From: Alcaligenaceae bacterium 429
Lineage (GTDB): Bacteria > Pseudomonadota > Gammaproteobacteria > Burkholderiales > Burkholderiaceae_B
Assembly: GCA_004791645.1 (NCBI GenBank)
Contig: SRSN01000001.1
Coordinates: 1-48,099 of the forward strand
Length of the DNA stretch: 48,099 bases
Direction: 5' to 3'
Part shown: positions 1-48,099 of the stretch, one piece after another
Position numbering within the stretch: position 1 is the first letter of the stretch
Layout of the letters: each line of letters opens with the position of its first letter
Notes under the pieces: model-generated
The model's input: only the letters and a program-made list of their open reading frames with translations
Database searches by the model: none
What the model was told of the DNA's origin: nothing
Made by a program: the position numbers and the translations under genes

Positions 1-354
1 AAAAACATTCTAATACTAGGTATAGTCTTATATAACACTGGAAGGTCTTATATAAGACCGAAGACATCACAGCCATGTCATCCTATGCAAGTCACTGTAT
101 TTATTGGTAAAATGTGAGAATTCACGCTTTATGAAGAAATGGATTCGTTCAGGGCAACTTCCATTTTTCCGCGTTGATCGGGCTATTTTCTCCGCTCATC
201 AGTCAGTACTTATAGTATTGAGTGTTCTTACCAGAAGTACATTCAGAGCCAGTGCTCTGAGTTTCTATCCCTATTTTCGTGCCCTGCAGCGACCTTCCTG
301 CCCGGGACTATCCTCCCGGTTTCAGCAACCTCTTAACCTTACGCAAAGGCAATC
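1..354. other. Non-coding region upstream of glcB
   Basis: This 354-base stretch precedes glcB. It holds an operator-like palindrome at 44-59 (described separately). A possible open frame at 104-358 encodes a low-quality basic peptide with no recognisable domain and no ribosome binding site, so I do not call it a gene. A promoter for glcB must lie here or further left. TAAAAT at 108-113 resembles a -10 box, but I see no good -35 box at the right distance. Confidence 0.6.
44..59. promoter_or_regulatory. Perfect 16-bp palindrome, candidate operator upstream of glcB
   Basis: GGTCTTATATAAGACC reads the same on both strands. A partial copy, GTCTTATATAA, lies 21 bases upstream at 25-35, so the two sites are in phase at about two helical turns. 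Perfect symmetry plus a second half-matching copy fits a dimeric regulator, for example of the GntR family, acting on glcB about 300 bases downstream or on a gene left of the window. The identity of the binding protein is unknown. Confidence 0.45.
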
Positions 355-2517
355 ATGACCAAACGAATCACATGTGAAAGACTGCAGATTGCAGAAGCAC
401 TGCACCAATTCATCGAAAACGAAGCCCTGCCCGGCACAGGCTTGGATTCCAAAACATTCTGGCAAGGCGTAGATAAACTGGTGCACGATTTGGCACCACG
501 CAACCGCGAATTGCTGGCTGAGCGTGACCGTCTGCAAGCTGAGCTAGACAAATGGCACGGCGCCAACCCAGGCCCTATCAAAGATATGGCTGCTTACAAG
601 ACATTCTTGAAGCAAATCGGTTACCTGAAAGACGTTCCTGCTTCTGTGAAAGTGAACACCACGAATGTGGACACTGAGATCACCGAGCAAGGCGGCCCTC
701 AGTTGGTTGTACCTATCATGAACGCTCGCTACGCGCTGAACGCGGTGAACGCTCGTTGGGGCAGCCTGTACAACGCACTGTACGGTACAGATGCTATTTC
801 CAACGACGGCGGTGCCGAAGCTGGTAAAGGTTACAACCCTGTACGCGGTGCCAAAGTGATCGCTTTCGCACGCAAATTCCTGAACGACACTATTCCTCTG
901 AACCAAGGTTCTCACACTGATGCGACTCAGTACGCCATTGTGAACGGTGCGTTGGAAGTCACACTGAAAGACGGCAGCAAAGCCTCATTGGCTGATGCCT
1001 CCACATTGATGGGCTACCGTGGTGACGCCGCTAACCCAGAAGCTATCGTTTTCGGCCACAACGGTCTGCGCTTCGAGCTGCAAATCGACCGTAACGATGC
1101 TATCGGTAAAGACGATGCAGCGGGCGTAAAAGATGTGCTGCTGGAATCCGCACTGACCACCATCATGGACTGCGAAGACTCCGTAGCTGCCGTAGACGCT
1201 GAAGACAAAGTACTGGCCTACCGCAACTGGTTGGGTCTGGTCACCGGCACACTGACTGAAGAAATCAGCAAAGACGGTCGCACGTTCACACGTAAGCTGA
1301 ATGCTGACCGTGACTACACTGACCTGCAAGGCAAAGCACAAACGCTGCCAGGTCGCTCCATGATGTTCGTGCGTAACGTTGGTCACTTGATGACTAACCC
1401 CGCTATCTTGGACGAAAAAGGTAACGAAGTACCCGAAGGCATCATGGATGCTATCTTCACTAACCTGATCGCTATGCGTGATCTGAAGTTGAAGAAAAAC
1501 TCCCGCACTGGCTCCATCTACATCGTGAAGCCAAAAATGCACGGCCCTGCTGAAGTTGCCTTCGCTAACGAACTGTTTGCACGCGTTGAAGACGTACTTG
1601 GCCTGCCACGCAACACCATCAAAATGGGTGTAATGGACGAAGAGCGTCGTACTACCGTTAACTTGAAAGCGTGTATTGATGCTGCTAACGAGCGTGTAGT
1701 GTTCATCAACACTGGTTTCTTGGACCGCACCGGTGACGAAATCCACACCATCATGCGCGCTGGCCCTGTTGTGCGTAAAGGCGACATGAAAACCCAGAAA
1801 TGGTTGGCGGCTTACGAGCGTAACAACGTTCAAACTGGCTTGGAATGCGGTCTGCGCGGTCGTGCTCAAATCGGTAAAGGGATGTGGGCGATGCCTGACC
1901 TGATGGCCGATATGCTGGTACAAAAAATTGGTCACCTAAAAGCCGGTGGTAACACTGCTTGGGTTCCTTCACCAACGGCAGCTACTCTGCACGCACTGCA
2001 CTACCACCAAGTAAGTGTGGACGAGATTCAGAAAGGCATGGAAGGTCAGAAAGTTGAAGTTCTGGACGACATCCTGACTATTCCTGTTGCTGAAGACACC
2101 AACTGGTCTGCTGAAGAAATCCAGCAAGAATTGGACAACAACACCCAAGGTATTCTGGGTTACGTTGTACGTTGGATTGACCAGGGCGTAGGCTGCTCCA
2201 AAGTGCCTGATATCCACAACGTAGGCTTGATGGAAGACCGCGCCACACTGCGTATTTCCAGCCAGCACATCGCTAACTGGATGCTGCACGGTATTGTGAC
2301 GCCTGAGCAAGTAGACGCCACACTGCAACGCATGGCTGCTGTCGTAGACAAGCAAAATGCTGGTGACGCTCTGTACCGCAACATGGCTGGTAACTTTGAA
2401 ACATCCAAAGCGTACAAAGCTGCACGCGACCTGATCTTCAAAGGCCTAGAACAGCCTAACGGCTACACCGAGCCTCTGCTGCATCAATGGCGTTTGGCGC
2501 TGAAAGCTGAAGGCTAA
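355..2517 (+). CDS. glcB: Malate synthase G
   Basis: This enzyme condenses glyoxylate with acetyl-CoA to give malate in the cytoplasm (glyoxylate bypass and glycolate use). The protein has 720 residues, the usual length of the monomeric G isoform and much longer than the roughly 530-residue A isoform. The family core is clear: the segment around [13 protein letters not shown] is followed by [17 protein letters not shown], which carries conserved acidic and arginine residues of the active-site region. The ATG at 355 has AAAGG six bases upstream. Codon use is strongly biased, suggesting high expression. It is monocistronic, closed by a terminator at 2541. No glycolate oxidase genes adjoin it. 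Product assignment is very secure. Confidence 0.97.
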
Positions 2518-2540
2518 TCGCTTTACAGCTTTGCCATACA

Positions 2541-2573
2541 AAACGGGCTGCCTTTAGGTAGCCCGTTTTTTTA
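2541..2573 (+). terminator. Rho-independent terminator of glcB
   Basis: A 12-bp stem (2541-2552 with 2557-2568, one G-T wobble) around a TTTA loop is followed by a run of T. It lies 23 bases after the glcB stop codon. Confidence 0.9.
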
Positions 2574-2625
2574 TTGCTGTATGACCACGCGCTATAATGC
2601 ATACTCATTCTGCTGCAGGCGCTTT

Positions 2626-3582
2626 ATGTCCACTTCTTTATCGCCCCAGTCGCGTACTAAACGCTTACTGCTACGTATTTTGTTGATACTGGCTATCGTA
2701 GCCAGCGTTGGTTATTACTTGTATTACGCCATTCGTTATCAGCATCTACACGTACCTGTACTAAATTGGTTTCAACAACTCGAACAAGACGACCAACATT
2801 GGAATCAGCCTGCGTTACACGAGGACTCATTTCCTCTACAGGATTACCGGCTCACGTACTCCCGTACTATCCCCCAAATTGAGAAAAATTTGTCTGGCCT
2901 TTCCTATATGGAAGACCAGCAGACACTATTAGCCGTCTTAAACAGGCCGCCCACCATCCTAGAACTAAACCTACAAGGTGACATACAAGCGACCTACCCA
3001 TTAGATGGCATCTCTGACACCGAAGGCATTAGCTATCTAGGCAATGGGCAGGTGGCACTGAGTAACGAGAAACACGGCAGAATCGTCTTGGCTCAATTAC
3101 CTGAGCAACCAGGCCGCCTAGATCTAAACAATGCCCCTAGATTGTCTCTAGGCCCTGCTGACAGCGATAACGGTGGCCTAGAAGGATTGGGCTACGACCA
3201 CATACGAGACCTGTTGTATGTAGTGAAAGAGCATTCACCCAAGGGGCTATTCCGATTACATGGATTATGTGCCGAAAAACCCACATGCTCATTCGACAAT
3301 ATACATATTGAAGATATCAGTCATTGGGTAGAATCTTTAGATTTTATTCACGATTTATCTAGCGTTATTGTGGAACCAGAGCGTGGTCATATTATTTTAT
3401 TAAGTGAACAAAATCAGGCACTACTAGAATTAGATGATAACGGTGAGCCGCGTAGTTATAGAGCTCTAAATTATCAGCATAACGATCAAAATATTCCGCA
3501 AGCTGAGGGCATCACCCTAGGCCCTAACGGCCATCTATATTTGGTTAGTGAGCCGAATTTATTTTATGTTTTCACACGCTAA
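2626..3582 (+). CDS. SdiA-regulated-domain (YjiK-like) membrane-anchored protein
   Basis: This 318-residue protein resembles the SdiA-regulated family, predicted six-bladed beta-propellers of unknown function. Visible features are an N-terminal membrane anchor (roughly residues 12-32, rich in L, I, A and Y) and repeated propeller-like motifs: LSGLSYMEDQQTLLAV, DTEGISYLGNGQVALSNE, GGLEGLGYDHIRDLLYVVKE and AEGITLGPNGHLYLVSEP. The repeated EG-(I/L) motif is typical of these phytase-like or lactonase-like propellers. The bulk is probably periplasmic. I prefer the ATG at 2626 over the in-frame ATG at 2581, because the first 15 residues (cysteine- and arginine-rich) look like untranslated leader. 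Its neighbours give no functional clue. Use of CTA and TTA leucine codons contrasts with glcB and suggests low expression. Confidence 0.75.
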   Translation: MSTSLSPQSRTKRLLLRILLILAIVASVGYYLYYAIRYQHLHVPVLNWFQQLEQDDQHWNQPALHEDSFPLQDYRLTYSRTIPQIEKNLSGLSYMEDQQTLLAVLNRPPTILELNLQGDIQATYPLDGISDTEGISYLGNGQVALSNEKHGRIVLAQLPEQPGRLDLNNAPRLSLGPADSDNGGLEGLGYDHIRDLLYVVKEHSPKGLFRLHGLCAEKPTCSFDNIHIEDISHWVESLDFIHDLSSVIVEPERGHIILLSEQNQALLELDDNGEPRSYRALNYQHNDQNIPQAEGITLGPNGHLYLVSEPNLFYVFTR

Positions 3583-3750
3583 ATTATTTCAACGTTAAAT
3601 TAAAAAACCGTTAATCAAAACAAATTAATTTCTAGCTACAGAAATTTAAATCATCCATCTTCGCCAAAATTAAGATTTAGTTACAGGCAAAAGGGACTTT
3701 CACGCTGCTATACTACGGGCTAATTTTTGCTATCCGAGAGAGCACGGGAA

Positions 3751-4239
3751 ATGAAAAAAGTACTACTTATTGCAGCACTAACAGTGGGTTTGGCTGGTTG
3801 TGAAACTCTAAACTCCGTAACCAAAAGCATTGATGACACTTTTGCCAGCGTTAACGATGCAATGGGCGGTGCTCCTATCGCAGATACACCTGCACAAATT
3901 TGTGCAGAGATTCGCTCTAATAAAGCACGCGCTACCAACAAGTACATGGGCAAAACCATCGAAACCACTGGCCGCCTGACTTCCATCGAACAAAACTTGG
4001 TCGCAAAAAGCATGAGCAGCTTTAACTCCGATGTATGGGGTAGCGCTAAACAGTTCGACGTACGTGTTACCAACGGTCAAACTGAGTTTTTGACATTGAT
4101 CACCAAACGTCCAACCCAACTGGATGCGTTTAACCTGGGCGACTCCGTGACCATTAAAGGCCGTATCGAGAGCGTGGACGGTGGTAACAAAGGCTGCCGT
4201 ATCGAGCTTGCATCCGACCCGAAACTCACTAAAAACTAA
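3751..4239 (+). CDS. Small lipoprotein with OB-fold (tRNA_anti-like) domain
   Basis: The product has 162 residues. Residues 1-17 form a lipoprotein signal peptide ending in the lipobox LAGC, so the mature protein should be lipidated on its first cysteine. The C-terminal half (about 60-150) looks like the OB-fold tRNA_anti-like family: GKTIETTGRLTSI, FDVRVTNGQTEFLTLI and LGDSVTIKGRIESVDGG give the beta-strand pattern, ending in GCRIEL. Such periplasmic OB-fold proteins have no established function. ATG 3751 is preferred to the in-frame start at 3727, because translation from 3727 would put charged residues ahead of the signal peptide. Its 3' end overlaps the convergent GntR gene by 11 bases. 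Confidence 0.75.
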   Translation: MKKVLLIAALTVGLAGCETLNSVTKSIDDTFASVNDAMGGAPIADTPAQICAEIRSNKARATNKYMGKTIETTGRLTSIEQNLVAKSMSSFNSDVWGSAKQFDVRVTNGQTEFLTLITKRPTQLDAFNLGDSVTIKGRIESVDGGNKGCRIELASDPKLTKN

Positions 4240-4996
4240 CGAGTCTACGTTTGGCCCGCGCTTCACGCTGCTGCATTTCTGCTTTCTCAACAAGCACGTC
4301 TTGTATGTAGCGTATGTGCCCTTGCGCGGCCAGTAGCGCGTTATCAGCAGCTCCTTGCATGATGGCCTCATACAGCGCTTGATGTTGCGCGATGAGGTCA
4401 TCACGTATGTTTTGCCCTTCTTGTACGCCACCAAAATTGATACGCACCTCGGGTCCTAGTACCTCATACGTATTGCGTATGGTGTGTAGCAACACCGCAT
4501 TATGGCTGGCTTCAGCAATCACCAAATGAAAATGTGCGTCGGCATCTTGATGCTGCTGCTCGTTAGCGCTATGGGGTTGCTCATAGTGCTGCTTCAGCAC
4601 TCTAAACGCCTCGCTCAGGCGCTCTTTATCTGCCTCTGTCGCACGTAAAGCCGCATAGTACGAGCACGCCCCCTCAACCATGTGTCGGAATTCCAGCAAA
4701 TCACGTTGAGCATCGGCATTGGCCAACAACACGTTTTGTAATGGGTCTCTAAAAATAGCCCCCACTTCGTCGGCCACATAGGTACCGCCGCCATGCTGCG
4801 TTTGTAGCAGTCCCATTGCAACTAGAGAATGTATGGCTTCGCGCACAGAAGGACGCGACACGCCAAAACTTTCTGCGAGCTCACGCTCGGCAGGTAAACG
4901 TTGTCCACGTACCCAAGCCCCCTCAAAAATCAGATTTTTGATTTTCTCTGCAATCTCATCTGACAAGCGGGGCCGCTTCATGATTGGTGTATTCAT
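4229..4996 (-). CDS. GntR-family transcriptional regulator, FCD domain (LldR/GlcC-like)
   Basis: This is a 255-residue DNA-binding regulator. A winged helix-turn-helix spans about residues 10-75 (RLSDEIAEKIKNLI, then LPAERELAESFGVSRPSVREAI and the wing GGGTYV). An all-helical FCD ligand-binding domain follows at about 100-230; it carries the histidine/aspartate pattern (DAHFHLVIAEASHN, later a histidine in QHQALYEAI) that usually binds a metal and a carboxylic acid. The N-terminal helix is most like LldR (lactate) and GlcC (glycolate) regulators. It is divergent from the NCS2 permease at 5291, with 294 bases between, and is about 4 kb from glcB, so either could be its target. The effector is not deducible. 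Confidence 0.85.
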   Translation of the reverse strand: MNTPIMKRPRLSDEIAEKIKNLIFEGAWVRGQRLPAERELAESFGVSRPSVREAIHSLVAMGLLQTQHGGGTYVADEVGAIFRDPLQNVLLANADAQRDLLEFRHMVEGACSYYAALRATEADKERLSEAFRVLKQHYEQPHSANEQQHQDADAHFHLVIAEASHNAVLLHTIRNTYEVLGPEVRINFGGVQEGQNIRDDLIAQHQALYEAIMQGAADNALLAAQGHIRYIQDVLVEKAEMQQREARAKRRLVSF

Positions 4997-5009
4997 AAAA
5001 CCGCAATTT

Positions 5010-5028
5010 CAGGTAAAGCTCTTACCTG
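5010..5028. promoter_or_regulatory. Inverted repeat in the 5' region of the GntR gene
   Basis: CAGGTAA and TTACCTG form perfect 7-bp arms separated by five bases, 14 bases upstream of the GntR start codon. It could be an autoregulatory operator or a leader hairpin. No second copy was found near glcB. Confidence 0.4.
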
Positions 5029-5104
5029 CCCTCATTTTTTTCTCATGATTATACGCTGTAGGCACAGGGCAGCGGCACACAATACACCGCTTCTCTGCTC
5101 TGAC

Positions 5105-5167
5105 AGGGTTTTCCCTCAAACACCCTAAAAACAGCGCTAAATAGCTGATTTTCTTTAGGGTTTTCCC
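5105..5167. repeat. Direct repeat AGGGTTTTCCC (two copies) before the NCS2 permease gene
   Basis: AGGGTTTTCCC occurs at 5105-5115 and again at 5157-5167, spaced about five helical turns apart. Each copy has dyad character (GGG with CCC around TTTT). Between them lie CCCTAAA (5123-5129) and its inverse TTTAGGG (5154-5160). The arrangement fits cooperative binding of a regulator in the GntR/permease intergenic region, but no known motif is recognised. Confidence 0.35.
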
Positions 5168-5290
5168 CCAACTATATACAAAAACAAGAGCTCTGTATCT
5201 GCTTTGCTGTATAGCCCTACTGACTTTACCCCATTACAGTCATATGCCATACATGATTATGGATATCACAAATAAAATGGAGACTGCTAC

Positions 5291-6787
5291 ATGGAGACAC
5301 ATGCAAAAGTAGCGCCTGTGGATGAGCTGTTACCACCAGGAAAACTCGGCTTATTGGGCTTACAACACGTATTAGTGATGTACGCCGGTGCGGTCGCTGT
5401 ACCCCTCATTGTGGGTAGAGCGCTAAACCTTAGCCCTGAAGAAGTATCCTTATTAATTGCCGCCGACTTATTCGTGTGCGGTGTGATCACCATCATACAG
5501 TCCTTAGGCGCCACTCAGTGGTTAGGGATACGCCTACCCGTGATGATGGGAGTCACCTTTGCTGCCGTTGGCCCTATGGTGTCCATGGCACATGCCAATC
5601 CTGGGCACGAGGGGGCCCAACTGCTGTTTGGCACTATTATTGGCGCGGGGATTATCACCGTGCTTATTGCGCCTATAGTCAGTAGGCTCTTACGTTTCTT
5701 CCCACCAGTAGTCACTGGCACCATCATCACCATGATTGGTATCACCTTGATGCGTGTGGGGATCAACTGGATCTTTGGCAACCCTGTAGGGCCTACCGCA
5801 CCACAAATCGTAGATCCTAACCATATTGCATGGCTACAAGCGGTACAACAAGCCGCCGCACCAGGTTCAGCATTGCCACCTCCACCAGACGGCCTAGTGC
5901 TCGCAGCATCTGTACCTAACCCTCGCTATGCTGCTATGCCAGCCCTGAGCATCTCGGCAATCGTGCTGCTGTCCATCTTGCTGATTGCCAAATTCTGCCG
6001 TGGCTTTATGGCTAACGTAGCTGTGTTGATGGGCATTATCATCGGCGCCATTGTGGCCACGTCCATTGGCATGATGACCTATGAGAAAGTCGCTGCTGCC
6101 CCGTGGGTAGATATTGTGCTGCCCTTCCACTTCGGCATGCCTAAATTCAACCTGCTCTACATCATGACAATGACACTGGTCATGATTGTGGTGCTGATCG
6201 AATCCACCGGTATGTTCCTAGCGCTGAGTGACATGACTGGCAAAAAGATCACCCAACGCGAATTGGCGGCCGGTCTACGTACTGACGGTTTGGGTACTAT
6301 TGTGGGCGGTATTTTCAACACCTTCCCGTACTCCAGCTTCTCGCAAAACGTAGGCTTGGTAGCAGTCACCGGTATCCGTAGCCGTTTTGTATGTGTGGCC
6401 GCTGGTGTCATCCTGATTATCTTGGGCTTGCTACCAAAAATCGCTGCCTTGGTAGAGTCTCTGCCTACTGCCGTACTTGGCGGTGCTGGTATTGTGATGT
6501 TCGGCATGGTAACCGCTACAGGTATTCGTATCTTGTCGCAGGTGAATTACACCAGCAACCGCAACAACGCGATGATTGTGGCCATTTCTATAGGCTTTGG
6601 CATGATCCCGCTGGTGGCTCCACACTTCAAACAGTGGATGCCTGAAAGCTTAGGTCCACTGATCGAATCTGGTATTTTGCTGACATCTATTTGTGCGGTG
6701 GCATTGAACCTGTTCTTTAATGGTGCCAACAAAGACACACAATTGAGCGTAGACCCTGACGGCCCAACCGTGGACGCACACGCCTAA
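5291..6787 (+). CDS. NCS2-family nucleobase:cation symporter (xanthine/urate/uracil permease type)
   Basis: This is a 498-residue inner-membrane transporter of the nucleobase-ascorbate (NAT/NCS2) family with about 12-14 hydrophobic segments. Diagnostic motifs are the QH pair in the first segment (residues 25-26, GLQHVLVMYAGA), the NAT signature QNVGLVAVTG at 352-361, and a conserved glutamate at about 304 in the ESTG motif preceding it. The ESTG form is more usual in purine (xanthine or urate) transporters than in uracil permeases, which favours a purine substrate; this is inference. The start at 5291 has GGAG seven bases upstream. It is divergent from a GntR regulator. No purine-degradation genes adjoin it, so the substrate remains open. 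Confidence 0.88.
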   Translation: METHAKVAPVDELLPPGKLGLLGLQHVLVMYAGAVAVPLIVGRALNLSPEEVSLLIAADLFVCGVITIIQSLGATQWLGIRLPVMMGVTFAAVGPMVSMAHANPGHEGAQLLFGTIIGAGIITVLIAPIVSRLLRFFPPVVTGTIITMIGITLMRVGINWIFGNPVGPTAPQIVDPNHIAWLQAVQQAAAPGSALPPPPDGLVLAASVPNPRYAAMPALSISAIVLLSILLIAKFCRGFMANVAVLMGIIIGAIVATSIGMMTYEKVAAAPWVDIVLPFHFGMPKFNLLYIMTMTLVMIVVLIESTGMFLALSDMTGKKITQRELAAGLRTDGLGTIVGGIFNTFPYSSFSQNVGLVAVTGIRSRFVCVAAGVILIILGLLPKIAALVESLPTAVLGGAGIVMFGMVTATGIRILSQVNYTSNRNNAMIVAISIGFGMIPLVAPHFKQWMPESLGPLIESGILLTSICAVALNLFFNGANKDTQLSVDPDGPTVDAHA

Positions 6788-6797
6788 AGCACTCATC

Positions 6798-6823
6798 TCG
6801 CTGCTAGTACACGCTAGCAGCGA
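6798..6823 (+). terminator. Hairpin after the NCS2 permease gene
   Basis: A perfect 10-bp stem (6798-6807 with 6814-6823) around a six-base loop lies 11 bases after the permease stop codon. It has no real T tract, so it may act as a weak terminator or as an mRNA 3'-end stabiliser. Confidence 0.5.
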
Positions 6824-6841
6824 AATTGCTTACACAGAAAA

Positions 6842-6878
6842 GACAACGCCCACAGGAACAATCCTTGTGGGCGTTGTG
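6842..6878 (-). terminator. Terminator of the aldehyde dehydrogenase gene
   Basis: An 11-bp stem (6844-6854 with 6866-6876) is followed, reading on the minus strand, by a T-rich stretch. It sits about 20 bases beyond the dehydrogenase stop codon and may also stop plus-strand transcription from the permease. Confidence 0.75.
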
Positions 6879-6897
6879 CTATGTAGCGAGTAGCGAC

Positions 6898-8325
6898 TTA
6901 GATTTGTGTCACAAACTTAGTCACCAGATAACCATCAAAAGTTTCTGTACCGCCTTCACTACCTATGCCGCTGTCTTTCACACCACCAAATGGGGTTTCT
7001 GGCAGGGCGCTACCGAAGTGGTTAATGTTGACCATACCAGACTCAATACCTGTCGCCGCCAGATGCGCTGTGTGCAGAGAATTCGTGAACACATAAGACG
7101 ACAAACCAAATGGCAGGTGGTTGGCTTTACGGATAACGTCGTCCGTATCCGAGAACGGCACTACAGGCACCACAGGACCGAACGGCTCTTCTGTCATCAA
7201 CATGGAGTCTTCGCTCAAGCCGGTAATCACGGTTGGTGGGAAGAAGTTACCAATACCTTCCAATTTTTCGCCGCCCAACACTACTTTACCGCCGTGCTGC
7301 ACCGCATCTTCCACGAAACGAGCCATACGTGGCACGCTGCGTTGGTTAGCCAGAGGGCCCATTTGTGTGTCGGCTTCCAGACCATTACCCACACGCACTT
7401 GTTTCAGCGCATCAACGAATTCTGCCAAGAAACGGTCGTACACGTTTTTATGTACGTAGAAACGGGTAGGCGATACACACACCTGACCCGCGTTACGCAC
7501 TTTGAAATTCGCCAACTGTTTAGCAGCGCGATCCACGTCTGCATCTTCAAACACCAACACAGGGGAATGACCGCCCAATTCCATGGTGGAGCGCTTCATA
7601 TGTGCGCCAGCCAAAGCAGCCAGTTGTTTACCTACCGCCACCGAGCCCGTGAAAGAGATCTTGCGCACAATAGGTGAGCGAATCAGGTAGTCGGAAATAA
7701 ACGGTGGATCACCCCAAACGATGTTCAGCACGCCTGGAGGCAAACCAGCATCGTGGAATGCTTTGGCAATCGCCATCACAGCGCTAGGCGCTGTTTCCGG
7801 GCCTTTTAGAATGATGGTACAACCGGCACCAATCGCTGCTGAGATTTTGCGTATAGCTTGGTTATACGGGAAGTTCCATGGGGAAAATGCCGCACACACG
7901 CCAATAGGCTCACGCAGAACCATCTGACGCACATCGGGGTTACGCGCAGGTACGATACGGCCATAAATACGACGGCATTCTTCAGCATGCCAATCAGCAT
8001 GGTCAGCACATGCAACGACTTCGCCCACGGCTTCAGCCACAGGCTTACCCATATCTTGCGTAATATTGCGGCCAATTTCCTGAGCACGCTCACGGGATAA
8101 TTGGGCTACTTTACGCAAAATCTCTGAACGCTGCATAGGAGAGGATTTTTTCCAACTCTCAAATGCTTTCGCTGAAGACTCCAGCGCCAGATCCAAGTCT
8201 GCCTTCGTCGCCATTGGCAACTGGCCTAAAACTTCCTGGGTGGCCGGATTCACTACCGGCATGGTCTCCCGCCCATCGGCCTCCACAAATTGACCATTGA
8301 TATATAAAGCCAGCTTTTCGTACAT
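6898..8325 (-). CDS. NAD(P)-dependent aldehyde dehydrogenase, succinate-semialdehyde dehydrogenase type
   Basis: This 475-residue soluble enzyme oxidises an aldehyde to the acid with NAD(P)+. From the start at 8325, the catalytic asparagine is N151 (SPWNFPYN), the general base E249 (MELGGHSP) and the nucleophile C283 (NAGQVCVSP); FTGS at 225-228 is the cofactor-loop motif. Overall similarity is to proteins annotated as succinate-semialdehyde dehydrogenase in Burkholderiales, but related enzymes use other semialdehydes, so the substrate is tentative. The ATG at 8325 has GGGA just upstream and begins [11 protein letters not shown], the family-like N-terminus; the longer frame to 8379 adds 18 unlikely residues. 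It lies 91 bases downstream of the TRAP binding-protein gene on the same strand and may be cotranscribed with it. Confidence 0.88.
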
Positions 8326-8416
8326 GTTTGTCCCGTTATGCATTAATAAATATTGTGTAATACCGTCACTTGCACGCATTGTTCAATCGTGACTTTTCCA
8401 CTATACCCGAACTGCT

Positions 8417-9361
8417 TTATGGGGTCATCGTTGTTGCAGCAGGCACACGATACAAGTCTTTATTTACACCGCTTCCTCTCTCATCACCCATCACTGAGCT
8501 GCGTGCATCAAACCCTATAAACTGCACACCTTCACCTTGCAGTGTTTGCTTGATATCGGCTGTGTATTTTTCAGCTAACTCTTGGCTATATATCCCTGCT
8601 TCCTGAGCAGTGGAGGCCAACAACTCTTGTTCTGCTGGCGACAGCCCATTCAAGAATGTCTCACTACCCAGCCAGACTCGAATCGTCGATGTAGCCCCAA
8701 TAGCAGAGAGGTATTTTGCAGGCTCATACCAATCATGTTCATACAACGTAAATAAGTCACCCTCTGCGCCATCCACCGTCCCGTACGTTAGCGCAGCAGA
8801 CACCTCGTCAGGCTTCAACACAATGGCCGAGGCTTTCTGATCATCCAACAGTTTTTGCTGAATAGGATCATTAGATGTCGCAATTCTCAATCCGGCTACA
8901 TCACGCACGTTGTACAAGGGTTTTTTAGCCAGAAACAACGGTTCACTGTTGTAGTAGTTGTTCATCACCACACGCATCCCTTGATCCCGTAAGGCCTGGC
9001 TGTACGCAGTAAATAGCGTGTCACTGCCTGCTGTGGGCAGAACGCTCATCATCTCGTGATTGGCCGCGTAGTTTGCCAGCACGGGCAACGCCACTAACGC
9101 CAGTACATTCTTGTCTTCAGCAATATCTGCCAACGCTTGTTCGGTAGTCTGATTGGCCTTTGCCTCGTAACGCAGCACCAAATCCCCTGCACTACGCTCT
9201 TTAAGTAAGTCAGCCCAGTACTTCACCACTTTGCTGTCAAAGCCATTACTCTTACCGTCGTGCACTATCGTAATCTCGGTAGGAGCAGCCCATGCTGCCA
9301 AAGGGGCACAGGCCAAACACAGAATGTGCACCCAGTTTCCTAAAATTTTGTTTTTTTGCAT
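8417..9361 (-). CDS. TRAP-type (DctP family) periplasmic solute-binding protein
   Basis: This is a 314-residue secreted protein. Residues 1-25 form a Sec signal peptide ending AWA before APTEI. The mature part has the DctP-family layout: an EITIVHD first strand, a KYWADLLKERSAGDLVLRYE segment, the LRIATSNDP strand-turn where the family usually has a substrate-carboxylate-binding arginine, and the VDGAEGDLFTLYEHDWYEPAKYL motif. ATG 9361 is chosen because a strong GGAGAG lies upstream. The small (DctQ) and large (DctM) membrane subunits are not encoded beside it, so it either works with a permease elsewhere or has another sensing role. The aldehyde dehydrogenase follows on the same strand. The ligand is probably a carboxylate, by family inference only. 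Confidence 0.75.
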   Translation of the reverse strand: MQKNKILGNWVHILCLACAPLAAWAAPTEITIVHDGKSNGFDSKVVKYWADLLKERSAGDLVLRYEAKANQTTEQALADIAEDKNVLALVALPVLANYAANHEMMSVLPTAGSDTLFTAYSQALRDQGMRVVMNNYYNSEPLFLAKKPLYNVRDVAGLRIATSNDPIQQKLLDDQKASAIVLKPDEVSAALTYGTVDGAEGDLFTLYEHDWYEPAKYLSAIGATSTIRVWLGSETFLNGLSPAEQELLASTAQEAGIYSQELAEKYTADIKQTLQGEGVQFIGFDARSSVMGDERGSGVNKDLYRVPAATTMTP

Positions 9362-9568
9362 GGTTACTTCTCTCCGCTGCACAAATACTCCACAAACACT
9401 CTCTACACTACGTGTTTTTACGAGTTTACGTTTATACACGTTCCAGACTTGCCAGAAATAGAGCCGCTTCGGTACAGTTTCACTTAACTACGTTATACAT
9501 TGGTGGCGCATCCTGTTGCGCAACGTAAAACGTTACAATGCACCATCACTGGATTTTCACTGCATTTC
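9362..9568. other. Divergent intergenic region between the TRAP binding protein and mlaF
   Basis: This region should contain promoters for both directions. It holds a perfect palindrome GTTGCGCAAC (9515-9524), an adjacent inverted repeat AACGT/ACGTT (9522-9534), and TACAAT at 9534-9539, which resembles a -10 box pointing at mlaF but lacks a convincing -35 box. Confidence 0.35.
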
Positions 9569-10390
9569 ATGAACAGTTCCTCTTCCGATACGTTGCTGAA
9601 GTTCGAATCTGCTTCGCTAGGCTACGGTAAATTCACCGTCTTGAGCGAGATTGATATTGAAGTTAAGCGTGGCCAAGTTGTGGCCATGATGGGTGGTTCT
9701 GGCTCAGGAAAAACCACACTGATGCGTGCTGCCACACGTCAAATTGTGGCGCAAAGCGGTAAGGTCTATGCCTTTGGTGACGACTTAGCCCAGCTCAACG
9801 ACCAACAAGTACGCCACGCACGACAACGCATGGGGGTTTTGTTCCAACAAGGCGCCCTGTTCACTGACTTAAATGTCTTTGAAAACGTTGCCTTCCCACT
9901 GCGCGAACATACTGATCTATCCGAAGAACAAATACTAGAACGCGTACTGGGCAAACTTGATGCCGTAGGGTTACGTGCTGCCGCACACCTGCAAATCGCC
10001 GAAATTTCCGGCGGTATGGCACGTCGTGTCGCCTTAGCCCGCGCCATTGTGCTGGAACCTGAGCTTATTTTGTACGATGAACCGTTTGCTGGTTTAGACC
10101 CTATCTCTCTGGGTATTACTGCGCAACTCATACGCGACCTTACCGACAAGCTGAATTGCGCCTCGGTACTGATTACGCACGACGTACCAGAATCCTTCGC
10201 CATTGCCGATCACGTGTATATCGTGGGGCAAGGCAAGTTGATTGGGCATGGTGCCCCTGCCGAGTTAGAAAAGTCGACGGATCCTTATATTGCCCAGTTC
10301 TTGCATGGTGAACCTGATGGCCCTATCGCCTTCAACTACCCTGTGACACCCGCATTTAACGACTGGTTAAATACACAACGCCGCCCATGA
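9569..10390 (+). CDS. mlaF: Mla phospholipid transport ABC ATPase MlaF
   Basis: This is the cytoplasmic ATPase of the MlaFEDB complex, which moves phospholipids between the inner membrane and the periplasmic carrier MlaC to keep the outer membrane asymmetric. From ATG 9569 the protein has 273 residues with Walker A GGSGSGKT (42-49), ABC signature ISGGM (146-150), Walker B LILYDE (166-171) and the D-loop GLDP. The in-frame codon at 9500 would add 23 residues not seen in the family, so 9569 is preferred even though its ribosome binding site is weak. It overlaps mlaE by four bases, opening the operon mlaF-E-D-A-C. Confidence 0.93.
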   Translation: MNSSSSDTLLKFESASLGYGKFTVLSEIDIEVKRGQVVAMMGGSGSGKTTLMRAATRQIVAQSGKVYAFGDDLAQLNDQQVRHARQRMGVLFQQGALFTDLNVFENVAFPLREHTDLSEEQILERVLGKLDAVGLRAAAHLQIAEISGGMARRVALARAIVLEPELILYDEPFAGLDPISLGITAQLIRDLTDKLNCASVLITHDVPESFAIADHVYIVGQGKLIGHGAPAELEKSTDPYIAQFLHGEPDGPIAFNYPVTPAFNDWLNTQRRP

Positions 10391-11175
10391 TAAAACTGCT
10401 CTCCCCCATCACGGCACTAGGCCGCTTTGTCAGACTGAGCATTCATGGCTTGGGTGCTTTTACACGTCTGTTTTTTGCCATTCTGGCGCGCTCAGGCATT
10501 GCCCTGAGACGTCCCGGTTTGGTGTCACAACAAATTCACTTTATTGGTAATTACTCGCTGCTGATTATCGCCATCTCTGGCCTTTTTGTAGGTTTCGTGC
10601 TGGGATTGCAAGGGTATTACACGCTGAGCCGTTATGGTTCCGAAGAGGCATTAGGCTTGTTGGTCGCGTTGTCGTTGAGCCGTGAGCTAGGCCCCGTGGT
10701 GACCGCATTATTGTTTGCAGGTCGCGCCGGCACCTCCTTAACTGCTGAAATCGGGCTCATGAAGGCCGGCGAACAGCTTACCGCCATGGAAGTCATGGCC
10801 GTAGACCCCATACGCCGTGTATTGGTACCCCGTTTCTGGGGCGGCATGATCGCCATGCCTATACTCGCTGCCGTATTCTCAGCCGTTGGTGTGATTGGCG
10901 GCTGGATTGTAGGTGTGCCCATGATTGGCATTGACCCAGGCTCGTTCTGGTCACAGATGCAGTCTGGCGTTGATATCTTTGATGACGTCCTCAACGGCGT
11001 TATCAAAAGCATTGTGTTCGGTTTGGTAGTCACGCTGATCGCCCTATATACAGGCTGGACAGCCAAAGCAACACCTGAGGGTGTTTCCCGTGCCACGACC
11101 CGTACAGTGGTCGCCGGCTCATTAGCCGTGCTCGGTTTGGATTTCCTGCTTACAGCACTGATGTTCAGCAATTAA
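10387..11175 (+). CDS. mlaE: Mla phospholipid transport ABC permease MlaE
   Basis: This is the inner-membrane permease of the MlaFEDB complex (MlaE/Ttg2B family), 262 residues with about five to six hydrophobic segments. The typical MlaE core is present: the segment around QIHFIGNYSLLII, then LGLLVALSLSRELGPVVTALLFAGRAGTSLTAEIGLM, followed by EQLTAMEVMAVDP. Its start overlaps the mlaF stop by four bases (ATGA), indicating translational coupling. mlaD follows 19 bases later. Assignment is secure from both sequence and context. Confidence 0.95.
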   Translation: MIKLLSPITALGRFVRLSIHGLGAFTRLFFAILARSGIALRRPGLVSQQIHFIGNYSLLIIAISGLFVGFVLGLQGYYTLSRYGSEEALGLLVALSLSRELGPVVTALLFAGRAGTSLTAEIGLMKAGEQLTAMEVMAVDPIRRVLVPRFWGGMIAMPILAAVFSAVGVIGGWIVGVPMIGIDPGSFWSQMQSGVDIFDDVLNGVIKSIVFGLVVTLIALYTGWTAKATPEGVSRATTRTVVAGSLAVLGLDFLLTALMFSN

Positions 11176-11194
11176 TTTTTTACGGATACGTATC

Positions 11195-11650
11195 ATGTCA
11201 CGCGAAAGATCTGATTTTCTTGTAGGCCTGTTTGTGCTGATTGGCTTGGTAGCCTTAGCCTTTCTGGCACTGCGCGCAGGTAACCTGAGCTCTTTCTCCT
11301 TTGCGCCTACCTACCAAGTACAAGCCTCTTTCAATAACTTGGGTGGCCTGAAAGTACGCGCTCCCATCAAGAGCAGTGGCGTGGTCGTAGGCCGCGTTAC
11401 CAATATCGCTTTTGATAACGAAGACTTCAAAGCCTTGGTCACCATGGAGCTAGAAGACCGCTACCAGTTTCCGGATGACAGCTCAGCTTCCATCCTCACT
11501 TCTGGCTTGCTAGGCGAACAATATATAGGCATCACTCCCGGTGGCAGCGATGACGCTCTACATAACGACAGTGTCATTCCCTACACACAAAGCGCCGTAG
11601 TTCTAGAAGAGCTAATCAGTAAGTTCCTCTATAACAAGGCTGGCGAGTAA
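11195..11650 (+). CDS. mlaD: Mla lipid-binding MCE-domain protein MlaD
   Basis: The product has 151 residues: an N-terminal transmembrane helix (about 8-28, FLVGLFVLIGLVALAFLAL) followed by one MCE domain. The MCE pattern is visible as YQVQASFNNLGGLKVRAPIKSSGVVVGRV and later ASILTSGLLGEQYIGITPGG. MlaD forms a periplasmic hexameric ring bound to MlaFE and passes lipids to or from MlaC. It is somewhat shorter than the E. coli protein (183 residues), mainly through a short C-terminal tail. ATG 11195 has ACGGA upstream. It lies between mlaE and mlaA in the operon. Confidence 0.93.
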   Translation: MSRERSDFLVGLFVLIGLVALAFLALRAGNLSSFSFAPTYQVQASFNNLGGLKVRAPIKSSGVVVGRVTNIAFDNEDFKALVTMELEDRYQFPDDSSASILTSGLLGEQYIGITPGGSDDALHNDSVIPYTQSAVVLEELISKFLYNKAGE

Positions 11651-11767
11651 ACTCTATTCCCCTGTGCGAAATAGAGTGCGTCCAAAAAACGACTCTACGG
11701 TCAATTTGCTATATATAGGGCTCCAGCATCTGGTATCTTTGTCTCTCTTTACCTCGGATTTTTGATC

Positions 11768-12604
11768 ATGAACGTTACACAGCAAGCTTCACCCCCTCTC
11801 TATAAGCGTCCCTTAGCCATAGGTTCTACCTTGGCTGCACTGGCGTTGGTGAGCGGCTGTGCGACCGTGAACAACCCAAACCCTAGAGACCCCTTCGAAA
11901 GCTACAACCGGACTATGTACACGATCAATTACAACATTGATCAAGCACTATTCCGTCCTATTGCATCGGCCTACCACACCCTGACACCGCAACCTGCGCA
12001 GAACTGTTTCCGTAACATGTTCAATAACCTGGGTGACATCTGGTCTGCTGCCAACAGCTTCTTGCAAGGTCGCCCGCACGATTTCTTCAACACGCTGGGT
12101 CGTGTGCTGTTCAATACCACTATGGGTATTGGTGGCTGCTTCGACGTTGCATCTGAAATGGGTTCCAGACGTATTCCTAACGACTTTGGCACAACGCTAG
12201 GCGTATGGGGTATCCCAACTGGCCCATACATTGAATTGCCATTGTTAGGACCAAGCACCTTGCGTGATACGGCTGGTTATGCAACCGTATTTGCTGGTAT
12301 TGATAGCCTGACTGAAGTTGTACCAATCATGGCAATCAAAAATGTCCCTGTGCGTAATTCACTCATGGGGCTATACATCATCAACATGCGCTCTAATCTG
12401 TTGGATGCAGACGAGTTGGTTAACGAAGTAGCGTTGGATCGCTATAGCTTCATCCGTGACGCCTACTTGCAGCGCCGTGACGCCATGGTAGAAAGCCGTC
12501 GAGATGGCGGTACAGCTGGTGATGCCGCGTTACCAGACTATGGCGATGACGACTACGATGATGAAGACACCAGCACCACAGCCCCTGCTACCACACAAGA
12601 CTGA
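11768..12604 (+). CDS. mlaA: Outer-membrane lipoprotein MlaA (VacJ family)
   Basis: MlaA removes misplaced phospholipids from the outer leaflet of the outer membrane and hands them to MlaC. The product has 278 residues with a lipoprotein signal (lipobox VSGC). The VacJ core follows: DPFESYNRTMYTINYNID, then NCFRNMFNNLGDIWSAANSFLQG, then FNTTMGIGGCFDVASEMG, RIPNDFGTTLGVWG and GPYIELPLLGPSTLRD. The last 30 residues form an aspartate-rich, probably disordered tail (DYGDDDYDDEDTS). ATG 11768 is preferred to the TTG two codons earlier. mlaC begins 13 bases after the stop. In E. coli mlaA lies apart from mlaFEDCB; inclusion in the operon is, to my knowledge, common in betaproteobacteria. Confidence 0.94.
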   Translation: MNVTQQASPPLYKRPLAIGSTLAALALVSGCATVNNPNPRDPFESYNRTMYTINYNIDQALFRPIASAYHTLTPQPAQNCFRNMFNNLGDIWSAANSFLQGRPHDFFNTLGRVLFNTTMGIGGCFDVASEMGSRRIPNDFGTTLGVWGIPTGPYIELPLLGPSTLRDTAGYATVFAGIDSLTEVVPIMAIKNVPVRNSLMGLYIINMRSNLLDADELVNEVALDRYSFIRDAYLQRRDAMVESRRDGGTAGDAALPDYGDDDYDDEDTSTTAPATTQD

Positions 12605-12617
12605 AGGCCGAAACCCT

Positions 12618-13247
12618 ATGTTTACGACTCTTTTTAGATTACCTGCTCTCTTGCTGATGGCGTTTAGCCTGACACTGTTCAGCCCACTGGCCAGCGCACA
12701 AACTATTGATGCCACAGGTTCACCACAAGACTTCGTAGAAGCCGTGGCGAGCACAGCATTAAACGCTGTCAAAAGCGATGATGCCGCGCGTCAAGGCGAT
12801 CGTGAAGCCGTTAAAGTGCTAATCGAAAACTACGTATTGCCTTACGTTAATTTCGAGAAAACCACCCGCTTGGCGGCTGGCAGACACTGGCGTACTGCCA
12901 CACCTGAACAGCGTCAGAATCTGGTAAATGCGTTCAAAAACACTTTGATCCGTACCTACAGTGGTGCTATGACCAAGGTAGACGACAAGTCCAGTATTTC
13001 CATGCAGCCATTTCGTGGTGATGCCAATGCGAACGACGTTGTAGTGCGTTCCATGATCAACCAAAGCAATGGCCCAGCAGTCGCTGTAGATTACCGTCTG
13101 GAAAAAACCCCAGAAGGCTGGAAAGTGTACGACCTGAATGTGGAAAATATCTGGCTAATTCAGAATTACCGCAACCAGTTCAACGACCAGATAGCTCAAA
13201 ACGGTATAGATGGTCTGATCAACGCACTGAATCAGCAAAACCGCTGA
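12618..13247 (+). CDS. mlaC: Periplasmic phospholipid carrier MlaC (Ttg2D family)
   Basis: This is the soluble periplasmic shuttle of the Mla pathway, 209 residues. A Sec signal peptide ending around ASAQ (about residue 26) is followed by the MlaC/Ttg2D fold: VLPYVNFEKTTRLAAGRHWRTATPEQRQNLVNAFKNTLIRTYS is characteristic, as is the C-terminal GWKVYDLNVENIWLIQNYRNQF segment. ATG 12618 has AAGG upstream and gives a normal signal peptide; the upstream in-frame extension to 12504 runs through mlaA and is not real. It closes the Mla group; no mlaB follows. Confidence 0.94.
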   Translation: MFTTLFRLPALLLMAFSLTLFSPLASAQTIDATGSPQDFVEAVASTALNAVKSDDAARQGDREAVKVLIENYVLPYVNFEKTTRLAAGRHWRTATPEQRQNLVNAFKNTLIRTYSGAMTKVDDKSSISMQPFRGDANANDVVVRSMINQSNGPAVAVDYRLEKTPEGWKVYDLNVENIWLIQNYRNQFNDQIAQNGIDGLINALNQQNR

Positions 13248-13301
13248 TCCTGCGCTACACTTGATCGGATCACCTCTGTTTTTCCGATCCTAACTCTATG
13301 C

Positions 13302-13333
13302 AGAGTCGGGTTTACCAATAAGCCCGGCTCTTT
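13302..13333 (+). terminator. Stem-loop after mlaC, possible attenuator before the ABC-2 genes
   Basis: A 13-bp stem (13302-13314 with 13319-13331, one wobble) with a CCAA loop lies 54 bases after mlaC and only 10 bases before the next start codon. The T run after it is short (TTTGTG), so it probably only partly separates the Mla genes from the exporter genes. Confidence 0.55.
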
Positions 13334-13341
13334 GTGCTTTC

Positions 13342-14136
13342 ATGTCTGCCATTCTGCTTGAAAACGTTTCCAAAACTTTCAGCCCTAAACGCCACAAGCT
13401 GCCGTTTTTGCGCTCGACCAAGGCTGCAGAAGCCGCACCCTTTCAGGCTCTGAAAGATGTTTCCCTGCGCATTGAGCCCGGAGAGTTTTTTGGTTTGCTA
13501 GGCCCTAATGGCGCTGGCAAAACCACCATGATTTCCATTTTGGCCGGCATTACCAAAGCCACCCAAGGCACTGCTAAGGTGTATGGCTACGATGTGCAAA
13601 GCGAATACAGGCAATCTAGACGTGCATTGGGAGTCGTTCCCCAAGAGCTGGTGTATGACCCATTTTTCACCGTGCGTGAAACTCTGCGCTTGCAGTCCGG
13701 CTACTTTGGTTTACGTAACAACGATGACTGGATTGACGAAATCCTGCACCATTTGGGCTTAAGCGATAAAGCCAATTCCAACATGCGCGCTTTATCCGGT
13801 GGGATGAAACGCCGTGTATTGGTAGCCCAAGCCTTGGTACACAAACCGCCCGTAATCATTCTGGATGAACCTACCGCTGGCGTGGATGTAGACTTGCGCC
13901 GCAATTTGTGGGAATTCATCACACGCTTGAACCGCGCTGGCCATACGATTTTGCTGACCACCCACTATTTGGAAGAAGCAGAAGCGCTGTGTGGTCGCAT
14001 TGCTATGCTCAAAGCCGGTGAAATCATCGCACTAGACACCACCGCTAATCTGCTAAAAAGCGCTGGCAGTCACGATCTGGAAGAAGCTTTTGTACGTATC
14101 ATGCATGGCGAACAACTGAATGAGGCACTGGCATGA
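13342..14136 (+). CDS. ABC-2 type exporter, ATP-binding subunit (YadG-like)
   Basis: This is a 264-residue cytoplasmic ATPase of an ABC-2 exporter. Walker A is GPNGAGKT (54-61), the signature is ALSGGMKRRV, Walker B is VIILDEPTAGVD, and the H-loop is LLTTHYLEEAEAL. The typical Q-loop-containing segment GVVPQELVYDPFFTV is also present. A basic insert near residues 14-33 (SPKRHKLPFLRSTKAAEAA) precedes the usual FQALKDVSL strand. It is paired with the permease at 14133 by a four-base overlap. The substrate is unknown; E. coli YadG/YadH is the nearest recognisable pair. To my knowledge this pair follows the Mla genes in other Burkholderiales, hinting at a cell-envelope role. Confidence 0.9.
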   Translation: MSAILLENVSKTFSPKRHKLPFLRSTKAAEAAPFQALKDVSLRIEPGEFFGLLGPNGAGKTTMISILAGITKATQGTAKVYGYDVQSEYRQSRRALGVVPQELVYDPFFTVRETLRLQSGYFGLRNNDDWIDEILHHLGLSDKANSNMRALSGGMKRRVLVAQALVHKPPVIILDEPTAGVDVDLRRNLWEFITRLNRAGHTILLTTHYLEEAEALCGRIAMLKAGEIIALDTTANLLKSAGSHDLEEAFVRIMHGEQLNEALA

Positions 14137-14993
14137 GCACACAACCTACGCCAACCAAGCGCTGGGGTGTGCCTGACCAAGACAGCCTGACACAACTCGC
14201 ACAAGATTCCTTACCACCGTTGCAAACCCAACCTGGCGGCTCAGGTTTTCCTACGCTGCTATTCAAAGAGCTCAAGCGCTTCTGGAAAGTAGGCGGGCAA
14301 ACCATGGCAGCGCCTGTGCTGTCTGCCTTGCTGTATTTGCTGGTGTTCGCACATATTTTGGAAGGGCGCGTGAACGTATACGACAAAATCCCGTATACCG
14401 CCTTTTTGATTCCCGGCTTGATGATGATGAGCATGCTGCAAAATGCATTTGCTAACCCATCGTCATCGCTAGTGCAAAGCCGTATGGGTGGGAACCTGAT
14501 TTTCATCTTGCTACCGCCACTATCCCACTGGGATATCTTTGCCGCCTATTTATTAGCCTCTATTATTCGTGGCTTAGTGGTGGGCATTGCGATTGGTGTG
14601 GTCTCGCTGTTCTTCATTCCGCTGCAAATCCACAGCTACGTTTGGGTACTAACTTTCGCGATTTTATCCTGTGGCGTCATGGGTGCTCTGGGTATAATTG
14701 CGGGCCTGTGGTCTGAAAAATTTGATCAACTTTCAGTGTTCCAGAATTTCCTGATCATGCCTGCGACCTTCTTGTCCGGCGTGTTCTACTCCATACACAG
14801 CCTGCCTCCTTTCTGGCAGACGGTATCGCACTGGAACCCTATTTTCTACACCATTGATGGTTTCCGTTATGGCTTTTTTGCCATCTCAGATGCCTCCCCT
14901 TGGCACAGTCTGGCCGTGGTTGGGTCCGTGTTTGTCGTACTGTGCCTGATCCTGCTACGCATGCTCATTTCGGGCTATAAATTACGGAATTAA
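14133..14993 (+). CDS. ABC-2 type exporter, permease subunit (YadH-like)
   Basis: This is a 286-residue inner-membrane protein with six hydrophobic segments after a polar N-terminus of about 45 residues. The ABC-2 pattern is clear: LFKELKRFWKVGGQTMAAPVLSALLYLLVF, then IPGLMMMSMLQNAFANPSSSLVQSRMGGN, then SEKFDQLSVFQNFLIMPATFLSGVFYSIHSLPPFWQ and WNPIFYTIDGFRYGF. It overlaps its ATPase partner by four bases, and ibaG starts two bases after its stop, so these genes are very probably translated from one message. The transported substrate is not known. Confidence 0.9.
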   Translation: MSTQPTPTKRWGVPDQDSLTQLAQDSLPPLQTQPGGSGFPTLLFKELKRFWKVGGQTMAAPVLSALLYLLVFAHILEGRVNVYDKIPYTAFLIPGLMMMSMLQNAFANPSSSLVQSRMGGNLIFILLPPLSHWDIFAAYLLASIIRGLVVGIAIGVVSLFFIPLQIHSYVWVLTFAILSCGVMGALGIIAGLWSEKFDQLSVFQNFLIMPATFLSGVFYSIHSLPPFWQTVSHWNPIFYTIDGFRYGFFAISDASPWHSLAVVGSVFVVLCLILLRMLISGYKLRN

Positions 14994-14995
14994 TT

Positions 14996-17179
<2,184 letters not shown>

Positions 17180-17232
17180 ACGATCTCGGATACACTAAAC
17201 TGTACCTTGTTGTTTCTCTTTAGATTAGTACC

Positions 17233-18534
17233 ATGTCTATGATCCGCCGTTTGAGCACGACATCCGCCCAGTTCGATCAAGAATTGCGCGACTTGCTGGC
17301 TTATGAAGCCACACAAGATGACTCCATCGAGCAAGCCTGTAAAACCATTCTGCACGCTGTGCAGCATCGTGGTGATGAGGCATTGCTAGAGTTCACACAG
17401 CGTTTCGATCATGTACCAGCAAACTCTATCGCTGATTTGGTCATTTCTGCCGAAGAGTTACAGCAAGCACTGGACACTCTGCCAGCCGATCAACGCCACG
17501 CGCTAGAGCAAGCGGCTGAACGTGTACGTCTGTATCACGAAAAACAGCGCGCTAGTGATTGGTCCTACACCGAAGCCGATGGCACGGTCTTAGGCCAGAA
17601 AATCACTCCGCTGGATCGCGTAGGTTTGTACGTACCTGGTGGCAAAGCCGCCTACCCATCATCCGTACTAATGAACGCCATGCCTGCTAAAGTGGCAGGC
17701 GTTAAAGAGCTGGTGATGGTTACCCCCACACCCAAAGGCGAGCGCAACCAGTTAGTACTGGCTGCAGCGGCATTAGCGGGTGTAGATAAGGTGTACACCA
17801 TTGGTGGCGCGCAAGCCGTAGCAGCATTGGCTTACGGCACACAAACTATTCAGCCTGTGGATAAAATCGTAGGCCCAGGTAACGCCTACGTCGCCGAAGC
17901 CAAACGTCGCGTGTTTGGTATTGTGGGCATAGACATGATTGCTGGCCCTAGCGAAATTCTGATCATCGCTGACGGCAGCACTCCTGCTGAGTGGGTAGCG
18001 ATGGATCTGTTCTCGCAAGCCGAGCACGATGAACTAGCACAATCCATTTTGCTGTGCCCTGACGCCGCCTACTTAGACAAAGTAGAAGCCGCTATCGCTG
18101 AACTCATCACCACCATGCCGCGTGAAGCCATCATTCGCCAAAGTCTGAAAGACCGTGGCGCACTGATCTTAGTACGCGATATGGATGAAGCATGTAACGT
18201 TGCTAACCACATTGCCGCCGAACACTTGGAAATTTCCACACTGGAACCCGAGCGTTGGGCGCAAAAAATCCGCCATGCGGGCGCTATTTTCATGGGCCAC
18301 TACAGCTCGGAGTCGCTGGGCGACTACTGCGCAGGCCCTAACCACGTACTGCCCACATCGCGTACCGCGCGTTTCTCATCCCCATTAGGTGTGTATGATT
18401 TCCAGAAACGCAGCAGCATGATTAATGTCTCGCAGGCCGGCGCTCAAACGCTAGGCCCTATTGCCGCTACTCTCGCTAAAGGCGAAGGGCTATTTGCCCA
18501 CGCTGCCAGCGCAGAATACCGTCTCAAACCTTAA
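17233..18534 (+). CDS. hisD: Histidinol dehydrogenase
   Basis: It catalyses the last two steps, L-histidinol to L-histidine with two NAD+. The protein has 433 residues. Motifs include [40 protein letters not shown], the zinc-site region [10 protein letters not shown], the AEHLEI histidine and [14 protein letters not shown]. It starts 53 bases after hisG. In related Burkholderiales hisC follows; here hisB follows after only 24 bases, so hisC is missing from the cluster. Confidence 0.97.
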
Positions 18535-18558
18535 CCCCGGTCTGGTTACCGTTTTGTT

Positions 18559-19146
18559 ATGCGTACAGCTGAAGTTTCCCGTAATACCAATGAAACCCGT
18601 ATCCGTGTTGCCATCAATATTGATGGCACCGGCCGCCATAATCTAAACAGCGGCGTACCTTTTCTGGACCACATGCTGGACCAGATCGCACGTCATGGCC
18701 TCATTGATCTGGATGTATCCTGTGATGGCGACACCCACATTGATGATCACCACACTGTGGAAGATATCGGCATTGCACTGGGTAAGGCTTTTGCACAAGC
18801 CGTTGGCAACAAGGCAGGTTTGCGCCGTTATGGCCACTCCTACGTGCCACTGGACGAGGCCTTAAGCCGTGTAGTAATTGATTTCTCCGGCCGTCCTGGT
18901 CTGTTTTACTACGTAAATTACACCCGTGCCCGTATTGGCAATTTTGACGTAGACTTGGCCCGCGAATTTTTCCAAGGCTTTGTGAACAACGCCAACGCTA
19001 CTGTGCACATTGATAATCTACGTGGCGAAAACGCACACCACCAGTGTGAAACCATTTTCAAGGCGTTTGGCCGCGCGTTGCGTATGGCACTGGAAGTAGA
19101 CCCACGCAGTGAAGGCATCATCCCCTCCACTAAGGGCGTACTCTAA
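18559..19146 (+). CDS. hisB: Imidazoleglycerol-phosphate dehydratase
   Basis: It dehydrates imidazoleglycerol phosphate to imidazoleacetol phosphate. With 195 residues it is the monofunctional form, without the N-terminal histidinol-phosphatase domain found in E. coli, so a separate phosphatase (HisN type) must exist elsewhere. Manganese-binding histidine/glutamate motifs are visible: [24 protein letters not shown], and later [18 protein letters not shown]. It lies 24 bases after hisD and 23 before hisH. Confidence 0.97.
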
Positions 19147-19169
19147 CCCTCACTCTCTGGCTATCCATC

Positions 19170-19814
19170 GTGAGTACGATCGCTATCGTCGATTACGGCA
19201 TGGGCAACATACACTCTGTTGCCCGCGCCCTTCAAGCTGCAGCACCCGAGGCCACTATTTTACTGGCCAGCACTCCCGCACAACTACAACAAGCCGACAG
19301 GCTAGTACTCCCCGGACAAGGCGCCATGCCTGACTGTATGCAGTCCTTGCAACAGTCCGGACTACTACATTCCTTACGTGAACAAGCCAACCTCAAACCG
19401 TTGCTGGGTATTTGTGTAGGTGAGCAAATGCTGTTCAGCCATAGTGATGAAGGCAACACTGACTGCCTGAACCTATTTGAAGGTGATGTGGTACGCTTTC
19501 ACGGTCCGGCTTTTTATCACCCAGAACATCAACGCCAAGGGCTGAAAATCCCTCATGTGGGCTGGAATCAAGTTTTTCAGCAACAGCCACATCCGTTATG
19601 GGTAGATATAGCTCAAAATAGCTACTTTTATTTTGTTCATAGCTATTACGTAAAGCCAGTTGCCACTACACTATGCGCAGGAAGCACCCATTATGGCTAT
19701 GCTTTCACCAGTGCAGTCGCAAAAGACAATATTTTCGCTGTGCAATTTCATCCTGAGAAAAGTGCACAGTCCGGTTTACAGCTATTGCACAATTTTGCAC
19801 ACTGGAAACCTTAA
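19170..19814 (+). CDS. hisH: Imidazole glycerol phosphate synthase, glutamine amidotransferase subunit
   Basis: HisH hydrolyses glutamine and channels ammonia to HisF. The product has 214 residues. The class I glutaminase triad is recognisable: the nucleophilic cysteine in LLGICVGEQMLF, and the histidine and glutamate in VQFHPEKSAQSG. The start is a GTG at 19170 (MSTIAIVDYGMGNIHSVARAL), matching the family N-terminus exactly. Toward the 3' end codon use is more AT-rich than in its neighbours (19600-19820), which may simply reflect weak constraint. hisA begins 60 bases later. Confidence 0.96.
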   Translation: MSTIAIVDYGMGNIHSVARALQAAAPEATILLASTPAQLQQADRLVLPGQGAMPDCMQSLQQSGLLHSLREQANLKPLLGICVGEQMLFSHSDEGNTDCLNLFEGDVVRFHGPAFYHPEHQRQGLKIPHVGWNQVFQQQPHPLWVDIAQNSYFYFVHSYYVKPVATTLCAGSTHYGYAFTSAVAKDNIFAVQFHPEKSAQSGLQLLHNFAHWKP

Positions 19815-19874
19815 CTTTACCCGCATCGCGGCTTTTTCTTTTCGTTTACCATTTAGACATTAACGCTAGAGATC

Positions 19875-20615
19875 ATGCTTTTAATCCCCGCCATCGACCT
19901 ACAAGACGGGCGTTGTGTACGCCTACGCCAGGGCGACCTGGATGACGCTACCGTATTCTCCGATGATCCCGGTGCCATGGCAGCACAGTGGCTTGAACAA
20001 GGAGCACGACGCCTGCATCTGGTGGATTTGAACGGTGCTGTGTCCGGAAAACCTGTGAACCAAGCCGCGATCAAATCCATTTTGGCTGCTGTTGACGAAG
20101 AAGTCCCCGTGCAAATCGGCGGTGGTATTCGTGATCTGAACACCATCGAAGCCTATTTGGACCAAGGTCTGAGCTACGTCATTATCGGTACTGCTGCCGT
20201 TAAAAACCCCGGTTTTCTGCGCGATGCTTGCAGCGCGTTCCCTGGCCAAATTATCGTAGGCTTGGACGCACGCGACGGCAAAATCGCTACTGATGGCTGG
20301 AGCAAACTGAGCCGCCACGACGTACTGGATATCGCCAAGAAGTTTGAAGACTACGGTTGTGAATCCATCATCTACACCGACATCGGTAGAGATGGCATGC
20401 TAAGCGGCGTCAACATTGAAGCCACCGTTGCTCTGTCCCGCCACGTTAGCATTCCTATCATCGCATCCGGTGGTGTAGCCAACCTGAAAGACATCGAAGC
20501 CTTGTGCGAAGTAGAGCACGAAGGCATCGAAGGCGTGATTCTGGGCCGCAGCCTGTACGAAGGCACTTTAGATTTCGCAGAAGCTCAAAACTTCGCGGAC
20601 GAGTACGAAGCATGA
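19875..20615 (+). CDS. hisA: ProFAR isomerase HisA
   Basis: It isomerises the aminoaldose ProFAR to PRFAR (an Amadori rearrangement) on a TIM barrel. The 246-residue protein shows the catalytic aspartate in [14 protein letters not shown], the second catalytic aspartate in [14 protein letters not shown], and the phosphate-binding IQIGGGIRD- and ASGGVANL-type loops. It overlaps hisF by four bases (20612-20615), so the two related barrel enzymes are translationally coupled. Confidence 0.97.
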
Positions 20616-21397
20616 GCGAAACCAACACCCACAGCTGCCGCATTATTCCTTGCCTTGACGTCAACGCAGGCCGTGTCGTTAAAGGCGTGAATTTTGTGGA
20701 CTTGGTGGATGCAGGTGACCCTGTTGAAATCGCGCGCAGTTACAACGAGCAAGGTGCTGACGAAATCACCTTGCTGGACATTACTGCCACCACAGAAAAC
20801 CGTGATCTGATTCTGCCTATTATCGAAGCAGTCGCGAGCCAAGTATTCATTCCGCTTACAGTAGGTGGCGGTGTACGCGAAGTAGGCGACATTCAGCGCT
20901 TGCTGAATGCAGGTGCCGACAAAGTGTCCATTAACAGCGCCGCTGTCGCGAATCCCGACTTAGTACGTGCAGCTGCTGATCATTACGGCTCACAGTGCTT
21001 AACTGTTGCTATTGATGCCCGTCGCGTCTCTGCGCCAGGCGAACCTGCTCGTTGGGAAGTACACACCCACGGCGGCAAAAAAGGCACAGGCATTGATGTA
21101 GTGGAATGGGCGCAGCGCATGGCCAAACTGGGAGCAGGGGAGCTGTTGCTCACCAGTATGGACAAAGACGGTACCAAGTCCGGCTTTGACCTTGAACTGA
21201 CCCGCGCAGTGTCTGATGCTGTTGCTATTCCGGTGATTGCCTCTGGCGGTGTGGGTACGCTTGAACACTTGGCTGAAGGTGTATTGCAAGGTGGTGCCAG
21301 CGCCGTATTAGCTGCCAGCATTTTCCACTATGGCACCTACACCATCCCGCAAGCTAAAGCCTATTTGGCCGAACGTGGTATTCAGGTTAGGACATAA
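20612..21397 (+). CDS. hisF: Imidazole glycerol phosphate synthase, cyclase subunit
   Basis: HisF uses ammonia from HisH to convert PRFAR to imidazoleglycerol phosphate and AICAR. The protein has 261 residues from ATG 20612, chosen because [25 protein letters not shown] gives the family N-terminus; the upstream frame to 20504 lies inside hisA. The catalytic aspartates are in CLDVNAGR and AIDARR, and phosphate-binding loops VGGGVRE and ASGGVGT are present. hisI starts one base after its stop. Confidence 0.97.
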
Positions 21398-21398
21398 C

Positions 21399-21800
21399 AT
21401 GACCCAAGACTGGCTGTCTCAAGTGCATTTTGATGAGCAGGGATTAATCCCTGCCATTGCCCAAGACGCCCACACAGGCGCCATTTTGATGGTGGCCTGG
21501 ATGAACCATGAAGCGTTGGCTGAAACCGTAGCAACCAATCGTGCTGTGTATTGGTCACGCTCTCGCCAACGTTTGTGGCGTAAAGGCGAAGAATCTGGGC
21601 ATACACAAAACTTAAAAGAAATTCGTCTAGACTGTGATGGTGATGTGATTTTGCTGCGCGTAGAACAGCTAGGCGGCATTGCATGTCACACAGGCCGGGA
21701 AAGCTGTTTTTACCAGCGCCTGGATACCGATGAACAAGGCCGTACTTACTGGAAGACTGTAGATCCAGTATTAAAAGACCCTTCCACTATTTACCAATGA
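21399..21800 (+). CDS. hisI: Phosphoribosyl-AMP cyclohydrolase
   Basis: It opens the adenine ring of phosphoribosyl-AMP. The product has 133 residues, a stand-alone cyclohydrolase (fused to HisE in enterobacteria). Metal-binding motifs are clear: LDCDGDVI (the aspartate cluster) and [11 protein letters not shown] (zinc cysteines), after the substrate segment [21 protein letters not shown]. The start at 21399 is chosen over the longer frame from 21330 inside hisF. It overlaps hisE by four bases. Confidence 0.97.
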
Positions 21801-22144
21801 CCACCGATTACCGTAATGTACTCAGCCAACTGGCTGATTTGTTGGAAACACGGCTACCCGCTAATGGCGGCGATCCACAAACCTCCTACAGTGCTCGTTT
21901 ACTTGCCACCGCGAATGCACCAGACGCATTCCTGAAAAAAATAGGTGAAGAAGCCTGTGAATTGGTGATGGCAGCTAAAGACAATACGCCAGACCGCATT
22001 GTGTCGGAAACCGCTGATCTCTGGTTTCACTGCTTGGTTGCGCTGACTCACTACCAGATTCGTCCCGAAACGGTATTGGCCGAACTGGCCCGCCGCCAAG
22101 GTTTGTCTGGCTTAGAAGAAAAAGCCCAGCGCAAGCAAGACTAA
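21797..22144 (+). CDS. hisE: Phosphoribosyl-ATP pyrophosphatase
   Basis: It hydrolyses phosphoribosyl-ATP to phosphoribosyl-AMP, the second step of histidine synthesis. This is a 115-residue MazG-like all-helical protein with the metal-binding acidic motif [14 protein letters not shown] and a second acidic helix [13 protein letters not shown]. It is a separate gene rather than a HisIE fusion. It ends the histidine cluster; hinT follows after 59 bases, as is common in Burkholderiales. Confidence 0.96.
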
Positions 22145-22203
22145 GCAGCCATCAAGTGCTGTAAACTAAGATTTGACCTCTCTTTTTCACTTGTCTATAC
22201 GTT

Positions 22204-22572
22204 ATGAGCGAAAACTGCCTGTTCTGTAAAATCATTGAAGGTACGATTCCTTCCGCCAAGGTTTTCGAGAACGACGAATTTGTCGCTTTCAAAGACATCA
22301 ACCCGGTTGCTCCCGTGCATATTCTGCTGGTGCCACGTCATCACGTAGTATCTTTGCAGGATGTCACATCCTCTGATGCAACATGGCTGGGCAAAATGAT
22401 GGCATTGGTGCCTCAGATTGCTAGCGAAAATGGTTGCCGCCCAGGTCCTGAAGGCGGCTTTAGAGTTGTGATCAACAGTGGAAACGATGGTGGTCAAGAA
22501 GTTGGCCACTTGCATGTACATATTATCGGGGGTCAACGCCCCTGGAAATCCACGGCTACCGCCGTTGCCTAA
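22204..22572 (+). CDS. hinT: HIT-family purine nucleoside phosphoramidase (HinT-like)
   Basis: This 122-residue cytoplasmic hydrolase belongs to the histidine-triad superfamily, which splits AMP-linked phosphoramidates. N-terminal CLFCKIIEGTIPSAKVFEND with two cysteines and the C-terminal catalytic triad HLHVHIIGGQRPW are standard. The assignment to the HinT branch rests on length and the C-terminal sequence. It lies between hisE and tatA, 15 bases before tatA. Confidence 0.93.
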   Translation: MSENCLFCKIIEGTIPSAKVFENDEFVAFKDINPVAPVHILLVPRHHVVSLQDVTSSDATWLGKMMALVPQIASENGCRPGPEGGFRVVINSGNDGGQEVGHLHVHIIGGQRPWKSTATAVA

Positions 22573-22587
22573 TTTGCGGAGAAAAAC

Positions 22588-22815
22588 ATGGGAAGTTTTA
22601 GTATCTGGCACTGGCTGGTTGTACTAGTCATCATCGCTCTGGTTTTTGGTACCAAAAAACTGCGTAACGTAGGTGAAGACCTAGGCGGCGCAATTAAAGG
22701 CTTCAAAAAAGGTATGAAAGATGCACAGACCGACGAACAGCCTGAAGCTGTGACTCAAAAAGTGCAAGACAACACCACCATTGATGTGCAAGCCAAAGAA
22801 AAACAGGATTCCTAA
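22588..22815 (+). CDS. tatA: Sec-independent translocase subunit TatA
   Basis: TatA forms the size-adaptable pore of the twin-arginine translocase for folded proteins. The 75-residue product has a single N-terminal membrane helix (about 5-20, [15 protein letters not shown]), then the hinge and amphipathic helix [22 protein letters not shown] with the conserved FG dipeptide, and an acidic tail. GGAG lies upstream of the ATG. First gene of tatABC. Confidence 0.95.
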
Positions 22816-22846
22816 GGTTTCCACCTTTTAAGGTTTTGCCACGTAT

Positions 22847-23269
22847 ATGTTTGACATTAGTTTCAGTGAATTACTGCTGATTGCTGTTGTTGCTCTGATA
22901 GTGCTCGGTCCCGAACGTCTACCCAAGGTAGCGCGTACGGTAGGGCACTTGATGGGGCGTGCTCAACGTTATATGAACGACGTCAAATCGGACATACAAC
23001 GTGAAATGGATCTGGAAGAAATCAATAAACTGAAAAACCAGATGCAAGATGCCGCCAACTCAGTGCGCAGTTCGGTCAACGATAGTGTCAACACCATAAA
23101 AGACCCTTTATCTGAAGCACAACAGGCTCTCTCTGATCTACACAAACCGTTAGATACCCCTACAGAACCTGTTGCTGCTGAGAAAAAGGCTGCATTACCG
23201 GATACCGCTGAAGCAGCGCAGCCTGCCTCAACCGCTACGCCAGACAACGCTAGTAAGGCCAAAGAATGA
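22847..23269 (+). CDS. tatB: Sec-independent translocase subunit TatB
   Basis: TatB recognises Tat signal peptides together with TatC. The product has 140 residues: MFDISFSELLLIAVVALIVLGPERLPKVARTVG carries the conserved glutamate in the membrane helix and the GPERLP hinge that separates TatB from TatA. A long amphipathic helix and an alanine/proline/threonine-rich tail follow. It lies 31 bases after tatA and overlaps tatC by four bases. Confidence 0.95.
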   Translation: MFDISFSELLLIAVVALIVLGPERLPKVARTVGHLMGRAQRYMNDVKSDIQREMDLEEINKLKNQMQDAANSVRSSVNDSVNTIKDPLSEAQQALSDLHKPLDTPTEPVAAEKKAALPDTAEAAQPASTATPDNASKAKE

Positions 23270-24033
23270 CCCAAGAGCAATCTGGCGATACCTTTATTTC
23301 GCACTTAGTTGAATTACGCAGCCGCTTGATGCGTGCCGTGCTGAGCGTACTGGTCGTATTTTTTGTACTGTTCATGTACCCCGGGCCATCCGTCATTTAC
23401 GACGTACTGGCACAACCTATGCTGGCCTCGTTGCCGCAGGGTACACGCATGATCGCTACGGGCGTTATCACACCCTTTATGGTGCCAGTCAAAGTGACGT
23501 TGTTAGCGTCCTTTATGGTGGCGCTACCCATAGTGCTGTATCAAGCGTGGGCTTTTGTCGCTCCTGGTTTGTACAAACACGAGAAACGTCTGGCCTTACC
23601 GCTGATTTTCTCTAGTACCGTGCTATTTATCGCAGGGATGGCGTTTTGTTATTTTGTGGTCTTTAAAACGGTTTTCCACTTTATTGCCACCTTTGCTCCA
23701 GACTCCATCACGCCTGCACCAGATATCGAAGCCTACCTGAACTTTGTCATGACGATGTTCCTGGCCTTTGGTATTACTTTTGAAGTGCCTATTGCCGTTA
23801 TTTTGCTTGTCAAAACCGGCATCACCAGTGTGGCCAAACTACGTGAAGTGCGTGGTTATGTGATCGTAGGGGCATTTATTATCGCTGCCGTTGTCACGCC
23901 ACCAGATGTAGTCAGCCAATTCCTGCTGGCTGCCCCACTGTGTTTGCTCTACGAGCTAGGTATTATCTTTGCCAGCTTCATGAAAAAACGTGAAGCAGAT
24001 TCCGACTCTGATTCCCGCGAACTAGAAGCCTAA
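23266..24033 (+). CDS. tatC: Sec-independent translocase subunit TatC
   Basis: TatC is the six-span receptor for twin-arginine signals. The protein has 255 residues with the N-terminal HLVELRSRLMRAV motif (conserved glutamate of the signal-binding site), the WAFVAPGLYKHEKR loop, and FGITFEVPIAVILL with a second conserved glutamate. The stop is followed by a terminator, so tatABC ends here. The Rieske protein PetA, encoded 3.5 kb away, is an evident client. Confidence 0.96.
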   Translation: MTQEQSGDTFISHLVELRSRLMRAVLSVLVVFFVLFMYPGPSVIYDVLAQPMLASLPQGTRMIATGVITPFMVPVKVTLLASFMVALPIVLYQAWAFVAPGLYKHEKRLALPLIFSSTVLFIAGMAFCYFVVFKTVFHFIATFAPDSITPAPDIEAYLNFVMTMFLAFGITFEVPIAVILLVKTGITSVAKLREVRGYVIVGAFIIAAVVTPPDVVSQFLLAAPLCLLYELGIIFASFMKKREADSDSDSRELEA

Positions 24034-24044
24034 AAACTCACTCA

Positions 24045-24076
24045 CAAGCCGCAGATTCTGCGGTTTGTTTGTTTTA
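24045..24076 (+). terminator. Terminator after tatC
   Basis: A 10-bp stem (24045-24054 with 24058-24067, one wobble) with an ATT loop is followed by TTTGTTTTA. It starts 12 bases after the tatC stop codon and closes the long mla-mur-his-tat run. Confidence 0.8.
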
Positions 24077-24095
24077 GCACCACGTCATTTACATT

Positions 24096-24115
24096 TACCT
24101 ACCTATCGGTAGGTA
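24096..24115. promoter_or_regulatory. Operator palindrome of the TetR regulator
   Basis: TACCTACC and GGTAGGTA form perfect 8-bp arms around TATC, 46 bases before the tetR-like start codon. TAGAAT at 24123-24128 is a plausible -10 box just downstream, so bound repressor would block the promoter. Symmetry and position fit autorepression of the regulator and control of the downstream efflux gene. Confidence 0.75.
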
Positions 24116-24161
24116 GGAATGCTAGAATACGTTTTTCTTTAAACATGAAGCTCCGCACATT

Positions 24162-24761
24162 ATGTACGCTGAACTGTCTCCGTCTGCTGAACGTATATGC
24201 CAAGCAGCAATCCTACATTTCTCTGAGCACCACTATGCTAGCGCCTCGTTAAATGAAATCGCAGTAGCTGCCGGCATACGCAAAGCATCGCTGTACGCAC
24301 ACTTCAAAAACAAAGATGAACTGTATCTCGCAGCGTTTAATCGCGCTTTGGCCGTAGAGCTAGAACACGTACAACAATGCTTTGCAGAAACCCCCGCCTC
24401 CCAGCTTGGTTTTCATTACTGCCAAAGCTTAGCTACTCGTTACACCCAAGCCCCTACACTGCGCTTCATGTTATTGGCGGCCTATATACAGCCCGCTTCA
24501 TTAAAGGTCGCGCTGGACGAAGGCTATGAAGACTACTTGCAACTGCTCAGGGATCGTTTTAGTGCAGCTTTAGTCACTGCTCACCCAGCACTAGTGCCAC
24601 ACCCCAGCCTCATTACTCAATTCAGCACGGCCTACCTAGGTATCGTAGACAGCTTGCACGTCAAACTGGTCTACACCAACGGCCAAGAATTCCAAGGCAG
24701 ATTAGCAGCGCTAGAAATGCTACTCATCACCTCTTTGCAACACACTTTGCACTCGCTGTAA
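24162..24761 (+). CDS. TetR/AcrR-family transcriptional repressor
   Basis: This is a 199-residue regulator. The N-terminal DNA-binding domain (about 8-55) has the TetR form: RICQAAILHFSEHHYASASLNEIAVAAGIRKASLYAHFKNKDELY, with the helix-turn-helix in the second half. The C-terminal helical domain is divergent and would bind the inducer. It lies five bases upstream of an MFS efflux gene on the same strand, with a strong palindrome in its own promoter. This indicates a self-contained repressor-pump pair induced by the pump's substrate. To my knowledge this pair is not a usual part of the tatC-nif3 interval in relatives. Confidence 0.9.
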   Translation: MYAELSPSAERICQAAILHFSEHHYASASLNEIAVAAGIRKASLYAHFKNKDELYLAAFNRALAVELEHVQQCFAETPASQLGFHYCQSLATRYTQAPTLRFMLLAAYIQPASLKVALDEGYEDYLQLLRDRFSAALVTAHPALVPHPSLITQFSTAYLGIVDSLHVKLVYTNGQEFQGRLAALEMLLITSLQHTLHSL

Positions 24762-24766
24762 TCACA

Positions 24767-25987
24767 ATGACCTCCCATCGCAATACGGCCGCAGGCGGCC
24801 TGTCTCTTTCCCTAATACTGCTTCTTGCTTTGTTTACCGCCATGGATGCCATGGCCATAGACATGTATTTACCCAGCATGCCCGCCATAGGGCTAGGCTT
24901 TGGGGTATCGGCAACTCAAGTACAACAAACACTGTCCATTTTCTTGATAGGCTTAGCGGTAGGGCAAGCGGCTTACGGCCCATTGCTAGACAGATACGGC
25001 CGTAGACTACCCATGCTCATAGGCGTGGTGATCTTTGTTGTGGGTTCTGTGGTCGCAGCCCTAGCTCCCAGCATTGAGTGGTTATTGACTGCCCGCTTCT
25101 TACAGGCGCTGGGTGCAGCAGCTGGCTTGGTCACACCTCGTGCGATTGTGTCAGATCGCTGCACGCTAGCAGAGTCAGCACCCATCTTCTCATTGCTAAT
25201 GCAGATCATGATGATTGCCCCCATCCTGGCACCCATCATTGGCGGATTTTTATTAGAGCAGGGCAGTTGGCGTCTGATTTTTTGGGCATTGGCTGGCATA
25301 GGTGCTTTGGGTCTACTGTGGGGCATTGTCACCGTACCTGAAACGCTCAAACCCGCACAACGCAGCAGCCTCAGCATATCCAGCATCTTGCGCTCGTACA
25401 GCCAGCAATTACGTTTGCCTATTTTCATGGCCTACACGTTAGCCGGTAGTTTTATGCTGTCGTCGCTGTTCTTGTACATCAGCCACTCAGCTTTTATTTT
25501 TACCCAGCATTTCGATCTCACACCCAGTACCTTCAGCTACCTATTCGCGGGTAATGCGATAAGCCTGGTCATTGGTGGCCAACTGAGTACCTCACTGTTG
25601 AAGCGCGGTTTTGCCGAAACGCGAGTAACGTACATAGGCCTGTGCCTGCATCTACTCAGTGGCGCATTATTGTTCCTCATCGTAAAACTAGGGTTAGCGT
25701 CACTGTGGAGCTATGCTACGCTCATTGCTTTGGCCGTTGGTTCGCTGGGGCTGATTTTTGGTAATCTGACAGCATTGACCATGCACCATAGTGGTAAGCA
25801 AGCAGGGGTTGCTTCGGCGCTGATGGGCACCTTGCAATACCTAATCTCTGCGTTAGCAGGGTATGTGGTTGCTTTCTTTGGTCAGGGCCCAGCAGTATTG
25901 CCACTGGCTATTGCCGGATGCGCCTTACTTGCGCTGCTATGCTGCAAGCTGGCCGAACGCCCACAGCCACCGTTGGTACAGGCCTAA
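24767..25987 (+). CDS. MFS multidrug efflux transporter, Bcr/CflA family
   Basis: This is a 406-residue inner-membrane drug:H+ antiporter with 12 hydrophobic segments. The Bcr/CflA signature is visible: TAMDAMAIDMYLPSMPAIG in the first segment, GLAVGQAAYGPLLDRYGRRLPM (MFS motif A in loop 2-3), and FLQALGAAAGLVTPRAIVSD in segment 4. Family members export chloramphenicol, bicyclomycin, sulfonamides or small metabolites such as cysteine. The exact substrate cannot be read from sequence. Expression is probably controlled by the TetR protein encoded five bases upstream. Confidence 0.9.
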   Translation: MTSHRNTAAGGLSLSLILLLALFTAMDAMAIDMYLPSMPAIGLGFGVSATQVQQTLSIFLIGLAVGQAAYGPLLDRYGRRLPMLIGVVIFVVGSVVAALAPSIEWLLTARFLQALGAAAGLVTPRAIVSDRCTLAESAPIFSLLMQIMMIAPILAPIIGGFLLEQGSWRLIFWALAGIGALGLLWGIVTVPETLKPAQRSSLSISSILRSYSQQLRLPIFMAYTLAGSFMLSSLFLYISHSAFIFTQHFDLTPSTFSYLFAGNAISLVIGGQLSTSLLKRGFAETRVTYIGLCLHLLSGALLFLIVKLGLASLWSYATLIALAVGSLGLIFGNLTALTMHHSGKQAGVASALMGTLQYLISALAGYVVAFFGQGPAVLPLAIAGCALLALLCCKLAERPQPPLVQA

Positions 25988-26024
25988 GCACTACGTTCAA
26001 CCTTAGTTTATTGATGGAAGCACC

Positions 26025-26801
26025 ATGTCACAGATCTCGCGAACCGAGCTTGAGCACTGGCTCACAGCCACCCTGCAACCGCACCGCTTTTCGGATTACT
26101 GCCCCAACGGCATACAAGTAGAAGGGCGCGACACTATTCGCCATATCGTGACGGGTGTAACCGCTTCACAAGCCCTACTGGACGCTGCTGTAGAGCGGGG
26201 CGCTGACACCGTGCTGGTGCACCATGGCTGGTTCTGGAAAAACGAAGATGCCCGCATACGTGGCATTAAAAAGCAGCGTCTACTGACCACGTTGCAGCAC
26301 GACCTGAATCTGTTCGCGTACCACCTACCTCTGGATGCTCATCCCACCTTGGGCAATAACGCCCAATTGGCGCAGGTATTAGAGCTAGAACCCACCTACG
26401 ATGATGAAGGTGAACCCGTCACCTGTGGCCCTGGCGGACTCATTTGGTTAGGCAAAAGTAAGCAGCCTCAGACCCTAGAAAGCCTGGGCCAGCTAGTTTG
26501 CAAGCAGATGCAACGACAGCCATTAATTGTAGGTTCACCACAACAAAGTGTGTCTACTGTTGCGTGGTGCACTGGCGGAGCTCAGGGCTATATGCAAGCT
26601 GCATTAGATGCAGGCGCTGATGTGTACATCACTGGAGAGGCGTCTGAGCCCAATTTCCATCTAGCCCACGAAACTGGAGCTGCCTTCATTGCCGCTGGTC
26701 ACCACGCTACTGAGCGCTACGGTGTAAAAGCACTGGGCGAGGCCATTGCACAGCGTTTTGGCATCCAAGTAGACTTTGTTGACGTGGATAACCCCATCTA
26801 A
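26025..26801 (+). CDS. Nif3-like dinuclear metal centre protein (YbgI family)
   Basis: This 258-residue protein belongs to the conserved Nif3/YbgI family, ring-shaped hexamers with a dinuclear metal site and no firmly proven function. Metal ligands are visible: the adjacent histidines in VLVHHGWFW, the aspartate/histidine in HLPLDAHPTLGNN, and AAGHHATERYGV near the C-terminus. The ATG at 26025 gives the family N-terminus (SRTELEHWL) and is followed by FSDYCPNGIQVEG. It sits between the TetR/MFS pair and mscL and ends at a shared terminator. Confidence 0.92.
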   Translation: MSQISRTELEHWLTATLQPHRFSDYCPNGIQVEGRDTIRHIVTGVTASQALLDAAVERGADTVLVHHGWFWKNEDARIRGIKKQRLLTTLQHDLNLFAYHLPLDAHPTLGNNAQLAQVLELEPTYDDEGEPVTCGPGGLIWLGKSKQPQTLESLGQLVCKQMQRQPLIVGSPQQSVSTVAWCTGGAQGYMQAALDAGADVYITGEASEPNFHLAHETGAAFIAAGHHATERYGVKALGEAIAQRFGIQVDFVDVDNPI

Positions 26802-26834
26802 CTGTTGCAAGAACAGTACAAAACACCATAAACA

Positions 26835-26864
26835 AAAAAGCCCCGATTTTCGGGGCTTTTTTTG
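26835..26864. terminator. Bidirectional terminator between nif3-like gene and mscL
   Basis: A 12-bp stem (26835-26846 with 26850-26861) has A-run and T-run flanks and a TTT loop, so it works in both directions. A second short hairpin (CGTTATC/GATAACG, 26868-26885) lies right next to it at the 3' end of mscL. Confidence 0.92.
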
Positions 26865-26888
26865 CGACGTTATCGCTAGATAACGACA

Positions 26889-27368
26889 TTACTGAGCAGC
26901 ATCACGTGTCTTCAAAGAGTCACGGATTTCACGCAGCAACACGATATCTTCTGGTGTAGGAGCTGGAGGTGCTTCTGCTTCCTCTACCTTCTCTTCTGCC
27001 ATCAGCGTATTGCGCATACGGTTCACCATTTTCACCATCAAGAACACCACGAAAGCCAGCAGGATGAAGTTGATGAAAACCGTCAGGAAGCTACCCCAGG
27101 ACAGCAACACAGCCCCAGCTTCATTCAAAGCCTCTAGGGTTTGTGGACCTGTATAACCTTCAGGTGAACGTAGTACAATGTATTGATTAGAGAAGTCGAC
27201 TTCGCCGCCCAGCACGAAGCTGATGATGGGCATGAAGAGGTCTTTCACCAGTGAATCAATAATTTTTCCAAATGCGCCGCCAATAATCACACCGACGGCT
27301 AGGTCGATCATGTTGCCTTTTACTGCGAACTCCCTAAATTCTTTGATAAAACCACTGGTTTTGCTCAT
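26889..27368 (-). CDS. mscL: Large-conductance mechanosensitive channel MscL
   Basis: This inner-membrane pentameric channel opens under membrane tension to release solutes after osmotic downshock. The 159-residue protein has the highly conserved first helix [38 protein letters not shown], a periplasmic loop, a second helix [16 protein letters not shown], and a cytoplasmic C-terminal helix with an acidic linker ([16 protein letters not shown]). It is longer than the E. coli form (136 residues). ATG 27368 is preferred to 27386 because AGAGGT lies at the right distance upstream. Confidence 0.95.
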
Positions 27369-27408
27369 ATAAACCTCTCTGATCAAGTCACTTGTGACGG
27401 GTAATGGC

Positions 27409-27414
27409 TATAAT
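27409..27414 (+). promoter_or_regulatory. Candidate -10 box of the petABC promoter
   Basis: TATAAT matches the sigma-70 -10 consensus and would start transcription near 27421, giving a leader of about 80 bases before petA. No clear -35 box is seen. An inverted repeat GTCAC-TT-GTGAC (27387-27398) lies directly upstream and could bind an activator. The leader ends in a short GC hairpin (TACCCC/GGGGTA, 27467-27482) just before the ribosome binding site. Confidence 0.4.
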
Positions 27415-27499
27415 ACCGGGTTGATATAACTTAACCCAGACCCAAAGTTTCGTAAATTTTGTGGTATACCCCGAGGGGGGTAGGAATAAGGATACTAGA

Positions 27500-28141
27500 A
27501 TGAGTCAGATTACGACACAGCCCGAAGAAAACGGGGTCGACGAGCAGAAGCCTGCCGATCCTTCGCGCCGTTTCTGGGTCACTACTGCCTGTGCGGTTGG
27601 AGGTGTCGCCGGGGTTGGCGCCGCCGTTCCGTTTGTCGGGTCATTCGCCCCGTCAGCCAAAGCCCGCGCTGCAGGTGCTCCTGTAGAAGTAGATATCTCC
27701 ACACTCGCTCCTGGCGAAATGCGTACTGTAGAGTGGCGCGGTAATCCCATTTGGATTATGTACCGCACTCCAGAGCAACTCGCCGAGCTTAGCAAGCACG
27801 ATAACCAATTGGCTGACCCCGATTCAAATCGTCCCGGTTTCACCCCGGCTTACGCTAAAAACGAGTACCGCTCACGCCGCCCAGAAATTTTTGTCTGTAT
27901 CGGTATTTGCACTCACCTTGGTTGCTCCCCCACCCCTCGTCTGAATTCCGGTGCCCAGCCTGGCCTACCCAGCGATTGGGATGGCGGTTTTCTATGCCCC
28001 TGTCACGGTTCTACCTTTGATCTTGCCGGGCGCGTGTACATGAACAAACCTGCACCCGATAACCTGGAAATTCCTCCTTACGAGTTTTCTGCCGACGGCA
28101 ACCGCATCATGATTGGTGTGGACGAAAACAATAAGGCATAA
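27500..28141 (+). CDS. petA: Cytochrome bc1 Rieske iron-sulfur subunit
   Basis: This is the [2Fe-2S] subunit of ubiquinol:cytochrome c oxidoreductase. The 213-residue protein begins with a Tat-type signal anchor: SRRFWVTTACAVGGVAGVG, with twin arginines at 23-24. Cluster ligands are in CTHLGC (137-142) and CPCHGS (166-171), each giving a cysteine and a histidine plus the disulfide cysteine. ATG 27500 follows AAGGA and is preferred to the frame start at 27461, which would put the arginines too far from the N-terminus. First gene of petABC. It needs the TatABC system encoded 3.5 kb upstream. Confidence 0.96.
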   Translation: MSQITTQPEENGVDEQKPADPSRRFWVTTACAVGGVAGVGAAVPFVGSFAPSAKARAAGAPVEVDISTLAPGEMRTVEWRGNPIWIMYRTPEQLAELSKHDNQLADPDSNRPGFTPAYAKNEYRSRRPEIFVCIGICTHLGCSPTPRLNSGAQPGLPSDWDGGFLCPCHGSTFDLAGRVYMNKPAPDNLEIPPYEFSADGNRIMIGVDENNKA

Positions 28142-28176
28142 GACATACAATTTTCAAAGATTAAAGGAGCCGTTTC

Positions 28177-29565
28177 ATGGCTGGTGAGAAAACCGTCGAA
28201 ACGACAGGACTCTTAGGATGGATTGATAGACGCTTCCCGCTGTCATCACTCTTTAAAGAGCATATGTCGGAGTACTATGCGCCAAAGAACTTCAACTTCT
28301 GGTATTTCTTTGGTTCGCTGGCACTGTTAGTGCTGGTCATTCAAATCGTGACCGGGATTTTCCTGGTAATGAACTACAAGCCTGATGCTGCATTGGCCTT
28401 TGCCTCTGTGGAATACATCATGCGCGAAGTACCGGGTGGCTGGATCATCCGTTACATGCACTCCACCGGCGCCTCCATGTTCTTCGTGGTGGTATACCTG
28501 CACATGCTGCGCGGCCTGATTTACGGCTCATACCGCAAACCTCGTGAGCTGGTCTGGATCTTCGGTGTGGCACTGTTCCTCTGTTTGATGGCGGAAGCCT
28601 TCTTGGGTTACCTGTTACCGTGGGGCCAGATGTCCTACTGGGGTGCACAGGTGATCGTGAACTTGTTTGCCGCCATTCCATTCATTGGCCCTGAGTTGGC
28701 GATTTGGATCCGTGGTGACTACGTAGTGTCTGACGCTACTCTGAACCGCTTCTTTGCCTTGCACGTAATTGCGATTCCTTTGGCCATTATTGGTTTGGTA
28801 GTTGCTCACATCATCGCGCTGCACGAAGTGGGCTCTAACAACCCAGACGGCGTAGAAATCAAAGAAGGCCCCAAAGATGCCAAAGGCAACCCTCTGGATG
28901 GCATTCCTTTCCACCCTTACTACTCCGTACACGATATCGTGGGCGTAGCTGGGTTCCTGATCGTGTTCGCGGCTATTTTGTTCTTCGCTCCAGAAATGGG
29001 TGGGTACTTCTTGGAATACAACAACTTCATTCCAGCTGACCCAATGAAGACACCTCCGCACATTGCTCCGGTTTGGTACTTCACACCGTTCTACTCCATG
29101 TTGCGTGCAACGACTGCCGATTTCACATGGATTCTGGCTGGTTCTGCGGTATTGGCTGCTGTGGTCTTGTTCTTCAAGAGCCGTCAGCCCGGTATTTTGC
29201 GCCTGATTGCACCAGTTATCCTGTTGGGCGTAGCTGTAGCACTGAAAATTTTTGACGCGAAATTCTGGGGCGTGGTCTCCATGGGTGGCGCTGTAGTGAT
29301 TCTGTTCTTCTTGCCTTGGCTAGATGCATCACCAGTGAAATCCATCCGTTACCGTCCTACCTGGCACAAATTCCTGTACGCGATTTTCTTCATTAACTTC
29401 GTGATACTGGGTTACCTAGGTACACAACCACCAAACGACCTGTTCAACCTGCTGAGCCAAATTGGCACCGTTATCTATCTGGCATTCTTCTTCTTGATGC
29501 CTGTGTGGAGCCGCATGGGTACATTTAAGCAGGTACCGGATCGCGTGACCTTTCGCGCTCACTAG
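28177..29565 (+). CDS. petB: Cytochrome bc1 cytochrome b subunit
   Basis: This is the membrane core of the bc1 complex with the two b-type hemes and the quinone sites. It has 462 residues, a typical length for betaproteobacteria, and eight or more hydrophobic segments. Visible markers are GWIIRYMHSTGASMFFVVVYLHMLRGL and later RFFALHVIAIPLAIIGLVVAHIIALHEVGSNNP (heme-ligating histidines), PWGQMSYWGAQVI (Qo region), and the PEWY-equivalent stretch IAPVWYFTPFYSMLRA, where the usual PEW is PVW. A GGAG lies upstream of the ATG. It lies between petA and petC. Confidence 0.96.
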   Translation: MAGEKTVETTGLLGWIDRRFPLSSLFKEHMSEYYAPKNFNFWYFFGSLALLVLVIQIVTGIFLVMNYKPDAALAFASVEYIMREVPGGWIIRYMHSTGASMFFVVVYLHMLRGLIYGSYRKPRELVWIFGVALFLCLMAEAFLGYLLPWGQMSYWGAQVIVNLFAAIPFIGPELAIWIRGDYVVSDATLNRFFALHVIAIPLAIIGLVVAHIIALHEVGSNNPDGVEIKEGPKDAKGNPLDGIPFHPYYSVHDIVGVAGFLIVFAAILFFAPEMGGYFLEYNNFIPADPMKTPPHIAPVWYFTPFYSMLRATTADFTWILAGSAVLAAVVLFFKSRQPGILRLIAPVILLGVAVALKIFDAKFWGVVSMGGAVVILFFLPWLDASPVKSIRYRPTWHKFLYAIFFINFVILGYLGTQPPNDLFNLLSQIGTVIYLAFFFLMPVWSRMGTFKQVPDRVTFRAH

Positions 29566-29584
29566 GACTCAACACGGATAGACC

Positions 29585-30436
29585 ATGATTAAGAAACTAT
29601 TTGGAATCTTGGCGTTGTCCCTGTCTTGCTCGGTGGCGGTTGCCGCCGAAGCAGGCTACCCGTTGGAAAGCGCCCCTAATCGCATTACCGACATGCCTGC
29701 ACTGCAAAACGGTGCAAAGCTGTTCGTTAATTACTGTTTGAACTGTCACAGTGCCAACTCCATGCGCTACAACAAGCTCACGGAAATTGGCCTGACAGAC
29801 GAAGAAATCCGCAAGAACTTACTGTTCACGGGTGAAAAAGTTGGTGATTTAATGACCATCGCCATGACACCTGCTGACGGTAAACAATGGTTTGGCGCTA
29901 CGCCTCCAGACCTGTCTGTGACTGCGCGTGCCCTGTCTACCAACTTGGGCCCTAGCGGTACTGACTACATCTACACCTACTTGCGTACGTTTTACCGTGA
30001 CGTGAACCGTCCTACCGGTTGGGATAACTTGGTATTCCCAAGCGTAGGTATGCCGCATGCGTTGTGGCAGCGTCAGGGTCATACTCAAGTAGAACGCACC
30101 ACCGTTGCTGAAGCTGTGGGCGCAGATGGCAAACCATCTTGGGTACGTACTGTGACCAACTTTGATCAGTACGGTTTCTCTAGCAGCAAACAAGAAACAC
30201 TGCCCGCCGACTACAAAGGTGGCGCTAGTGAATCGGTTAAATACACACCGGTGAATGCATCGCAAGCTAGCGAGTTTGCTAGCGATGTAGCTGACCTGAG
30301 CAACTTTATGCAATGGATGGCAGAACCTGTACAAAATACCCGTAAGAAAATTGGGTATGCTGTGATAGGCTTCTTGCTGATCTTCTTCTTTGTTGCTTGG
30401 CGTCTAAACAAAGCCTACTGGCGCGACATCAAGTAA
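29585..30436 (+). CDS. petC: Cytochrome c1
   Basis: This is the c-type heme subunit of bc1, which passes electrons to soluble cytochrome c. The 283-residue protein has a Sec signal (cleavage near VAAEAGY), the heme-binding CLNCH at 51-55, a second-ligand methionine probably in the VGMPHALW region, and a C-terminal membrane anchor (GYAVIGFLLIFFFVAWRLNKAYW). It starts 19 bases after petB. A hairpin follows its stop. Confidence 0.95.
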   Translation: MIKKLFGILALSLSCSVAVAAEAGYPLESAPNRITDMPALQNGAKLFVNYCLNCHSANSMRYNKLTEIGLTDEEIRKNLLFTGEKVGDLMTIAMTPADGKQWFGATPPDLSVTARALSTNLGPSGTDYIYTYLRTFYRDVNRPTGWDNLVFPSVGMPHALWQRQGHTQVERTTVAEAVGADGKPSWVRTVTNFDQYGFSSSKQETLPADYKGGASESVKYTPVNASQASEFASDVADLSNFMQWMAEPVQNTRKKIGYAVIGFLLIFFFVAWRLNKAYWRDIK

Positions 30437-30445
30437 TGTCTTGTG

Positions 30446-30472
30446 ACCATGCTGCCTACACGGCAGCATGGT
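30446..30472 (+). terminator. Hairpin after petC
   Basis: A perfect 11-bp stem (30446-30456 with 30462-30472) and five-base loop lie ten bases after the petC stop. The T tract is weak (AATCTTG), so it may only partly stop transcription into sspA. Confidence 0.55.
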
Positions 30473-30551
30473 AATCTTGCAAAGACGCCGGTATTATTAT
30501 CAGAGCCTATGCTGGCTCTTGTTTTTATTTCTACGACTGGAAATCCTCACT

Positions 30552-31163
30552 ATGATGGTACTCTACTCTGGAACTACATGCCCCTTCTCACAACGCTGCC
30601 GTTTTGTGTTGTTTGAGAAAGGCATGGATTTCGAGATTCGCGATATTGACTTGTACAACAAGCCCGAAGACATCGCCGTCATGAATCCATATGGCCAGGT
30701 ACCTATTCTGGTTGAGCGCGAACTGGTTCTGTACGAGTCCAACATCATCAACGAATACATTGATGAGCGTTTCCCGCATCCTCAGTTGATGCCTGCAGAC
30801 CCCACCATGCGCGCCCGCACACGCCTGTTCCTGTACAACTTTGAGCGCGAACTGTTTACTTACGTTTCCATCTTGGAAGATCGTAGACAAGCAGCCGACC
30901 CTAAAGCTCAGGAAAAAGCCCGTGCGCAGATCCGCGACCATTTGGCTCAGTTGGCTCCAATTCTGACCAAAAACAAATACATGTTGGGCGAAGAGTTCTC
31001 CATGCTAGACGTGGCTATTGCTCCATTGCTATGGCGCTTGGACCACTACGGTATTGAACTGCCCAAGAGCGCTGCTCCAGTACAAAAGTACGCCGAGCGC
31101 GTGTTCTCCCGTCCGGCCTTCATTGAGGCACTGACACCATCCGAAAAAGTCATGCGTCGCTAA
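30552..31163 (+). CDS. sspA: Stringent starvation protein A (GST-fold RNA polymerase-associated)
   Basis: This is a 203-residue glutathione-transferase-fold protein that, in E. coli, binds RNA polymerase during starvation. The thioredoxin-like N-domain begins MMVLYSGTTCPFSQRCRFVLFEKGMDFE, and NPYGQVPILVERELVLYESNIINEYIDERFPHP is typical. The helical C-domain ends in PSEKVMR. ATG 30552 is chosen because the family N-terminus begins there; the frame from 30468 would add an unlikely leader. It is paired with sspB five bases downstream, as in E. coli, and follows petABC. Confidence 0.94.
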   Translation: MMVLYSGTTCPFSQRCRFVLFEKGMDFEIRDIDLYNKPEDIAVMNPYGQVPILVERELVLYESNIINEYIDERFPHPQLMPADPTMRARTRLFLYNFERELFTYVSILEDRRQAADPKAQEKARAQIRDHLAQLAPILTKNKYMLGEEFSMLDVAIAPLLWRLDHYGIELPKSAAPVQKYAERVFSRPAFIEALTPSEKVMRR

Positions 31164-31168
31164 ACACT

Positions 31169-31606
31169 ATGCAAGAGACTTCTACCAAACCCTACATGAT
31201 TCGTGCTCTGCACGAATGGTGCACTGATAACGGCTACACACCGTACATTGTGGTCACTGTGGACGACAACACCGTTGTTCCTCCCGGTTACGTACAAGAC
31301 GGACAAATCACGCTGAACTTAGATTTGCTCGCTACCAATCAACTTATTCTTGGTAACGACTACATCGAGTTTCAGGCACGATTTGGTGGTGTTGCCGAAG
31401 ATCTATTTGTGCCCGTTGCTGCCGTCAGCGCGATTTATGCGCGTGAGACAGGTGCCGGTATGGGGTTTGAGGTCTCTGAGTCCCCTGTCTATCCGGGGAC
31501 AAACAGCACATCTGATTCAGCACCAGCCGCCACACCAGCGCCGGCAACTGAAAATAACGAATCACGTGCAGCGGATAAAGCGCCGCACCTGAAGATCGTT
31601 AAGTAA
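31169..31606 (+). CDS. sspB: ClpXP protease specificity-enhancing factor SspB
   Basis: SspB delivers ssrA-tagged proteins to ClpXP. The 145-residue protein has the folded tag-binding domain (about 1-105: KPYMIRALHEWCTDNGYTPYIVVTVDD, LNLDLLATNQLILGNDYIEFQARFGG, FVPVAAVSAIYARETG). A flexible proline/alanine/threonine-rich linker follows, then a short basic-hydrophobic C-terminus APHLKIVK, which matches the ClpX-docking peptide of the family. It closes the sspAB pair before a strong terminator. Confidence 0.95.
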   Translation: MQETSTKPYMIRALHEWCTDNGYTPYIVVTVDDNTVVPPGYVQDGQITLNLDLLATNQLILGNDYIEFQARFGGVAEDLFVPVAAVSAIYARETGAGMGFEVSESPVYPGTNSTSDSAPAATPAPATENNESRAADKAPHLKIVK

Positions 31607-31640
31607 CAGACGGCTGAACTGTCTAGCGCCTTAGGGCTAC

Positions 31641-31676
31641 AAAAAAGCCTACCTGTTTGCAGGTAGGCTTTTTTAC
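31641..31676. terminator. Bidirectional terminator between sspB and cysW
   Basis: A 15-bp stem (31641-31655 with 31660-31674) has a six-A run on the left and a six-T run on the right, so it ends sspAB and, on the other strand, the cysW message. The cysW side therefore has no room for a further gene. Confidence 0.93.
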
Positions 31677-31736
31677 GCCTGTGGATAAGGTTTACGTGAT
31701 GCAACTACTGTCCACAAAAACCTCCTGTGTATAACG

Positions 31737-32567
31737 TTAGTTCTGCGGTGCAGCTTTATTTTGCTGTAAACGCCATTCCAATAGACTTTTGAGTCCCACC
31801 GTCAGGATCGCCATACCCGCCAACAAGGCAGCAGCGGTAAAGGCAGCAGCCGTTTTGTAGTCGTTATTCAATTGCTCTACTAGCAACGACAGGGTAAGTG
31901 TTTGGTTCATCACCGTACCAGACACCACCGATACCGCACCAAACTCACCAATAGCCCGCGCGTTAGTCAGCACCACACCATATACCAAGCCCCAACGGAT
32001 GTTAGGCATGGTCACCTGCCAAAAAATCTGCCAGCCTGACGCACCCAGACTCAGAGCCGCTTCTTCTTGCTCGCTGCCCAATGTTTGCATCACAGGAATC
32101 AGAATACGAGCCACATACGGTACGGTTACGAATATAGTGACCATCACAATGCCCGGCCACGCAAACATCAACTGCACGTTATGAGCCCCTAACCAGCGAC
32201 CCATCATGGTTTCAGCACCGTACACCACCAAATAACATAGACCGGCTACCACGGGCGATACAGCGTATGGGATGTCCACAAACAGGCTCAGCAGGCGTTT
32301 GCCTCGGAACTGGTAATGCGTCATACACCATGCCAGCAAGATACCGAACACCATGTTTAATGGCACGCTTAACAGCGCCACAAAGATCGTCAGACCAATT
32401 GCATGCTGCATGAAGTCTTCGCTCAGGTTTTCAGTCAGCAGTGTCCAACCGCCCGCTATCACCTGACTAAAAATCAACGCCAGCGGGATGATGAGCATCA
32501 CCACCACCACGGCCAAGCCAGCACCTACTTGCAGCCACTGTCCAAAACTCTGGGGTTTCTTTCTCAT
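31737..32567 (-). CDS. cysW: Sulfate/thiosulfate ABC permease CysW
   Basis: This is one of two inner-membrane permeases of the sulfate importer. It has 276 residues and six hydrophobic segments. The EAA-type loop that contacts the ATPase is at EEAALSLGASGWQIFWQVTMPNI. The stretch GEFGAVSVVSGTVMNQTLTLSLLVEQLNNDY is typical of CysW. It overlaps cysT by four bases. In most proteobacteria cysA (the ATPase) follows; here a terminator follows instead. Confidence 0.93.
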   Translation of the reverse strand: MRKKPQSFGQWLQVGAGLAVVVVMLIIPLALIFSQVIAGGWTLLTENLSEDFMQHAIGLTIFVALLSVPLNMVFGILLAWCMTHYQFRGKRLLSLFVDIPYAVSPVVAGLCYLVVYGAETMMGRWLGAHNVQLMFAWPGIVMVTIFVTVPYVARILIPVMQTLGSEQEEAALSLGASGWQIFWQVTMPNIRWGLVYGVVLTNARAIGEFGAVSVVSGTVMNQTLTLSLLVEQLNNDYKTAAAFTAAALLAGMAILTVGLKSLLEWRLQQNKAAPQN

Positions 32568-33460
32568 GATCGTTGCCGTTGCCAGCCCAATAAACGTCCT
32601 TGCAGCACTTGCAGAACAAACAATAACAATAAGGAAGCCATCAATACCACTGACGCAATTGCGGCAGCAGCAGGGTAGTTGAACTCTTGCAAACGCACAA
32701 AAATCATCAACGATGTAACTTCTGTTTTGAAAGGCGCATTACCGGCAATCATGATCACCGCACCAAACTCACCCAAGCTACGAATAAAGGCTTGGGAAGC
32801 GCCTGTCACAATGGCAGGAATCAGTGGCGGCAATATGACTTTAAGGAAGATCTGCCAGCGGCGTGCGCCCAGCGTTTGTGCTACTTCTTCGTATTCTGTG
32901 CCCAGCTCTTCAATCACTGGCTGCACAATACGCACCACAAAGGGCAGACTGGTAAAGGTCATTGCCACCAAAATACCAGGATAGGCATAGGAAATCTTGA
33001 TGCCCATGGCAGCAAAGTATTGGCCCAACCAACCACCAGGTACAAACAGCGCAGCCAAAGTTAAGCCCGCAACTGACGTAGGCAACGCAAAGGGAATATC
33101 GACCAAGGCATCCATCATACGGCGGCCCCAGAAGTTATACCTAGTCGTCACCCACGCAATCAAGAAACCAATGAACGTTGCCGCAACGGTAGAGTAAAAG
33201 GCCGCACTTGCTGTGACCTTATAACTCTGCACCACCCTAGGATGCGAAATAGCACGCCAGTACTGTGCCCAACTCATGTCGCTAACGTAGATCAGCAATG
33301 CTGACAGCGGCAGCAAAACCACGATGGACAAATAGAAGAGGCTGAGTCCAAAGCTCAGCCCAAAACCCGGCAATATGGGTTTACGTAAGAAAAACCACTG
33401 ACGAACGGGGGAGGCCGTTACAGCCTTGTCCCCCGATGCAGTGTTAGACAATGTTGTCAT
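32564..33460 (-). CDS. cysT: Sulfate/thiosulfate ABC permease CysT (CysU)
   Basis: This is the partner permease of CysW. The 298-residue protein has six membrane spans after a polar N-terminus of about 30 residues. The EAA loop is EEVAQTLGARRWQIFLKVILPPLIPAIVTG, followed by RSLGEFGAVIMIAGNAPFKTEVTSLMIFVRLQEFNY, which identifies CysT/CysU. It lies 12 bases after sbp on the same strand, forming sbp-cysT-cysW. Confidence 0.93.
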   Translation of the reverse strand: MTTLSNTASGDKAVTASPVRQWFFLRKPILPGFGLSFGLSLFYLSIVVLLPLSALLIYVSDMSWAQYWRAISHPRVVQSYKVTASAAFYSTVAATFIGFLIAWVTTRYNFWGRRMMDALVDIPFALPTSVAGLTLAALFVPGGWLGQYFAAMGIKISYAYPGILVAMTFTSLPFVVRIVQPVIEELGTEYEEVAQTLGARRWQIFLKVILPPLIPAIVTGASQAFIRSLGEFGAVIMIAGNAPFKTEVTSLMIFVRLQEFNYPAAAAIASVVLMASLLLLFVLQVLQGRLLGWQRQRS

Positions 33461-33472
33461 AGCTAACTACTT

Positions 33473-34480
33473 TTACTGTGCCTGAATCTGATCCAACACG
33501 CCGTCTGTAGCAAAGTGCTTGGTTTGGATGTCTTTCCAAGAACCCAATACGTCGGTTGGGTTCACCAGTTTGACGTCAGCAAACTTGCCTGCATTTTCTT
33601 TGGCAACTTCGTCGTTGGTCACACGGTAGTTAAAGCCAGCCAGCAAACGCTGAATGTCGGGTGTGTACTGAAACTCCAGATACTCTGTCGCCACATCACG
33701 TGTTCCACGCTCGTCTACCACTTTATCCACAACCGCTACTGGGAACTCGGCCAACACGCTAGTTGGAGGCACTACGATCTCGAACTCTTGGTCTTTGAAC
33801 TCTTCACCGTTCACGATGTTCAGTTCTTCGGACTCAAATGTCAGCAATACGTCGCCTTGATCATTTTGAGCAAATGCCACTGTTGCACCACGACCGCCAG
33901 TGGGGAAGTTTTCTACGTTACCCAGCACCTGGCCTACAAATTCACGGATTTTGGCTTCGTCACCATCGAATTTTTCGTGGGCGTACAACCATGCACCTAA
34001 GTAGGTGTAACGTGCGTTACCGGAGGTTTTAGGGTTAGGGAACACCAAGCCTACGTCTTCACGGGCTAGATCATCCCAATCTTTGATGTTTTTGGGGTTG
34101 CCTTTACGCACCAAGAAAGCGATGGTGCTGTAGTAAGGCGAGCTGTTGTTAGGCAAACGCTCGGCCCAATCGGCTGCCACGATATCGCGGTCTGCCAAAA
34201 TATCGATGTCGGTCACTTGGTTAAAGGTCACCACATCCACTTTTTTACCTTGGATGATATCTTGAGCCTGTCTGGAAGTACCTGCGAAAGATTGGTCGAT
34301 TTTGATGTCTTCGCCGGTCTTCTGCTTCCAATGCTCAGCAAATTTCGGATTCACCGCAGCAAAGGTTTCGCGCGCCACATCAAACGAGGCATTCAAGATA
34401 CTGGTTTGGGCCACCGCAGCTGTGCTGGCGGCCGTAGCAACCAAGGCAAGCGCTCCAACAATTTTCTTCAGATTCATCAT
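33473..34480 (-). CDS. sbp: Periplasmic sulfate-binding protein
   Basis: This is a 335-residue periplasmic binding protein for sulfate (possibly thiosulfate), which feeds CysTW. A Sec signal of about 23 residues ends at AVAQ. The mature protein begins with LNASFDVARETFAAVNPKFAEHW, followed by IDQSFAGTSRQAQDIIQGKKVDVVTFNQVTDID and VRKGNPKNIKDWDDLAREDVGLVFPNPKTSGNARYTYLGAW, all standard for Sbp/CysP. Two adjacent ATG codons (34480 and 34477) follow GGGG; either may be used. It opens the sbp-cysTW operon, expected to be under CysB control, and is divergent from the BCCT gene. Confidence 0.93.
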   Translation of the reverse strand: MMNLKKIVGALALVATAASTAAVAQTSILNASFDVARETFAAVNPKFAEHWKQKTGEDIKIDQSFAGTSRQAQDIIQGKKVDVVTFNQVTDIDILADRDIVAADWAERLPNNSSPYYSTIAFLVRKGNPKNIKDWDDLAREDVGLVFPNPKTSGNARYTYLGAWLYAHEKFDGDEAKIREFVGQVLGNVENFPTGGRGATVAFAQNDQGDVLLTFESEELNIVNGEEFKDQEFEIVVPPTSVLAEFPVAVVDKVVDERGTRDVATEYLEFQYTPDIQRLLAGFNYRVTNDEVAKENAGKFADVKLVNPTDVLGSWKDIQTKHFATDGVLDQIQAQ

Positions 34481-34579
34481 TAACCCCGCAATATATTTGA
34501 GTGACTGCAACGGCAAAACCGTTTATCCATGAAGTGCATTATGCAGAGTCACCATATAAATACGAACGATAATGTACTC

Positions 34580-34609
34580 ATTCACTTATTACTTTAAGAA
34601 ATAATGAAT
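34580..34609. promoter_or_regulatory. AT-rich imperfect inverted repeat upstream of sbp
   Basis: ATTCACTTATT (34580-34590) is mirrored by AATAATGAAT (34600-34609) with one bulge. It lies about 100 bases upstream of sbp, where an activator such as the LysR-type CysB would sit. CysB sites are too degenerate to confirm by eye. Confidence 0.3.
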
Positions 34610-34656
34610 CACTTGAAACCTGCCTCGCACAGCAGACTTAATTAAGAATTCCTGAC

Positions 34657-34679
34657 AATGATTACATATGCTAATCATT
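34657..34679. promoter_or_regulatory. Perfect 8-bp inverted repeat upstream of the BCCT gene
   Basis: AATGATTA (34657-34664) and TAATCATT (34672-34679) are exact inverse complements around a seven-base centre that itself contains CATATG. It lies 59 bases before the BCCT start codon. The form suggests an operator for a dimeric regulator. It has some likeness to Fur-type AT-rich boxes, but spacing differs from the consensus. Confidence 0.45.
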
Positions 34680-34737
34680 CGTGCCAGAATGATTTCTGAT
34701 AAACTAATAGCCTTTAAAACACGAGCATAAAAGGTCT

Positions 34738-36780
34738 ATGAGGTCCAATAAAACCCCAACAAGCCTACAACCCCCCGTCTTTTTCCCTGCTGCTTTTCTG
34801 ATTTTGGCTCTCGTGGCGTTCGCAATTCTCGCGCCAGAGACTGCTCAAAACATCTTTAGCGCCACGCAAAACTGGATCATCACCCACGTTAGCTGGTTCT
34901 ACATCCTCACCGTTGCCATCATTTTGCTGGCTGTCATTTTCTTGGCAGTGAGTCGTTATGGTGATATCAAGCTAGGCCCCGATCACTCCCAACCCGATTA
35001 CAAAAACATCACTTGGTTTGCCATGCTGTTTTCTACCGGTATGGGTATTGGTTTGATGTTCTTCGGTGTGGCAGAGCCCGTCATGCACTTCATGAACCCA
35101 CCTATAGGTGAGGGCGGCACGATTGAAGCTGCTCGCGAGTCCATGAACATCACGTTCTTCCACTGGGGCTTACACGCTTGGGCAATTTACGCCATCGTTG
35201 CCTTGGTGCTGGCTTTCTTCAGCTACCGTCATGGCTTACCACTGAAGCTGCGTTCGGCCTTGTACCCACTTATCGGTGACAAGATCTATGGTCCTATAGG
35301 CCACGCTGTGGATATTTTTGCCATTATTGGTACGGTATTTGGTGTAGCAACGTCTTTAGGTTTTGGCGTGGCACAGATTAATAGCGGTTTGGAGTATCTG
35401 TTCGGTATGGAGGTCTCCACCGTCAATCAGATCATCCTGATCGTTATTGCCTGCGGCTTGGCTACCTTATCAGTAGCCAGTGGTTTAGATCGCGGCATTA
35501 AGATTTTGTCTGAGCTGAACTTAGCCTTTGCCGTCTTACTGCTACTGTTCGTGCTGATTCTTGGCCCTACCGTATTCATCATGCAAACCTTTATGCAGAA
35601 TACGGGGGCTTATCTGTCCGACATCGTCAGCAAAACCTTTAACCTCTACGCCTACGAACCCAACGACTGGATTGGTGGTTGGACGCTGTTCTACTGGGGC
35701 TGGTGGTTGGCATGGTCTCCATTTGTGGGCCTGTTTATTGCACGTATTTCCCGTGGCCGTACCATCCGTGAATTTGTACGCGGTGTGCTGCTAGTACCTG
35801 CCGGTTTCACCTTGTTGTGGATGACCGTGTTTGGCGATACCGCTATCCATGCCATCTTGTACAACGGGATGCAAGAATTCGGTGTCTTTGTGCAAAACAA
35901 TACCTCGCAAGCCTTGTTTGCGTTCTTAGAACAATTGCCCTTTGCGTCCATTACCTCTGGCTTGGCCATTTGTATGGTGGTGGTGTTCTTTGTAACCTCC
36001 GCTGACTCTGGCGCACTGGTCGTGGATTTGCTGGCTTCCAAAGATGGCGAGCCATCACCGGTATGGCAACGTATATTCTGGTCCGCATTGGCCGGTGTAG
36101 TAGCGATTGCCTTGCTGTTGGCTGACGGCTTACAAGCCCTGCAAACGGCGACTATTGCGAGTGCCTTGCCGTTCTCCATCATCTTGCTGATTGCTATTTG
36201 GGGGCTGTTCAAAGCGCTGCAACTGGATGCCACCAAACGCCACATCCGTTATCAAACGGTGGCACGTAGCCAGCCGGTAGTACCCGGTCAACCATGGCAA
36301 AAACGCTTGCGTAACCTGATTGTGATGCCTAAACGCGAACAAGTATGTCGCTTCTTAGACAACACCGTAGAACCTGCGATGCAAGCGGTAGCTGCAGAAC
36401 TGCGTAAAGCTGGTTTTGATGCCAAGATGACTGTTTTAGAGCCATCTGAAGATCAACCAGAACGTGCTTTGGCCTTAGATGTAGAGCACCATGGCGCTTA
36501 CCAAGACTTCCGCTACAAAGTACGTCCTATGTGCGTGATTCGTCCTACCTTACGTACGGCTGATGCGAAACGTGACGACGAGGTGTATTACCGTGCTGAA
36601 GTGTTTCTAAGCGAAGGCGGTCAGGACTACGACGTTATGGGATGGAGCCAAGAAGAAGTGATCGGCGACATACTGGATCAGTACGAACGCCACCGTCACT
36701 TCTTGCATTTGGTGCACGATAACGACCCAACCATCCTGGCTGAAAACACATCGAATGGGGAAAATAAAGAAAGTTCATAA
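34738..36780 (+). CDS. BCCT-family choline/betaine transporter (BetT-like)
   Basis: This is a 680-residue inner-membrane sodium- or proton-coupled importer for quaternary ammonium compounds. It has twelve hydrophobic segments (about 15-500) and the BCCT signature WTLFYWGWWLAWSPFVGLFIARISRGRTIREFVRG, with its substrate-box tryptophans. The glycine-rich GMGIGLMFFGVAEPVMHF segment in TM3 is also typical. A C-terminal cytoplasmic extension of about 170 residues places it with BetT-type choline transporters, where such a tail senses osmotic stress. No bet oxidation genes adjoin it, so the substrate (choline, betaine, other) is open. ATG 34738 follows AAAAGGT. Confidence 0.9.
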   Translation: MRSNKTPTSLQPPVFFPAAFLILALVAFAILAPETAQNIFSATQNWIITHVSWFYILTVAIILLAVIFLAVSRYGDIKLGPDHSQPDYKNITWFAMLFSTGMGIGLMFFGVAEPVMHFMNPPIGEGGTIEAARESMNITFFHWGLHAWAIYAIVALVLAFFSYRHGLPLKLRSALYPLIGDKIYGPIGHAVDIFAIIGTVFGVATSLGFGVAQINSGLEYLFGMEVSTVNQIILIVIACGLATLSVASGLDRGIKILSELNLAFAVLLLLFVLILGPTVFIMQTFMQNTGAYLSDIVSKTFNLYAYEPNDWIGGWTLFYWGWWLAWSPFVGLFIARISRGRTIREFVRGVLLVPAGFTLLWMTVFGDTAIHAILYNGMQEFGVFVQNNTSQALFAFLEQLPFASITSGLAICMVVVFFVTSADSGALVVDLLASKDGEPSPVWQRIFWSALAGVVAIALLLADGLQALQTATIASALPFSIILLIAIWGLFKALQLDATKRHIRYQTVARSQPVVPGQPWQKRLRNLIVMPKREQVCRFLDNTVEPAMQAVAAELRKAGFDAKMTVLEPSEDQPERALALDVEHHGAYQDFRYKVRPMCVIRPTLRTADAKRDDEVYYRAEVFLSEGGQDYDVMGWSQEEVIGDILDQYERHRHFLHLVHDNDPTILAENTSNGENKESS

Positions 36781-36798
36781 AAACGCTTGCGTTTTAAG
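36780..36798 (+). terminator. Small stem-loop at the 3' end of the BCCT gene
   Basis: AAAACGC and GCGTTTT form a short hairpin directly at the stop codon, followed by TAAG. It is a weak terminator candidate only. Confidence 0.3.
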
Positions 36799-36824
36799 AA
36801 CACCCCCCATATAATTCTTATTTC

Positions 36825-36900
36825 GCCGGCTTAGCTCAGTTGGTAGAGCAGCGCACTTGTAATGCGAAGGTCGAGGGTTCAACTCCTTTAGCCGGCACCA
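36825..36900 (+). tRNA. tRNA-Thr (anticodon UGU)
   Basis: A 76-base cloverleaf with encoded CCA end. The acceptor stem GCCGGCT pairs with AGCCGGC, the D-arm GCTC pairs with GAGC, the anticodon loop CTTGTAA carries TGT at 36858-36860 (reads ACA/ACG threonine codons), and the T-arm contains TTCAA. The anticodon stem has a G-A mismatch at its outer pair and the T-stem has two G-T pairs; neither prevents folding. A terminator follows at 36911. Confidence 0.97.
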
Positions 36901-36910
36901 AGAATAAAGA

Positions 36911-36942
36911 AAACGCCAATCCTTAGGGGTTGGCGTTTTTTT
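36911..36942 (+). terminator. Terminator after tRNA-Thr
   Basis: A stem of nine perfect pairs (36911-36919 with 36930-36938), extended by a wobble and two G-C pairs, is followed by a T run. It also lies just beyond the 3' end of the minus-strand AraC gene and may serve both directions. Confidence 0.88.
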
Positions 36943-36952
36943 GTGCGTGTTT

Positions 36953-38002
36953 TTAATCCTTCAAACCCGCATCTTCTCTGGCCTGCGCTCTATAGTTCTG
37001 CGGCGTAGTCCCCACCCAGTTTTTAAATGCACGAGAAAAGCTTTTCTCGTTCTTAAAGCCGGTCTCAAACGCAATCTGCTTGATAGGCTTGCTGGTTCTG
37101 GCCAAGCATTCCATCGCCTTTTTCTGGCGCACATCGTTTTTCAACTGCTGTATGGAAAAGCCTTCTTCTTGTAGATGACGATACAGTGTGCGCACCGACA
37201 TATGCAGTTTCTCGGCCAGTTCTTCGGCGGTTAAGCCCAAATCGTTATGCAGCTGTTTGCGTATGCCTTGCACCAATAACTTGTCGCGCCGGTAAGGCAG
37301 CACGGTTAACAAGATGGCTTGGCGCAGCATGCTTTGCAGCATAGCTTCATCGCGTAACAACGGCAGTTGTAGGTAACGAGCGTCGAAATGCATAGCCGAC
37401 TGACCAGCGTTAAAACTGGTTTGGCCTGAAAATAAACGCGGATAGATTTCAGCGTGATCGGGCTTATCAAAGGCAAACATCACATCTTGTAGCTGTATGC
37501 GTGAATCAATAAGCCAACAAGCGTAGCCCAACATGTATCGGAACAAGGTGACATGGCAGAACTCGCGCATCTCACCCAGATCGCGGTTTTCTTGCAGGCT
37601 AATGGTTGCCACGTTACTGGACACATCTAGGCTTAAGATCACATCGTCAGTCAGTAGGCGGTGATGCCTGCACCAGCGTTTTAGGGCAATACCCAAATCG
37701 GGTGAGCTCAATGACGCCCTACACAGCATGCCGTAGCTACCCCACGGCAACTTCCTAGAAAACCACCCCAAGGCTTCGTCGTCTAGCTCTTGCATAGCAA
37801 GTGCCGACATTTGTTCCATTTGAGTGGCGGTGACCCGCGCTTTAGCATCCAACAACAGCTTGGGTGGAATCTGCGCTTTACGTAAGGCACTGGCAGGATC
37901 CATGCCATATTTTTGATACGCCAGCACCATAGCCTTGATGAAGGCTATAGGCGTAGTGGCCTTCTTTCCAAACAATAACGGCAAACTGTGTATAACTGTC
38001 AT
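36953..38002 (-). CDS. AraC-family transcriptional regulator, likely of leucine/isovalerate catabolism
   Basis: This is a 349-residue regulator. The N-terminal part (about 20-210) resembles the arabinose-binding-like domain of the OruR/ArgR-type AraC group (AFIKAMVLAYQKYGMDPASALRKAQIPP). The C-terminal double helix-turn-helix (about 250-345) contains GLTAEELAEKLHMSVRTLYRHLQEEGFSIQQLKNDVRQKKAMECL and IKQIAFETGFKNEKSFSRAFKNWVGTTPQNYR. ATG 38002 has a very strong GAGGAGG upstream, so the longer frame to 38089 is rejected. It is divergent from the liu genes with 252 bases between, which makes it their probable activator; the inducer is not known. Confidence 0.88.
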   Translation of the reverse strand: MTVIHSLPLLFGKKATTPIAFIKAMVLAYQKYGMDPASALRKAQIPPKLLLDAKARVTATQMEQMSALAMQELDDEALGWFSRKLPWGSYGMLCRASLSSPDLGIALKRWCRHHRLLTDDVILSLDVSSNVATISLQENRDLGEMREFCHVTLFRYMLGYACWLIDSRIQLQDVMFAFDKPDHAEIYPRLFSGQTSFNAGQSAMHFDARYLQLPLLRDEAMLQSMLRQAILLTVLPYRRDKLLVQGIRKQLHNDLGLTAEELAEKLHMSVRTLYRHLQEEGFSIQQLKNDVRQKKAMECLARTSKPIKQIAFETGFKNEKSFSRAFKNWVGTTPQNYRAQAREDAGLKD

Positions 38003-38141
38003 AGGTGCCTCCTCTACACCACGGCGTAAACCACTATACAGAGTGGCAGTATTTGCAACCTTTTTGGCATGACCAGACCCACCGGCCACCTTATTATCAA
38101 TTCATCACCATACCCATTCAAGATCAACTATACGTATTGCA

Positions 38142-38161
38142 CTCACTACTCATACAGTGAG
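38142..38161. promoter_or_regulatory. Inverted repeat CTCACT/AGTGAG in the AraC-liuA intergenic region
   Basis: Perfect 6-bp arms (38142-38147 and 38156-38161) with eight bases between, about 94 bases before liuA. Another inverted repeat, CCACT/AGTGG, is at 38031-38046 close to the regulator gene. Either may be a regulator site; neither is proven. Confidence 0.3.
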
Positions 38162-38175
38162 GCAACAGAGACAGC

Positions 38176-38203
38176 TCAGCACAGGCTTACCCTCCTGTGC
38201 TGA
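38176..38203 (+). promoter_or_regulatory. Leader hairpin upstream of liuA
   Basis: TCAGCACAGG and CCTGTGCTGA form a perfect 10-bp stem with an eight-base loop, 51 bases before the liuA start. No T run follows, so it is not a terminator. It could stabilise the mRNA, act as an operator, or mask something in the leader. A second hairpin, ACACCT/AGGTGT (38227-38242), covers the only good ribosome-binding sequence. Confidence 0.45.
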
Positions 38204-38244
38204 CACCAATCACCAACAGGAGCATGACACCTGCAAAGGTGTAC

Positions 38245-38274
38245 ATGAAAAGCCATGAGTATTTCAGGCCTTAA
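38245..38274 (+). CDS. Possible nine-codon leader ORF overlapping liuA
   Basis: An ATG at 38245 follows AAAGGTG at close spacing and encodes MKSHEYFRP before a TAA inside liuA. The liuA ATG (38255) lies in another frame ten bases later and has no well-spaced ribosome-binding sequence of its own. The tiny frame might deliver ribosomes to liuA by coupling. It is purely a sequence observation and may be chance. Confidence 0.25.
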
Positions 38275-39427
38275 TTTCTTTCTTGGCGACACCATTGAAA
38301 TGCTGCAAGAGACTGTACGGTCTTTCGCGGCCAAAGAGATCGCCCCTCGTGCTGCTGACATAGATAGGGATAACGAATTCCCAGCCGACCTCTGGCAGAA
38401 AATGGGTGATCTAGGCCTATTGGGCATCACCAGTTCTGAAGAGTACGGCGGCACCGATGCCGGTTACTTAGCCCATATTATTGTGATGGAAGAGCTTTCA
38501 CGTGCCTCGGCCTCGGTAGCTCTATCATACGGCGCACACTCTAACTTGTGTGTAAACCAAATCACTCGCCACGGCACTGCCGAACAAAAAGCCAAATATT
38601 TGCCAGGTCTTATTTCTGGTGAGCATATAGGCGCTCTGGCCATGTCCGAGCCTAACGCAGGTTCTGACGTCGTATCCATGAAGCTGCGTGCCGAGAAGAA
38701 GGGCGATAAGTTCGTACTGAATGGCAGCAAAATGTGGATCACCAACGGTGGCGATGCCGATACCTTGGTGGTGTACGCCAAAACCGACCCCGCTGCCGGC
38801 GCTAAAGGTATTACTGCTTTTATCGTAGAAAAAAGCTTTAAAGGTTTTTCTCACGGTACGCATTTGGACAAGCTGGGCATGCGTGGCTCTAACACCTATC
38901 CACTGTTCTTTGATGATTGCGAGATTCCCGAAGAAAACGTGCTAGGTGGTGTGGGCAATGGCGTCAAAGTGTTGATGAGCGGATTGGACTACGAACGCGC
39001 CGTACTGTGCGGTGGCCCACTGGGCATCATGGCCGCATGTATGGATGTGGTCGTGCCCTACATTCACGAGCGCAAACAGTTTGATCAACCTATAGGCCAG
39101 TTCCAACTGATGCAGGGCAAGATTGCTGACATGTACAGCACATGGCAAGCAAACCGTGCCTATGTCTACGCATTGGGTCGTGCCTGTGACTTAAGCAACC
39201 ATAGCCGCACTCTGCGTAAAGATGCTGCAGGCGCTATTTTGTACAGCGCTGAAAAAGCCACCTGGATGGCAGGCGAAGCAATTCAAGTTTTGGGTGGTAA
39301 CGGTTACATCAACGAATACCCCACAGGCCGCCTCTGGCGCGATGCCAAGCTGTATGAAATTGGTGCAGGCACCAGTGAAATCCGACGCATGCTGATTGGC
39401 CGCGAATTGTTTGAAGAAACCCGTTAA
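38255..39427 (+). CDS. liuA: Isovaleryl-CoA dehydrogenase
   Basis: This FAD enzyme oxidises isovaleryl-CoA to 3-methylcrotonyl-CoA in leucine breakdown. The 390-residue product is an acyl-CoA dehydrogenase. The catalytic base is E247 in [17 protein letters not shown], the position specific to isovaleryl-CoA dehydrogenases; most other acyl-CoA dehydrogenases carry it near the C-terminus, where this protein has [17 protein letters not shown]. Other markers are the N-terminal [31 protein letters not shown] and [16 protein letters not shown]. It is first of the liu genes, with liuB 12 bases after it. Confidence 0.95.
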
Positions 39428-39439
39428 GAAGGGGGTTGT

Positions 39440-41047
39440 ATGACCAAACTTACCTCCAAGCTGAACACCCGCTCTGACGAGTTCAAAACCAACGCTGAAA
39501 CCATGCGCACGCTGGTGGATGACTTACGCGCCAAAGCCAAACTGGTGGCCGACGGTTCATCACCCAAAGCGCGTGAAAAACACTTGGCACGCAATAAGCT
39601 GCTACCGCGTGATCGCATTGATCATCTGCTAGACAAAGGTTCGGCCTTTTTGGAAATAGGGCAGCTAGCCGCCTACGGTTTGTACGGCGACGAAGTGCCC
39701 TCTGCCGGCCTTATTGCTGGCATTGGTCGCATCCACGGCACCGAGTGCATGGTGATTGCGAATGACGCCACAGTCAAAGGGGGAACGTATTTCCCCATGA
39801 CGGTGAAAAAGCACCTACGCGCACAAGAAATTGCCGAAAAGAACCACCTACCATGCATTTATTTGGTGGACTCTGGCGGCGCGTTCTTGCCTATGCAAGA
39901 TGAAGTGTTCCCCGATCGTGATCACTTTGGTCGTATTTTCTACAACCAAGCACAAATGTCAGCCAAAGGCATTCCACAGATTGCGGTGGTAATGGGTTCG
40001 TGTACCGCTGGTGGCGCTTATGTGCCTGCGATGTCTGACGAAACCATTATTGTCAAAAACCAGGGCACCATCTTTTTGGCAGGCCCGCCGCTGGTTAAAG
40101 CGGCTACCGGTGAAGTCGTAAGTGCCGAAGATTTGGGTGGTGCTGATGTGCACACACGCATTTCTGGTGTGGCTGACCATTACGCCGAAGACGATGCGCA
40201 CGCCTTATATCTCGCGCGCCGCATTGTGCAGAATTTGAATCGTAAAAAACCGCAGTCGCTAGTGCTACAACCTAGCGAAGAGCCGCTGTACGACCCCGAA
40301 GAAATCTACGGCATTTTGCCTACCGATAACCGCAAACCCTACGATGTACGCGAAGTAATTGCACGCATTGTAGATGGCTCGCGCTTTGACGAATTTAAGG
40401 CGCGCTACGGCAACACCTTAGTCACAGGTTTTGCGCATTTATACGGTCAGCCCGTAGGCATTATTGCCAACAACGGTATTTTGTTCAGTGAGTCTGCACA
40501 AAAGGGTGCGCACTTCATTGAGCTATGCGGCCAGCGCAATATCCCTCTGGTGTTCTTGCAGAACATCAGCGGCTTTATGGTAGGGCGCAAATACGAAAGC
40601 GGCGGTATTGCTAAAGACGGTGCCAAGATGGTGACGGCCGTGAGTACAGTCGCCGTACCCAAAATCACCATGCTGATTGGTGGCTCGTTTGGTGCTGGTA
40701 ACTACGGCATGTGCGGTCGCGCTTATGACCCACGCTTCTTGTGGATGTGGCCAAACAGCCGTATCTCGGTGATGGGCGGCGAGCAAGCAGCCAGTGTGCT
40801 GTCTACCATCCGTCGCGATCAGTTAGAAGCCAAAGGCGAAAACTGGAGCACTGACGACGAGGCGCAATTCAAAGCTCCCTTGTTGCAGCAATATGAGCAC
40901 CAAGGCCACCCCTATTATTCCAGCGCCCGCCTATGGGACGACGGCATTGTAGATCCTGCACAAAGCCGCCGTATTTTGGGGTTGTCGCTATCTGCTTCCC
41001 TAAACGCCCCCATAGAACCCACCAAATTTGGTCTGTTCAGAATGTAA
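39440..41047 (+). CDS. liuB: Methylcrotonyl-CoA carboxylase, carboxyltransferase (beta) subunit
   Basis: It transfers the carboxyl group from biotin to 3-methylcrotonyl-CoA, giving 3-methylglutaconyl-CoA, together with the LiuD subunit. The 535-residue carboxyltransferase has crotonase-like halves. Markers are [41 protein letters not shown], the acyl-CoA region [27 protein letters not shown], and later [27 protein letters not shown] and [20 protein letters not shown]. These distinguish it from propionyl-CoA carboxylase. It lies between liuA and liuC; GGGGG precedes the ATG. Confidence 0.95.
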
Positions 41048-41070
41048 ACGCGCCACTATCAAGAGGTGTA

Positions 41071-41868
41071 ATGATGTTTAGCTTTCTTGAGATTACCCAA
41101 CACGCTGGTGTCGCGACCGTCTGGATGAATAGACCGGAGCTGCACAACGCGTTTAATGCCCAGCTGATTCACGAGCTGTACACCGCTTTTCAGCAACTGG
41201 ATAACGATGCTGAGGTACGTGCTGTAGTCTTAGCCGCCAGAGGTAAAAGCTTTTCAGCCGGTGCTGATTTGAACTGGATGAAAAGTGCCGTCAATGCCAG
41301 CCAGCAAGACAACCACAACGATGCGTTGGCGCTGTCTAACATGCTGCACACGTTGGCGACGCTACGTAAACCTACCATTGCCCGTGTACAAGGCGCGGCA
41401 ATTGGTGGAGGCATGGGCCTAGTCAGCGCTTGCGATATTTGCGTTGCTGCTGACACCGCTAAATTTGCTACGTCTGAAGTCAAACTAGGGCTGATTCCTA
41501 GTGTGATTAGCCCCTATGTGATTCGTGCTATTGGGCCTCGCCAAGCCCACCGCTATTTCCTAACAGCAGAGATGATTCCTGCTACTACCGCACTGGCGAT
41601 TGGGCTTGCCCATGAGGTAGTACCCGCCGACCAACTGGATGACAAAATCAACACGCTACTTGCTGCCCTGCAAGCCGGTGGCCCAGAGGCCCAAGCAGCA
41701 TCCAAAGCGTTGATTCAGTCGGTGAGTTACAGACCCATAGACCAGAGCTTGCTAGAGCTCTGCGCCCGCAACATTGCTGAACTGCGTACCGGCAGCGAAG
41801 CTCAGGAAGGCATGGCTGCCTTCCTTGCCAGACGTGCGCCTCAATGGCTGCACAGCAAGGAGTCCTAA
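41071..41868 (+). CDS. liuC: Methylglutaconyl-CoA hydratase (enoyl-CoA hydratase/isomerase family)
   Basis: It hydrates 3-methylglutaconyl-CoA to HMG-CoA. The 265-residue crotonase-fold protein has the oxyanion-hole sequences FSAGADLNWMK and GAAIGGGMGLVSACDICVA, and the segment KLGLIPSVISPYVIRAIGPRQAHRYFLTAE typical of the leucine-pathway hydratase. ATG 41071 has AAGAGGT upstream (a second ATG follows at once); the longer frame inside liuB is rejected. It lies 23 bases after liuB and liuD starts one base after its stop. Confidence 0.92.
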   Translation: MMFSFLEITQHAGVATVWMNRPELHNAFNAQLIHELYTAFQQLDNDAEVRAVVLAARGKSFSAGADLNWMKSAVNASQQDNHNDALALSNMLHTLATLRKPTIARVQGAAIGGGMGLVSACDICVAADTAKFATSEVKLGLIPSVISPYVIRAIGPRQAHRYFLTAEMIPATTALAIGLAHEVVPADQLDDKINTLLAALQAGGPEAQAASKALIQSVSYRPIDQSLLELCARNIAELRTGSEAQEGMAAFLARRAPQWLHSKES

Positions 41869-41869
41869 T

Positions 41870-43852
41870 ATGTTCAATCGTATTCTGATTGCAAACCGTG
41901 GCGAGATTGCTTGCCGCATTATCAAAACTGCACGACGCCTAGGCATAGAAACCGTTGCAGTTTATTCCGAAGCAGACCGCAATAGCCGTCACGTGCGTTT
42001 GGCTGACCAAGCCATACTGATTGGCCCTGCGGCATCGGCACAAAGCTACCTCAGTATCGAAAAAATCATTGCTGCCGCCAAAACCAGTGGCGCTGAAGCC
42101 ATTCACCCCGGCTATGGCTTTTTGTCAGAAAACACTGCATTTAGACAAGCATGCGACGATGCAGATATCGTGTTTATTGGCCCTCCTACTGCGGCTATTA
42201 AAGCCATGGGCTCTAAATCTGCCGCTAAGAAGCTGATGGAAACGGCCAATGTGCCGCTTACCCCCGGCTACCACGGTGATAACCAAGATGCAGATTTCCT
42301 GAAGCAGCAAGCTGATCAAATTGGCTACCCTGTGCTGATTAAGGCCGCGGCAGGCGGTGGCGGTAAAGGGATGCGCTTGGTTGAACGCACTGAAGATTTC
42401 GCGGCTTCGCTGGTATCGTGCAAACAAGAAGCCAGTGCCAGCTTTGGCGACGACTTGGTGTTAATTGAGAAATACATCACCCAGCCTCGCCACGTAGAAA
42501 TACAGATTTTTGCTGACCAACACGGTAACTGTGTACACCTATTTGAACGCGACTGTTCCGTACAGCGTCGTCACCAGAAAATTCTGGAAGAAGCTCCCGC
42601 CCCCGGCTTATCCGCTGAACTACGCAACACCATGGGCGAAGCCGCTGTAAAAGCAGCACAGGCGACTGGCTATGTGGGTGCAGGTACCGTGGAATTCATC
42701 ATGGGGCCGGCGGGCAACTTCTACTTTATGGAGATGAATACTCGTCTGCAAGTAGAGCACCCGGTCACAGAAATGATTACCGGCCAAGACTTGGTGGAAT
42801 GGCAATTGCGTGTCGCCGCAGGCCAACCTCTGCCGCTTAGCCAAGACCAACTGCACGTTACCGGCCATGCGATTGAAGCCCGTATTTATGCGGAGTCGCC
42901 CGATAAAGATTTCATGCCCGCAACCGGTAAATTGCTGCACTACCACCCACCAGCAAACACCCGCTATGTGCGCGTGGACAGCGGCGTGGAAGAGGGTGAT
43001 GCCATTACTCCTTTCTACGACCCAATGATCGCCAAGCTGATTGTGTGGGACGAAGACCGCGACAATGCTTTAGCAAGAATGCTACAAGCCTTAAAGCACT
43101 ACGAAGTGGCTGGTGTGCAAACCAATATCCAGTTCTTATCACGCTTGGTGGGCTGCCCCGCCTTTATGCAGGCCGATCTGGACACCGCCTTGATTACCCG
43201 CCAGCACGATCACCTGTTCGTGCCACCTACACCTGTACCGGATACTGCTTTTGCCGCCCTAGCCGTGAGCGAATTGCTGCGCGAGGCATCACAGCACAAC
43301 ACTGAGACCTCACCGTGGGCCATCAACGATAACTGGCGCTCGAATCTGGATGCCACACGCTTGTTTGCCTTCCAGCACGACGACCACAACGTCATCGTGA
43401 GCACACTCGCCACCCCACAAGGTTGGCGCATTGATGTCAACGGACAGCGCTTTACCGCCGATGGTAACGCCTTGGGCGACCAGAAATTCCGAGTCTGCCT
43501 AGATGGACGTTGCCAAGACCTGTCTGTTGTCAGCACTGAGCACCAACGTCATGTGTTCTACGACGGTCAAAGCTGGCTGGTGCACTGCACCCACGATTTG
43601 CCACCACAAGTGGCTCAAGAACAAGACGACAAGGGCCTACAAGCGCCCATGCCAGGCATTGTGGTGGCGTTGCTGGCCGAGGCTGGTAGCCATGTCACCC
43701 GCAACACCCCTTTACTCACACTGAGCGCCATGAAGATGGAATACACCATCAGCGCCCCCAGTGATGGCGTGATTCGCAAACTACTGTGCGCAGTAGGAGA
43801 CCAAGTCGATGATGGAGCAGATCTGATCGAATTCGAACCGTCAGCAGCATAA
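41870..43852 (+). CDS. liuD: Methylcrotonyl-CoA carboxylase, biotin-carrying (alpha) subunit
   Basis: It carboxylates its own biotin with ATP and bicarbonate. The 660-residue protein has a biotin carboxylase domain (about 1-450: MFNRILIANRGEIACRII, ATP-grasp loop AAAGGGGKGMRLV, EKYITQPRHVEIQIFAD and EMNTRLQVEHPVTEMITG), a linker domain, and a C-terminal biotinyl domain with the modified lysine K622 in LSAMKMEYTI. AAGGAG precedes ATG 41870. It forms the complex with LiuB encoded upstream. Confidence 0.95.
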   Translation: MFNRILIANRGEIACRIIKTARRLGIETVAVYSEADRNSRHVRLADQAILIGPAASAQSYLSIEKIIAAAKTSGAEAIHPGYGFLSENTAFRQACDDADIVFIGPPTAAIKAMGSKSAAKKLMETANVPLTPGYHGDNQDADFLKQQADQIGYPVLIKAAAGGGGKGMRLVERTEDFAASLVSCKQEASASFGDDLVLIEKYITQPRHVEIQIFADQHGNCVHLFERDCSVQRRHQKILEEAPAPGLSAELRNTMGEAAVKAAQATGYVGAGTVEFIMGPAGNFYFMEMNTRLQVEHPVTEMITGQDLVEWQLRVAAGQPLPLSQDQLHVTGHAIEARIYAESPDKDFMPATGKLLHYHPPANTRYVRVDSGVEEGDAITPFYDPMIAKLIVWDEDRDNALARMLQALKHYEVAGVQTNIQFLSRLVGCPAFMQADLDTALITRQHDHLFVPPTPVPDTAFAALAVSELLREASQHNTETSPWAINDNWRSNLDATRLFAFQHDDHNVIVSTLATPQGWRIDVNGQRFTADGNALGDQKFRVCLDGRCQDLSVVSTEHQRHVFYDGQSWLVHCTHDLPPQVAQEQDDKGLQAPMPGIVVALLAEAGSHVTRNTPLLTLSAMKMEYTISAPSDGVIRKLLCAVGDQVDDGADLIEFEPSAA

Positions 43853-43898
43853 CAAAACATAAGCTGAGCAGGCATAAAACAACCCAGGAGACAACACC

Positions 43899-45593
43899 AT
43901 GAGTCATGTAATAGGCAGGACTGACACCCCTCTGATTACCTCAACCATAGGGCAATTCTTTGACCAAAGCTGTACCCGCTTTGCCGATAACGAAGCCATT
44001 GTCATACACCAAGACAAGGTGAGGCTGACCTACAAAGAACTACAGGAGCAGGTCAACACACTGGCGTGCTCTCTGTTGCGCCTCGGACTGTTACCCGGCG
44101 ATCGCGTTGGCATTTGGTCGCCCAATAATCTGGAATGGTTACTCATGCAATTTGCCACCGCTAAAGCGGGGCTAATTCTGGTGAACATCAACCAAGCCTA
44201 TCAACAGGCCGAGTTGGAATATGCCATCAACAAAGTAGGGTGCCGGGCTTTAGTACTGGCCCCTGGTTTCAAATCCAGCAACTACCTGCAGATTTTGTCG
44301 GAGCTTAAACCTGCCTTGCAGGGTAAGCCTGACGCGCAAGATAAGCTACCTAGCTTGGAGTTCATTGTGCGTTTGGGCACAGAGCCCACCAACGGCATGA
44401 TGAACTTTGCTAGTTTAATGGTGCCACCTAGCGCATCCGAACTAGAGCATTTGCACGAACTGGGCGCTACCTTTAGCCCTCGTGACCCGGTGAATATTCA
44501 ATTCACATCAGGAACTACCGGCGCAGCCAAAGGCGCTACGTTGTGCCATAGCAATATCTTGAATAATGGTTTCTTCGTGGGTGAAACCATTAAGCTCACC
44601 CACCATGATCGCGTGTGTATTCCTGTGCCGCTGTACCACTGCTTTGGCATGGTAATGGGCAATATTGGTTGCATGACGCACGGCTCAACAATGGTGTATC
44701 CATCTGAGGCTTTTGATGCTGAAAGTGTGCTGGATGCCGTCACCCAAGAGCGCTGCACGGCTCTTTACGGTGTGCCCACCATGTTCATTGCCTTGCTGGA
44801 TCACCCACACTTCAGTCGTTCGGATTTCAGCAGCTTACGTACTGGCATTATGGCAGGCAGTCCATGCCCCGCCGAGATCATGAAACGCGTGATAGAAAAA
44901 ATGCACATGAGTGAGGTCACTATTTGCTATGGCATGACTGAAACCTCTCCGGTGTCCTTCCAAAGCCATACCGACGCCCCCGTCGATCGTCGCGTTTCTA
45001 CTGTGGGCACTATTCATCCACATTGCGAGGTCAAAATTGTGGACTCCGACGGCCACACTGTGCCACGTGGCCATACTGGCGAGCTATGCACTCGCGGCTA
45101 TTCTGTCATGCTGGGTTACTGGGGCGATGAAGAAAAAACGCTAGAAGTCATTGATGACGAAGGCTGGATGCACACTGGTGATTTGGCCACCATTGATGAG
45201 GAGGGCTACTGCAACATCGTTGGCCGTATCAAAGACATGATTATCCGTGGCGGCGAGAACCTGTACCCCCGCGAAATCGAGGAGTTCCTGTACCGCCACC
45301 CTGAAATCAAAGATGTGCAGGTAGTGGGTGTGTCAGACCAGAAATTTGGTGAAGAACTGTGCGCATGGGTGATCTTACAAGACAACGTTTCCACCACTGA
45401 AGACGACATACGCAACTTCTGCCGTGGTCAGATTTCGCACCATAAGATTCCCCGCTACATACGCTTTGTAGACGAGTTCCCGCTTACCGTAACGGGCAAA
45501 GTGCAGAAATTCCGTATTCGCGACCATATGGAGCAAGAGCTGGGCCAACAAACAGCTCAAGACCTGCCGCAACGTACTGGCACTACTGCCTAA
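43899..45593 (+). CDS. Acyl-CoA synthetase (AMP-binding family)
   Basis: It activates a carboxylic acid to its CoA thioester through an acyl-AMP. The 564-residue enzyme has the AMP-binding P-loop TSGTTG at 203-208, YGMTETSP (core A5), the hinge region [40 protein letters not shown], and the catalytic lysine in [11 protein letters not shown] near the C-terminus. Location in the liu operon suggests the substrate is isovalerate, methylcrotonate or a related branched acid, letting the cell enter the pathway from free acids; this is inference. GGAG precedes the ATG. Confidence 0.9.
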
Positions 45594-45613
45594 CCCTTTA
45601 CTTGTGAGCCACC

Positions 45614-46225
45614 ATGCCCTTTTATGAAATCAACGGAATACGGCCAGTTGTACATCCCACTGCTTACGTGCATCCCGATGCAGTACTCATAGGTGATGTC
45701 ATTGTGGGTCCCAACTGCTATGTCGCCCCCTTGGCCAGTTTGCGGGGGGATTTTGGCCGGTTGATTTTAGAAGAGGGCAGCAACATTCAGGATTGCTGTG
45801 TGATGCACGGCTTTCCGGGAGGCGATACCGTTGTAGAAACCAACGGCCATATAGGCCACGGCGCAATCTTGCACGGCTGTCGCATCAAGGCGCATGCACT
45901 GGTAGGCATGAATGCCGTCGTTATGGATAACGCCGTGGTGGGCGAATTCAGCATTATTGCCGCCAGTGCCTTCGTCAAAACAGGCATGATTATTCCAGAC
46001 AAAGTACTGGTGGCTGGGATGCCCGCCAAAGTCATGCGCGACCTGACTGAAGACGAAATGGCTTGGAAACATAAGGCTACCGGTCGCTATCAACAACTGG
46101 TGATAGAAAGCCAGCAAAGCCTACGTCCTTGCACGCCGTTGACCGAGGTTGAGGCACAGCGGCCACGCAACCCAGCCTCTGACGTGGTGCCGTTAGCGAC
46201 ACACCGAGCCAAATCCAAACCCTAA
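45614..46225 (+). CDS. Gamma-carbonic-anhydrase-fold protein (PaaY/CaiE type hexapeptide repeat)
   Basis: This is a 203-residue left-handed beta-helix protein of hexapeptide repeats (IGDVIVGPNCYVAPLASLRGDFG, IGHGAILHGCRIKAHALVGMNAVVMDNAVVG). Metal-binding histidines are seen in VMHGFPGG and GHIGHGAILHG, as in PaaY, a thioesterase linked to phenylacetate breakdown, and CaiE. Its place 20 bases after the acyl-CoA synthetase suggests a thioesterase or CoA-salvage role in this pathway rather than carbonic anhydrase activity; that is inference. The final 30 residues are polar and probably flexible. Confidence 0.85.
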   Translation: MPFYEINGIRPVVHPTAYVHPDAVLIGDVIVGPNCYVAPLASLRGDFGRLILEEGSNIQDCCVMHGFPGGDTVVETNGHIGHGAILHGCRIKAHALVGMNAVVMDNAVVGEFSIIAASAFVKTGMIIPDKVLVAGMPAKVMRDLTEDEMAWKHKATGRYQQLVIESQQSLRPCTPLTEVEAQRPRNPASDVVPLATHRAKSKP

Positions 46226-46434
46226 AACTTTTCACCACCATGCAACACGGTAGGCGGCCTACAGCCCTTCCGCCTTCCTGAGCGCCTGACACAAAACCAA
46301 AGTACTCAAATTCTGCCCTGACAGCTCTGCAAAAAGCTGCCGGAGCGGACTAGCGACCCTGTAACACTGTTGCACACTCAATCCACGATACGTATCACAA
46401 CAAACAATTAGTCGTAGAAAAAAGGAGTAGGGAG
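46226..46434. other. Intergenic region before the MFS gene
   Basis: 209 bases without a gene. It contains an inverted repeat GTAGGC/GCCTAC at 46250-46262. No clear terminator for the liu operon is seen, and no confident promoter. The ribosome binding region of the next gene is purine-rich (GGAGTAGGGAG). Confidence 0.4.
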
Positions 46435-47784
46435 ATGACACAAGCGATGAATCCCAAGGCTATAGGGCCTGGGGTAGTAGACGTATGCCCCATTATCAAT
46501 GAGGCCAAATTTCAAAAATTCCATTGGCTCACAATTTTCTGGTGTGCCTATATCATTATTTTTGATGGTTATGACCTAGCAGTTCTGGGGGTCATTTTGC
46601 CGTCCATCATGAATGAATGGAATTTGAGCGGGGCGGAGGCCGGTTTGCTCGGTAGCTATACCTTGATAGGGATGATGGTAGGAGCGTTATCGCTAAGCGC
46701 CCTGTCAGATAAGCTAGGCAAAAAGAAAGTCATCACCATTTGTGTGCTGGTTTTCAGTGTTTTTACGTTCTTATGCGCATTTGCGACCAGCCCTACACAG
46801 TTCGGCTGGTATAGGTTTATTGGTGGCGTAGGGCTAGGCGGCGTGATGCCCGTCGTCACCAGCCTCACTAGCGAATATTCCCCCAAACGTAGACGTAGCC
46901 TAACGGTTGGCTTGATGTTTAGTGGCTATTCCGTAGGTGGCATGTTGGCCGCCGTACTGGGTATTTGGGTGATCCCCGCCTTTGGATGGCAAGCCATGTT
47001 TTACATTGCCATCTTTCCAGTACTACTGCTGCCCCTGATGCTCAAACAGCTACCCGAATCTGCGGCCTATATGGTGCAAACCCAGCAGTGGGAAAAAATA
47101 GGTACAACACTTAGCAAGGTCAGCCCTAGCTACCAATACGAACCAGGCACGCAGTTTAGTAACCCCAGCATAACGGCGAACAACAGCAAAGCACGTATAG
47201 TCATTCGCGATCTGTTCTTGGAAGGACGCACCCTGAGTACCTTGATGCTGTGGGCCATGTGTTTCATGGCACTGTATGTGGTGTACGGGATGACCTCATG
47301 GCTACCACGCCTGATGCTGCAAGCAGGGTATCCATTGGGTTCCAGCCTAAGCTTCTTATTCACGGTGCACTTCGGTACAGTGCTTGGTGCATTAAGCTGC
47401 AGTTGGCTCATGGACCGCTTCAGCGGCCGTAATGTGTTGGTGGTTTATCTATTTATTGCCGCCGCAGCGATCGCTGCCCTAGGCTTTGCCACCAACAGCG
47501 TGGTGCTCTATACCCTATTGATCATTACCGGGGCAACCACCATTGGTACGCAAATAGGCTTATACGCCTTTATTGTGCGCTTCTACCCTATGACCATGAG
47601 CTCTACCGGCATGGGCTGGGCTTTGGGTGTAGGACGTTTGGGAGCCATCATCGGCCCCTTTGCAGTTGGCCTACTGTTTGACCTTAACCTCACTCTGCAA
47701 CAAAACTTCTTTAGCTTTGCTATTCCTGCCTTGCTTGCAGCGATTTTCATGAGCCTAGTGAGCAACCGCCAAACAGCTTCGTAA
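46435..47784 (+). CDS. MFS transporter, aromatic acid:H+ symporter (AAHS) type
   Basis: This is a 449-residue inner-membrane importer with 12 hydrophobic segments. The first segment carries the family motif FDGYDLAVLGVILPSIMNEWNLS (the DGYD aspartates needed by PcaK and BenK-type transporters). Loop 2-3 has the MFS motif as SALSDKLGKKK, and segment 4-5 has GGVGLGGVMPVVTSLTSEYSPKRRR. Family members import benzoate, 4-hydroxybenzoate, vanillate and the like. No aromatic-degradation genes are in the window; they may lie to the right. It is separated from the liu genes by 209 bases, so it is probably a different unit. Confidence 0.88.
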   Translation: MTQAMNPKAIGPGVVDVCPIINEAKFQKFHWLTIFWCAYIIIFDGYDLAVLGVILPSIMNEWNLSGAEAGLLGSYTLIGMMVGALSLSALSDKLGKKKVITICVLVFSVFTFLCAFATSPTQFGWYRFIGGVGLGGVMPVVTSLTSEYSPKRRRSLTVGLMFSGYSVGGMLAAVLGIWVIPAFGWQAMFYIAIFPVLLLPLMLKQLPESAAYMVQTQQWEKIGTTLSKVSPSYQYEPGTQFSNPSITANNSKARIVIRDLFLEGRTLSTLMLWAMCFMALYVVYGMTSWLPRLMLQAGYPLGSSLSFLFTVHFGTVLGALSCSWLMDRFSGRNVLVVYLFIAAAAIAALGFATNSVVLYTLLIITGATTIGTQIGLYAFIVRFYPMTMSSTGMGWALGVGRLGAIIGPFAVGLLFDLNLTLQQNFFSFAIPALLAAIFMSLVSNRQTAS

Positions 47785-48099
47785 ACAGAGCAAAACCCTG
47801 CGCAAAGTCCCCCAACAAGTTGCCGTTGTATCCAACTTTTGGGGGCTAACCGCAGTAGAGGCCAATAGCACAACACGTCATCAGCCATAGAGTCTCGTGT
47901 CATGGCGTACCCATAGGGCAACACCTAAACCCACAAGCATCAAAACAAAAAATAGTAAATACGCCTAAAGTTTTATATATGAACTAGCGTGCCTATATCA
48001 ATACGATCATACGGACGTATTAGAAGTCCATAGTAGCCTACACATCGCCATTCGTTTTTTACACTTTCTGCGGCTACCTTGTATTGTGCGAGACAATGC
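47785..48099. other. Non-coding tail of the window
   Basis: 315 bases with no credible gene. It contains a bulged hairpin (CCCCCAA to TTGGGGG, 47809-47845) 24 bases after the MFS stop, which may be a terminator without a T run. An AT-rich stretch (47940-47990) and a promoter/operator candidate at the right edge are also seen. Confidence 0.5.
48058..48097 (+). promoter_or_regulatory. Candidate promoter with overlapping operator at the right edge
   Basis: TTTACA (48058-48063) and TATTGT (48082-48087), 18 bases apart, resemble a sigma-70 promoter reading rightward. The inverted repeat ATTGT-GCGAG-ACAAT (48083-48097) covers the -10 box, a position typical for repression. The controlled gene is outside the window. 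Confidence 0.35.

Follow-up and report, generated by a model that had tools for sequence, protein, structure and literature searches.

A hairpin predicted to bring a distant Shine-Dalgarno sequence close to the liuA start codon in an Alcaligenaceae bacterium

What directs ribosomes to the start codon of liuA in Alcaligenaceae bacterium 429, where the Shine-Dalgarno-like sequence AGGAG lies 32 nt ahead of the ATG? The question concerns a stretch of 48,099 nt (contig SRSN01000001.1; hereafter the window, whose numbering we use, with features on the forward strand unless stated otherwise) that contains a liu operon for leucine/isovalerate breakdown. Its first gene, liuA (38255–39427), is an open reading frame with Pfam acyl-CoA dehydrogenase domains, of the isovaleryl-CoA type, and its start codon aligns with the starts in relatives; the operon products are an acyl-CoA dehydrogenase, a carboxyl transferase, an enoyl-CoA hydratase, a biotin carboxylase with an MCC-alpha domain and an acyl-CoA ligase. 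About 250 bp separate liuA from a divergent AraC-type regulator gene on the reverse strand (36953–38002; Arabinose_bd and HTH_18 domains), for which ATG 38002 is the likely start. Between a tRNA gene (36825–36897) and the 3' end of this regulator gene, a 10-bp stem with a T run after it (36910–36939) is likely a terminator. LiuA shares 84–85% identity with its best named matches, mostly from Rhodocyclaceae, and just 68–74% with the proteins of seven genus mates (L028–L034), and only 3 of the 268 genomes of the family, the window counted, have a match to the regulator at E 1e-60 or better; judged by these comparisons, the liu block looks like an outside acquisition or replacement.

The region next to the regulator gene offers a candidate promoter. 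Homologues of the regulator (46–61% identity) are present at 24 of the 80 named liuA loci; 23 of these carry a TGCAACC core, preceded by a GGC half-site, upstream of liuA, and 19 have another TGGC after the core; the second TGGC is absent from four Bradyrhizobium loci, and one locus whose regulator is non-adjacent (L052) lacks both the core with its half-site and the second TGGC. By motif comparison, the TGGC direct repeat of the window (38044 and 38065, with TTTGCAACC between; 38044–38068) is a likely AraC-type operator. It is directly followed by a predicted promoter (38069–38097) made up of ATGACC, 17 nt and TATTAT, which scored 9/12 in a consensus scan that also gave one further promoter-like site on the opposite strand. 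The -10-like TATTAT occupies 38092–38097, and a TANNNT hexamer exactly 23 nt past the second half-site is shared by 18 of the 24 named relatives (17 by script and L055 by eye, as the script had chosen a later site there; the L055 operator was also located by eye). The six exceptions are L044, L052 and the four Bradyrhizobium loci; the Bradyrhizobium loci have a similar hexamer displaced by one base. From this arrangement we infer that liuA transcription starts at about 38104, upstream of all hairpins described below, and that the promoter is probably under AraC control. A start downstream of 38242, named in an earlier note on this DNA as a point that would speak against a structured leader, is unlikely given the predicted -10-like site and the spacing to the AraC-like site common to those 18 relatives. 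No terminator or attenuator was found by a scan of 37990–38300.

The predicted liuA leader contains three hairpins of 10 bp each. P1 (38137–38165, -11.2 kcal/mol) pairs TTGC-A-CTCACT with AGTGAG-GCAA; the earlier note had seen its CTCACT/AGTGAG repeat, which extends through TTGC/GCAA, with a bulged A, to the full 10 bp. P2 (38176–38203, -16.3 kcal/mol) pairs TCAGCACAGG with CCTGTGCTGA around an 8-nt loop and is the perfect 10-bp hairpin reported there. The third hairpin, P3 (38223–38247, -11.7 kcal/mol), contains the ACACCT/AGGTGT stem of that note (38227–38242) as its inner part and is extended by CATG/CATG; the whole hairpin, CATG.ACACCT-GCAA-AGGTGT.A.CATG, has a GCAA loop and one bulged A and comprises 25 nt, and two of its pairs that we sampled have a probability above 0.99. 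As a whole, the leader folds better than shuffled versions of itself (z -4.46, with 0 of 200 as good), and the same holds for that of the one relative with an orthologous leader (z -3.45, with 1 of 200 as good). A candidate switch was considered in which CTCCTGT (38192–38198, in the loop and 3' arm of P2), fully complementary to ACAGGAG (38216–38222), would act as an anti-Shine-Dalgarno sequence; it was dropped because the stretch differs in the relative and the full pairing is lost in the alignment.

It is the placement of P3 that bears on our question. P3 begins at the base that directly follows AGGAG (38218–38222) and terminates exactly 7 nt before the liuA ATG, from which it is separated by the spacer AAAAGCC (38248–38254), identical in the relative. 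The distance from AGGAG to the ATG is thus 32 nt along the linear sequence and 7 nt with P3 in its predicted fold. We propose AGGAG as the Shine-Dalgarno sequence of liuA on account of its pairing with the 16S tail and the Shine-Dalgarno cores present in relatives. With the 3' end of the tail taken from the organism's own genome, AGGAG pairs with -6.6 kcal/mol, about equal to the -6.5 kcal/mol of AAAGG (38235–38239) within P3, and is weaker than the Zoogloea site (-9.8 kcal/mol). The view that liuA is without a well-spaced binding site had overlooked AGGAG, which comes to lie 7 nt from the ATG once P3 is folded. AAAGG had been put forward as the best ribosome-binding sequence, buried in a hairpin; its AGG is indeed paired in P3, but the rank of best is doubtful as AGGAG does about equally well. 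Ahead of AGGAG, an A/C-rich stretch (38204–38217), which may serve as a ribosome landing strip, forms no hairpin of its own, is partly paired with coding sequence in the folds of lowest energy and shows one change in the relative, at its first base.

We favour, with a probability of roughly 60%, a model in which translation of liuA begins from a split initiation region that resembles those of phage T4 genes 25 and 38 and is active when P3 is folded. Ribosomes would bind at AGGAG, and the folded P3 would be looped out, so that its 25 nt no longer count and the effective distance to the ATG would be 7 instead of 32 nt. With P3 unfolded, AGGAG would be out of range. For this to operate, the RNA would have to fold in the cell as predicted and AGGAG would have to be the site in use; any regulation of these steps is likewise conjectural.

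How often such an arrangement arises by chance can be gauged in several ways, the tests having been devised after the hairpin was noticed, so that their figures are descriptive. Of 300,000 shuffles of the 32-nt gap, 6 produced a gap-filling hairpin with 10 bp or more. A scan for AGGAG followed by a hairpin of 8 bp or more, 5–9 nt and ATG returned this locus alone, in the two species. With looser Shine-Dalgarno cores, the scan gave 11 rows at any ATG, of which 7 belong to frames of at least 100 codons; across the 6055 ATGs of such frames (1.27 Mb, both strands counted), a 10-bp hairpin stood in position only at liuA of the two species, and one other start had a 9-bp hairpin. The latter belongs to an Accumulibacter thioesterase gene that precedes liuA (L090, 1981–2022), where a 9-bp palindrome is situated between AGGA and the ATG. 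This palindrome is possibly an operator or a second split start; owing to its weak Shine-Dalgarno sequence (AGGA), the resemblance of the palindrome to a regulator site and a further in-frame ATG, we do not count it in favour of bridging.

If P3 sets the spacing in the window, what do relatives do without it? In each of the 24 named loci that have a homologue of the regulator, a Shine-Dalgarno core is located 4–9 nt from the liuA start, the start being taken as the nearest in-frame start codon (shifted upstream by 3–9 nt in five loci) and the count covering these loci as distinct from the other 56, which have no homologue in the stretch. Four genus mates with a different liuA (L028–L031) have GGAG 6–7 nt ahead of the start. 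By sequence, the ordinary form is a Shine-Dalgarno core plus 4–9 nt, and that of the window is AGGAG plus a 25-nt hairpin plus 7 nt. The ordinary form leaves no room for P3, which thus appears to have been inserted into a site of that form.

The structured leader itself is narrowly distributed. The sole relative found with an orthologous leader (G010) belongs to the same genus, at 88% DNA identity; its leader folds like that of the window into P1, P2, P3 and a weak P4, and its P3 is identical but for the bulged base. In a DNA search of 268 family genomes, 8 had matches, of which only the window and G010 matched over the leader, the other six giving pieces of 20–76 nt (E 0.001–0.004). A model for leader searches (R1) matched 2 of 11 genomes in the genus, 7 of 268 in the family at E up to 1 (the five extra matches, at E 0.04–0.43, are taken as chance) and 1 of 399 in an order sample that excludes G010; a P3 pattern with up to 3 mismatches also matched 1 of these 399. 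There was no further convincing leader match in the 268 family genomes and the order sample, and a plasmid search gave zero matches. One genome (G231) has a homologue of the regulator, with the adjacent liu leader absent. In Rfam searches of the whole window only a tRNA reached the gathering score, and 38080–38330 gave six sub-threshold matches (E 1.9–6.6). A repeat element was considered and rejected: against the own genome, 38000–38400 matched itself and one 33-nt piece of liuA coding sequence (query 367–399), and R1 at E up to 10 found nothing there besides itself. The conservation of the stems among relatives, on which the earlier note had made its idea depend, holds in one relative, with compensatory changes in P1 and P2, and in that one only.

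Compared with the relative, P1 shows two double changes that preserve pairing and zero broken pairs, P2 three such changes and one broken pair; in total, 5 of 20 pairs are changed on both sides and still pair, and 1 of 20 is broken. When the observed 11 changes were placed randomly in the stems, at least 5 double changes with at most one break occurred in 1 of 400,000 trials, and sliding the partner columns by 1–3 left zero double changes. A column-shuffle control was as high in 19 of 500 shuffles, a weak result that is probably due to two sequences permitting few distinct shuffles; the covariation as a whole rests on two species. The DNA that contains P1 and P2 is more variable than average (identity 0.73–0.83 per 40-base step, with a mean of 0.83), which would also suit a mutational origin. 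Template switching copies one arm of a quasi-palindrome onto the other and could produce paired changes in the absence of selection on RNA. As a local control, we scanned the aligned 30 kb for perfectly paired stems of 8 bp or longer and obtained 20 rows, P2 included (P1 is missing from this list as its bulge divides it); since one stem was duplicated in both alignment blocks, the 19 remaining rows represent 18 other stems. All of these have either zero or one double change, and broken pairs occur in 10 of the 19 rows. Template switching would moreover be silent on P3, and we regard it as improbable. We suppose instead that P1 and P2 are selected RNA structures, which may contribute to mRNA stability or keep access to the binding site free.

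If mRNA stability were the whole purpose, the hairpins would be real RNA structures protecting the 5' end of the message, with no part in start choice, and liuA would have a weak start independent of a Shine-Dalgarno sequence at its A-rich spacer. P1 and P2 covary although they are far from the start, which is in line with such a role, as is a long inverted repeat in the liuA leaders of two other relatives, Xenophilus aerolatus (L071) and L072 (2343–2483; arms of 63 and 69 nt), which sits between a promoter-like site and an intact binding site. The exact fit of P3 between AGGAG and a normal 7-nt spacer is left unexplained by protection alone, and we consider it unlikely as the full account. 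Still less can be said for the hairpins as DNA operators, bound by a repressor or by the AraC-type protein. P3 does include a 16-bp palindrome, and the L090 thioesterase gene is preceded by an operator-like palindrome in the same place; but the genome shows no clear excess of the P3 palindrome (21 sites, compared with 18 for a backward control, at one mismatch or fewer), the AraC-like operator is located elsewhere, and the sequences of P1 and P2 have shifted with pairing kept, which a binding site would not need. This makes an operator role very improbable.

A further possibility is that P3 conceals a site rather than bridging to one. An out-of-frame mini-ORF overlaps liuA (38224–38274), with nine codons from ATG 38245, as the earlier note had it, to TAA 38274, and 16 codons from ATG 38224, from which the frame is also open. 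Both ATGs and the AGG of AAAGG lie inside P3, with an unpaired probability of at most 0.02, and bridging and translation of the mini-ORF are therefore alternatives. P3 might then be a sequestering hairpin, with AAAGG serving a mini-ORF that controls liuA by coupling or competition, and with its opening turning liuA on. AAAGG is placed 5 nt before ATG 38245 with its AGG paired, the mini-ORF is open in both species, and its stop at 38274 is near enough to the liuA start for reinitiation to be conceivable. On the other hand, 15 nt separate AAAGG from the liuA ATG, AGGAG is placed exactly where P3 would bridge, and in named relatives the binding site is directly ahead of liuA. The mini-ORF differs between the two species by one substitution, which is non-synonymous (Tyr to Cys) and falls on the unpaired bulge of P3: the pairing is kept in the relative, the peptide is not. 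A coding role of the mini-ORF is thus unsupported, and we hold sequestration to be distinctly unlikely. That P3 conceals the binding site of liuA finds no support; it hides the site and start of the mini-ORF, and AGGAG stays outside, at 7 nt from the liuA ATG when P3 is folded. On the preferred model of a split start, the folded P3 would conceal the AGG and ATG of the mini-ORF, and unfolding would expose this start to compete with liuA. What stands of the earlier proposal of translational control is a structure at the level of translation below a probable AraC promoter, with a predicted transcription start upstream and covarying P1 and P2.

Several observations speak against bridging. In fragments of about 160 nt from both species, the lowest-energy fold pairs AGGAG with the coding sequence, and in a longer fold its middle two G's are mostly paired with nearby bases (unpaired probabilities 0.12 and 0.10). 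A weak hairpin, P4 (38252–38269, -5.1 kcal/mol), takes up the UG of the liuA start codon in its pairs and folds alike in the relative. P3 is invariant between the two species and so shows zero covariation; and as gene-junction regions rank among the best conserved stretches of the species pair, its near-perfect conservation alone proves little. In the first 18 codons of liuA one codon is changed, compared with 40% overall, as would fit a constrained start region, though other gene junctions of the block are equally conserved. The 80-base stretch of the liu region with the highest conservation against G010 (100%) is 41037–41116, where the carboxyl transferase gene ends and the following gene probably has its start region.

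Should P3 open and close under control, it would be a two-way switch that gives AGGAG to liuA when folded and, when opened, exposes the mini-ORF start and turns liuA off; P1 and P2 would sense or stabilise the choice. The opening might be brought about by heat, a helicase or a binding protein. We find this extension doubtful; if true, it would be a chromosomal, regulated split site of the T4 type and the reverse of usual RNA thermometers. If bridging itself is real, gene finders and models of translation rate that rely on linear spacing would misjudge such genes, and liuA would offer a small natural test case for which relatives with the ordinary arrangement are available.

Among known systems, Shine-Dalgarno-sequestering hairpins and RNA thermometers have a hairpin in the initiation region that hides a Shine-Dalgarno-like sequence. 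P3 resembles them in hiding AAAGG, but the hidden site is that of the mini-ORF, and opening of P3 should lower liuA translation. In fact, the Shine-Dalgarno sequence proposed for liuA is not paired in P3: AGGAG lies outside, and AAAGG, 15 nt from the ATG, is partly paired. In E. coli thrS, as far as the excerpted text of PMC3936740 goes, the ribosome accommodates a folded hairpin in its binding region, as predicted for liuA; the thrS hairpin is situated between the Shine-Dalgarno/AUG region and an upstream landing strip, whereas P3 is between the Shine-Dalgarno sequence and the AUG. Among the matches listed from the open-access literature, no bacterial chromosomal gene with a hairpin in the latter position was found. 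The closest likeness is to phage T4, for which the excerpted text of PMC3014915 describes structures between Shine-Dalgarno sequence and AUG that shorten the distance from 22 to 5 nt in gene 38 and from 27 to 11 nt in gene 25, with improved translation. As in these genes, the linear gap of liuA is too long (32 nt) and a predicted hairpin within it would restore a functional spacing (7 nt). The gene 25 arrangement is, according to the same text (PMC3014915), restricted to close T-even phages; similarly, the liuA structure is found in the close relative G010 only, with ordinary spacing in 24 of 24 named relatives. In that account the T4 cases are phage genes tested by mutation and probing, whereas liuA heads a chromosomal catabolic operon and is known by sequence prediction; unlike them, it has a probable AraC promoter, two extra covarying hairpins and a mini-ORF start inside the bridging hairpin. 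At the level of sequence features, the liuA start matches split initiation of the T4 gene 25/38 type.
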